Source: Alphaproteobacteria bacterium
Lineage (GTDB): Bacteria > Pseudomonadota > Alphaproteobacteria > ATCC43930 > CGMCC-115725
Direction: 5' to 3'
NCBI GenBank assembly: GCA_030041385.1
Contig: JASHNY010000177.1
Location: forward strand, 1-39,698
Length of the DNA: 39,698 bases
In this document: positions 1 through 39,698 of the stretch, one piece after another
Position numbering within the stretch: the first letter of the stretch is position 1
How the letters are laid out: each line of letters begins with the position of its first letter
Translations under genes and position numbers: made by a program
The notes under the pieces: model-generated
Databases searched by the model: none
The model's input: only the letters and a program-made list of their open reading frames with translations
What the model was told of the DNA's origin: nothing

Positions 1-1
1 G

Positions 2-382
2 GTCAAAATTCGCGCCTCGCAGATCAACGGCTGCGCCCGTTGCCTTCACATGCACACCACGGATGCGCGCCAGCAGGGCGAAAGCGAAGAGCGAATCTAC
101 CTGCTCGATGCCTGGCGCGAGTCGCCGCTCTACAGCGAACGCGAGCGCGCTGCGCTCGGATGGACCGAGGCGCTGACCCTGGTCGCCGACACGCACGCGC
201 CGGACGACGCGCATCGCGCGCTGCAGGCGCACTTCACCGAGGAAGAGCAGGTGAAGCTGACCCTGCTGATCGTCACCATCAACGGATGGAACCGGGTCCT
301 GGTCGGCTTTCGCGCGATCCACCCCGTCGGCGGAATGGTTCCGCTGGCCCGCACCGAGCCGGCGACTGCGCTGACGGCTTGA
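2..382 (+). CDS. Carboxymuconolactone decarboxylase / AhpD-like protein (5' truncated)
   Basis: The reading frame is open from the window edge, so the true start lies outside. The visible 126 residues contain the AhpD-type redox pair CARC followed three residues later by a histidine (CARCLHMH), then a helix ending in LTLLIVTINGWNR, a typical carboxymuconolactone decarboxylase (CMD) family ending. Members with CxxC-H usually act as alkylhydroperoxidase-like thiol peroxidases rather than true decarboxylases. An internal ATG at 50 lies after the CxxC motif and is not the real start. The gene is followed after 60 bp by the GlxR-like dehydrogenase on the same strand; whether they share a transcript is not visible. 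The family call is firm; the substrate is unknown. Confidence 0.85.
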   Translation, partial: VKIRASQINGCARCLHMHTTDARQQGESEERIYLLDAWRESPLYSERERAALGWTEALTLVADTHAPDDAHRALQAHFTEEEQVKLTLLIVTINGWNRVLVGFRAIHPVGGMVPLARTEPATALTA

Positions 383-442
383 GGCTGGCCGCGCACTTGT
401 TGCACTGTGCGCCATCGCCAGCCGCGTCGGTGGAGAGAAGGG

Positions 443-1327
443 ATGAAGGTCGGTTTTGTCGGGCTCGGGATCATGGGCCATCCAATGGCCCTCAACCTGT
501 TGAAGGGTGGGCACGAATTGTTCGTTTACGGCAAGCGAACCCTGCCGGCGCCGGTGCGCGAAGCCGGCGCCACGGTGTGCGATACGCTGAAATCGATCGC
601 CGAGCGCGCCGAAGTCATCGTCATCATGGTTCCCGACACGCCGGATGTGCGCGACGTGTTGTTCTCGGCCGACGGCATCGCGGCCGGCCTTTCGGCGGGC
701 AAGACCGTCGTCGACATGAGCTCGATCTCGCCGATCGAAACCAAGGAATTCGCCGCCGAGATCGCCGAGAAGGGCTGCGACTACGTCGATGCGCCGGTGT
801 CGGGCGGCGAGGTCGGGGCGCGCGCGGCCAGCCTGACGATCATGGTCGGCGGCTCGCAAAAGGCGTTCGACCGGGTCAAGCCGTTATTCGAGTTGATGGG
901 CAAGAACATCACCCTGGTCGGCGAGGTCGGCGCCGGGCAGACCACCAAGGTCGCGAACCAGATCATCGTCGCGTTGACGATCGAGGCGGTCGGCGAGGCG
1001 CTGTTGTTTGCCTCCAAGGCAGGCGCCGACCCGGCCAAGGTGCGCCAGGCGTTGATGGGCGGTTTCGCCTCCTCTCGCATCCTCGAAGTGCACGGCGAGC
1101 GCATGATCAAGCGCACGTTCGACCCCGGCTTCCGCATCGAACTGCATCAGAAGGACCTGAACCTGGCGCTGTCGGGCGCGCGGGCGCTCGGCCTGTCGTT
1201 GCCCAACACGGCAACGACGCAGGAATTGTTCAACGCCGCCACCCCGCTCGGCGGCAAGGGTTGGGACCATTCCGGCCTGGTGCGGGTGCTCGAACACCTC
1301 GCCGGTCACAAGGTGGCCAAGGATTAG
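443..1327 (+). CDS. 2-hydroxy-3-oxopropionate (tartronate semialdehyde) reductase-like dehydrogenase
   Basis: A 294-residue beta-hydroxyacid dehydrogenase. The N-terminus carries the Rossmann motif GFVGLGIMG, followed by the substrate-binding signature DAPVSGGEVGA near residue 115 and the catalytic-lysine region TTKVANQ near residue 170. Length and motifs fit GarR/GlxR, which reduce tartronate semialdehyde to D-glycerate in glyoxylate assimilation, but 3-hydroxyisobutyrate dehydrogenase-like relatives look similar. I chose the ATG at 443 because a purine-rich GGAGAGAAGGG lies just upstream; an in-frame ATG at 407 would add 12 unrelated residues. The end of the second beta strand reads YGKRT, a basic residue pattern that suggests NADP(H), by inference. 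It converges on the DUF1932 oxidoreductase at 1440. Confidence 0.85.
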   Translation: MKVGFVGLGIMGHPMALNLLKGGHELFVYGKRTLPAPVREAGATVCDTLKSIAERAEVIVIMVPDTPDVRDVLFSADGIAAGLSAGKTVVDMSSISPIETKEFAAEIAEKGCDYVDAPVSGGEVGARAASLTIMVGGSQKAFDRVKPLFELMGKNITLVGEVGAGQTTKVANQIIVALTIEAVGEALLFASKAGADPAKVRQALMGGFASSRILEVHGERMIKRTFDPGFRIELHQKDLNLALSGARALGLSLPNTATTQELFNAATPLGGKGWDHSGLVRVLEHLAGHKVAKD

Positions 1328-1365
1328 CGCGTGGTCCGTTTACGTTGAAGCACCTTTACCCTTCG

Positions 1366-1390
1366 TCATCCCCGGACTTGATCCGGGGAC
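1366..1390. repeat. Palindromic intergenic repeat (short unit)
   Basis: TCCCCGGA and TCCGGGGA form a perfect 8-bp inverted repeat around a CTTGA spacer, between two convergent genes. Sequences of this type recur in intergenic regions of Hyphomicrobiales. It could also act as a weak bidirectional terminator, although no T-run follows. Confidence 0.55.
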
Positions 1391-1439
1391 CGCGGGAGGC
1401 GGCTTCACGGGCGGCGGCTCAATCTTCGGCGATCCTGCG

Positions 1440-2297
1440 CTAGCGGCCGAGCACCCGGTCGAGCAGCTTGATCGCGTTGTCGGCGCCGGGCGGCTTTTCC
1501 GCCTCGGCGGCGGCGAGATCGGCGTAGAGCCGGGCGATCGCCGCGTAGATGTCGCGAGACGGCGGGCTGGCGCCGAGGAACTCGGAGATCTCCTCCATCT
1601 CGCCGACCCAGCGATAGGCCTTGTCGTACATGCCGGGGATGCTGGAGCGGAACCGCTTCAGCAGGTCGGGCTGGCTTGCCGACAATTCGGCGATCAACGC
1701 CTCGCCGCAGCCGAACCTGGCGGCGCCGAGCAGCATCGCCGCAGCGATCGCGGTCGTGCCCTTGGTGATCCCGGCATAGGACATCTTGAGGCCCGAGGCG
1801 GCGCCGACCGGCCCGTCGATCGTGCGCCAATCGAGCCCGTAATCGCGCAACACCCGCGTCTTTTCCACCGCCGGGCCGGAGGCGTAGATCGCCGGGCCCC
1901 GGTATCCTTCGCGCGGCGGGCCACCGATGATGCCGCCATCGACAAAGGCGGCGCCGGTCGGCGCGACGACCGCCGCGATCTGATGCGCGGTCTGCGGGCT
2001 GACCGCGTTGCAATCGACATAGACCGGCTTCTCGGCAAGCGCAGCCAGCGCCGGCGCCATCCGGCGCGCGAGATTGACGGCCTCGTCCGGCGGCAGGATC
2101 GACAGGAAAAAATCGGCGCCGTCGAGCAGCGCGGCCTCGTCCGCGGCGGCGATCATCCCCGCGGCGCGCGCCCGCTCGGCGCTCGCTGCGCTGCGTCCGC
2201 CAAGCAGCGTGCGCACCTCGGCGCCGTGTTCATGCAGGCGGCGGCCGACCCCCGCCCCCATCTTGCCCTGCGCCACAACGGCCACGACGATGCCCAT
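1440..2297 (-). CDS. NAD(P)-dependent oxidoreductase with DUF1932 domain
   Basis: A 285-residue protein with an N-terminal Rossmann domain of the 6-phosphogluconate/3-hydroxyisobutyrate dehydrogenase type (VAQGKMGAGVGRRL) and a helical C-terminal half typical of DUF1932 (GLKMSYAGITKGTTA). The region DGGIIGGPP corresponds to the substrate-binding loop DAPVSGG of the better-known paralogues, but the sequence differs, so the substrate is probably not a simple 3-hydroxyacid. The start is an ATG. It lies convergent to the GlxR-like gene, with a palindromic repeat between them, and is preceded upstream by a 108-bp inverted-repeat element that separates it from cysI. No operon partner is visible. 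Family assignment is secure, function is not known. Confidence 0.8.
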   Translation of the reverse strand: MGIVVAVVAQGKMGAGVGRRLHEHGAEVRTLLGGRSAASAERARAAGMIAAADEAALLDGADFFLSILPPDEAVNLARRMAPALAALAEKPVYVDCNAVSPQTAHQIAAVVAPTGAAFVDGGIIGGPPREGYRGPAIYASGPAVEKTRVLRDYGLDWRTIDGPVGAASGLKMSYAGITKGTTAIAAAMLLGAARFGCGEALIAELSASQPDLLKRFRSSIPGMYDKAYRWVGEMEEISEFLGASPPSRDIYAAIARLYADLAAAEAEKPPGADNAIKLLDRVLGR

Positions 2298-2356
2298 GCG
2301 ATACCTCGATCGATTGGTTGGGCGAGTCTACACGCCGGGGCTGCCGGGGCAACCGG

Positions 2357-2464
2357 CGTCCTTCGACTGCTCGCTTCGCGAGCGCTCAGGATGAGGAGAA
2401 CAGCAGACGGCATCCGCAAACGGTCCTCATCCTGAGCCGGCGCGCAGCGCCGTGTCGAAGGACG
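2357..2464. repeat. Composite inverted-repeat intergenic element, 108 bp
   Basis: The outer arms CGTCCTTCGAC (2357-2367) and GTCGAAGGACG (2454-2464) are exact reverse complements, as are the inner arms CTCAGGATGAGGA (2385-2397) and TCCTCATCCTGAG (2424-2436). A small hairpin, GCTCGC-TTC-GCGAGC, lies inside the left half. This looks like two head-to-head copies of a REP-type unit common in Bradyrhizobium-like genomes. It fills most of the gap between the ends of cysI and the start of the DUF1932 gene. Confidence 0.75.
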
Positions 2465-2483
2465 CACAGACGGAAATCCAGCC

Positions 2484-4205
2484 CTACGCCGCCTTTTTGC
2501 GCACCCCGGCGATCACCTGCTGCAGCGCGGCGATGCCGATACGGTGGCAGAAATCGCCGAAGCCTTCGCCCTCGGCCCTCGACGCCGCATACAGCGCAAA
2601 CAAGGGGTCGAGCACGTCGGCGATCTCGCCGAGGCGGATGCGGTTGGCGACCTCCTCGTTCATCCGCGTGCCTTCGAAGTCGCCGCCGACATAGATCGAA
2701 TAAAATCCCGGCATCCGGCCGACGATGCCGATATCGCCGGTATAGGGCCGGGCGCAGCCGTTGGGGCAGCCGGTGATGCGGATCGACAGCCGTTCGCGTT
2801 CGATCCCCCAGCGCGCCAGCCGCGCCCCGATCGCGCCGATGACCTCGCCGTGCACGCGCTCGGCTTCGGTCAAGGCCAGGCCGCAGGTCGGCAAGGCCGG
2901 GCACGCCAGCGCCCAGCGCTCGGCCGGCAACAGATCCTCGGCGAGGACGACGTTGTGCTCGCGCAGGATCGCGGTGATCGCATCGCGGTTTTCGGGCGCG
3001 ATCTCGCTGAGGATGATGTCCTGACTCGGCATCAGGATCGGGTCGCAGCCGAAGCGCACGACGACCTCGCGCAAAGCCGTGCGCAGCCGTACCCCGCCGC
3101 CGTCGACGATGCGCCCGCTGACGATCGGGATGCCGAGAAACAGCCTGCCGTCGCCCTGCTCGTGCCAGCCGAGATGGTCGGGCACCTGAAACGCCGGCAT
3201 GTCGCGGCACGGCGCCAGCTCCTTGCCGAGCATCCGCCCCATCTCGGCCCGCGCCCACTCTTCGCCGCGCTCGGCGATGACGTATTTGAGCCGGGCATGG
3301 CGGCGGTTGCTGCGGTCGCCGTAATCGCGATGCAATCCCACCGCCGCTTTCGCCGCCGCGAGCAGATCGTCCGGCTCGACAAAGGCCACCGGCGTTGCCA
3401 GGCGCGGATAGGTCGCGGGGTTGTTGTGGGTCATGCCATGGCTGCCGCCGAGCAGGAAATTGTAGCCGGCAAGGCGCTTGCCCTGCGCAGCGTCCTCCCA
3501 CAGCGCGACGATCGCGACGTCGTTGGTCAACACGTCGATCGTGTTGTCTTCGGGCACGGCGACGCCAAACTTGAACTTCCGCGGCAGATAGCGGTCGCCG
3601 TAAAGCAGGTCGGGCGGCTCCGGGCCGTCTGTGGCCTCATTCCACTTCTCGCCATCGACCCAGATCTCGTGATAGGCGCCCGATGTCGGCAATAATTCGC
3701 GCGACAGCAGCCGCGCGTCGGCTTCGAGACGCCGGTACACATCGTTGCGGATCGGCGCCGGCGAGGTCGTCACCGTGCGCACGACATCGCCGCACGCCGA
3801 CAGCGTGGTGAGCAGCGCCCGGTTGATCCCACCGATCACCGCCTTGAGCCCCGGCTTGACGACGCCGTGAAACTGGATGCTCGACCGCGTCGTGACCCTG
3901 AGCGAACCATTGCCGTGGCGGTCGGCCAGCTCGTCGAGGGTGAGATATTGCGCCGCCGTCAGGCGCCCGCCGGGGATGCGCACGCGGACCATGAACTGCC
4001 ACGCCTTTGCATCGCCGCGCTGCTTGCGCTCGGTCGCGCTGTCGCGGTCGTATCCCTGATAAATCCCGTGGAATTTGAGCAGCGAATAGCCTTCCTTGTC
4101 GAACGGCTCATCGACATTCGCCAGGTCGCGGGCGAGGTGGCCGCGCAACTGCCGGCTCTGCTGCTTGATCGCCTCGGGCTTGGAAATGTTGTCGAGATCG
4201 GCCAC
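2484..4205 (-). CDS. cysI: Sulfite reductase hemoprotein (beta subunit)
   Basis: A 573-residue siroheme/4Fe-4S sulfite reductase of assimilatory type, reducing sulfite to sulfide for cysteine synthesis. The two cluster-binding motifs are clear: CPALPTCGLA at about residues 434-443 and TGCPNGCA at about 478-485, giving the expected four cysteines. The N-terminal half carries the first ferredoxin-like repeat (FMVRVRIPGGRLTAAQYL) and the active-site region RVTTRSSIQFHGV. Initiation is at GTG (4205); no suitable ATG lies nearby and the Shine-Dalgarno is weak. There is no adjacent cysJ, cysG, cysH or DUF2849/DUF934 gene, unlike many rhizobial cys operons, so the electron donor, NADPH flavoprotein or ferredoxin, is unresolved. 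It seems to be transcribed alone from the AT-rich promoter region upstream. Confidence 0.93.
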   Translation of the reverse strand: MADLDNISKPEAIKQQSRQLRGHLARDLANVDEPFDKEGYSLLKFHGIYQGYDRDSATERKQRGDAKAWQFMVRVRIPGGRLTAAQYLTLDELADRHGNGSLRVTTRSSIQFHGVVKPGLKAVIGGINRALLTTLSACGDVVRTVTTSPAPIRNDVYRRLEADARLLSRELLPTSGAYHEIWVDGEKWNEATDGPEPPDLLYGDRYLPRKFKFGVAVPEDNTIDVLTNDVAIVALWEDAAQGKRLAGYNFLLGGSHGMTHNNPATYPRLATPVAFVEPDDLLAAAKAAVGLHRDYGDRSNRRHARLKYVIAERGEEWARAEMGRMLGKELAPCRDMPAFQVPDHLGWHEQGDGRLFLGIPIVSGRIVDGGGVRLRTALREVVVRFGCDPILMPSQDIILSEIAPENRDAITAILREHNVVLAEDLLPAERWALACPALPTCGLALTEAERVHGEVIGAIGARLARWGIERERLSIRITGCPNGCARPYTGDIGIVGRMPGFYSIYVGGDFEGTRMNEEVANRIRLGEIADVLDPLFALYAASRAEGEGFGDFCHRIGIAALQQVIAGVRKKAA

Positions 4206-4259
4206 GTCGCACCCTGCCAGCGCTGCAGCGAGGCAAATACTCGCCGCCGAACGTGGTTC

Positions 4260-4288
4260 AGTTAATTACAACACGTTCTACACGTCAA
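4260..4288 (-). promoter_or_regulatory. Candidate sigma70-like promoter of cysI
   Basis: On the minus strand, TTGACG (complement of 4283-4288) and TTAACT (complement of 4260-4265) are separated by 17 bp, placing transcription start roughly 50 bp before the GTG of cysI. The -10 match is poor, but the region is a conspicuous AT-rich island in a GC-rich window. Prediction by eye only. Confidence 0.35.
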
Positions 4289-4302
4289 ATTAATAATAGA
4301 AC
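4275..4302. promoter_or_regulatory. Dyad in the cysI promoter region, possible operator
   Basis: GTTCTA (4275-4280) and TAGAAC (4297-4302) form a perfect 6-bp dyad with a 16-bp AT-rich spacer overlapping the candidate -35. The form resembles LysR-type sites (CysB/CysR control sulfur genes in other bacteria), but no regulator gene is adjacent and the match is not specific. Confidence 0.3.
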
Positions 4303-4326
4303 GGACTAGGTATGTTAATCTGGATT

Positions 4327-5460
4327 CTATCCGACCCGCAGCAGTTCGCCGATCCGGTCTGCCGCCTTCAACCCGTGTCCGGTCAATACCGCGACGGTCG
4401 TCTCGCCCGGGCGGATCGTGCCGTCGCGCAGCAGATGGGTCAGGGCCGCGCCCGCCGTCGCCGCGGTGGGCTCGACGTACAATCCGAGTCGGCCGAGCGC
4501 CGCGAGGGCATCGGCGATTTCCGGCTCGGGCACCGCGACCACCCCGCCCTGCGATTTACGCAATGCAGCCAGCACTCGGGCGGTGCGTACCGGGCGCATG
4601 GTGGCAATGCCGTCGGCGACGGTGTCCTTCGGCGTGAACGGCACGTAATCCGCCGCTCCCGCCGCCCAGGCCACGGCAAGCGCGGCGCAATTCTCGGCTT
4701 GCACCGCGAACAGCCGCGGACGCCGGGCGATCTCGCCGCCGCGTTCGAGCGCATCGAAGCCGCGCTCGAGCCCGAGGATGTTGCTGCCGTAGCCGGTCGG
4801 CACCAGGATGTTGTCTGGAACGCGGAAGCCGAGCTGCTCCCACAGCTCGAACGCCAGCGTCTGCGTGCCCTCGATGAAATACGGATGCCAGTTGTGGCTG
4901 GCGTAAAAGCTGCGGCCGGCCTCGGCCTCGGCCAGCGCCGCCGCGGTCACATCCTGCCGCGTTCCTGGAATGCCGACGACTTCGGCGCCGGAGGCGGCAA
5001 TCTGCACGATCTTGCCGCGCGGCGCCGCCGCTGGCACGAAGATGCGGCAGGGAATCCCGGCCGCAGCGGCGTAGGTCGCGATCGAGGCGCCGGCATTGCC
5101 CGAGGAATCCTCGTGGATCGGCCCGATCCCGATCTCCGCCAGGTGATTGATCATTAGCGCCGTGCCGCGGTCCTTGAACGACCCGGTCGGCATCTGGCTT
5201 TCGAGCTTGAACCGCACCTCCGCGCCGCCCCATCGCCGGGTGACCAGCGGTGTCCAGCCCTCGCCGAGCGAAACCAGCGGCGGTGCGGACAGCATCAGCG
5301 CGGCCCGATAGCGCCACAGCGACGCCTCGCCCGCCGCAATCATATCGCGGCGGAGCCCCGGCCCGGGTTCGAGGTCCAGCGGGCCGCCGCACACGCAGCG
5401 CCACAGCTTCCGGTCTGCGGGATAAGTCGCGCCGCAACCCGGGCAGCGATAAGCCGCCAT
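4327..5460 (-). CDS. Threonine synthase-like PLP-dependent enzyme
   Basis: A 377-residue fold-type II PLP enzyme. It begins with a zinc-ribbon-like segment (Cys6, Cys9, Cys22, Cys24), as in the shorter bacterial/archaeal threonine synthases. The cofactor lysine is Lys96 within PTGSFKDRG, and the phosphate-binding region SSGNAGASIA follows; VPTGYGSNILGL is a second cofactor-contact loop. Threonine synthase converts O-phosphohomoserine to threonine. However, the related cysteate synthase and other lyases share this architecture, and the neighbouring sulfite reductase makes the choice less certain. The start ATG sits one base after the stop of the upstream secreted protein, so the two genes are translationally close. 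No hom or thrB lies nearby. Confidence 0.75.
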   Translation of the reverse strand: MAAYRCPGCGATYPADRKLWRCVCGGPLDLEPGPGLRRDMIAAGEASLWRYRAALMLSAPPLVSLGEGWTPLVTRRWGGAEVRFKLESQMPTGSFKDRGTALMINHLAEIGIGPIHEDSSGNAGASIATYAAAAGIPCRIFVPAAAPRGKIVQIAASGAEVVGIPGTRQDVTAAALAEAEAGRSFYASHNWHPYFIEGTQTLAFELWEQLGFRVPDNILVPTGYGSNILGLERGFDALERGGEIARRPRLFAVQAENCAALAVAWAAGAADYVPFTPKDTVADGIATMRPVRTARVLAALRKSQGGVVAVPEPEIADALAALGRLGLYVEPTAATAGAALTHLLRDGTIRPGETTVAVLTGHGLKAADRIGELLRVG

Positions 5461-5461
5461 C

Positions 5462-5866
5462 TCAGGCGCCTCCGCACATGTGCTCGGAATCGGGCAGGGT
5501 CCAGGACTGGCGCGTGCGCTCGTTTGTCGTCTTGTACATGCGGCCGCGGTCGTCGCCCGGCGGACAGTGCTGGGGGATGGACACGAGACACATCACCACC
5601 GGGTCACCGGGGCGCGAGGCTTCGACCGCGGGGACCGTCACGTAGTCGACCTGATAGCCGCCATTGGCGAACACCACCGCGCTCCCCGAATCCGGGACCG
5701 CCGCGTGGGTGGCGCTGTCCATCAGCCGGGCTTCGACCGACTTGATCGTCGTGCGCGTGCACTGTCCGATCCTGGTCGGCAGCGAGTCCGCCACCGCCGG
5801 CGGCCCGAGGGCGATTACGATCGCCACCACCGCCAACGACAGCGTCGCTAATCGGCGCTCCATCAT
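5462..5866 (-). CDS. Small secreted protein of unknown function
   Basis: A 134-residue protein with a clear signal peptide: positively charged MMERR, a hydrophobic stretch to about residue 24 and an AVADS cleavage region. The mature part is polar, has four cysteines (Cys36, then three towards the C-terminus at MCLVS, QHCPP and HMCGG) that could form disulfides in the periplasm, and no motif I recognise. It lies directly upstream of the threonine synthase-like gene with a one-base gap, so the two are probably co-transcribed, though a shared function is not obvious. The alternative start at the second Met changes nothing important. Codon use is typical of the neighbourhood. Confidence 0.65.
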   Translation of the reverse strand: MMERRLATLSLAVVAIVIALGPPAVADSLPTRIGQCTRTTIKSVEARLMDSATHAAVPDSGSAVVFANGGYQVDYVTVPAVEASRPGDPVVMCLVSIPQHCPPGDDRGRMYKTTNERTRQSWTLPDSEHMCGGA

Positions 5867-6057
5867 CGTCCCTGCCCTTTTGCCGAAGGCGGCGCGGCGC
5901 CCGTCCGGGAATAGCTACAGCCGCCGCTCGGGCCTGCCAAGCCCGGTCGCGGGGTCGCCGGCGCGGGATCGCCGGCGCGCGGCAAGTCGCTCGCCATCGC
6001 CGGCAACATGCCGCATCATCGGGGCGCTCGCCGTACCGCAGGCAAGGATGCGAATGG

Positions 6058-6426
6058 ATGATCCGGGTGGGTTCGTTGCTGTCACTGTTCTGCCTTGCGC
6101 TCGCCGCGGCGCCGGCTGCCGCCGCCATGGTCGGGGCGAGCGTGTTCGACCGTTGTAAGGTCTGCCACACGGTTGCCGCCGGCGCGCCGAGCACGGTCGG
6201 GCCCAACCTGCACGGCGTGTTCGGACGCAAGGCCGGCAGCCTCGCCGGCTTTGCCTATTCGCCGGCGATGAAGCATTCGAGCATCGTGTGGAACGACGAC
6301 ACGCTGCCAAAATTCCTGCGCGATCCGCAGAAATTCATTCCCGGCAACCGGATGGGGTTTCCCGGCATCAGCGATGAACGACAGCTCGCCGGCCTGCTCA
6401 CCTATCTGAAACAGGTGACGCAATAG
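6058..6426 (+). CDS. Class I cytochrome c (c2-like), periplasmic
   Basis: A 122-residue protein with an N-terminal signal peptide (hydrophobic residues 5-23, AAAA cleavage region), a single c-type heme site CKVCH (Cys33, Cys36, His37) and a distal axial methionine, Met99, in PGNRMGFPGI. The motif VGPNLHGVFGRKAG is typical of mitochondrial/bacterial cytochrome c2, a soluble electron carrier between the bc1 complex and oxidases or reductases in the periplasm. A gene start at 6058 is preceded by an AAGGA-type Shine-Dalgarno. folD follows after 15 bp on the same strand, suggesting co-transcription without an evident metabolic link. The gene is divergent from the secreted-protein/threonine synthase pair. 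Confidence 0.92.
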   Translation: MIRVGSLLSLFCLALAAAPAAAAMVGASVFDRCKVCHTVAAGAPSTVGPNLHGVFGRKAGSLAGFAYSPAMKHSSIVWNDDTLPKFLRDPQKFIPGNRMGFPGISDERQLAGLLTYLKQVTQ

Positions 6427-6441
6427 CCAAAACAAGGAGGC

Positions 6442-7386
6442 ATGGTGGCTGAGGCGCAGCTGATCGACGGGCAGGCGCTGGCGACGGCGCTGCGCAGCCG
6501 CGTCGCCGACGCGGTGGCGATGCTGACCGCCCGCCATGGCGTGACCCCCGGTCTCGCCGCCGTGCTCGTCGGCGACGACCCGGCGAGCCGGATCTATGTC
6601 CGCAACAAGCAGCGCGCCTGCGCCGCCGCCGGCATCGGCTCGTTCGAACACGAGTTGCCCGGCGATGCGAGCGAGGCGGAGGTGCTCGGCCTCATCGGCA
6701 CGCTGCGCGGCGACGAGCGGGTCGACGGCATCATCGTCCAATTGCCGTTGCCGCGGCAGATCGACCCGCGCCGGGTCATCGACGCGGTCGGCCCCGACAA
6801 GGACGTGGACGGGTTTCATCCGCTCAATATCGGGCGGCTGTGGATTGGCGAACCGACGGTCGTGCCATGCACCGCGGAAGGCTGCATGATGCTGATCCGG
6901 TCGGTGCGCCGCGACCTCGCCGGCAGCAGTGCGGTGGTGGTCGGGCGCTCGTCTGTGGTCGGCCGGCCGTTGGCCGCCTTGCTGCTCGACGCCGACTGCA
7001 CGGTCACCCTCGCCCATTCTAAAACCCGCGGCCTGCCCGCGCTGTGCCGGCGCGCCGACCTGCTGATCGCGGCAGCCGGGCGCCCGCTGCTGGTCAAGGC
7101 ATCGTGGATCAAGCCGGGCGCGACGGTGATCGATGTCGGCATCAACCGGGTTCCGATCGGCGGTACCGTTCGTCTCGTCGGCGATGTCGATACGGCGGCG
7201 GCGATGCAGGTCGCCGGCGCAATCACGCCGGTTCCGGGCGGGGTCGGGCCGATGACCATCGCGTGTCTGCTGCGCAATGCGGTACTGGCGGCCTGCCGTC
7301 GTCGCGGCCTGCCCGACCCGGAGGCGCTGGCGGCGCTTCCACCCGTGATGGAACCGCCCCCGCCGGATGGTTGTTGTGCTCGGTGA
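6442..7386 (+). CDS. folD: Bifunctional methylenetetrahydrofolate dehydrogenase / cyclohydrolase
   Basis: FolD interconverts 5,10-methylene-, methenyl- and 10-formyl-tetrahydrofolate in cytosolic one-carbon metabolism. The 314-residue protein carries the active-site segment [11 protein letters not shown] (Tyr52, catalytic Lys56), the loop GIIVQLPLP, the conserved KDVDGFHP segment, the dinucleotide-binding stretch [13 protein letters not shown] and the C-terminal signature [10 protein letters not shown]. It is about 15-25 residues longer than usual because of a proline-rich, low-complexity tail ending in GCCAR. The ATG at 6442 follows an excellent AAGGAGG. It sits between cytochrome c and a small secreted protein, with short gaps of 15 and 26 bp, so a three-gene transcript is likely. 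Confidence 0.95.
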
Positions 7387-7412
7387 CCTGTTCCGAAAGG
7401 GAGTAAACGGTC

Positions 7413-7772
7413 ATGTCGAGTAGAATGGTGTTGGCTCTGAGCTTTGCGGCGGCCTGTCTGATGGCAATGCCGGTTGCCTTTGCCCAGCCCGCGGATCAGA
7501 TGATCACCAATGGCCCGCAAGCAGACCCGGGCGATAATTCATCGCAATGGTCGGCCACGCGCAACGTTCGCGAGAGCGAGAACTACGATCGCATGTTGGA
7601 GACCAACAGCGGCTTCCGCATGGCGCGGATGAGGAAGGAGTGCGGGCCGATCACCGATCCGCAGCTCCACGCCAGCTGTATGGCCAGCTTCAACCAGGAC
7701 GCGCCGCACGAATACGGCTCTTCGACCCCGCCGCACCGGGTCTATCACAACATGGGCGCGGGCGGCGATTAG
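7413..7772 (+). CDS. Small secreted protein of unknown function
   Basis: A 119-residue protein starting with a signal peptide (MSSRMVLALSFAAACLMAMPVAFAQ-like; cleavage probably after the AFA at residue 24). The mature region is polar with two cysteines spaced 13 apart (KECGPI, HASCMA), a pattern reminiscent of small disulfide-containing periplasmic proteins, and a glycine-rich C-terminus. No known domain is recognised. A GGGAG Shine-Dalgarno precedes the ATG, and the gap to folD is 26 bp, so it is probably the last gene of the cytochrome c-folD transcript, which ends at the hairpin at 7804. Confidence 0.65.
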   Translation: MSSRMVLALSFAAACLMAMPVAFAQPADQMITNGPQADPGDNSSQWSATRNVRESENYDRMLETNSGFRMARMRKECGPITDPQLHASCMASFNQDAPHEYGSSTPPHRVYHNMGAGGD

Positions 7773-7803
7773 GCCGATAGGCCGCCGCCCGAGGGGCATA
7801 GCG

Positions 7804-7821
7804 GGGCCGCGTGCGCGGCCC
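7804..7821. terminator. GC-rich hairpin between convergent genes
   Basis: GGGCCGCG (7804-7811) and CGCGGCCC (7814-7821) are exact reverse complements. The hairpin lies between the ends of the secreted-protein gene and the HAD phosphatase gene, so it could terminate both transcripts. There is no T-run on either side, so intrinsic termination would be weak. Confidence 0.45.
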
Positions 7822-7832
7822 TGCCCCCGCAG

Positions 7833-8636
7833 TTATCCGGCCAGCACGTAGCGTTCGATCGCCGCGGCCCAACCGCCGTCTTCATTCGATCCGGTCGTCG
7901 CCGATGCCGCTGCCTTGACCGCATCGGCGCCATTGCCCATGGCGATCGAAAACCCAGCCTTGGCGAACATTTGAAGGTCGTTTTCCATGTCGCCGAGCAC
8001 CGCGATCTCATTTGCGGCAAGGCCGAGCCGGGCAGCCAGCACCTCGACGATGCGGCCCTTGTCGATGCCGGGAGGGGTTACGTCGCAGTAATAGGGTTGC
8101 GAGCGCGCCGCGGTGACACGCCCGGCGAGTACCTCGCGCAACGTGTGCTCGACCCGGGCGACGAGGTCGTAATCGTCGCTCGGCCCGACGATCTTGCCGA
8201 CCGCGCGGAAATGGCTGTCGTCGAACGCCGGAACCACGGTAGGCGCGGTGTTGATCGTGTGGATTTCGTGGTCGACATGGGCGCCGTGGCGGTTGGTCAC
8301 GACCCATTCGTCGCCGACGAACACCCAGCAGTCGATGCCGTTCTGGTGAAAGATGTCGACCGCCTGCCGGGCGATGTCAGGCGGGATCGATTTCTGCTCG
8401 ACGACGGTGAAGTCGGTTTCGACGATCGCGCCCGCGTTGTAGCCGCCGATCGGCAATTTGAGCTGCAGCGGCCCGATCATCATGCGCAGACCGAAGGGCG
8501 GCCGGCTGCTGCAGATCGAAAACCCGATGCCGCGCGCGTGCAATTTGTGCACGGCCTCGACCGTGCTCGGCAACAGCGCTTTTTCCTTCGTCACCAGCGT
8601 GCCGTCGACGTCAGAGATAACGAGCTTGATCGTCAT
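7833..8636 (-). CDS. Cof-type HAD phosphatase, last gene of the pentose phosphate operon
   Basis: A 267-residue haloacid dehalogenase-superfamily hydrolase of the Cof (class IIB) group. Motif I is DVDGT (nucleophile Asp9, acid/base Asp11), motif II the serine in CSSRP, motif III the lysine in GIDKGR and motif IV GDMENDLQMF, close to the family pattern GDxxND. Such proteins dephosphorylate sugar phosphates or related metabolites in the cytosol. Its ATG overlaps the rpiA stop (ATGA), so it is translationally coupled to the pentose phosphate genes. A role in clearing a phosphorylated pathway intermediate or by-product is my inference. The open frame continues upstream through rpiA, but the motif-bearing start and coupling fix the beginning here. 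Confidence 0.88.
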   Translation of the reverse strand: MTIKLVISDVDGTLVTKEKALLPSTVEAVHKLHARGIGFSICSSRPPFGLRMMIGPLQLKLPIGGYNAGAIVETDFTVVEQKSIPPDIARQAVDIFHQNGIDCWVFVGDEWVVTNRHGAHVDHEIHTINTAPTVVPAFDDSHFRAVGKIVGPSDDYDLVARVEHTLREVLAGRVTAARSQPYYCDVTPPGIDKGRIVEVLAARLGLAANEIAVLGDMENDLQMFAKAGFSIAMGNGADAVKAAASATTGSNEDGGWAAAIERYVLAG

Positions 8637-9340
8637 GGCAGCTTCCTTTCGGCGGGGGTCATCACCGCGACTCCACTGGTCGAGGCCATCACCACGGCAG
8701 TGCTGCGCCCGACAAACAATCCGCTCTCGAACACGCCGACGATCATTTCGATCCGGCGCTCCAGCCGTTGCGGATCGGCGATCGGCCCGAACGCGCAGTC
8801 GAGGATGTAATTGCCGCCGTCGGTGATGAACTGATGATCTTCTGTGGCAAGGCGCAGTTTGGGGGTAGAGCCGAGCCGGCCGAGCGCGGCCGCGGTCGCC
8901 TGCCAGCCGAACTGGGCGACTTCGACCGGGACCGGCGTATGCGTGCCGAGCCGCGGCACGAGCTTGTCGTGATCGACGACGATGACCAGCCGGTCGCTCG
9001 CCGCGGCGACGATCTTTTCGCGCAACAGCGCGCCGCCGAGCCCCTTGATCAGGTTCAGCGTGCCTTCTTCGACCTCGTCGGCGCCGTCGATCGTCAAGTC
9101 GATGCGCTGGTGCTCGGCAAAGCTTTCGAGGCGAATGCCAAGCTGGCGCGCCTGGGCGGCGCTGCGTTCCGAAGTCGGGATGGCGAGGATGTCGAGGCCG
9201 GCAGCGACGCGCGCGCCCAACGCCTCGATCACGAAGGCGGCGGTCGAACCCGTTCCGAGCCCGAGGATCATGCCGCTTTCGACGAAGTCGATCGCCCGCA
9301 GCGCCGCCGCCCGCTTCAGGGCGTCGCGATCCATGGTCAT
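8633..9340 (-). CDS. rpiA: Ribose-5-phosphate isomerase A
   Basis: RpiA interconverts ribulose 5-phosphate and ribose 5-phosphate. The 235-residue protein has the phosphate-binding GLGTGSTAAFVIEAL near the N-terminus, the catalytic DGADEVEEG and the lysine-bearing LIKGLGGALLREKIV, all diagnostic of RpiA rather than RpiB. I place the start at the ATG overlapping the pgl stop codon (ATGA at 9337-9340); a second ATG six bases on is equally possible and changes two residues. The stop in turn overlaps the ATG of the HAD gene. The whole set is thus a tightly coupled string in which rpiA draws on the ribulose 5-phosphate made by Gnd. Confidence 0.95.
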   Translation of the reverse strand: MTMDRDALKRAAALRAIDFVESGMILGLGTGSTAAFVIEALGARVAAGLDILAIPTSERSAAQARQLGIRLESFAEHQRIDLTIDGADEVEEGTLNLIKGLGGALLREKIVAAASDRLVIVVDHDKLVPRLGTHTPVPVEVAQFGWQATAAALGRLGSTPKLRLATEDHQFITDGGNYILDCAFGPIADPQRLERRIEMIVGVFESGLFVGRSTAVVMASTSGVAVMTPAERKLP

Positions 9341-10062
9341 TCTTCGCCACGCGCCGCGCGATCGACAAACCAGATCAATTCGCCGACCGGCCGCACCCGC
9401 GCCGACGGCAGTTCGGCGTTGCCGCCGAGAGCCCCGCGCAACGCCGCCTGCTTGTCGGCGCCGGCAACAAGAAACGCCGCCGAGCGGCAGCTTTCGAGCG
9501 CCGGATAGGTCAGCGTCACCCGCGGCACGTGCGGGCTCAGCCCCGGTTCGGGCACCTCGGTGACCCAGCGCCGCCGCTCCTCCAGCGCCGGCTTGCCGGG
9601 AAACAGCGAGGCGGTATGCCCGTCCGGCCCGAGCCCCAGCAGCATGACGTCGAACAGCGGCCGCGCCGGGTCGAGCGTATCGGCGCCGTAATAGGCTCTG
9701 AGCGCGTTCTCGTAGGCGCGGGCCGCATCCGCCGGCGAACCCTTGCACTCGATGCCGTGGATGTTCGCCGCAGGCACCGGCGCTCGGGCCAGCATCGCCT
9801 CGTGCGCCATGCCGTAATTGCTGTCGGGGTGATCCCACGGAACGAAGCGTTCGTCGCCCCAGAACCAGTGGATGCGCTGCCATGGCAACAGGTCGCGCCA
9901 CGGCGCCCCGGCCAGCAGCTGATAGAGCCGCTTCGGTGTCGAACCGCCCGACAGGCACACCGAAAACCGCGCGCCGCTGTGACCGGCGAGATCGGCGATC
10001 CATTGCGCGACCCGTGCCGCGAGAGCGGCCGGATCGGGCGAGATATCGATGCGCGCGCTCAT
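9337..10062 (-). CDS. pgl: 6-phosphogluconolactonase
   Basis: Pgl hydrolyses 6-phosphogluconolactone, the product of Zwf, to 6-phosphogluconate. The 241-residue DevB/SOL-type protein shows CLSGGSTPKRLYQLL near residues 36-50, the WGDERFVP segment and LGLGPDGHTASLFPG, the hallmarks of the family; it is unrelated to the beta-propeller YbhE type. It lies 12 bp after rpe and overlaps rpiA by four bases. Start ATG at 10062. Length is normal and no residue stands out as unusual. Confidence 0.95.
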   Translation of the reverse strand: MSARIDISPDPAALAARVAQWIADLAGHSGARFSVCLSGGSTPKRLYQLLAGAPWRDLLPWQRIHWFWGDERFVPWDHPDSNYGMAHEAMLARAPVPAANIHGIECKGSPADAARAYENALRAYYGADTLDPARPLFDVMLLGLGPDGHTASLFPGKPALEERRRWVTEVPEPGLSPHVPRVTLTYPALESCRSAAFLVAGADKQAALRGALGGNAELPSARVRPVGELIWFVDRAARGEE

Positions 10063-10074
10063 CCCCCTAACCCC

Positions 10075-10749
10075 TCAGGCCGGGCGGGCCGAGTTGCGGA
10101 TGGCGGCGATCGCGGCGCGATAATCGGGAGCACCGAACACCGCCGAGCCGGCGACGATCGCCGTCGCGCCGGCCTCGATCACCTGCCACGCCGTCTTTCC
10201 GCTCATCCCGCCATCGACCTCGATAATCGGGCCATGACCGCGAGCCTCGCACAGCGCATGGAGCTCGCGGACCTTGCCGACCATCGACGGCAGGAACGCC
10301 TGGCCGCCAAACCCTGGGTTGACCGTCATGACCAGCACAATGTCGCACAGATCGAGCACCTCTTCGATCATTACCAGCGGCGTCGCCGGGTTCAGAACCA
10401 CGCCCGCCTTTTTCCCGAGGTCGCGGATCTGCGACAGGGTGCGGTGCAGATGAATCGTCGAGTTCGGCTCGCAATGCACGAGCAAGTGATCGGCTCCGGC
10501 CGCGGCGAAGGCGTCGATCAGCCGCTCGGGCTCGACCACCATCAGATGCACGTCGAGCGGCTTTGCCGTCGCCCGCCGCACCGCCTCGACGACGACCGGG
10601 CCGATCGTCAGGTTCGGCACGAAGCGGCCGTCCATCACATCGACATGAATCCAGTCTCCACCGGCTTCGTCGGCGGCGCGCACCTCGTCCGCGAGCCGGC
10701 CGAAATCCGCCGACAGGATCGACGGCGCGACGATCAGCGGGCGGTCCAT
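10075..10749 (-). CDS. rpe: Ribulose-phosphate 3-epimerase
   Basis: Rpe interconverts ribulose 5-phosphate and xylulose 5-phosphate. The 224-residue TIM-barrel has every family motif: [12 protein letters not shown] at the first strand, [17 protein letters not shown] with the metal-binding His and Asp, [23 protein letters not shown] and IEVDGGM with the catalytic Asp. It is 18 bp downstream of zwf and 12 bp upstream of pgl. Because the same operon lacks transketolase, xylulose 5-phosphate would have to be processed by a tkt gene elsewhere. There is also no cbb gene nearby, so this copy is not part of a Calvin-cycle cluster. Confidence 0.96.
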
Positions 10750-10767
10750 CCCGGTCGGCCTTTCGGC

Positions 10768-12333
10768 TCAGGCGATCGGCCGCCACTGGCGGCCGCTGCG
10801 CCACAGCAATTCCTCGGCCGCATCCGGGCCGACGCTGCCGGCCGGGTAGAAGGGCAGCGGCACATCCTTGGCGCGCTGCCACAAATCCAGAATCGGCTGC
10901 ACGATTTCCCAGCCGGCCTCGACCCCGTCAGCGCGGTTGAACAGCATGGCGTCGCCGACCATGCAGTCGTAGACGAGGGTTTCGTAACCGGTGCTGGGCG
11001 CGGTGCGGAAATAGTCGCTGTAGCGGAAATCCATCCGCACCGCGCCGAGCTGGATCTCCGTCCCCGGATGCTTGGCGCCGAATTGCAGCGAGATGCCCTC
11101 GTTCGGCTGAATCTGCAGCGCCAGCACATTGGGATTCAGCGTATCGACCCCGGTGTCGCGGAACAGCGCGAACGGCACATTCTTGAACTGGATCGCGATC
11201 TCGGTCGAGCGCCGGGTCAGCGACTTGCCGGTGCGCAGGTAGAACGGCACGCCGGCCCAGCGCCAGTTGTCGATGCCGAGGCGCAGGGCGACATAGGTCT
11301 CGGTATTGCTCTGCGGGTTGACCCCCTCCTCCTCGCGGTAGGCGCGCACTGGGTGGCCGACGACGCTGCCGGCGGCGTATTGCCCGCGCACGACGTTGCG
11401 GCGAACATCGTCTTCCTCGAACGGGATGATCGCCCCGAGCACCTTGGTCTTTTCGGTGCGCACCGCATCGGCGGCAAACGAGTTCGGCGGCTCCATCGCG
11501 GTAAGGCTCAACAATTGGAAGACATGGTTCGGCACCATGTCGCGCAACGCGCCGGTCGCCTCGTAGAACGCGGCGCGGTGCTCGACCCCGACCGTCTCGG
11601 CCACCGAAATCTGCACGTGATCGATATGGTCGCGGCTCCACAGCGGCTCGAAGATGCCGTTGGCAAAGCGCAACACCATGATGTTCTGAACCGTTTCCTT
11701 GCCGAGGAAATGGTCCATCCGGTAGATCTGCGACTCGTCGAGCGTCTTGAGAATCTGGGCGTTGAGCGCCCGCGCCGAGGCAAGGTCGCTGCCGAACGGC
11801 TTCTCGATGATCGCCCGGCGCCAGCCGCCGCCCTCCTCATTGGCGAGGCCGGCGGCGCCGAGATGGTCGACGATCGGCCCGAAGAGGCGGCTGCCAACCG
11901 CAAGGTAGAACAGCACATTGCCGTTGGTGTTGTGCTCCTTGGCCGTCGTCTCGAGCAGTTTGCCGAGTTCGCTGTAAGTCTTGTTGTCGAGCAGGTCGCC
12001 AGACAGGTGGTACATCCGGGCGGCGATGAATTCCCATGCTTCAGCGTCGAACGGCTCGGTCGTGCCGCCCATCGCCGTGTCGGAAACGAACCTTCTGACC
12101 CCTTCGGCCAGGTAGTCGCGGAACGCATCGGTCGATTGTTCGGCGCGATCGACCCCGATCAGGGCGAATTGCTTGGCGAGCAGTCCGGCCTTTGCCAAAT
12201 TGTAGAGCGCCGGCATCAACAGGCGCTTGGTCAGGTCGCCGCTGGAGCCGAAGATGACCATCGTGCAGGGCGGCGCCGTCGCGCCGCGCCGCCGCGCGAT
12301 ATCCCGCTCGCTGCCATTGTTGACGGCTGCCAT
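10768..12333 (-). CDS. zwf: Glucose-6-phosphate 1-dehydrogenase
   Basis: Zwf oxidises glucose 6-phosphate to the lactone with reduction of NAD(P)+. The 521-residue protein contains the dinucleotide-binding IFGSSGDLTKR at residues 27-37 and the substrate-binding active-site segment YRMDHFLGKE at about 203-212 (the family norm is RIDHYLGKE, so Ile is replaced by Met and Tyr by Phe, conservative changes). It is about 20-30 residues longer than enteric Zwf because of an N-terminal extension. The gene starts three bases after gnd ends and is followed by rpe after 18 bp. It is not beside edd/eda, so Entner-Doudoroff genes, if present, are elsewhere. Confidence 0.96.
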   Translation of the reverse strand: MAAVNNGSERDIARRRGATAPPCTMVIFGSSGDLTKRLLMPALYNLAKAGLLAKQFALIGVDRAEQSTDAFRDYLAEGVRRFVSDTAMGGTTEPFDAEAWEFIAARMYHLSGDLLDNKTYSELGKLLETTAKEHNTNGNVLFYLAVGSRLFGPIVDHLGAAGLANEEGGGWRRAIIEKPFGSDLASARALNAQILKTLDESQIYRMDHFLGKETVQNIMVLRFANGIFEPLWSRDHIDHVQISVAETVGVEHRAAFYEATGALRDMVPNHVFQLLSLTAMEPPNSFAADAVRTEKTKVLGAIIPFEEDDVRRNVVRGQYAAGSVVGHPVRAYREEEGVNPQSNTETYVALRLGIDNWRWAGVPFYLRTGKSLTRRSTEIAIQFKNVPFALFRDTGVDTLNPNVLALQIQPNEGISLQFGAKHPGTEIQLGAVRMDFRYSDYFRTAPSTGYETLVYDCMVGDAMLFNRADGVEAGWEIVQPILDLWQRAKDVPLPFYPAGSVGPDAAEELLWRSGRQWRPIA

Positions 12334-12336
12334 GGC

Positions 12337-13314
12337 TCAGCCCTTCGGTTCCTGGTGGCCGCCGAATTCCTTGCGCATCGCCGACAGGATTTTCTCGGCA
12401 TAGGTGTTCTGCTGGCGCGAGCGGAAGCGGGTGTAGAGCGCCGCCGACAAGACCTCGGCCGGCACCGCTTCCTCGATTGCGGCGTTGATGGTCCAGCGCC
12501 CCTCGCCCGAATCCTCGACATGCCCGGTAAATTCGCCAAGGCTCTCGTCGTGCGCCAGCGCGATCGCGGTCAGGTCGAGGAGCCATGAGGCGATGACGCT
12601 GCCGCGCCGCCACACCTCGGCGATATCGGCAAGGTTGAGGTTGTAGCGGCGATTTTCCGGCACTGCCTTGGAGGCGACGTTTTTCAACACGTCGAAACCC
12701 TCGGCATAGGCCTGCATGACCCCGTATTCGATGCCGTTATGCACCATCTTGACGAAATGCCCGGCGCCCGGCGGGCCGCAATAGATGTAGCCCTGTTCGG
12801 CCCGGGGGTCGCGCCCGTCGCGACCGGGGGTGCGGTCGATCGTGCCGCGCCCCGGGGCCAATGTCTTGAAGATCGGATCGAGGTGCTCGAAGGCGCCCTT
12901 GTCGCCGCCGATCATCATGCAATAGCCGCGCTCCAGCCCCCACACGCCGCCGCTGGTGCCGACATCGAGATAGCGGATGCCCTTCGCCGTCAGCAGGTCG
13001 GCATGGCGGATGTCGTCGTGATAGAACGAGTTGCCGCCGTCGATGACGATGTCGCCGCGCGACAGCAGGTTGCTGAGCTCGACGATCGTGTCGTGGGTGA
13101 TCTCCCCCGCCGGGAGCATGACCCAGACCGCCCGCGGCGCCTCCAGATGCTTGACGAAATCGGCAAGATCGGCGCTCGGCGTGGCGCCCTCGCTCTGCAA
13201 TCCGCGCACGGCGTCGGCGCTGCGGTCGTAGACGACGCAGCTATGCCCGTGGCGCATCAGCCGGCGCACGATATTGCCGCCCATCCGGCCCAGCCCGATC
13301 ATCCCGAGTTGCAT
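12337..13314 (-). CDS. gnd: 6-phosphogluconate dehydrogenase, decarboxylating (short type)
   Basis: Oxidatively decarboxylates 6-phosphogluconate to ribulose 5-phosphate. At 325 residues it belongs to the short 6PGDH class, unlike the roughly 470-residue enteric Gnd. Visible motifs are [13 protein letters not shown] at the N-terminus, [18 protein letters not shown], the substrate loop [14 protein letters not shown] and the catalytic [12 protein letters not shown]. The second beta strand ends in VYDRS; an aspartate there often favours NAD+ over NADP+, so NAD+ use is likely but inferred. It lies 34 bp after tal-pgi and three bases before zwf. Confidence 0.94.
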
Positions 13315-13348
13315 CAGAACCCTCCCGTTGACTGAGTTGCCGCGAGCA

Positions 13349-16192
13349 TTACTGCAGGGCTTCCTGAAGCGCGCGCCCGAGCGTGTCGAGCCCCGTGGCG
13401 AGATCGCCGCTCAGGTGCACGCGCAGGGCGCGCCGCCCGCGCTCGGCCAAGACGCCGAAATCCCCCCGCGCCTGCGCCGCCTTGACCACGCCGAACGTGT
13501 AGTTCTGGCCCGGCACCGGCAGGTCGGCCGGGTCGGCGCAGGTGATCTGCAGAAACACGCCGCTGTTGGGGCCGCCCTTATAGGCCTGGCCGGTCGAATG
13601 CAGGAAGCGCGGGCCGAACCCGAGGCAGGTGGCAACCCGCTTGCCGTCGCGGATGCGTCGCCGCATCCCCTGCAGCGCCTCGATATGTGCGGCGCTGCGG
13701 GCGATATAGGCGAGCAGCGCGACATAATCGCCGGCGCCGGCGCGCGCGAGGTGCGCCTTGAGGACGGCGGCGAGGCTCGTCGCCTGCGGCTTCAATGCCG
13801 CCTCGTTCTTCGGGTCGGCAAACAACGCGACGCCGTCGCCGGTGAAAAACGGCGTCTCCGGCGGCAGTTTCCCGCTTTCCTCGTAAGCCGCGGTCAGTTC
13901 GCGGGTCTTGACCTTTTGCGCCTCCACGTCGGGCTGGTCGAACGGGTTGATGCCGATCAACGAGCCGGCGACGGCGGTCGCCATCTCCCAGCGGAAAAAT
14001 TCCTGACCGAGCTGCATCGGGTCGCCGACCGTGATGCGCACGACGGGCTGGCCCGCCGCTTCCAGCGCCGCGACCGCACGCTCCTGTTCCCCATCCTGGT
14101 CGGAGGCCAGGCGCAGATAGGCGAACAGCCGGTCGTCGCCATAGACCTGCGGCGGCCCCAGCGGCTCGGCATCGACCGGCACGATGCCCTTGCCGAGCTT
14201 GCCGGTCGATTCGGCGAGAAGCTGCTCCAGCCATGCCCCGAAATCGGCGATGCCCTCGGAGGCGATCACGGTGACCTTGTCGCGGCCCTGGCGCTGGCAC
14301 GTGCCCATGATCGCGCCCAGAATCACGCCGGGATTTTCCGCCGGCGGCGCGCTCGGCGCACAGCTCCGCACCATCTCGGCGGTGCTTTCGAGAAAGGCGC
14401 GCGGGTCGATGCCGATCGCCGCGGCCGGCACCATGCCGAAATTCGACAGCACCGAATAGCGCCCGCCGATGCTCGGCACGCCGTGGAAAATCTGGCGAAA
14501 CCCTTCCTGCCGGGCGAGCCGCTCGAGCGACGAGCCGGCGTCCGTGATCGCGACGAACCGCTTGGCCGCGTCGGCGCCGACCGCCTCCTTGGCACGCTCG
14601 AAGAAATATTGCTTGAAGATGTTGGGTTCGAGCGTGCTGCCCGATTTGCTCGAAACCAGGAACAGCGTGTTTCTCAGGTCGATCTTGTGCTCGAACGACT
14701 TGATTTGCGCCGGATCGGTCGAGTCGAGCACGTGCAGTTTCGGAAAGCCCGGCTTTGAGCCGAAGGTCTCGGCAAAGACCTCGGGGCCGAGGCTCGACCC
14801 GCCCATGCCCAGCAGCAGCACATCGCTGAACCCGGCGCTGCGCACGTCCCTGGCGAAGTTTTCGAGCGCGCCGACGCCTTTCGCCTGCTCGTCGACAACG
14901 TTGAGCCAGCCGACCCATTTCGCCTCGTCGGTCTCGGTCCACAGCGACGCATCGGCCTGCCACAGGCGCCTGATCTTGCCGCCTTTGCGCCAATCCTCGA
15001 TGGCCTCGCCGACCGCCTTGTCAATGGCTTCGGGCAATTTGCAGGACATCGAGTTGAGCTTGTGCCCGAGCACCGCCCGGCGCTTTTTCTGGACCGCGGC
15101 GTAGAGCTGGTCTGCCGCGTCGGCGAACAGCCGTACCCCGTCGGTGACGAGCCGGTCGGTGATCTCGTCGATCGCGATGCCCGCTTTCGCCAGATCCGCC
15201 ATCACCGCCTCGGCGCCGGCAACATTGTCTTCGAGACTGGCCCGCGGCCGACCGTGATCGCGAAACGCATCCATCGTCGCCGGCGGTATCGTGTTGACGG
15301 TGTCGGAGCCGATCAGTTCGTCGACATAGAGAACGTCGCTGTAGGCCTTGTTCTTGGTGCCGGTGCTGGCCCACAGCAGGCGCTGGGTCTGGGCGCCCTG
15401 CTGCGCCAGGCGCTGCCAGCGCTCGCCGTTGTAGATACCGCCGTAGCGCCGGTAGGCGAGCTTGGCGTTGGCGATCGCGACCTTGCCCTTAAGGGCTTCG
15501 AGCCGGCTCTTCTCGTCGCCTTCGGCGGCGGCGATCTTGCGGTCGAGCGCCTCGTCAACCAGCGTGTCGATGCGGCTGACGAAGAAGCTGGCGACGCTCG
15601 CCACCCGGTGCGGATCGCCGCCGCGGGAAACAAGGTCTTCCAGCCCGGCGATGTATGCGTCGGCGACCTCGCCGTAAACCTGTTGCGAGAACAGCAAGGT
15701 GACGTTGACGTTGATGCCTTCGCCGATCAGCGTGCGGATCGCCGGGATGCCGGGCCTGGTGCCGGGCACCTTGATCATCAGGTTGCGCCGGTCGACCTCG
15801 TGCCACAGGCGCCGCGCCTCTTCGATCGTGCCGTGCGTGTCCATCGCCAGGTAGGGCGAGACTTCGAGGCTGATATAGCCGTCGCGGCGCTGCGTCTGCT
15901 CGTAGACGGAGCCGAGCTGGTCGGCGCCTTCGCGAATGTCGTGTATCGCAAGATCCTCGAACAGCGCGCCGGGATCGAGATCGCCGTTGGCCTGCGCCGC
16001 CGCGATCAATTCGTCGTAATCGTCACCATGGCCGATCGCCTTTTCAAAGATCGACGGGTTCGACGTGACGCCGCGCAGCCCGTCCTCGGCGATGAGCCGC
16101 CGGAGTTCGCCGCTTTTCAGCAGTTCGCGGCTGACGAAGTCGAGCCAAACCGATTGCCCGTATTCGTTCAACTCCTTCAGCGGATTGGCCAT
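13349..16192 (-). CDS. Bifunctional transaldolase / glucose-6-phosphate isomerase
   Basis: A 947-residue natural fusion. The N-terminal domain (about residues 1-370) is transaldolase, with [12 protein letters not shown] near residue 40 and the Schiff-base lysine in NLMIKVPGT near residue 140. The C-terminal domain (about 400-947) is phosphoglucose isomerase, with [12 protein letters not shown] and [12 protein letters not shown]. It thus joins fructose 6-phosphate production by transaldolase to its return to glucose 6-phosphate, the substrate of Zwf two genes downstream. Such fusions are known in acetic acid bacteria and some rhizobia. The start is the ATG at 16192, five bases after a perfect AAGGAGGTGA; the frame stays open 15 codons upstream but without such a site. 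It is the first gene of the operon. Confidence 0.95.
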
Positions 16193-16196
16193 GGCT

Positions 16197-16206
16197 TCAC
16201 CTCCTT
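16197..16206 (-). promoter_or_regulatory. Consensus Shine-Dalgarno of tal-pgi
   Basis: The minus strand reads AAGGAGGTGA, fully complementary to the 16S rRNA 3' end, ending four bases before the ATG at 16192. It fixes the start codon and implies strong translation of the first enzyme of the pentose phosphate operon. Confidence 0.8.
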
Positions 16207-16216
16207 GCGGGCGAGC

Positions 16217-16234
16217 TGCGGCTGGGCAGCCGCA
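16217..16234 (-). other. Hairpin in the presumed tal-pgi leader
   Basis: TGCGGCT (16217-16223) and AGCCGCA (16228-16234) can pair with a four-base loop, just upstream of the Shine-Dalgarno. It may influence translation or be incidental in such GC-rich DNA. Confidence 0.3.
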
Positions 16235-16239
16235 CACGT

Positions 16240-16614
16240 TCTCCCCTGTTAACCCGAAATTTGCCAGCAGTTCCTTGCGCAGCAGCCCGCTGCGCGAAAA
16301 TGTGCCGGCCGCCGCGCGCCGGTTGCTGCCGACACGCGATCATGACGCCAGGCGGCGACAGGGCGATGACAAGGACATCGTTCGCCGTCCCGGGGGCCAC
16401 CCGCGGTGCCGGTGCGGCCAACCGTTTTGGTCTCGATCGCATTGTGGGGATTCGGGCGCGCCGGCGCAACCGGGGCCGCGCGCGGCCTGCTAACCGCCGA
16501 CACTCGCTTCCTGTTTGCGGCCGGCGACGCATTCTTGGACGCGGCGCGCCCCGCAGCGTCGCCTCCACGCCGTCTCCCGGGCGATTTGACACCAGCGCAT
16601 CGGCATAGATTTCA
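16240..16614. other. Intergenic region without a convincing gene
   Basis: This stretch separates the divergent tal-pgi operon and DUF3309 micro-gene. Reading frames of 66-140 codons exist on both strands, but they have arginine/alanine-rich shadow composition, no Shine-Dalgarno and no recognisable domain. The promoter of the minus-strand operon should lie in its left part, but I cannot pick a clear -35/-10 pair. Confidence 0.5.
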
Positions 16615-16640
16615 GGAACCTCATGCGCCCGTTGATTGTT
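16615..16640 (+). promoter_or_regulatory. Candidate EcfG-type (general stress response) promoter
   Basis: GGAAC (16615-16619), a 17-bp spacer and TGTT (16637-16640) resemble the alphaproteobacterial EcfG consensus GGAAC-N16/17-CGTT, with one mismatch. It lies about 41 bp before the DUF3309 start. No ecfG or phyR gene is in the window; assignment by pattern only. Confidence 0.4.
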
Positions 16641-16681
16641 GAGAGGGCGCGGTCACCGGCACGACATAGGAGGTTGCCGCC

Positions 16682-16825
16682 ATGCGGCTGATCATCCTGA
16701 TCATCCTGATCCTGCTGCTGATCGGCGCGTTGCCGACCTGGCCCTACAGCGGCGGCTGGGGCTATTACCCGTCGGGCGGGCTCGGCATCCTGATCATTAT
16801 CGTGATCATCCTGCTGCTGTTATGA
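16682..16825 (+). CDS. DUF3309 family small membrane peptide
   Basis: A 47-residue hydrophobic peptide: an N-terminal membrane segment rich in Ile/Leu (residues 3-14), a conserved centre GALPTWPYSGGWGYYPSGG, and a second hydrophobic segment of Ile/Leu to the C-terminus. This is the standard pattern of DUF3309, a widespread proteobacterial family of unknown function. An AGGAGG Shine-Dalgarno sits about 10 bases before the ATG. The gene is monocistronic in appearance: it is divergent from the pentose phosphate operon and 75 bp before the first crotonase gene. Location is presumably the inner membrane. Confidence 0.85.
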   Translation: MRLIILIILILLLIGALPTWPYSGGWGYYPSGGLGILIIIVIILLLL

Positions 16826-16900
16826 CGCTCGCCTGCCGCCATTGACAGGGCTCGGTTTCCTCCCGCACCTTTTTTGCCGAAACGTGGCGGGAGACGGGCG

Positions 16901-17698
16901 ATGGATGGCGACGGCGGCGGGCTGGTGCTTTACGAATGCCGCGACAAGATCGCGACGATCACGCTGAACCGGCCGGACAAGCTCAACGCCGTCAGCGACG
17001 AGGTCGTCGTACACTTGGCCGACGCGCTGAACCGCTTCGACCTCGATCCCGACGCCGAGGTCGCAATCATCAACGGCAAAGGCCGCGCCTTTTCCACCGG
17101 TGCCGATGTGCGCCAGCGCCAGCTGCGCAGCCGCGAGGAGTTCGAGCGGCTTGGCGGGCCGCAGGGCCGCGGCAGCCATTCGGCCGACCTGTTGACCCGC
17201 GCGGTCAACTGGAAGCCGGTCATCGCCGCGGTACACGGCTACGTGATGGGGTTGTCGCTCGGCCTCACGCTCGAATGCGACCTGATCGTCGCCGCCGAGG
17301 GCACCCGGTTCCAGCTGACCGAAACCTCGCGCGGGCTCGGCGCCTCGCGCTACTGGGCCCTGTTCCATTTCCGCGGCGCCGGCGCCTTCGGCGACGAGAT
17401 CGCCTTTACCGGGCGGTTCTTCACCGCCGAGGAAGGGTTCAAGGCCGGGCTGTTCAACCGGCTCGCGCCCGAAGGCAAGCATCTCGACGTGGCCCGCGAG
17501 CTGGCCGCCGAGGTCGCCAAGAACCCGCCGCTCAGCATTCGCACCACGGTGCGCACCCGGCGCTGGTACCTGGAGCGGCTGACCCGTGAGGCGCAATTCT
17601 TCGCGGCGCCGTTCAAATTGTACCTGACCGAGGATTTTCACGAAGCCGCCCTCGCCTTCGCCGAAAAGCGGCAGCCGCGCGGGTTCAAGGGGCGGTGA
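16901..17698 (+). CDS. Enoyl-CoA hydratase/isomerase (crotonase) family protein, 1
   Basis: A 265-residue crotonase-fold protein. It has the N-terminal ATITLNRPDKLNAV, the oxyanion-hole loop FSTGADVRQ and the helix region GYVMGLSLGLTLECDLIV. Counting from the conserved CD pair, the position of the first catalytic glutamate of classical hydratases (Glu144 in rat) is Gly121, while the second (Glu164) is kept as Glu141. It may thus be an isomerase, hydrolase or other crotonase-type enzyme rather than a standard hydratase. I chose the ATG at 16901, after a GGGAG, over one nine codons upstream. The CoA-transferase follows after 58 bp, suggesting a shared acyl-CoA pathway. Confidence 0.85.
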   Translation: MDGDGGGLVLYECRDKIATITLNRPDKLNAVSDEVVVHLADALNRFDLDPDAEVAIINGKGRAFSTGADVRQRQLRSREEFERLGGPQGRGSHSADLLTRAVNWKPVIAAVHGYVMGLSLGLTLECDLIVAAEGTRFQLTETSRGLGASRYWALFHFRGAGAFGDEIAFTGRFFTAEEGFKAGLFNRLAPEGKHLDVARELAAEVAKNPPLSIRTTVRTRRWYLERLTREAQFFAAPFKLYLTEDFHEAALAFAEKRQPRGFKGR

Positions 17699-17756
17699 TG
17701 GTCGCTAATCGGAGCGCGGGCGTCCCGCCCGCAGCGGCGGGGGCGGCCGCGGCCCG

Positions 17757-18953
17757 ATGACCAGCCGTCCCAACCACCCGCTCGCCGGGGTGGTCGTCCT
17801 CGATTTCGGCCAGGTCTACCAGGGCCCCTATGCGACGATGCTGATGGCCAAGGCCGGGGCCGACGTCATCAAGATCGAGCCGCCGCAGGGCGAGCCGCTG
17901 CGCCGGCGGGCGCCGCCCGGCAAAAGCACGACCTTTCCGATCGCGATGCTGAACGGCAACAAGCGCGCGATCACGCTCAACCTCAAGGACAAGCGCGGCG
18001 TCGATTTGCTCTTCCGGCTGGCGCGGCAGGGCGACGTATTGCTGGAAAACTTCGCCCCCGGCGTGATGGACCGGCTCGGCGTCGGCTGGAATGTCTTGCA
18101 CGAGGTCAACCCGCGCCTCGTCTATGCGTCGGGCTCCGGCTATGGGCTGAGCGGCCCGGATCGCGACAATCTGGCGATGGATCTGACGATCCAGGCGGTG
18201 TCGGGGCTGATCAGCACGACCGGGTTCGCCGACGGGCCGCCGGTCAAGGCCGGGCCGGCGGTCGTCGATTTCCTCAGCGGCATCCACCTTTACGCCGCCG
18301 TCCTCACCGCGTTGTACGAGCGCGAGCACACCGGGGTGGGCCGACTCGTCGAGGTGGCGATGGAGGAGGCCGCCTACGCGACGATGACCTCGCAGTTCGA
18401 GGCCTATTGGCGCACCGGCACAGTGCCGCCGCGCACCGGCAACGCCAGCCACGGAAGGGTCCCGATCAACGTCTACCCGGCCCGGGACGGCTACGTCGCG
18501 ATGAACATCGCGGTCGAGGAGCATTGGCATAATCTGCTGAAGGCGATGGGGCGCGAGGAATTGCGCGCCGACCCGCGCTTTGCCGACAATGCCGCGCGCG
18601 TCGCCAACCGCGAACTCGTCGACCGCACCATCGCCGAGTGGACCGCGACTCTGCCCAAGATGGAGATTTTCGCGGCCGCCAAGCGCCTGCGCATCCCGCT
18701 CGCCCCGGTGCGCGACGTTGCCGAGGTCATGAACGACGCGCACATGCACGAGCGCGGCATGCTCGAACGGATCGAGCACGACGAGATCGGTCCTATCGTC
18801 GTGCCCAATTCGCCGCTCAGGGTGCACGGCGCCGACAAGGTGCCGACCACGCCCAGCCCAAAGCTCGGCCAGCACAACGAGGAGATTTACGGCGGCATGC
18901 TCGGCCTGTCGCAGGACGAGATTGCCGAATTGAAGGGCGATGGCGTCATCTGA
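17757..18953 (+). CDS. CaiB/BaiF family (class III) CoA-transferase
   Basis: A 398-residue family III CoA-transferase, which moves CoA between carboxylic acids through an aspartyl-CoA intermediate. The N-terminal LAGVVVLDFGQVYQGPYATMLM, KIEPPQGEPLRR, LLENFAPGVMDRLG and VYASGSGYGLSGP are typical. The likely catalytic residue is Asp142 in AMDLTIQAVSGL. The acid it acts on cannot be read from sequence; relatives use formate/oxalate, carnitine, succinate/benzylsuccinate or mesaconate/citramalate. It sits between two crotonase-family genes, 58 bp after the first and separated from the second by a repeat element, which suggests a short acyl-CoA degradation cluster. The Shine-Dalgarno is weak. Confidence 0.9.
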   Translation: MTSRPNHPLAGVVVLDFGQVYQGPYATMLMAKAGADVIKIEPPQGEPLRRRAPPGKSTTFPIAMLNGNKRAITLNLKDKRGVDLLFRLARQGDVLLENFAPGVMDRLGVGWNVLHEVNPRLVYASGSGYGLSGPDRDNLAMDLTIQAVSGLISTTGFADGPPVKAGPAVVDFLSGIHLYAAVLTALYEREHTGVGRLVEVAMEEAAYATMTSQFEAYWRTGTVPPRTGNASHGRVPINVYPARDGYVAMNIAVEEHWHNLLKAMGREELRADPRFADNAARVANRELVDRTIAEWTATLPKMEIFAAAKRLRIPLAPVRDVAEVMNDAHMHERGMLERIEHDEIGPIVVPNSPLRVHGADKVPTTPSPKLGQHNEEIYGGMLGLSQDEIAELKGDGVI

Positions 18954-18962
18954 TCTTTCCGC

Positions 18963-19057
18963 GGTCATGGCGAGGAGCCGAAGGCGACAACGCCAGCTCG
19001 GCGGGACGAGGCTCCGGCGGCGGCGCGATTGCGTCGCTGCGCTCGCAATGACAAGGT
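18963..19057. repeat. Degenerate palindromic intergenic repeat
   Basis: The left end GTCATGGCGAGGAGCCGAAG and right end TGCGCTCGCAATGAC are imperfectly inverted. This matches the general form of the 'cattgcgag...ctcgcaatg' repeats common in Bradyrhizobium-type genomes. It fills most of the 140-bp gap between the CoA-transferase and the second crotonase gene. Confidence 0.6.
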
Positions 19058-19093
19058 CATCCGTCTGCACTGCCGAAGACGCGAGGTGCCGCG

Positions 19094-19882
19094 ATGCCCC
19101 TTCTGCATGAAAAACACGGCCACGTTGCGATCCTGACCTTGAGCCGGCCGCAGGCGCGCAACGCCTGGGGCGACGACTACAACCAAAGCCTGCGCGAAAT
19201 CCTGCCGCAGCTCGAAGAGGACCGCGACATCCGCTGCGTTGTGCTGACCGGCGACGATGCCGGCGGCGCATTCAGCGCCGGCGCCAACATCAAGGACCCG
19301 AAGACGCATTCGACCGCATCGATGGCCGATTTCATCGAGGAGCTGCCGCGCCGGCGGCGTTATCAGGCGATGAACCTGTTGAGCGACTTTGCCAAGCCGC
19401 TGGTCGCCGCCGTCAACGGCTATGCCGTCGGCATCGGCTGCATCGTCACCTATTGCTGCGATCTGATCGTCGCCTCGGAACGGGCCGAATGGCGCTTGCC
19501 GCAGGTCGGGCTCGGCATATTGCCGGCGCAGGGCGGCACCGTCCGCCTCGCCCGCTGGATCGGGCGGGGCCAGGCGATGAAGCTGGCGATGGGGTTTCCG
19601 CTGAAGGCCGAGGAGGCGTACCGCGCCGGCCTCGCGCAATGGCTGGTGCCGCACGAGCGGCTGATGGCCCAGGCCATCGAGGTCGCCGAGCACATCGCCG
19701 CCCTGCCCCCGCTGGCCGCGCGGCTGGCCAAGGAATCGGTGAATTTCGGCCTCGACGTGCCATTGCGTGAGGCCGCCAACGCCGACCTCTACCGCTTCAT
19801 GGCCCTCGAACAGACCGAGGACAAGAAGGAAAGCCATCAGGCGTGGCGCGAGCGGCGCAAGCCGCAAGTCAAGGGACGCTGA
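19094..19882 (+). CDS. Enoyl-CoA hydratase/isomerase (crotonase) family protein, 2
   Basis: A 262-residue crotonase homologue: LTLSRPQARNAW near the N-terminus, oxyanion loop FSAGANIKD, and GYAVGIGCIVTYCCDLIVAS. Aligning on the conserved CD pair, both glutamates required for classical hydration are absent: Ile117 and Gln137 stand at the positions of Glu144 and Glu164. The fold and CoA binding seem intact, so another crotonase reaction (for example isomerisation, hydrolysis or C-C bond cleavage) is more likely than hydration. A GAGGTG Shine-Dalgarno precedes the ATG. The gene is in line with the CoA-transferase but separated by a palindromic repeat. The C-terminus ends with a basic RRKPQVKGR tail. 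Confidence 0.85.
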   Translation: MPLLHEKHGHVAILTLSRPQARNAWGDDYNQSLREILPQLEEDRDIRCVVLTGDDAGGAFSAGANIKDPKTHSTASMADFIEELPRRRRYQAMNLLSDFAKPLVAAVNGYAVGIGCIVTYCCDLIVASERAEWRLPQVGLGILPAQGGTVRLARWIGRGQAMKLAMGFPLKAEEAYRAGLAQWLVPHERLMAQAIEVAEHIAALPPLAARLAKESVNFGLDVPLREAANADLYRFMALEQTEDKKESHQAWRERRKPQVKGR

Positions 19883-19954
19883 GCCTCGCGCAGATGTGAT
19901 GGAAGCCGGCCGCCTTCCGCGTCACTATGGGCGACGCGACAAGGGAGGCCGACA

Positions 19955-20455
19955 ATGAACCGGATCTCGGTTGCACTGCGCTGCACAGCCCTCGCCTTTG
20001 CGACAGCCGCCGTCATCGCCGCCACGCCGGCGGCCCATGCCGACAACACGCGCGAATTCGAAGAGACGCCCGCACCGGCCTCTGCCCCGCCGGCGCGGGC
20101 GACGCTCGACGACGCCGCCCAGATGGTCAACACCGGCGACTATCGTGCGGCGATGCCGATCCTCACCGCCATCGTCAAGGCCGATCCGCGCAACGCCGAC
20201 GCGCTCAACCTGATGGGATACAGCCTGCGCAAGACCGGTCAGCCGGACCTGGCACTGCAATATTACAACCGGGCGCTGCAATTGATGCCGCAGCACCTTG
20301 GCGCCAACGAGTATCTCGGCGAGCTTTACGCCGAGCTCGGGCAGATCGACAAGGCCAAGCAGCGGCTGGCCATCCTGCAGGCGGCGTGCGGAACGGATTG
20401 TGTGCAGGCTCAAGACCTTCGCGACGCCATCGCCAAGGCTGAAAATCGGCGTTGA
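19955..20455 (+). CDS. Secreted tetratricopeptide-repeat protein
   Basis: A 166-residue protein with an N-terminal signal peptide (hydrophobic residues 8-28, AAHAD cleavage region), a short proline/alanine-rich linker and at least two to three TPR units between residues 50 and 150. These include NTGDYRAAMPILTAIVKADP, then ALNLMGYSLRKTGQPDLALQ, and ELGQIDKAKQRL. TPR folds mediate protein-protein contacts, here presumably in the periplasm. Two late cysteines (ACGTDC) may form a disulfide. An AGGGAGG Shine-Dalgarno precedes the ATG. It lies 72 bp after the second crotonase gene and 336 bp before the transporter array; a functional link with either is not evident. Confidence 0.8.
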   Translation: MNRISVALRCTALAFATAAVIAATPAAHADNTREFEETPAPASAPPARATLDDAAQMVNTGDYRAAMPILTAIVKADPRNADALNLMGYSLRKTGQPDLALQYYNRALQLMPQHLGANEYLGELYAELGQIDKAKQRLAILQAACGTDCVQAQDLRDAIAKAENRR

Positions 20456-20791
20456 TCCGGTGCCCGGCGCAAGCCGCCGGCGGTCAGCGATCCGGCGGTG
20501 CCCCGCAGCCATCGTGGGGGTCAAGACCGGCCGTGCCCGGCATGGCCTGGCTGCGGTCGGGCTCCACTTCCGCCACGGCGTCTTCACCGATGAAAAAAGT
20601 CATTAAAGCAGGCTACCCGATTACACCAGCGCCGACATTGCCGTTGTATACGACCCCACCGGACGGGCGGAGCTGGCCGGGCGGCACTGCCCCACAGATC
20701 GGGTTTGCCCCAAATCGCTATTCCGTCACCGCCGACGCTCTGCTACGCTGCCGTTAATTAGAAGAATTTTAGTGCGAGGGAGAGACGCCAG
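20456..20791 (+). other. Intergenic region ahead of the transporter array
   Basis: The 336 bp contain no credible gene; a 101-codon frame overlapping the TPR stop has shadow-like composition and no Shine-Dalgarno. The last 40 bp become AT-rich (GTTAATTAGAAGAATTTTAG), as expected for a promoter and leader of the first transporter, but I see no convincing -35/-10 pair. Confidence 0.5.
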
Positions 20792-22123
20792 ATGACAGTA
20801 ACTTCACCGCCGATCAGTGCCATATCGGAAGTTGAGCACCGTGCCCAACTGCGTCGCGCCCTGATCGCCAGCACGGTCGGCACCACGATCGAGTGGTACG
20901 ATTTTTTGCTTTACGGCACCGCGAGCGCACTGGTTTTCGGGCCGCTTTTCTTTCCGAAATCAGACCCGCTGATGGGCGTGCTCGAAGCCTTCGGGGTGTT
21001 CTTTATCGGATTTGTCGGGCGCCCGATCGGAGCGGCGATTTTCGGCCATTGGGGCGACCGGATCGGCCGCAAGGCGACGCTGATCGCGACGCTGCTGATC
21101 ACCGGCGTCGCCACGTTCTGTGTCGGGCTGGTGCCGGGCTATGCCAAAATCGGCATGTGGGGTGCCGTTCTGATGACCCTGTTGCGCCTGATCCAGGGCA
21201 TCGGGGTCGGCGGCGAGTGGGGCGGCTCGGTGCTGCTGGCCATGGAATGGGCGCGAGGCACCAAAAACCGCGGCCTGCTGTCGGCGTGGCCGCAATTTGG
21301 TGCGCCGGCCGGTCTGTTCCTCGCCAATGTCGCGGTTCTCGGCTTCAGCTACCTGTCGGGCGGTCATTTCAATACCTGGGGCTGGCGCATCCCGTTCTTC
21401 CTCAGCGCGATCATGGTCGTGGTCGGTTTGTGGATCCGGCTGGGCATTGAAGAGACCCCGGTATTCCAGAAGGTCGTCGCCGACGAGCGGGTCGAGCGCG
21501 TACCCGTGCTGGAAGTGCTGCGCCGGCAGCCGAAGCAGGTGATCCTGACCGCGCTCTTGCGCATGCCCGAGCAGGCGCCGGGCTACATCGTCGGCGCGTT
21601 CATCTTCACCTACGCGACGGCGGTATTGCACCAGGAACGCAATTTCGTGTTGATGGCGGTCATCACCCAGACCGTGCTCGGCTTCTTGTGGGTCGTCTTT
21701 GCCGGCCACTTCTCCGACAAGATCGGCCGCAAGAACATGTTCATGGTGGGCTGCGTCTTCATGGGCGTGTTCGGGTTCATCTACTTCGCGATGCTCGACA
21801 CCGGCATCCCCTGGGTCATCTTCCTGGCGATCGCGCTGTCGCTGTTGCCGGTGATGACCCAGTACGGGCCCGAGGCGGCATTGATCGCGGAGTCGTTCTC
21901 GCCGCGGCTGCGCTACAGCGGCACCTCGCTCGGCTACCAGCTTGCCTCGATCATCGCCGGCGGCCCGTCGCCGTTCATCGCGACCTGGCTGTTCGCGCGC
22001 TATCACACAAGCCTGCCGATCGCGATCTATATCGCACTCTGCGCCGTGATCGGCATCGTCTCGACGGCGATGTTGACCGACTACACCGGCAAGGAAATCT
22101 CGGCCGAATACGCCGGGGTCTGA
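20792..22123 (+). CDS. MFS transporter, metabolite:H+ symporter (MHS) family, copy 1
   Basis: A 443-residue 12-helix major facilitator of the MHS group (relatives: ShiA, ProP, KgtP, CitA), importing an organic acid, amino acid or betaine with protons across the inner membrane. The signature GTTIEWYDFLLY is at residues 30-41, the cytoplasmic loop GHWGDRIGRKATL between helices 2 and 3, and GGEWGGSVLLAMEWA in the helix 4-5 region. It differs from copies 2 and 3 in AWPQFGAPAG (versus SWPQWGGPAG) and in LLPVMTQYGPEAALIAE (versus a FIPHD-type motif), so its substrate may differ. A GAGGGAGA Shine-Dalgarno precedes it and a strong terminator follows. Confidence 0.9.
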   Translation: MTVTSPPISAISEVEHRAQLRRALIASTVGTTIEWYDFLLYGTASALVFGPLFFPKSDPLMGVLEAFGVFFIGFVGRPIGAAIFGHWGDRIGRKATLIATLLITGVATFCVGLVPGYAKIGMWGAVLMTLLRLIQGIGVGGEWGGSVLLAMEWARGTKNRGLLSAWPQFGAPAGLFLANVAVLGFSYLSGGHFNTWGWRIPFFLSAIMVVVGLWIRLGIEETPVFQKVVADERVERVPVLEVLRRQPKQVILTALLRMPEQAPGYIVGAFIFTYATAVLHQERNFVLMAVITQTVLGFLWVVFAGHFSDKIGRKNMFMVGCVFMGVFGFIYFAMLDTGIPWVIFLAIALSLLPVMTQYGPEAALIAESFSPRLRYSGTSLGYQLASIIAGGPSPFIATWLFARYHTSLPIAIYIALCAVIGIVSTAMLTDYTGKEISAEYAGV

Positions 22124-22140
22124 GCTGCTCCGTCGGCAAT

Positions 22141-22175
22141 AAACAGCGCCGCCGGCTCCGGCGGCGCTGTTTTGC
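22141..22175 (+). terminator. Strong rho-independent terminator after MHS transporter 1
   Basis: A perfect 15-bp stem, from AAACAGCGCCGCCGG (22141-22155) and its exact complement (22158-22172), is followed by more T-rich sequence (TTTGCTGTTTT). This is the best intrinsic terminator in the window and implies that copies 1 and 2 are separate transcription units. Confidence 0.85.
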
Positions 22176-22242
22176 TGTTTTGCCGGCCGCGCCTCGTGTA
22201 TAAACAGCGATAGATAGAAGAACAGGCTATGGGGGGGATAAA

Positions 22243-23568
22243 ATGGCCGCAACCGATGTCCTGACGGGCCAGCTGCCGGACCAGGAGCACCGCCGGCAGT
22301 TGCGAAAGGCGGTGATCGCCAGCACGATCGGCACCACGATCGAGTGGTACGATTTTCTGCTCTACAGCATCGTCACTCCGCTCGTCTTCGGGCGACTGTT
22401 CTTCCCGCATTCCGACCCGCTGATGGGGGTGCTGGAGGCATTTGCGATCTATTTCGTCGGCTTTATCGCGCGCCCGATCGGCGGTTTCATTTTCGGCCAT
22501 TTCGGCGACCGCATGGGCCGCAAGGCCGCGCTGATTGCAACCCTGCTGATCACCGGCCTGTCGACCTTTGCCGTCGGCTTCGTGCCCGGTTACGCCGTGA
22601 TCGGCATGTGGGGCGCGGTGATTCTGACCATCGTTCGCCTGATCCAAGGCATCGGCGTCGGCGGCGAGTGGGGCGGCTCGGTGCTGTTTTCGATGGAATG
22701 GGCGCGCACCGACAAGCATCGCGGCTTCATCACCTCATGGCCGCAATGGGGCGGCCCGGCCGGGCTTTTTCTCGCCAACATGGCGGTGCTGATCGGCAGC
22801 GCGATCGCCGGCGACAAGTTCCTTGATTGGGGCTGGCGCATCCCGTTCTGGCTCAGCATCGTCATGGTCGGGATCGGGCTCTATATCCGCCTCGGCATCC
22901 TCGAGACCCCGGCCTTTCGCAAGATCGTCGCCGAGCAGCGGGTCGAGCGCGTGCCGGCGATCGAGGTGATGAGGAAACAGCCGAAACAGGTCTTCCTGTC
23001 GATGTTCGCGCGCACCGCCGAGCAGGGACCGGCCTATATCTACCTGGCCTTTGTCTTCACCTATGGCACGCACGTGATCCATCAGCAGCGCGATTTCCTG
23101 CTGACCTCGCTGATCATCGCCGGGCTGGTGTCGTTCCTGACGATCCCGGTCGCCGGCGCCCTGTCGGACCGGTTCGGCCGCAAGCGCGTCTACATCATCG
23201 GCTCGATCCTGACCGGGATATACGGCTTCGTGTATTTCGCGCTGCTCAACACGCTGGTCCCGGGCCTGATCATGCTCGGCATCATCCTGTCGTTCATCCC
23301 GCACGACATCATGTATGGGCCGCAGGCGGCGCTGATTGCCGAGGGATTTACGCCGCGCATGCGCTATAGCGGGTGCTCGATCGGCTACCAGCTTGCGTCG
23401 ATCACCGCCGGCGGGCCGGCGCCGATCATCGCGACGGCGCTTCTGGCCGCTTATGGCTCCGGCTATGTGATCGCCGTCTATATTGCGATCTGCGCCGTCA
23501 TCAGCGTCGTTGCAACCGCCCTGATGCGGGATTACACCGGGCGCGATATTTCCGAGGAAAGTGTCTGA
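22243..23568 (+). CDS. MFS transporter, metabolite:H+ symporter (MHS) family, copy 2
   Basis: A 441-residue MHS-family symporter collinear with copies 1 and 3. The signature GTTIEWYDFLLY is at residues 30-41, followed by GHFGDRMGRKAAL and GGEWGGSVLFSMEWA. The stretches TSWPQWGGPAGLFLAN and IPHDIMYGPQAALIAE are shared almost exactly with copy 3, showing that 2 and 3 are closer to each other than to copy 1. Its own promoter is probably in the 69 bp after the terminator of copy 1, where TATAAA occurs (22199-22204). A run of seven G upstream of the ATG serves as an unusual Shine-Dalgarno. Confidence 0.9.
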   Translation: MAATDVLTGQLPDQEHRRQLRKAVIASTIGTTIEWYDFLLYSIVTPLVFGRLFFPHSDPLMGVLEAFAIYFVGFIARPIGGFIFGHFGDRMGRKAALIATLLITGLSTFAVGFVPGYAVIGMWGAVILTIVRLIQGIGVGGEWGGSVLFSMEWARTDKHRGFITSWPQWGGPAGLFLANMAVLIGSAIAGDKFLDWGWRIPFWLSIVMVGIGLYIRLGILETPAFRKIVAEQRVERVPAIEVMRKQPKQVFLSMFARTAEQGPAYIYLAFVFTYGTHVIHQQRDFLLTSLIIAGLVSFLTIPVAGALSDRFGRKRVYIIGSILTGIYGFVYFALLNTLVPGLIMLGIILSFIPHDIMYGPQAALIAEGFTPRMRYSGCSIGYQLASITAGGPAPIIATALLAAYGSGYVIAVYIAICAVISVVATALMRDYTGRDISEESV

Positions 23569-23581
23569 CTGCCGTAGCGGC

Positions 23582-23640
23582 GGCCGCGGCCGGCATTAAG
23601 GCCGCGGCCCCGACGGCCGGCCTGAGCCGGCCGGGTACCG
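23582..23640 (+). terminator. Double hairpin after MHS transporter 2
   Basis: First stem: GGCCGCGGCC at 23582-23591 pairs with 23600-23609. Second stem: CGGCCGGC (23614-23621) pairs with GCCGGCCG (23626-23633) around a CTGA loop. A short T-run (TGTTTT) follows about ten bases later. Probably a terminator; the second stem is the better candidate. Confidence 0.6.
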
Positions 23641-23807
23641 TGTTTTCGATATTCCAGCTTGGGCCGTCGTACGATCTCCAGGCGTTGCCGAGGGTTTACG
23701 CCGCCAACAAGAAATCGCATCGATAGAACAGGGTGTGAGCCGAAGCCTCGCCTGCGACCGGAGGTGCCACGACAAGGGCCCGTCCCATCGCATCGGGGAG
23801 GAATTCG

Positions 23808-25133
23808 ATGACCACGACCGAATTTGACACCGGCGTTCTGTCAGAGGCCGATCACAATCGACAGCTGCGGCGCGCCGTCGTCGCCGGCACCGTCGGCACG
23901 ATCATCGAGGCGTATGATTTCCTGCTCTACGTGCAGGTGGCCCCGCTCGTCTTTGCAAAGCTGTTCTTTCCGTCGTCCGATCCGCTGGTCGGCACATTGC
24001 AGGCCTTCGGCATCTATGCCGTCGGCTTCGTGTCGCGTCCGGTCGGCGCGGCGCTGTTCGGTCATTACGGCGACCGTATCGGCCGCAAGGTGACCTTGAT
24101 CACGACGCTGCTGCTGACCGGGCTGTCCACCTTTGCGGTCGGCTTCGTGCCGGGTTACAACCAGATCGGCATCTGGGGCGCCGTCATCCTGACCGTCGTG
24201 CGCTTCATTCAGGGCATGGGCATCGGCGGCGAATGGGGCGGCGCCACGCTGATCTCGCTCGAATGGGCCAGAACCAATGCGCATCGCGGCTTCATCACCT
24301 CGTGGCCGCAATGGGGCGGCCCCGCCGGCCTGTTTCTTGCCAATCTGGTGGTGCTGATCTTCAGCGCGATATCCGGCGACAAGTTTCTGGTCTGGGGATG
24401 GCGCATCCCGTTCTGGCTCAGCATCATCATGGTCGTGATCGGCATCTACATCCGGCTCGGCATCCTCGAGACGCCGGTTTTCACGCGGCTGCTGGAGCAA
24501 AAGCGGGTCGAACGCGCGCCGGTCCTCGAGGTGATCAAGCGGCAGCCGAAATTGATCCTGTTGACGATGTTCGCGCGGATGGCCGAGCAGGGGCCGTTCT
24601 ACATCTATGCCGCGTTCATCTTCACCTACGGCATAACGGTGCTGCACAGCTCCCGCAACCTGCTGCTCGCTGCCGTCATGGTGGCGACCGCGGTGTCGGG
24701 GATCACGACCCCGCTCGCCGGGCATATCTCCGACCGCATCGGCCGCAAGCGCATGTATCTGATCGGCGCGGTGACGATGGGGATATTCGGCTTTGTCTAT
24801 TTTGCCATGCTCAACACGGCGGTACCCGGAATCATCTTCATCGCCGTGATCCTGTCGTTCATTCCGCACGACATGATGTACGGGCCGCAGGCGGCGCTGA
24901 TCGCCGAATGCTTCTCGCCGCGGCTGCGCTACAGCGGCTCCTCGCTCGGCTTCCACCTCGCCTCGATCTTTGCCGGCGGCCCGGCGCCGATCATCGCCAC
25001 GGCGCTGCTCGCCTGGACCGGGTCGGGTTACGCCGTCGCCTGCTACATATTGTTCTGCGCGATCGTCACCATCTGCGCGACGATCCCGCTGCCGGACTAT
25101 ACCAACCGGGACATCTCGCAAGAGCACGCCTGA
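23808..25133 (+). CDS. MFS transporter, metabolite:H+ symporter (MHS) family, copy 3
   Basis: A 441-residue MHS-family symporter, third of the tandem set and in exact register with the others over the first 40 residues. The helix-1 signature reads GTIIEAYDFLLY: the tryptophan at position 35 in copies 1 and 2 is alanine here, an uncommon change at a conserved site near the translocation path. The other motifs (GHYGDRIGRKVTL, GGEWGGATLISLEWA, SWPQWGGPAG, IPHDMMYGPQAALIAE) are intact. A strong GGGAGGAATTCG Shine-Dalgarno precedes the ATG. The SDR gene follows 134 bp later, after a possible terminator hairpin. Confidence 0.9.
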   Translation: MTTTEFDTGVLSEADHNRQLRRAVVAGTVGTIIEAYDFLLYVQVAPLVFAKLFFPSSDPLVGTLQAFGIYAVGFVSRPVGAALFGHYGDRIGRKVTLITTLLLTGLSTFAVGFVPGYNQIGIWGAVILTVVRFIQGMGIGGEWGGATLISLEWARTNAHRGFITSWPQWGGPAGLFLANLVVLIFSAISGDKFLVWGWRIPFWLSIIMVVIGIYIRLGILETPVFTRLLEQKRVERAPVLEVIKRQPKLILLTMFARMAEQGPFYIYAAFIFTYGITVLHSSRNLLLAAVMVATAVSGITTPLAGHISDRIGRKRMYLIGAVTMGIFGFVYFAMLNTAVPGIIFIAVILSFIPHDMMYGPQAALIAECFSPRLRYSGSSLGFHLASIFAGGPAPIIATALLAWTGSGYAVACYILFCAIVTICATIPLPDYTNRDISQEHA

Positions 25134-25139
25134 GCGATG

Positions 25140-25187
25140 GCCGGCGGCTGAGGCTCGACCCGCGCGGCCGCCGGCGCCCCTCCTTTG
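25140..25187 (+). terminator. Candidate terminator after MHS transporter 3
   Basis: GCCGGCGGC (25140-25148) and GCCGCCGGC (25167-25175) form a perfect 9-bp stem with an 18-base loop, followed by CGCCCCTCCTTTG. The loop is large and the T-run short, so termination is only plausible. Confidence 0.4.
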
Positions 25188-25267
25188 TTGCCGCGGGCGA
25201 CCGCCGAGGTTGTTGAGGATGTCGCGGCGGGCGATCATGGTGCATCGCCAACCGGATGCCATCCCCG

Positions 25268-26059
25268 ATGAACAACTCCCCTCGCCCCCTCGCGCTGGTC
25301 ACCGGCGCCTCCAGCGGCATCGGCGTCGAGATCGCCCGCACATTGGCGCAGAGCGGCCATGATCTGGTGCTGACGGCACGCCGGGCTGCACCGATGGACG
25401 CGCTTGCCGCCGATTTGCGCGCGGGAGGCGTCGAGGCCACGGTGATCGCCGCCGACCTCGCCGCAGATGGCGCGGCGGCCCGGCTGGCCGACGACCTTGC
25501 CGGGCGCGGGCTGACGGTCGACGTGCTGGTCAACAATGCCGGGCTCGGCGGCGCCGGCCGCTTCGACCGCCAGGACCCGGTGCGGGTCCACGAAATGGTG
25601 CAGGTCAACATCGTCGCCTTGACCGAACTGACGCGGTTGCTGCTGCCCGGAATGGTCGCGCGCCGCCGCGGCAAGATCATGCTCGTCGCCTCGACCGCGG
25701 CGTTCCAGCCCGGCCCGCGGATGGCGGTCTATTTCGCCAGCAAGGCCTATGTGCTGAGTTTCGGCGAGGCGCTGGCTTATGAATTGCGCAATACCGGGGT
25801 GGGCGTGACGGTGCTGTGCCCGGGCGCCACCGAGAGCGAGTTCTTCGTCGTTGCCGGCGCCGACCATTCGCTGATGGCGCGCAAGTTCCGCCGGATGATG
25901 CCGGCGGACACGGTGGCCCGGCTCGGCTGCGGCGCCCTCGCCGCCGGCCGGCGCGTCATCATCGCTGGAGCGCGCAATCGCCTGATGGCGCTGGCCGGGC
26001 GCTTTGCCCCGCATTTCCTCACCCTGCCCGTCACCGAGCGGCTGATGGCCGAAGATTGA
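25268..26059 (+). CDS. Short-chain dehydrogenase/reductase (SDR)
   Basis: A 263-residue classical SDR. The NAD(P)-binding TGASSGIG is at residues 12-19, LVNNAGLGG follows in the next conserved block, and the catalytic Tyr155-Lys159 pair sits in VYFASKAY, with a serine in VASTAAFQ as the third member of the triad. The arginine pair in LTARRAAPM after the second strand suggests NADP(H). The sequence resembles the YqjQ/DltE-like group acting on varied carbonyl substrates, and cannot be narrowed further. I took ATG 25268; an in-frame ATG at 25256 would add four residues, and neither has a clear Shine-Dalgarno. The lactonase follows after 13 bp, so the two are probably one transcript. Confidence 0.88.
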   Translation: MNNSPRPLALVTGASSGIGVEIARTLAQSGHDLVLTARRAAPMDALAADLRAGGVEATVIAADLAADGAAARLADDLAGRGLTVDVLVNNAGLGGAGRFDRQDPVRVHEMVQVNIVALTELTRLLLPGMVARRRGKIMLVASTAAFQPGPRMAVYFASKAYVLSFGEALAYELRNTGVGVTVLCPGATESEFFVVAGADHSLMARKFRRMMPADTVARLGCGALAAGRRVIIAGARNRLMALAGRFAPHFLTLPVTERLMAED

Positions 26060-26072
26060 TCCGGAGACCGCA

Positions 26073-26870
26073 ATGACTTCCGACACCTATGAGATCTATG
26101 CCGTGCGTTATGCCCATCACCACCGCATGGCGAGCGAGAATTTTCTCGGCGGCGACCCGCACGATGTGCCGATGCCGCTCGATTATTTCGTCTGGGCGAT
26201 CGTCGGCGAGGATCGCACCCTGATCCTCGACACCGGCTTCGACCAGGCGATGGCGAAAAAGCGCGGCCGCGAGTTCCTGCGCCCGCCGCGCGAGGGGCTT
26301 GCGGCCATCGGGATCGACCCGGACACGGTCAGGGACGTGGTGATCAGCCACATGCATTATGACCATGCGGGCAACCACGATTTGTTTCCGAATGCGACCT
26401 ATCACCTGCAGGATCGCGAGATGGCGTTCTGCACCGGGCGCTGCATGTGCCATGCCCAGTTGCGCCGCTCGTTCGAGGCCGAGGACGTGTCGGCGATGGT
26501 TCGCCGGCTGTTTGCCGGGCGGGTGCGTTTTCACGACGGGGTGGGCGAGATCGCGCCCGGCATCACCGTCCACCATGTCGGCGGCCATACCGCGGGGCTT
26601 CAGGTCATGCGCGTCAAGACCGCGCGCGGCTGGGTCGTCCTTGCTGCCGATGCCTCGCATTTCTATGCCAATTTCGAGCAGATGCGCGCCTATGCCACGG
26701 TCTACAACGTCGGCGACATGCTGGAGGGCTTCGCCGCGGTGAAGCGGCTCGCGACCTCGCCGCAGCACGTCGTCCCCGGCCACGACCCGCTGGTGTTGCA
26801 GCGCTACCCGGCGCCGAAGCCGGGGCTCGAAGGCATCGCCGTCAGGCTAGATGCAGAGCCGAAGGGCTAG
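26073..26870 (+). CDS. Metallo-beta-lactamase-fold lactonase (N-acyl homoserine lactonase family)
   Basis: A 265-residue dinuclear zinc hydrolase. The metal motif is HMHYDH (His93, His95, Asp97, His98) in VVISHMHYDHAGNH, with further ligands in GGHTAG, AADASH and VPGHDP. The best family match by pattern is the AiiA-like N-acyl homoserine lactonase group, which also includes 4-pyridoxolactonase, so quorum quenching and general lactone opening are both possible. No luxI/luxR pair is in the window, and the SDR partner 13 bp upstream fits a catabolic role as well. The stop codon TAG is shared with the IS5 element: its last G is the first base of the insertion under one reading of the ends, and the stop would also exist without the IS. 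Confidence 0.85.
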   Translation: MTSDTYEIYAVRYAHHHRMASENFLGGDPHDVPMPLDYFVWAIVGEDRTLILDTGFDQAMAKKRGREFLRPPREGLAAIGIDPDTVRDVVISHMHYDHAGNHDLFPNATYHLQDREMAFCTGRCMCHAQLRRSFEAEDVSAMVRRLFAGRVRFHDGVGEIAPGITVHHVGGHTAGLQVMRVKTARGWVVLAADASHFYANFEQMRAYATVYNVGDMLEGFAAVKRLATSPQHVVPGHDPLVLQRYPAPKPGLEGIAVRLDAEPKG

Positions 26871-26940
26871 GTTCTGTGGACTCTAAGGGATTCCCTTTTT
26901 CGGCGCATCGTGATTCAAGACTGCTTTTTGGGAGGCAGTT

Positions 26941-27321
26941 TTGGGCGCGTTGGATCGCTTGGTGTTGAGCGAGGCTGCTTGGGGTCGGATGTCGGGTCTG
27001 ATCATCGGTCGTCCTGACCAGAAGGGTTCGACCGGGCGCGACAACCGGATGTTCGTCGAGGGCGTGCTGTGGATTGTGCGGACGGGCTCTCCGTGGCGCG
27101 ACCTTCCCGAGATATTCGGTGAATGGAACAGCGTCTTCAGACGCTTCAGCCGCTGGAGCCGCAAGGGTGTCTGGTGGCGGATATTCGAGGCGATGTCGGA
27201 CGATCCCGACTTTGAGTACCTGATCGTCGACTCGACCATCGTTCGCGCTCACCAGCATGCGGCGGGGGCAAAAAAAGGGGGTCTGAAGATCAGGCCATTG
27301 GCCGCTCGCGCGGCGGCTTAA
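26941..27321 (+). CDS. IS5-family transposase, OrfA
   Basis: 126 residues carrying the N-terminal DUF4096 region (GRPDQKGSTGRDNRMFVEGV, RTGSPWRDLP, WSRKGVWWRI) and the first catalytic aspartate in LIVDSTIVRAHQH. It begins at TTG (26941), with GGGAGG seven bases upstream. After AKKGG the zero-frame product runs into a short non-homologous tail and stops at 27321. Ribosomes that slip back one base at the A7 run at 27270-27276 continue into OrfB and make the full-length DDE enzyme, as is known for this IS subgroup. Zero-frame OrfA alone may act as a regulator or inhibitor. Confidence 0.88.
   Translation: MGALDRLVLSEAAWGRMSGLIIGRPDQKGSTGRDNRMFVEGVLWIVRTGSPWRDLPEIFGEWNSVFRRFSRWSRKGVWWRIFEAMSDDPDFEYLIVDSTIVRAHQHAAGAKKGGLKIRPLAARAAA
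27270..27281 (+). promoter_or_regulatory. Programmed -1 frameshift site (A7G5)
   Basis: Seven A (27270-27276) followed by five G. In frame one the codons read GCA AAA AAA GGG; slippage by -1 gives AAA AAA AGG GGG TCT GAA and leads into the conserved GSEDQAIGRSRGGLSTKIH of IS5 transposases. The join matches the family exactly, so this is recoding, not decay. Confidence 0.8.
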
Positions 27322-27704
27322 GCACCAAAATCCACATGGCCGTGCGCGGCTTGGGGTGTCCGGTGCGCTTCATCCTTACCGCCGGCCAAAAGGGTGACGC
27401 GCCCCAGGCCGAGCCGTTGATCGAAGGTCTGCCCGCCGAAGTGGTCATGGCCGACACCGCCTACGACGCCGACCACTTCCGCCAGGCAATCGCCGACAAA
27501 GGCGCGCTCGCGGTCATCCCCAACAATCCATCGCGCGCCAAAAAGCTTCCGCTCGACAAGCACCTCTACGCTCAACGCCACCTCGTCGAATGCTGCTTCT
27601 CAAGGCTCAAGCAGTTCCGGCGCGTGGCAACCCGCTTCGAGAAAACCGCCAGGAACTATCTCGCCGTCCTTACCCTCGCCGCGACCATCCTATGGCTGCG
27701 GTAA
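27270..27704 (+). CDS. IS5-family transposase, OrfB (reached by -1 frameshift)
   Basis: This reading frame, one base behind OrfA, supplies the rest of the DDE transposase: EDQAIGRSRGGLSTKIHMAV, RFILTAGQKGDAPQAEPLI, the second aspartate in VMADTAYDADHFRQA, and the catalytic glutamate in RHLVECCFSRLKQFRRVATR. An internal ATG at 27336 exists but would omit the conserved start of the domain and has no Shine-Dalgarno, so expression as an OrfAB fusion (about 254 residues) is more likely. The full catalytic triad is present. The frame ends at TAA 27704, only three bases before the right inverted repeat. Confidence 0.85.
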   Translation, partial: KKRGSEDQAIGRSRGGLSTKIHMAVRGLGCPVRFILTAGQKGDAPQAEPLIEGLPAEVVMADTAYDADHFRQAIADKGALAVIPNNPSRAKKLPLDKHLYAQRHLVECCFSRLKQFRRVATRFEKTARNYLAVLTLAATILWLR

Positions 27705-27740
27705 GTGTCCACAGAACCTAGCGCATTCTGGCGCCGTAGC

Positions 27741-27846
27741 ATGGGCCGAGCGTGGGCAAAGCCCATATCGGCCGGCTTATTTAACGCAAAGGACGCGGAG
27801 GGTTGGGGCTTTTGACGGGCTTCGCTGTGCTCAGCCCATCCTGCGA
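27741..27846. repeat. Degenerate palindromic repeats beside the IS
   Basis: ATGGGC (27741-27746) and GCCCAT (27761-27766) form one short dyad. Further on, GGGCTTTTGACGGGCTTCG and CTCAGCCCATCCTGCGA (27804-27846) resemble remnants of a second repeat type. They occupy the gap between the IS right end and the FAH gene. I see no gene here. Confidence 0.4.
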
Positions 27847-27931
27847 TACCGACGATTTCTCGCCATTGCCGCCGCCGAGGCTTTAAACTCGGTGCAACAA
27901 TTGAAGGATCGGGCGGCTCAGGGAGGCGAGC

Positions 27932-28867
27932 GTGAAACTGGTGCTGTTCCGGGCCGGCGCCGCGGGCGAGCCGGCGCCTGGCCTGTTGACCGACCGCGGC
28001 GTCATCGACATTTCGGGCATCGTCGCCAAGAGCTACACGCCGCAACTGACGATGCAGGGCCTCATCGACGGGTTCGACCGGCTGCGCCCGACATTGGAAA
28101 AGCTTGCGGCGGAGGCGCAGGCGGTCCCGCTCGCCGCGGTGCACCTCGCCCCGCCTTTGCCGCGGCCGGGCAAGATTTTGTGCTGCATCGCCAATTACTG
28201 GGAGCACGCCCAGCGTGAGCCGCGCCCGCTCAACATGTTCCTGAAAAACCCGGAGGCCGTGATCGGCCCCGGCGACACAATCCGCCTGCCGGAATTCACC
28301 GAGCCGTGGATTTTCATGCACGAGGCCGAACTGGCGCTGGTGATGAAGGGGCCGGCCAAACTGGTCAAACAGGCCGATTGGCGCAGCGCGGTGTTCGGCT
28401 ATACCTGCCTCATCGACGTGTCGGCGCGCGGCGAAGGGCGGCGCACCTGGAAGACCGGAAGCTGGCTCGGCAAGTCGTTCGACACGTTTGCGCCGATCGG
28501 CCCGTGCATCGCCACCGCCGACGAAATTCCCGAGCCCAACGACCTCGTCGTCCGCTTCTGGAACGACGGGCAATTGCGCCACAACTACAACACCGACGAC
28601 ATGGAGCACCGGGTGCCGGCGCTCGTCGAGTTCGCCTCGACCGTGATGACGCTGAACACCGGCGACATCATCGCCTGCGGCACCAACCACGAAGGGCTCG
28701 GCGCCCTGCAGGACGGCGAGACGGTCGAGATCGAGATCGAGCGCATCGGCCGGATGCGCCTCGACGTCGTCGATCCGCTGAAGCGCACATGGGAGCGCGG
28801 CGTCTATATGGGCGCCGATTCGACCAACCCCGAGGCGGTCAGGCGCCACCGGCCGCAGACCGGCTGA
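27932..28867 (+). CDS. Fumarylacetoacetate hydrolase (FAH) family protein
   Basis: A 311-residue FAH-superfamily enzyme; members hydrolyse, decarboxylate or isomerise C-C bonds in acylpyruvates and aromatic ring-cleavage products. The metal-binding glutamates and aspartate are visible in FMHEAELALVMKG and GYTCLIDVSAR, and the substrate-contacting KSFDTFAPIGP and IIACGTNHEGLG regions are typical of the 2-hydroxyhepta-2,4-diene-1,7-dioate isomerase/acylpyruvase branch. It starts at GTG, directly after GGGAGG. Without the IS it would lie roughly 210 bp after the lactonase, so a former or current link with the SDR-lactonase pair is possible but not shown. The exact substrate is unknown. Confidence 0.88.
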   Translation: MKLVLFRAGAAGEPAPGLLTDRGVIDISGIVAKSYTPQLTMQGLIDGFDRLRPTLEKLAAEAQAVPLAAVHLAPPLPRPGKILCCIANYWEHAQREPRPLNMFLKNPEAVIGPGDTIRLPEFTEPWIFMHEAELALVMKGPAKLVKQADWRSAVFGYTCLIDVSARGEGRRTWKTGSWLGKSFDTFAPIGPCIATADEIPEPNDLVVRFWNDGQLRHNYNTDDMEHRVPALVEFASTVMTLNTGDIIACGTNHEGLGALQDGETVEIEIERIGRMRLDVVDPLKRTWERGVYMGADSTNPEAVRRHRPQTG

Positions 28868-28914
28868 GCGCTGCTGCCAACGATAGGCAACGATCACAGG
28901 CGAGGAGACGCGCC

Positions 28915-29688
28915 ATGAGGATTCAGCCACGCCCCGTCCTGATGTTCGCCCTGCTGCTGGCGGTTTGCGCTGCGCCCGCCCGGGCCCAGAACCCGGCGCC
29001 GACGCAGCCGGCGCCAGGCCCCGCCCCGACGCAGCCGGCCCCGATGCCGCCGGCCCCGAACCCGGCGGCCGAGACGCCGCCGGTCTACGTCGTCAGCTTT
29101 GTCGAGGTCGGCCCGTCTTCGGCCGCCAAGGCCGCCGGCATCCTCCATCGCTACGCCGTGTTCAGCCGCAAGGAGCCGGGGAACATGGCGATTGTCGCGC
29201 TGCGCGAGCACCAGCGGCCGGGCCGCTTTGCGATCGTCGAGGAATGGCACGACAAGGCGGCGCACGACGCCCACGTCGTCGCGGCAAAGGAGGTCGGCGA
29301 CCGGTTGCAGCCGCTGCTGGCAGCCCCGATCGACAGCCGCATCTGCTCGGCGCTGGATGTTGCGCCGTCCGCCGCAGACAGCTTCCCGGCGGCGAAGGGA
29401 ACCGTCTACGTGGTGACCCATGTCGACGTGATCCCGACCCACAAGGACGCGACGGTCGCGCTGATCGAGGCGCTCGTCGCCGCCAGCCGCAAGGAGCCGG
29501 GCAATCTGCGGTTCGACGCGCTGAGGCAGGACGACCGCGCCAACCACATGTTCCTGATCGAGGCGTGGCGCGACCGCACCGCGCGCAACGCCCATGTCGG
29601 CGCCGACGCCACCAAGGAGTTCCGCGCCAAGGAGTCGCCGTTCGCCGGCGCGCTCTACGACGAGCGGCTGTACGAGGTGGTGCGGTAG
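28915..29688 (+). CDS. Secreted protein with two ABM-like domains and a proline-rich linker
   Basis: 257 residues. A signal peptide ends at about residue 25 (hydrophobic MFALLLAVCAAP, then ARAQ). A repetitive linker, with PAPTQPAP units, spans about residues 26-54, and two homologous alpha/beta domains follow, roughly 56-150 and 160-257. Each has a YVV(S/T) strand, a SRKEPGN motif and a strand-helix ending in (I/V)EEWHDKAAHDAH or IEAWRDRTARNAH, the pattern of antibiotic biosynthesis monooxygenase (ABM/YgiN) ferredoxin-like domains. ABM domains normally dimerise, so one chain here may form an internal pseudo-dimer outside the cytoplasm. GAGGAG precedes the ATG and the FAH gene ends 47 bp upstream. 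Enzymatic activity is uncertain. Confidence 0.8.
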   Translation: MRIQPRPVLMFALLLAVCAAPARAQNPAPTQPAPGPAPTQPAPMPPAPNPAAETPPVYVVSFVEVGPSSAAKAAGILHRYAVFSRKEPGNMAIVALREHQRPGRFAIVEEWHDKAAHDAHVVAAKEVGDRLQPLLAAPIDSRICSALDVAPSAADSFPAAKGTVYVVTHVDVIPTHKDATVALIEALVAASRKEPGNLRFDALRQDDRANHMFLIEAWRDRTARNAHVGADATKEFRAKESPFAGALYDERLYEVVR

Positions 29689-29706
29689 CTCTGAGCCGGG
29701 CGAGGG

Positions 29707-30120
29707 TTACCCCACGACCGCGATCAGCTCGATCTCGATCATGAAATCGGGGCCGGCGAGGCGGCTCACCTGCACCGTCGTGCTGGTCGGCGTGGCCACC
29801 CCGAAATAGCGCATCCGCACATCGCCGTGCTTCTGGAACTCGTCGAAATCGGTGACGAAGGTGTTGGTCTTGACCACGTCGGCCCAGGTCGCCCCGGCCG
29901 CTTTCAGGCAGGCATCGAGGTTCTTGAAGGTCTGCTCCATCTGCGCCCGCATGTCGCCCTTGCCGACGCAATTGCCGTCGACGTCGCGGGCGAGCTGGCC
30001 GGCGACAAAGACGATCTTCTGCGCTCCGCTGACGGTCACCACATGCGAATAGGAAGGCTTGCCGCCCGACATCCGCACATTCATTCCTTCCGGCTGCATC
30101 CGCTTCACTTCGAGTGCCAT
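29707..30120 (-). CDS. RidA/YjgF-family protein lacking the RidA arginine
   Basis: A 137-residue YjgF/YER057c/UK114 protein; the trimeric RidA members hydrolyse reactive enamine/imine intermediates. Family features are FVAGQLARDVDGN, the QMEQTFKNLDACLKAAGA helix, VVKTNTFVTD and the C-terminal EIELIAVV. The catalytic arginine of true RidA, in a PARST-type motif, is replaced: this protein reads PTSTTVQV, with Ser113 at the arginine position. It therefore probably belongs to another Rid subgroup without imine deaminase activity. The start ATG is 81 bp from the divergent methyltransferase gene. It converges on the ABM-domain gene with an 18-bp gap. Confidence 0.88.
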   Translation of the reverse strand: MALEVKRMQPEGMNVRMSGGKPSYSHVVTVSGAQKIVFVAGQLARDVDGNCVGKGDMRAQMEQTFKNLDACLKAAGATWADVVKTNTFVTDFDEFQKHGDVRMRYFGVATPTSTTVQVSRLAGPDFMIEIELIAVVG

Positions 30121-30201
30121 CGCTCGCTCCCCGACAAAGTTTCTCCGCCGCCAGAATGACGCTAGGGTCGTCGTCGGCGCAATCCGCAGCGAGGGCAGGA
30201 C

Positions 30202-31035
30202 ATGGAAACCGAGGCGCAGGTCGCGCAGCATTACGGCCGGGCCGGCATCGCCGAGCGCATCCTCGCCGCGCTGCGCGAGGCGAACGGCGCCGGGGCGCCG
30301 GTCACCGTCGAGGCCTTGTCGGCGATCGACCATTTTCACGGGCGCGGCATCGTCGCGACGCAGGAGCTGGCGGCGGTGCTGAAGCCGCAGGCGCACGAGC
30401 GGGTGCTCGACATCGGCTCCGGCATCGGCGGGCCGGCGCGGTGGATCGCCGCTCACTGCGGCTGCCATGTCACCGGCGTCGATCTGACCCCGCTGTTTTG
30501 TGAAGCGGCGCGCGCCCTCAACGCGGCGACCGGGCTCGCCGACCGGGTGCAGATCATCGAGGGCAGCGCGCTGGCGCTGCCGGTGCCCGACGCCGCGTTC
30601 GACTGCGCCTATTCGCAGAACGTCGTGATGAACATCGCCGACAAGCCCGGCCTCTACCGCGAGGCGTTTCGCGCCTTGAAGCCGGGCGGGCGGCTGGCCC
30701 TGTCGAACCTCTGCGCCGGGCCGGACACAAGCGGTTTCCGCTTTCCGGTGCCGTGGGCCGATACCCCGGCGACGAGCTTCCTAGTGACGCCGGCGGAGAT
30801 GCGCGCCGACCTCGCCGCCGCCGGGTTCGAGATCGTCTCGTTCCGCGACATCACCCGCGAAACCATGCCCGCGACGATCCGCAACCGCGAACGGCTCGAA
30901 CGCGACGGGCCGCCCCGCCTCGGCGCCCATCTGATCGCCGGCGAAAGGCTGGTGGAGGCGCAGATCAACTCGGCCCGCAACGCCGAGGAGGGCCGCACGA
31001 TCGCGATCGAGGCGCTGGTGACGAAGCCCGCCTAG
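30202..31035 (+). CDS. Class I SAM-dependent methyltransferase
   Basis: A 277-residue Rossmann-fold methyltransferase. Motif I is VLDIGSGIGGPARWIA near residue 68, the acidic end of strand two is VTGVDLTPLFCEAA, and motif III/IV is seen around DCAYSQNVVMNIADK and LKPGGRLALSNL. The preceding DHFHGRGIVATQELAAVL is typical of the group that includes glycine/sarcosine N-methyltransferases and Coq5/UbiE-like enzymes of small-molecule methylation; the substrate is not clear. A GAGGGCAGGA Shine-Dalgarno precedes the ATG. It is divergent from the RidA-like gene, and its stop codon overlaps that of the convergent MFS gene (CTAG at 31032-31035). Confidence 0.88.
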   Translation: METEAQVAQHYGRAGIAERILAALREANGAGAPVTVEALSAIDHFHGRGIVATQELAAVLKPQAHERVLDIGSGIGGPARWIAAHCGCHVTGVDLTPLFCEAARALNAATGLADRVQIIEGSALALPVPDAAFDCAYSQNVVMNIADKPGLYREAFRALKPGGRLALSNLCAGPDTSGFRFPVPWADTPATSFLVTPAEMRADLAAAGFEIVSFRDITRETMPATIRNRERLERDGPPRLGAHLIAGERLVEAQINSARNAEEGRTIAIEALVTKPA

Positions 31036-32273
31036 CGGGCCGGCGGCCGGCGCAGGCTCCAGAAGGCGATGCAGCCGCACAGATAGGACGCGATCGACAG
31101 GATGAAGGCGAGCCGGTAGCTGCCGGACAGGTCGAAGATGAACCCGGCGGCCCACGAGCCGATCGCGGCGCCGAGGCCGCTGCCGATCGTGATGACCCCG
31201 AGGATGGTGCCGAGCCGCGGCCCCGGGAACAGGTCGGCGGTCTTGGCCGTGATCGCCGGGCCGCGCGCGCCCCAGGTCAGTCCGAAAAAACAGGCGTGCA
31301 GCCACAGCAGCAGGTGCTGGTCGGGGCTGGTGATCAGGAGGGCGCAGATCACCCCGACGATCGAGAACCCGTAGGCGAGGATCGCGGCCAGTTCGCGGCC
31401 GATATAGTCAGAGATCGTGCCGGTCACGATCGTGCCGGGCACCGCCAGCAGCGCGCCGATCCCCAACACGCTCGCCGCGTAGAGCTTGTCGAAGCCGACA
31501 TTCACGGCAAAGGCGAGCTGGTGCAGCGAGACGAAAAAGCTGCCGAGCCCGGTGAACAGATACACCGCAAACAACAGCCAGAAATGCCGGGTGCGGGCCG
31601 CCGCGCCGAGGGTCCAGCCCAACGGCCGCAACAGCGCCGGCGCGGCGCCGGCGTGCGCCGCGGGCGTCGCCGACCCCCGGTCGCCGCGCCGGAACAGGAT
31701 TGCGAGCGGCAATACCGCCGCAGCCATGAACGCGGCCTGCGCGAGGTAGGTGGTGCGCCAGCCGATGCCTGAGATCAGAAACTGGATCAGCGGCGCCGAG
31801 ATCGCCCGGCCGAACCCGTTGGCCGACTGCACGATCGAGATGGCCATGCCGCGCCGGCGCACAAACTGCCGCGACAGGATCGGCACGAACACGACGAGGC
31901 CGAGACAGTTCGCCCCCAGCGTCATCACGATCCCGTAGAGAAAAATGACCTGCCACAGCGCATGAATAAAGGCGCTGCCCACCAGCCCCAGCACCAGCAA
32001 CGCGCCGCCGAGCAGCAATAGGCGCCGCGGCCCGAGCCGGTCGACCAGCGAGCCGACGAGCGGCGCGCTGCCGCCGGCGACCAATTGCGAGACCGAATAG
32101 GCGATCGAGGTCTCGGCCCGGCTCCACGCGAACGCCTCGATAAAAGCGACCAGGTACACCGTGTAGGCGCTCATGATGCCGGCGCTGATCGTGAACGCGG
32201 TAAAAGCGCCGAACAGCAAGAGCCAGCTGTGCCCCGCGGCGGTGCGCCCGGTATCGGAAACGGAGGTGCTCAT
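31032..32273 (-). CDS. MFS transporter, oxalate:formate antiporter/monocarboxylate-like
   Basis: A 413-residue 12-helix transporter of the major facilitator superfamily, resembling the OFA/MCT branch (WLLLFGAFTAFTISAGIMSAYTVYL at the first helix is split here only for reference). Between helices 2 and 3 it has VGSLVDRLGPRRLLL, the usual G-x-L-x-D-R-x-G-x-R-x loop. A central loop with alanine/proline-rich sequence separates the two six-helix halves, and TGTISDYIGRELAA is the matching loop in the second half. Likely cargo is a small carboxylate. The start is ATG 32273; the open frame continues upstream for over 200 codons but has no Shine-Dalgarno or transporter homology there. It is unrelated to the MHS triplet. 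Confidence 0.85.
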   Translation of the reverse strand: MSTSVSDTGRTAAGHSWLLLFGAFTAFTISAGIMSAYTVYLVAFIEAFAWSRAETSIAYSVSQLVAGGSAPLVGSLVDRLGPRRLLLLGGALLVLGLVGSAFIHALWQVIFLYGIVMTLGANCLGLVVFVPILSRQFVRRRGMAISIVQSANGFGRAISAPLIQFLISGIGWRTTYLAQAAFMAAAVLPLAILFRRGDRGSATPAAHAGAAPALLRPLGWTLGAAARTRHFWLLFAVYLFTGLGSFFVSLHQLAFAVNVGFDKLYAASVLGIGALLAVPGTIVTGTISDYIGRELAAILAYGFSIVGVICALLITSPDQHLLLWLHACFFGLTWGARGPAITAKTADLFPGPRLGTILGVITIGSGLGAAIGSWAAGFIFDLSGSYRLAFILSIASYLCGCIAFWSLRRPPAR

Positions 32274-32462
32274 CCGGCCGATCGTGGGCGAATTTCGCGG
32301 CGCGGTCACCCTTGCCCGACGCAGTCGGGGGTTGCGCCGCCGCGCCCGCGCCAAACGTCGCAGCCCGGGCGAGGGAACGCCGCCGGCCAGGCAGGCCCGA
32401 ACCCGGCAAGCCCCGAGCGGAGGGGGATTGCTTAGCGCCGCCGGCGATGACACAACTATCCG

Positions 32463-32717
32463 ATGCCGCAATTCTACCGCCCGCCGCTCGACGGCGCCGA
32501 GGAAGACCCGTTCGCCCGCGACGGGGACGAAAAGCTGATCCGCCGCGGCTATTGGCTGGGGCTCAGCGACCGCTCGATCGTGCTGCTGATGACCCAGGGC
32601 ATCGGCACCCGGCTCACCGCCGACGAAAAACGCGCCCACCTCGCCGACATCCGCCGCGAGCACCTGATCGACCAGGTCCTGGCGCCGGAAATCCTGCCGC
32701 CCGAGCGGCGGGGATAG
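32463..32717 (+). CDS. Small cytosolic protein of unknown function
   Basis: 84 residues, strongly biased to G/C at third codon positions as in real genes here. It is polar and acidic at the N-terminus (GAEEDPFARDGDEK), has one hydrophobic patch (SDRSIVLLMTQGIG), and a helical basic/acidic end (DEKRAHLADIRREH). No signal peptide or known domain is recognised. The Shine-Dalgarno is poor, so an earlier start is possible. It is divergent from the OFA-like transporter and followed by a 101-bp palindromic repeat. Real on codon-usage grounds, but unconfirmed. Confidence 0.55.
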   Translation: MPQFYRPPLDGAEEDPFARDGDEKLIRRGYWLGLSDRSIVLLMTQGIGTRLTADEKRAHLADIRREHLIDQVLAPEILPPERRG

Positions 32718-32733
32718 TCTGGCCTTCTTCACT

Positions 32734-32834
32734 GTCATTCCGGGGCGCCGCGGCGCGGTGAACCCGGAACCCAGGAACACCGGCGGCGGGAATATGGATT
32801 CCGGGCTCGGGACCGCGTCCCGCCCCGGAATGAC
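32734..32834. repeat. Palindromic intergenic element, 101 bp
   Basis: The perfect terminal inverted repeat GTCATTCCGGGGC (32734-32746) and GCCCCGGAATGAC (32822-32834) encloses inner arms GGTGAACCCGGAACCCAGG and GGATTCCGGGCTCG that are themselves partly inverted. This is the 'cattccggggc...gccccggaatg' repeat type common in alphaproteobacteria. It lies between the ends of the small protein gene and the convergent ElaA gene, and may terminate both transcripts. Confidence 0.75.
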
Positions 32835-32836
32835 GA

Positions 32837-33292
32837 CTACGGAAGCCGGCGGACCATGTCGATATGCGGCACGCCGGCATCGTCGTATTCGGCCGAGCTC
32901 GGGGTGAAGCCGAAGCTCGCGTAGAACGGCACGAGGTAGGTCTGCGCGCTGATGGCAATCGGCAGGTCGGGAAAATCGCGCCGGCTCACGGCCAGCGCCT
33001 CGGCCATCAGCCATCGGCCGATCCCCCGCCGGCGATGGGACGGCGCCACCGCGAGCCGGCCGATCCGAGTCTGTGCGGCTTCCGGAATCAGGCGCAGATA
33101 GCCGGCAAGGCTGCCGCCAGCCCGCAACAGCAGGTGGCGGGCGGCCATGTCGCGCCCGTCGAGGTCTTCATAGGGCGATTTCTGCTCGACGACGAAGATC
33201 GCCTGGCGGAATTGCAATATCTCGTAGAGCAGTGCCGCCGGCATATCGGCGAAGCCGTACCAGGCAAGCGCGATGTCGTCGTCGTTGATCAA
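32837..33292 (-). CDS. ElaA-like GNAT family N-acetyltransferase
   Basis: A 151-residue protein of the ElaA branch of the GNAT superfamily: LYEILQFRQAIFVVEQKSPY followed by DLDGRDMAARHLLL, then the acetyl-CoA-binding loop VAPSHRRRGIGRWLM (the Q/R-x-x-G-x-G/A signature) and the C-terminal PFYASFGFTPSS. The substrate of ElaA is not known. Translation must begin at TTG (33292), which sits five bases after a near-perfect AAGGAGGT at 33297-33304; no in-frame ATG or GTG is better placed. It is divergent from the phosphonoacetate hydrolase gene, with GTATATAC and a repeat element between. Confidence 0.9.
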   Translation of the reverse strand: MINDDDIALAWYGFADMPAALLYEILQFRQAIFVVEQKSPYEDLDGRDMAARHLLLRAGGSLAGYLRLIPEAAQTRIGRLAVAPSHRRRGIGRWLMAEALAVSRRDFPDLPIAISAQTYLVPFYASFGFTPSSAEYDDAGVPHIDMVRRLP

Positions 33293-33296
33293 CGCG

Positions 33297-33304
33297 ACCT
33301 CCTT
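33297..33304 (-). promoter_or_regulatory. Shine-Dalgarno that defines a TTG start for the ElaA gene
   Basis: The minus strand reads AAGGAGGT, four bases before TTG at 33292. It decides the choice of a rare start codon. Confidence 0.7.
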
Positions 33305-33340
33305 CGGCCGTTCCGTATATACTCGATGGATTGGGCGTTG

Positions 33341-33430
33341 CCCTCACCCGCCGCAGGGCAGCGCCCTTCGGCACGCTCTCCCGCCTGCGGGACAGGGGGG
33401 ACCAGGCGCGAAGCGGCTGGTGGGTGAGGG
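33341..33430. repeat. Palindromic intergenic element, 90 bp
   Basis: CCCTCACCC (33341-33349) and GGGTGAGGG (33422-33430) are exact inverted ends; inside, CCCGCCTGCGGG forms a smaller hairpin. This resembles another common alphaproteobacterial repeat type. It lies in the probable leader of the phosphonoacetate hydrolase gene, ending 26 bp before its ATG. Confidence 0.65.
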
Positions 33431-33456
33431 TCGGATTGGGCAGCGAGGCAGCGGGC

Positions 33457-34710
33457 ATGAACACGATCGAACTGAACGGCCGAACCTATCGCCATCCGCG
33501 CCGCCCGACCGCGGTGATCTGCGCCGACGGCTGCGACCCGACGTATCTCGACGCCGGCTTCGCCGCCGGGGTGCTGCCGAACCTGGCGCGGTTCCGCGAG
33601 CGCGGCTTCTATGCCATCGCCGACGCGGCGATGCCGACCTTTACCAACCCCAACAACGTCTCGATCGTGACCGGCGTGCCGCCGGCGCAGCACGGCATAT
33701 CGGGGAATTTCATGCTCGACCGAGCCACCGGCGCCGAGATCATGATGACCGAGCCCGAGCTGATGCGCAGCGATACGGTGCTGGCGCGGATGTCGCAGGC
33801 CGGGGTGGCGACCGCGGCGTTGACCGCCAAGGACAAGCTCCGCCGCCTGCTTGGGCGCGGGCTTGCCATCGGGTCCGGGGGCATCTGCTTTTCATCCGAG
33901 CGGGCAGACCGCTGCACCCTCGCCGAGCACGGCATCGAGCGGGTCGAGCAATTGGTCGGGCGGCCGACCCCAGACATGTATTCGGCCGACCTGTCGCTGT
34001 TCGTGCTCGATGCCGGCATCCGCCTCGTCGAACAAGGGCGCGCCCGGCTGCTCTACCTGTCACTATCGGATTACGTGCAGCACGGGCATGCGCCGGATGC
34101 GCCCGAGGCGCTCGAATTTCACCGCGAGCTCGACCGGCGCCTCGGGCATCTGGTCGAGCTCGGCTGCATTGTCGCGATGACCGCCGACCACGGCATGAAC
34201 GACAAGGCATTGCCCGCCGGCGAACCCCATTTGATCCTGGTCGAAGACCTGCTCAACGAGAAATTCGGCCCGGGTGCCGTGCGGGTGATCTGCCCGATCA
34301 CCGACCCGTTCGTGCGCCACCACGGCGCGCTCGGCTCGTTCGTGCGGGTCTATCGCAAGCGCGACGACGTGCCCCTCGCCGCGCTCGCCGCTGCGTTGCG
34401 CGATTTGCCCGGCATCGACCTCGTGCTCGACCGCGACGCGGCCGCCCGGTTCTGGGAATTGCCGCGGAACCGCGAAGCCGACTTTGCCGTTACCGGCGAC
34501 CGCAACACGGTGCTCGGCGCGACCGCGGCGGAGCACGACCTGTCCGCTTTGGCCGGGCACCGGCTGCGTTCGCATGGCGGACGGAGCGAGCAGGCGGTGC
34601 CGTTTGTGCTGTCGCATCCGCTCGGCGACGACTACCGTCGCCAGGCCGAAGCGCGCCGGCTCAGGAATTTCGATATCTTCGAGTTCGCCCTTACCGGGGT
34701 GCAGGTCTGA
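33457..34710 (+). CDS. phnA: Phosphonoacetate hydrolase
   Basis: A 417-residue alkaline-phosphatase-superfamily enzyme that splits phosphonoacetate to acetate and phosphate. The full active site is visible: Asp24 (CADGCDP), nucleophile Thr63 (TFTNPNN), Asp205 and His209 (SDYVQHGH), Asp244-His245 (TADHGMND) and His373 (SHGGRSEQ) for two metal ions, plus Lys125 and Lys127 in TAKDKL, which hold the carboxylate and distinguish this enzyme from its relatives. Spacings match the characterised Sinorhizobium meliloti enzyme. The ATG at 33457 is chosen as the family start; the frame is open 42 codons upstream through a repeat. No phnW, phnY or phosphonate transporter is adjacent. A second superfamily member follows after 29 bp. 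Confidence 0.93.
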   Translation: MNTIELNGRTYRHPRRPTAVICADGCDPTYLDAGFAAGVLPNLARFRERGFYAIADAAMPTFTNPNNVSIVTGVPPAQHGISGNFMLDRATGAEIMMTEPELMRSDTVLARMSQAGVATAALTAKDKLRRLLGRGLAIGSGGICFSSERADRCTLAEHGIERVEQLVGRPTPDMYSADLSLFVLDAGIRLVEQGRARLLYLSLSDYVQHGHAPDAPEALEFHRELDRRLGHLVELGCIVAMTADHGMNDKALPAGEPHLILVEDLLNEKFGPGAVRVICPITDPFVRHHGALGSFVRVYRKRDDVPLAALAAALRDLPGIDLVLDRDAAARFWELPRNREADFAVTGDRNTVLGATAAEHDLSALAGHRLRSHGGRSEQAVPFVLSHPLGDDYRRQAEARRLRNFDIFEFALTGVQV

Positions 34711-34739
34711 CCCGGACCTTGACCTGAACAGGTGGCACC

Positions 34740-36017
34740 ATGGCCGCAAGCACCCGCGCCGTCATCGTCATCTGCGACAGCCTGCGCGCCGACCTGATCT
34801 CGCCCGCCGACACCCCCTTTCTCGTCGAACTGGCCGCGCGCTCGGCCAATTTCACCGCACATCGCAGCGTGTTTCCGTCGACGACGCGGGCCAGCTCGGC
34901 CTCGATTGCCACCGGCTGCCACCCGGCGCGGCACGGATTGCTCGGCAACACGATGGCGCTCGACGAGGGCGATGGGCTCGTCTGCCGCAATGTTGGTGCG
35001 CCCGATTTCCGCGACCGGATGCGCCGCGCCACCGGCCGCACCCTGCGGGTGCCGACCCTGGCAGAGCGGCTGCGCTGGCATAACGAGCACGCGATCGTGT
35101 TGTCCAACGTGTCGCCCGGCGCGGCCTATTTCCAGGACCCTGACGGGTATGGCTGGGTTTATCACGCGGCGGGGAGCTACGGCCCCGACGGCGAGATCGA
35201 CGATGCGCCGAGCCGCGCGCTGAACAAGGGCATTGCCGGCGATGCGGCGATGACCGCGCGCTTCTGCAGCGAGATTCTGGCCGAGCGGGCCCCGAGCCTT
35301 GCCGTGATGTGGCTGTCCGAACCCGATTACACCGGCCACCATGCGCCGCTCGGCTCGCCCCAGCATCGCCGCGCGATCGCCGCGGCGGACGCGAACGTGC
35401 GCCTCGTGTTCGAGACCGTGCGTCGCCTCGACCCGGGCGGCAGCGAGATCCTGTTCATCGCCGGCTCCGACCACGGCATGGAGACCGTTGCCGACAGCAT
35501 CGACCTCGACGGGGTCCTGGTCGCCGCCGGCCTCAAGGACGGGAGGGGCTCGCGCGATGTCGTGGTCGCGCCGCAGGGCACGGCGGCGACGATCTTCTTT
35601 TCCGAGAACGCCCGCAACCGGTCCGGCGCGGTGGCGCGATGCCTGGCGCAGCAAGAATGGTCGGGGCGGGTCGTCGCCGACGCCGAACTGGCGGCGGTGT
35701 CACTGCCGACCGACGGTGCGCTCCGCGTCGCGCTGAGCCTTGCCGCGGACGACCGGGTCAACCCGTTCGGCATCCGCGGCCATGCCGGGATTGTCGCCGA
35801 CCCGGGCGACCCCGAAAGCAAGGTCGGCTTCGGTCAGCATGGCGGGCTCGGCCGGCATGAGCAGCACCCGTTTCTGATGGTCGCGGGCGGCGGCTTCGCG
35901 CCGGGCGAGCGGCGCCGGCCAAGCTCGCTCGTCGACATCGCCCCGACCGTGTTGCGCCACCTGCGCATGGACCACGACGACATGGACGGGCAGGCATTGC
36001 CGCCGGCCGCCGAATGA
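34740..36017 (+). CDS. Alkaline phosphatase superfamily phosphodiesterase/hydrolase
   Basis: A 425-residue metal-dependent hydrolase, sister to phosphonoacetate hydrolase and probably co-transcribed with it (29-bp gap, AGGTGG before the ATG). The metal and nucleophile positions are kept: Asp13 (VICDSLRAD), Thr48/Thr49 (FPSTTRASSA), EPDYTGHH, GSDHGME and QHGGLGRHEQHP. It lacks the KDK carboxylate-binding motif of PhnA, so its substrate is probably a phosphodiester or another phosphonate/phosphomonoester, as in nucleotide pyrophosphatase/phosphodiesterase relatives. There is no signal peptide, so it acts in the cytosol. The last helix region SLVDIAPTVLRHL is common to sulfatase and phosphoglycerate mutase-like members of the superfamily. 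Confidence 0.85.
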   Translation: MAASTRAVIVICDSLRADLISPADTPFLVELAARSANFTAHRSVFPSTTRASSASIATGCHPARHGLLGNTMALDEGDGLVCRNVGAPDFRDRMRRATGRTLRVPTLAERLRWHNEHAIVLSNVSPGAAYFQDPDGYGWVYHAAGSYGPDGEIDDAPSRALNKGIAGDAAMTARFCSEILAERAPSLAVMWLSEPDYTGHHAPLGSPQHRRAIAAADANVRLVFETVRRLDPGGSEILFIAGSDHGMETVADSIDLDGVLVAAGLKDGRGSRDVVVAPQGTAATIFFSENARNRSGAVARCLAQQEWSGRVVADAELAAVSLPTDGALRVALSLAADDRVNPFGIRGHAGIVADPGDPESKVGFGQHGGLGRHEQHPFLMVAGGGFAPGERRRPSSLVDIAPTVLRHLRMDHDDMDGQALPPAAE

Positions 36018-36108
36018 GTGGCGTCCGCCTGCCCTGCCTCGACCCGCCCCCGCACCACATCAAGCCCAGCCTTGCCGGCGCGGCTCGGCACGCTGACTTC
36101 GGCGCGGG

Positions 36109-36660
36109 CTATCGGCGGCTGACCGGCAGCATCAGGTGCTGGTACGGGGTCCCCGGCCACATGACGTAAGGTTCCTTGATGTTGGGGTCCGGGGTTGCCG
36201 GGTATCCCGCGATCATCTCCTTGACCGCGCCGCCGACGATCATCACGTGGGGGCCGTCCTGGACCCAGTGGTTGCCGGGCTCAGGCTTGGTCGCGTAGGG
36301 GTCGGTATTGCTGGTGCCGTGGTCGCCGGCGAGCATGTAGATGAACCCGATCGTGTCCGGCGGCGGCTTGTGGTCGAGCCGCGCTTGCCCCCACGCCATT
36401 GCGTTGGCGTCGGCGCACATCGGCGTGCCGTCCTTCAGGGTCATGCAGGTGAAGCCATTGGTGCCCTGCTTCAGCGTCTGCATCTTGCCGTCATCCATGC
36501 GCACGATCGTGGCGTTGCGCACGACCTGCGGCGGCGCCGCCCTGCGTATGAGCTTCATGTAGGCGGCGTCGGGGCTCTGCTGCCGTGCCTGGGCCGCGCC
36601 GACCGGCGCCGCAACCAATGCGGCGAGCGCGAGGCTCGCCACCGCATGCCGCATATACAT
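36109..36660 (-). CDS. Secreted conserved protein of unknown function
   Basis: A 183-residue protein with a signal peptide (MYMRHAVASLALAALVAAP, cleavage near GAAQA). The mature part has FTCMTLKDGTPMCADANAM with two cysteines, GFIYMLAGDHGTSNTDPYA, and HVMIVGGAVKEMIAGYP, none of which I can assign to a named domain. The hydrophobic and acidic blocks suggest a compact periplasmic domain. Start ATG 36660 follows GGGAGGAATCT; a second ATG two codons later is also possible, and an upstream frame of 23 codons is ignored because the Shine-Dalgarno lies between. It converges on the phosphonoacetate hydrolase pair, and no shared operon is visible. Confidence 0.75.
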   Translation of the reverse strand: MYMRHAVASLALAALVAAPVGAAQARQQSPDAAYMKLIRRAAPPQVVRNATIVRMDDGKMQTLKQGTNGFTCMTLKDGTPMCADANAMAWGQARLDHKPPPDTIGFIYMLAGDHGTSNTDPYATKPEPGNHWVQDGPHVMIVGGAVKEMIAGYPATPDPNIKEPYVMWPGTPYQHLMLPVSRR

Positions 36661-36701
36661 AGATTCCTCCCGCTTTCGTGTAAAATCGAGCAAGTGCGGC
36701 A

Positions 36702-36729
36702 GGATTATCCTTGAGTTTATCGCGGTCAA
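36702..36729 (-). promoter_or_regulatory. Candidate promoter of the secreted-protein gene at 36660
   Basis: On the minus strand TTGACC (complement of 36724-36729), a 16-bp spacer and TAATCC (complement of 36702-36707) lie about 40 bp before the ATG. The -10 is a poor match; recorded as plausible only. Confidence 0.3.
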
Positions 36730-36840
36730 GGCGCGCCCGGCTCCGGTAGCTTCTCAGCTTCAAATGCTCGGTCGTTCCGGGATGGCCAGGGCAACAGCCG
36801 GGGGCAATTTATGGCCGCGGTCAATCGCCGCTTTCGCGAA

Positions 36841-39501
36841 CTATTCTGCGACGAGCCCCTTGAGCCGATAGAGCAGCTCCAGCGCCTCGCGCGGGGTAAG
36901 CTCGTCGGGGCGCATTTCCCGCAGCAGTGCTTCGGCCGCAGTCTCGCTCACCGGCTCGCTCGCCGGCTCGGGCGCCGCGCGCCGGGCGGCGGCCCGGAAC
37001 AACGGCAGGTCGTCGACGAGCCGGACCGGGCGGGCCGCCTCGCCCTGTTCGAGGATGGCCAGGACCTCCTCCGCCCGCGCGGTGACCGCCTCGGGCAAGC
37101 CGGCCAGCCGCGCGACATGGATGCCGTAGGAGCGGTCGGCGGTGCCGGGCGCGACCTCGTGCAGGAAGACGACATCGCCCCGCCACTCCTTGACCCGCAT
37201 CGTATGGCAGGCAAGCCGCGGCAGTTTCTCGGCGAGCGCGGTCAATTCGTGGAAATGGGTCGCGAACAGGGCGCGGCAGCAATTGACCTCGTGCAAATGT
37301 TCGAGACAGGCCCAGGCGATCGACAGCCCGTCGAAGGTCGCGGTGCCGCGGCCGATCTCGTCGAGGATCACAAAGCTGGCGGGGCCGGCCTGGTTCAGGA
37401 TCGCCGCGGTCTCCACCATCTCGACCATGAAGGTCGAGCGCCCGCGCGCGAGGTCGTCGGCGGCGCCGACCCGGCTGAACAGGCGGTCGACAACGCCGAT
37501 CCGGGCCGATTGCGCCGGCACGTAGGAGCCCATCTGCGCCAGGATCGCGATCAGGGCGTTCTGGCGCAGAAACGTGCTCTTGCCGGCCATGTTGGGGCCG
37601 GTGACGAGCCAGATGCGGTCGTCGTCGAGCGCGCAGTCGTTGGCGACGAAGGCGCCGGTGCCGGAGAGTGCGGCCTCGACCGCGGGGTGGCGCCCGCCGC
37701 GAACCGCAAATCCGCTGCCGGCATCGACCTCGGGGCGCACCCAGGCATTTTCGCCGGCGCGCTCGGCCAATGCCGCGGCGAGGTCGAGCGTCGCCAGCGC
37801 CGCGGCGGCCTCGGCGATCTCGCGCCGGCGCGCCATCGCCTCGCCGACGAGATCGGCGAAGAGCCGCAATTCCAGCGCCAAGGCGCGCTCGCCGGCACTG
37901 GCGATCCTGCTTTCCAGCCCGGCAAGCTCGGCCGTCGTAAAGCGCATCGCCCCGGCCATGGTCTGGCGGTGGATGAACTCGGCGCCGAGGCGGCCGGCAT
38001 GGGCCGAAGGCACCTCGACGTAATAGCCGATCACGTTGTTGTGGCGGATGCGCAATGAGGCGATCCCGCCGTCCTCGGCGTAGCGCGCCTGCAACGCGGC
38101 GATCGTCTGTCGGCTCTCGTCGCGCAACCGGCGCAATTCGTCGAGTTCGCCCGCATAGCCGGGCGCGATGAACCCGCCGTCGCGGGCGAACAGCGGCAAA
38201 TCGGCGGCGAGCGCGCGGCCGAGCCGCTCGACCAGCGTGCCATGCTCGCCGAGCTGCTCCTCGGCCTCGGCCACGACGGCCGGGATCGGAACAAGGCTCG
38301 GCGCGGTCAGCATGTCCCGCAACACCACAGTCTCGGCGAGCGCGCCGTGCAGCGCCGCGAGGTCGCGCGGGCCGCCGCGCCCGAGGCTCAACCGCGTCAT
38401 CGCCCGTTCGATGTCGGGGCAGCGTTTGAGCCGCTCGCGCATTGCCGCACGCAGTCCGGAGCGGTCGAGAAAAAACCCGACCGCGTCGAGGCGCGCGGCG
38501 ATCGCGTCGGGATCGGTCAACGGCGCGGCCAAATGCTCGGCGAGGCGCCGGGCCCCGGCGCCGGTCAGGGTTCGGTCGATCACCGACAACAGGCTGCCGC
38601 GCCGGTCGCCGCCGAGCGTAGCCGTCAATTCGAGGTTGCGCCGCGTCGCCGCATCGATCTGCATCACCGCGCCGGGCACGACCCGGTGCGGCGGCGCCAG
38701 ATGGGCCGCCCCGCCCTCTTGCTGAGTGAGGGCAACGTAATCGACGAGCGCGCCGGCGGCGGCAATTTCAGCGCGACCGAACTGCCCGAACCCGTCGAGC
38801 GCCTTGACCCCGAAAAATTGTTCGAGCCGGCGCCGCCCCGTTTCGCTGTCGAAGCGCGCATTGGCGAGCGGGGTCAGCGCCGGTTTCCAATCGGCGAACA
38901 GCTCGAACCAGGCCGGGCGCGCCAGCAGCCGCTCGGGCAGCAGGATTTCGCCCGGCATCAATCGCGCGAGGTCGCCGCCGAGCGCGGGCTCCGAGGTGGG
39001 GCCGAGGGCGAAATCGCCGGTCGACAGGTCGAGCCAGGCGAGGCCCAACTCGCCGCCCGCCTCGGCCAACCCCGCAAGGTAGTTGTGGCGGCGCGCGTCG
39101 AGGAGCCCGTCTTCGGTCACGGTGCCGGCCGTGACCACCCGCACCACCGCGCGCTTCAGCGGCCCCTTGGCGCCGCGCGCCTTCTGTGCGGCGGGGTCCT
39201 CGACCTGCTCGCAGATCGCCACCTTGAAGCCGGCGCGGATCAGCCTCGCCAGATAGGTCTCGGCGGTGTGCACGGGCACGCCGCACATCGGGATGTCGGC
39301 GCCGTCGTGGCGCCCGCGCTTGGTCAGGGCGATGTCGAGCGCCGGCGCCGCCGCCACCGCGTCGTCGAAGAACAGCTCGTAAAAATCGCCCATGCGAAAA
39401 AACAGGAGGCAGCCGGGATGCGCCTGCTTGATGTCGTGATACTGGCTCATCACCGGCGAGGCCGGCGCGGAGCCGGTATCGCGGCGCGGTTCCTCGCTCA
39501 T
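36841..39501 (-). CDS. mutS: DNA mismatch repair protein MutS
   Basis: MutS recognises base mismatches and recruits MutL. The 886-residue protein has the mismatch-reading motif GDFYELF near residue 40, the connector and lever domains with the conserved [10 protein letters not shown] in the clamp region, Walker [10 protein letters not shown] at about 635-643, Walker [11 protein letters not shown] near 708, and the conserved SFATHFHEL-like segment [12 protein letters not shown]. It is slightly longer than the E. coli protein (853). The start ATG at 39501 gives [10 protein letters not shown] ahead of the mismatch domain; an alternative Met before SQYHDIKQ is possible. This is a core gene, and it marks the end of the accessory-looking region. 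Confidence 0.98.
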
Positions 39502-39616
39502 CCTCGGGCGATGGGACGGGATGGGCGGACGCGCAAGCCCGAGCCTGGCGCGGCGGCAGGCGGATCCTGGGCGAAACCGGCGCCGCTCGGCGGAGGCAGG
39601 GCGACCGCCGCGCGGC

Positions 39617-39698
39617 TCAGATCCGCGTCGCGCAGCCGCTCGCCGGCGCCAGCGGTGCAGTGCCGAGATCGGCGGCCTCGGCGGTGTCGAGCAGGGTC
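39617..39698 (-). CDS. 3' end of an unidentified gene (truncated by the window)
   Basis: On the minus strand a frame enters from the window edge and stops at TGA (39617-39619). Its visible 26 codons have the strong G/C third-position bias of real genes here and read as [12 protein letters not shown] and further. Too short to identify. It lies upstream of mutS in the same orientation, 115 bp away. Another frame on this strand runs to a stop that overlaps the mutS ATG, but its codon use is worse. Confidence 0.35.

Follow-up and report, generated by a model that had tools for sequence, protein, structure and literature searches.

A recurrent gene pair of phosphonoacetate hydrolase and an NPP-like enzyme as a possible cassette for phosphonoacetate conjugates

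The phosphonoacetate hydrolase gene phnA of an alphaproteobacterial genome is directly followed by a gene for a second enzyme of the alkaline phosphatase superfamily, here called PART, and the pair recurs in both Alpha- and Betaproteobacteria. A pathway link between PART and PhnA is well supported. What the data show directly is the pairing of the genes, the conserved residues in both enzymes, the NPP-type fold class of PART, and the clade to which PhnA belongs. We propose, with slightly less than even confidence, that phnA and PART constitute a two-gene catabolic cassette, in which PART frees phosphonoacetate from conjugates for PhnA. A wider reading is more tentative and appears possible rather than probable: an undescribed pathway for natural phosphonoacetate conjugates, in which PART as a new family would act on esters, an amidase would deal with amides in certain bacteria, and the last step would fall to a PhnA clade of its own.

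The window, i.e., the whole stretch of DNA analyzed, comprises 39,698 bases and is the entire contig C241 of a MAG of 4.39 Mb (264 contigs, 98.46% complete). Its features are listed in Table 1. An earlier note on this DNA had described phnA in tandem with a second alkaline phosphatase superfamily gene, accompanied by neither other phn genes nor a regulator, and all of this holds. The stop codon of phnA ends at 34,710, and the short spacer of 29 bp is, judged from the sequence, consistent with one transcript. Searches of all 39,698 bases by tblastn returned no match above thresholds for PhnW, PhnY, an Fe-alcohol dehydrogenase, an amidase, or LysR and SorC-type queries. Because LysR, amidase, and an Opp, TRAP, Ugp, or Liv importer are all missing nearby, the window represents a reduced form of the locus. 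Its MFS gene may serve as the importer: homologues adjoin PhnA in one further genome of the same genus (L062) and lie three genes away in another (L074). The nearest NCBIfam models of this MFS protein are those of L-lactate and oxalate/formate transporters, both below cut-off. The small gene downstream of PART was considered as a member of the unit and dropped, as it has no Pfam family and its annotated homologues listed are hypothetical proteins. The ORF past it resembles mutS when read by eye.

Table 1. Features of the window around phnA and PART.
Feature	Coordinates	Strand	Remarks
MFS transporter gene	31032..32312	−	MFS_1; 5′ end provisional
GNAT gene	32837-33292	opposite strand to phnA	upstream of phnA; ORF and Pfam reading
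phnA, phosphonoacetate hydrolase	33457..34710	+	TIGR02335, 595.7 bits; 417 aa; PhnA clade II
Spacer phnA/PART	34711..34739	+	29 bp
PART, PF01663 NPP-like enzyme, alkaline phosphatase superfamily	34740..36017	+	425 aa; PF01663, 100.7 bits
Small gene without Pfam family	36109-36729	−	downstream of PART

In the 98.46% complete MAG, the best match to PhnW reaches 86.1 bits (cut-off, 400.8), and the best match to PhnY shows 34% identity and is read, from its sequence, as a generic aldehyde dehydrogenase. The genome thus lacks PhnW and a close PhnY and does not qualify for the PhnWAY pathway; hence, phosphonoacetate is not produced by the PhnW/PhnY route herein.

PhnA of the window exceeds the TIGR02335 cut-off of 407.55 bits by a wide margin (595.7 bits) and is 48% identical to PhnA of S. 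meliloti (L025). Residues D24, T63, N84, K125, K127, D205, H209, D244, H245, and H373 are invariant across 77 aligned PhnAs, so that all metal ligands, the nucleophile, and Lys125/Lys127, which the earlier note had read from the single sequence, are indeed in place. The protein should be a true phosphonoacetate hydrolase catalyzing the same reaction as known PhnAs.

For PART, PF01663 is the sole Pfam family above cut-off (100.7 bits versus a gathering cut-off of 23 bits). No NCBIfam model reaches its cut-off with the window's PART, four relatives, or two paralogues; PART therefore falls into no such family with a known unrelated substrate; membership in one would, according to the note, have spoken against its proposal. 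With 25.9 bits against TIGR02335 (cut-off, 407.55) and AER in the segment homologous to the KDK motif, PART is not a PhnA, and the description of a second enzyme retaining the catalytic metals without KDK is confirmed. D13, T49, N70, D196, H200, D244, H245, and H367 do not vary among 75 aligned PARTs, one of which is the window's. They make up the NPP-type set of two-metal ligands, Thr nucleophile, and Asn, whereby residues were equated mostly by NPP alignments and otherwise via the alignment to PhnA. In addition, PART contains a specific segment in which N123, V124, S125, G127, A129, D133, P134, and G138 are unchanged in all 75 rows; this loop, at approximately 123 to 138, is invariant in PART, and PhnA carries a different segment there. 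Directly after the nucleophile, every one of the 75 PARTs carries Arg, and Xac NPP carries Phe. As outgroup paralogues also carry Arg, it is not diagnostic of PART, and the idea that Arg50 is a PART-specific carboxylate binder was rejected.

The AlphaFold model of PART (mean pLDDT, 96.5) superimposes best on Xac NPP in VIA-align, with a Z score of 36.1 and an rmsd of 3.0 Å over 363 residues at 18% identity, followed by ENPP5, ENPP4, ENPP7, and ENPP6. The first ten rows span Z scores of 34.4 to 36.1 and rmsds of 3.0 to 3.4 Å over 358 to 370 residues at 15 to 18% identity. All 50 entries listed are NPP-type and PhnA is not among them, an absence that shows nothing by itself; in Foldseek, PhnA (1EI6) ranks 18th. 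When a profile of the 75 PARTs is compared with PDB sequences, several phosphodiesterases, including ENPP4 and Xac NPP, outscore PhnA. PART is thus best read, from sequence and model, as an NPP-like phosphodiesterase. It resembles the NPP family (Xac NPP and ENPP4 to ENPP7) in fold and in eight active-site residues and differs from it by the Arg in place of the Phe of Xac NPP, by an identity of 15 to 18% (first ten rows), by its own invariant loop, and by having no obvious signal peptide when read by eye. With the phosphonate monoester hydrolases (PMHs) of R. leguminosarum and B. caryophylli it shares the superfamily and possibly the reaction type. Thr49, present in 75 of 75 PARTs, stands where PMHs have a formylglycine, which derives from Cys; this exchange has no bearing on whether PART works like a PMH. 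Formylglycine as the PMH nucleophile is taken from the title of Jonas 2008, as given in the reference list of PMC5649143.

Conservation of the pair was assessed by scanning genome contigs with PART motifs only, i.e., independently of PhnA, and taking the best 80 of 200 confirmed loci; counts from these 80 hence lean toward near relatives of the window's PART. Among them, 29 of 80 have PhnA on the same strand at no more than 200 bp from PART; with distances up to about 10 kb included, the number rises by five to 34 of 80. A further 42 have no PhnA in the flank examined, and four have an incomplete flank. PhnA precedes PART in 28 of the 29 adjacent loci, and the gap between matched regions measures 6 to 199 bp. 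Carriers of adjacent pairs include Verticiella, Chelativorans, Microvirga, Bosea, Shinella, Ancylobacter, Rhodoplanes, and Bradyrhizobium, and in a Streptomyces locus PhnA lies 9.3 kb from PART. The pairing therefore extends far beyond the genome of the window, where the note had allowed that it might end. On a tree of 89 PARTs and three outgroup rows, in which the 80 scanned loci were joined by the window, five loci from plasmids, and three from the window's order, the label "adjacent" requires 11 changes, nine of them forced by starred branches, compared with a mean of 27.0 upon shuffling (0 of 500 shuffles as low as 11). With nine to 11 changes, the pair arose or was lost repeatedly.

Together with the window and three plasmid loci, the 29 scanned loci give 33 adjacent loci, which include close relatives (e.g., L149, L151, and L154) and are thus not 33 independent cases. 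An importer is found within 7 kb in 28 of the 33 (homology clusters): Opp in 18, TRAP in four, Liv plus Ugp in three, Liv in two, and Ugp in one, these neighbor names resting on representatives and the Ugp and Urt/Liv NCBIfam models matching below cut-offs. The five loci without importer are the window, three relatives of the same genus (one on a 3.8-kb contig), and L020, which has PhnCDE by annotation. Directly upstream, 23 of 33 loci contain a divergent regulator, which is of the LysR type in 18 and of the SorC type (PF04198) in five. In the scanned set (best 80 of 200), five of the 29 adjacent loci have PhnY nearby, and none has PhnW. An amidase occurs within 10 kb at 13 of 33 adjacent loci, none of six near loci, six of 46 loci without PhnA (on the opposite strand in five of these six), and none of four incomplete ones. 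With 13 of 33 adjacent pairs, it was rejected as a universal third gene. In Variovorax (L019), an amidase lies directly upstream of phnA and more than 10 kb from PART. The window's own genome contains an amidase 77% identical to the one beside PART in G027, situated on a 4,226-bp contig that yielded no homologue of PART or of an importer. On a Variovorax plasmid, PART lies 8.6 kb from PhnA within one gene run. This run also comprises genes for PhnY, an acetate-CoA ligase, a metallophosphodiesterase, and a PhoD-type protein, together with a phosphonate-type Fe-alcohol dehydrogenase that exceeds the TIGR03405 cut-off.

PhnA of the window has the same catalytic residues as PhnA of the S. meliloti PhnWAY system, in which phnY follows phnA, whereas PART follows it in the window; the window and the PhnWAY loci also differ in the clade of their PhnA. 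The PhnA tree draws on loci linked to PART, on four loci from plasmids, on the window's order, and on the 30 hits of the class sample for which loci were obtained (own one excluded), and L099 was left out as too short. Its 77 PhnAs fall into clade I (37 rows, support 94/96), clade II (37 rows, 100/99), and clade III (three rows, 100/100), a split partly shaped by sampling, given these sources of the rows and given that the clades were named from a quick tree before the careful tree was built. The window lies in clade II, the mostly PART-linked one. In the quick tree of 84 rows, 29 of 33 PART-adjacent PhnAs are on the clade II side, one on the clade I side, and three in clade III. On the clade II side, these 29 are joined by one near locus and 12 others. 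The clade I side comprises 29 PhnWAY loci, four near, three others, two with PhnY, and the one PART-adjacent locus. One row labelled "other", L184, comes from a genome (G189) that does have PART adjacent. PhnW near a clade II PhnA was met at L090 in the quick-tree set and later at L236. Clades I and II are separated by 17 positions (each at least 80% conserved within its clade), and the catalytic residues are identical. Both natural PhnA structures among the PDB matches listed carry clade I letters at signature positions taken from the search alignment, e.g., Thr-Thr before the metal ligand D205.

In a class sample of 385 genomes (PART threshold, E up to 1e-60), PART occurs in 11 and PhnA in 44, the window's genome being included in both counts. 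PhnA is present in nine of the ten other PART genomes (G134 being the miss) versus 34 of 374 without PART (Fisher p 1.1e-8), as raw numbers uncorrected for genome size and lifestyle. Only two of these nine (G057 and G189) have the genes adjacent. Of 48 nonadjacent scanned loci, namely the 42 without PhnA, the four incomplete ones, and two that have PhnA near (L090 and L099), 47 were covered at the genome level: PhnA exceeds the cut-off in 38 of 47, or 36 of 45 if L090 and L099 are excluded, leaving nine of 45 genomes of PART loci without linked PhnA where none does. Linked loci (34) and unlinked genomes combined, PhnA accompanies PART in 70 of 79 cases from the best 80 of 200 loci. Among 42 other genomes of the window's order, nine contain both genes (adjacent in three), three PART only, nine PhnA only, and 21 neither. 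Two of the three PART-only genomes, G010 and G027, are 98 to 99% complete (G027 with 7% contamination). PART being often unlinked and at times without PhnA, the tie is not obligate, and PART was rejected as a strict partner of PhnA.

The unlinked PARTs form clades of their own on the PART tree. Marine Rhodospirillales loci combine PART with ADP-forming acyl-CoA synthetase and MFS genes, and in Reyranella and its kin a patatin gene and one of the luciferase type accompany it, in both cases with no linked PhnA. The unlinked genomes hold PhnA of clade I only in 28 of 37 (one of which, G457, is below the PhnA cut-off and ambiguous), of both clades in five, and of clade II only in four, so that the idea of unlinked PhnAs being clade II was rejected. 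PhnW lies beside PhnA in 20 of the 37. As PhnA is mostly clade I and often adjoins PhnW there, PART of these genomes need not yield phosphonoacetate. PART may serve phosphonates more widely or, in unlinked clades, act on another substrate.

The proposed pathway would begin with the import of a phosphonoacetate conjugate, namely a phosphonate ester and in other bacteria perhaps an amide too. PART, as a two-metal NPP-like phosphodiesterase with Thr49 as nucleophile, would cut the P–O bond and release free phosphonoacetate, of which PhnA would hydrolyze the C–P bond, yielding acetate and phosphate. We infer this order, with PART acting on a phosphonate ester before PhnA. Many relatives would round off the unit with an importer of its own and a regulator of the LysR or SorC type, to which an amidase is sometimes added; the amidase would also release phosphonoacetate in some bacteria. 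The opening of an ester or diester by PART ahead of PhnA, as the note had suggested, is plausible and fits the NPP-like sequence, the fold, and the genetic company. A phosphonoacetate-derived natural product, O-phosphonoacetic acid serine, is named in the available part of PMC12723261.

Unlikely, yet the strongest of the competing explanations, is that PART, as a phosphodiesterase, acts on some ordinary organophosphate (e.g., a glycerophosphodiester) whose import or regulation is shared with phosphonoacetate; the locus would then be a mixed unit for scavenging phosphorus or carbon, and the two enzymes would have no intermediate in common. ENPP6, a glycerophosphodiesterase, is among the closest folds, Ugp-type importers occur at four of 33 adjacent pairs, PART is also found in PhnA-less contexts, and a distant rhizobial paralogue group adjoins DeoR/GlpR-type regulators. 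However, the tight pairing recurs specifically with PhnA, mostly of clade II, and the divergent regulators are LysR in 18 of 33 and SorC-type in five of 33 loci; PhnR is a phosphonoacetate-responsive LysR protein according to the accessible text of PMC10574752. Quite improbable is a P–C or P–N hydrolase for a modified phosphonoacetate (e.g., an amide or a 2-substituted form), working parallel to PhnA and, where present, the amidase. The common superfamily with AER versus KDK in the homologous segment, the invariant loop at approximately 123 to 138 versus a different PhnA segment, and the amidase within 10 kb at 13 of 33 pairs agree with it, but PART lacks both lysines thought, in the text available of PMC10574752, to stabilize the leaving group of PhnA. 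Several phosphodiesterases also outscore PhnA in the profile search, and VIA-align lists 50 entries that are all of the NPP type, though Foldseek places PhnA 18th.

The cleavage of nucleotide-activated phosphonates or other nucleotide diesters, with PhnA linked through general phosphonate salvage, is very improbable. A bacterial nucleotide NPP is the closest solved structure, and unlinked PART genomes often carry PhnWAY-type loci; against this, all 75 PARTs have Arg where Xac NPP has Phe, presumably the position that stacks on the nucleobase, and the importers beside the pair do not appear to be of nucleotide types. That the pairing is functionally meaningless and due to chance or lineage, for which the uncorrected co-occurrence counts leave room, is extremely improbable given repeated adjacency, short gaps, and near-fixed order in Alpha- and Betaproteobacteria.

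In the open literature searched, the phnA–PART pair is not described in the titles and abstract openings of the papers listed; earlier mention in the PhnA papers of J. Bacteriol. 2001 or Biochemistry 2011 is possible. The phnA region of Pseudomonas fluorescens 23F, as far as covered by the available text of PMC10574752, contains the LysR regulator PhnR and transporters, serves phosphonoacetate itself, and thus shares PhnA, LysR regulator, and transporters with PART-type loci; this text has no mention of a PART-like gene there. The 23F PhnA (1EI6) has clade I letters at signature positions compared in the alignment, unlike the clade II PhnA of the window.

For marine organic matter, ester hydrolysis preceding phosphonate breakdown has been postulated, and PhoD-type phosphatases and a phosphonate monoester hydrolase are named as candidates in the accessible portion of PMC5649143; PART would be a further and different candidate for this step. 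In a FEBS J. census of two orders, phnY adjoins 121 of 145 phnA genes (PMC12366243, available part), and the phnA–PART cassette is a candidate for some of the remaining 24. A marine survey counted PhnA in an aminoethylphosphonate breakdown that requires PhnW and PhnY (PMC9381506, available part). If the wider reading is true, PhnA would be no safe marker for the use of aminoethylphosphonate, and phosphonoacetate conjugates would be a common bacterial food. The substrate of PART would make the natural source of phosphonoacetate testable.

PART, the uncharacterised PF01663 enzyme encoded next to the phosphonoacetate hydrolase PhnA, also occurs without PhnA in other genomes, at the marine Rhodospirillales loci among L092–L116. 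Its neighbours there encode an ADP-forming acyl-CoA synthetase, an acyl-CoA dehydrogenase, transporters of the MFS type, a member of the RraA family, and an FMN hydroxyacid dehydrogenase. This set is a conserved unit distinct from the PhnA–PART pair. A second PART paralogue, with 32–35% identity, is found in four relatives within the window's own order. There is also a distant PF01663 group of rhizobia and others (about 27–30% identity to PART; e.g., L197 8001–9293 and L015–L018), whose genes are adjoined by DeoR/GlpR-type regulators and, in L197, additionally by an ABC transporter.

Two further genes of the window are listed below. For the uncharacterised one, a Pfam search of the product matched no family; its similarity (about 55% identity over part of the length) is to proteins on Bradyrhizobium plasmids. 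In two further genomes of the genus, the methyltransferase gene keeps its place close to PhnA and the MFS gene.

Additional genes in the window
Feature	Position	Strand	Remark
Uncharacterised gene	36109–36729	-	similar to hypothetical proteins
Methyltransferase gene	30202–31035	+	neighbourhood kept in L062, L074

Genes of a diverged third PhnA clade (L112, L114, and L147) adjoin PART and are followed downstream by those for a TRAP transporter and an amidase; in one of the three PhnA proteins, the Asp between the two lysines is replaced by Ala. The contig of L119, filed as Anaerolineae, is probably misbinned, since its PART and PhnA are nearly identical to those of the alphaproteobacterial MAG L120. 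Four betaproteobacterial loci (L019, L088, L094, and L105) combine three phosphoesterases, namely PART, an SpdA-like and a PhoD-type enzyme, and also carry a phosphonate-type Fe-alcohol dehydrogenase along with PhnA and PhnY. This gene set looks as if it were suited to hydroxyethylphosphonate esters.
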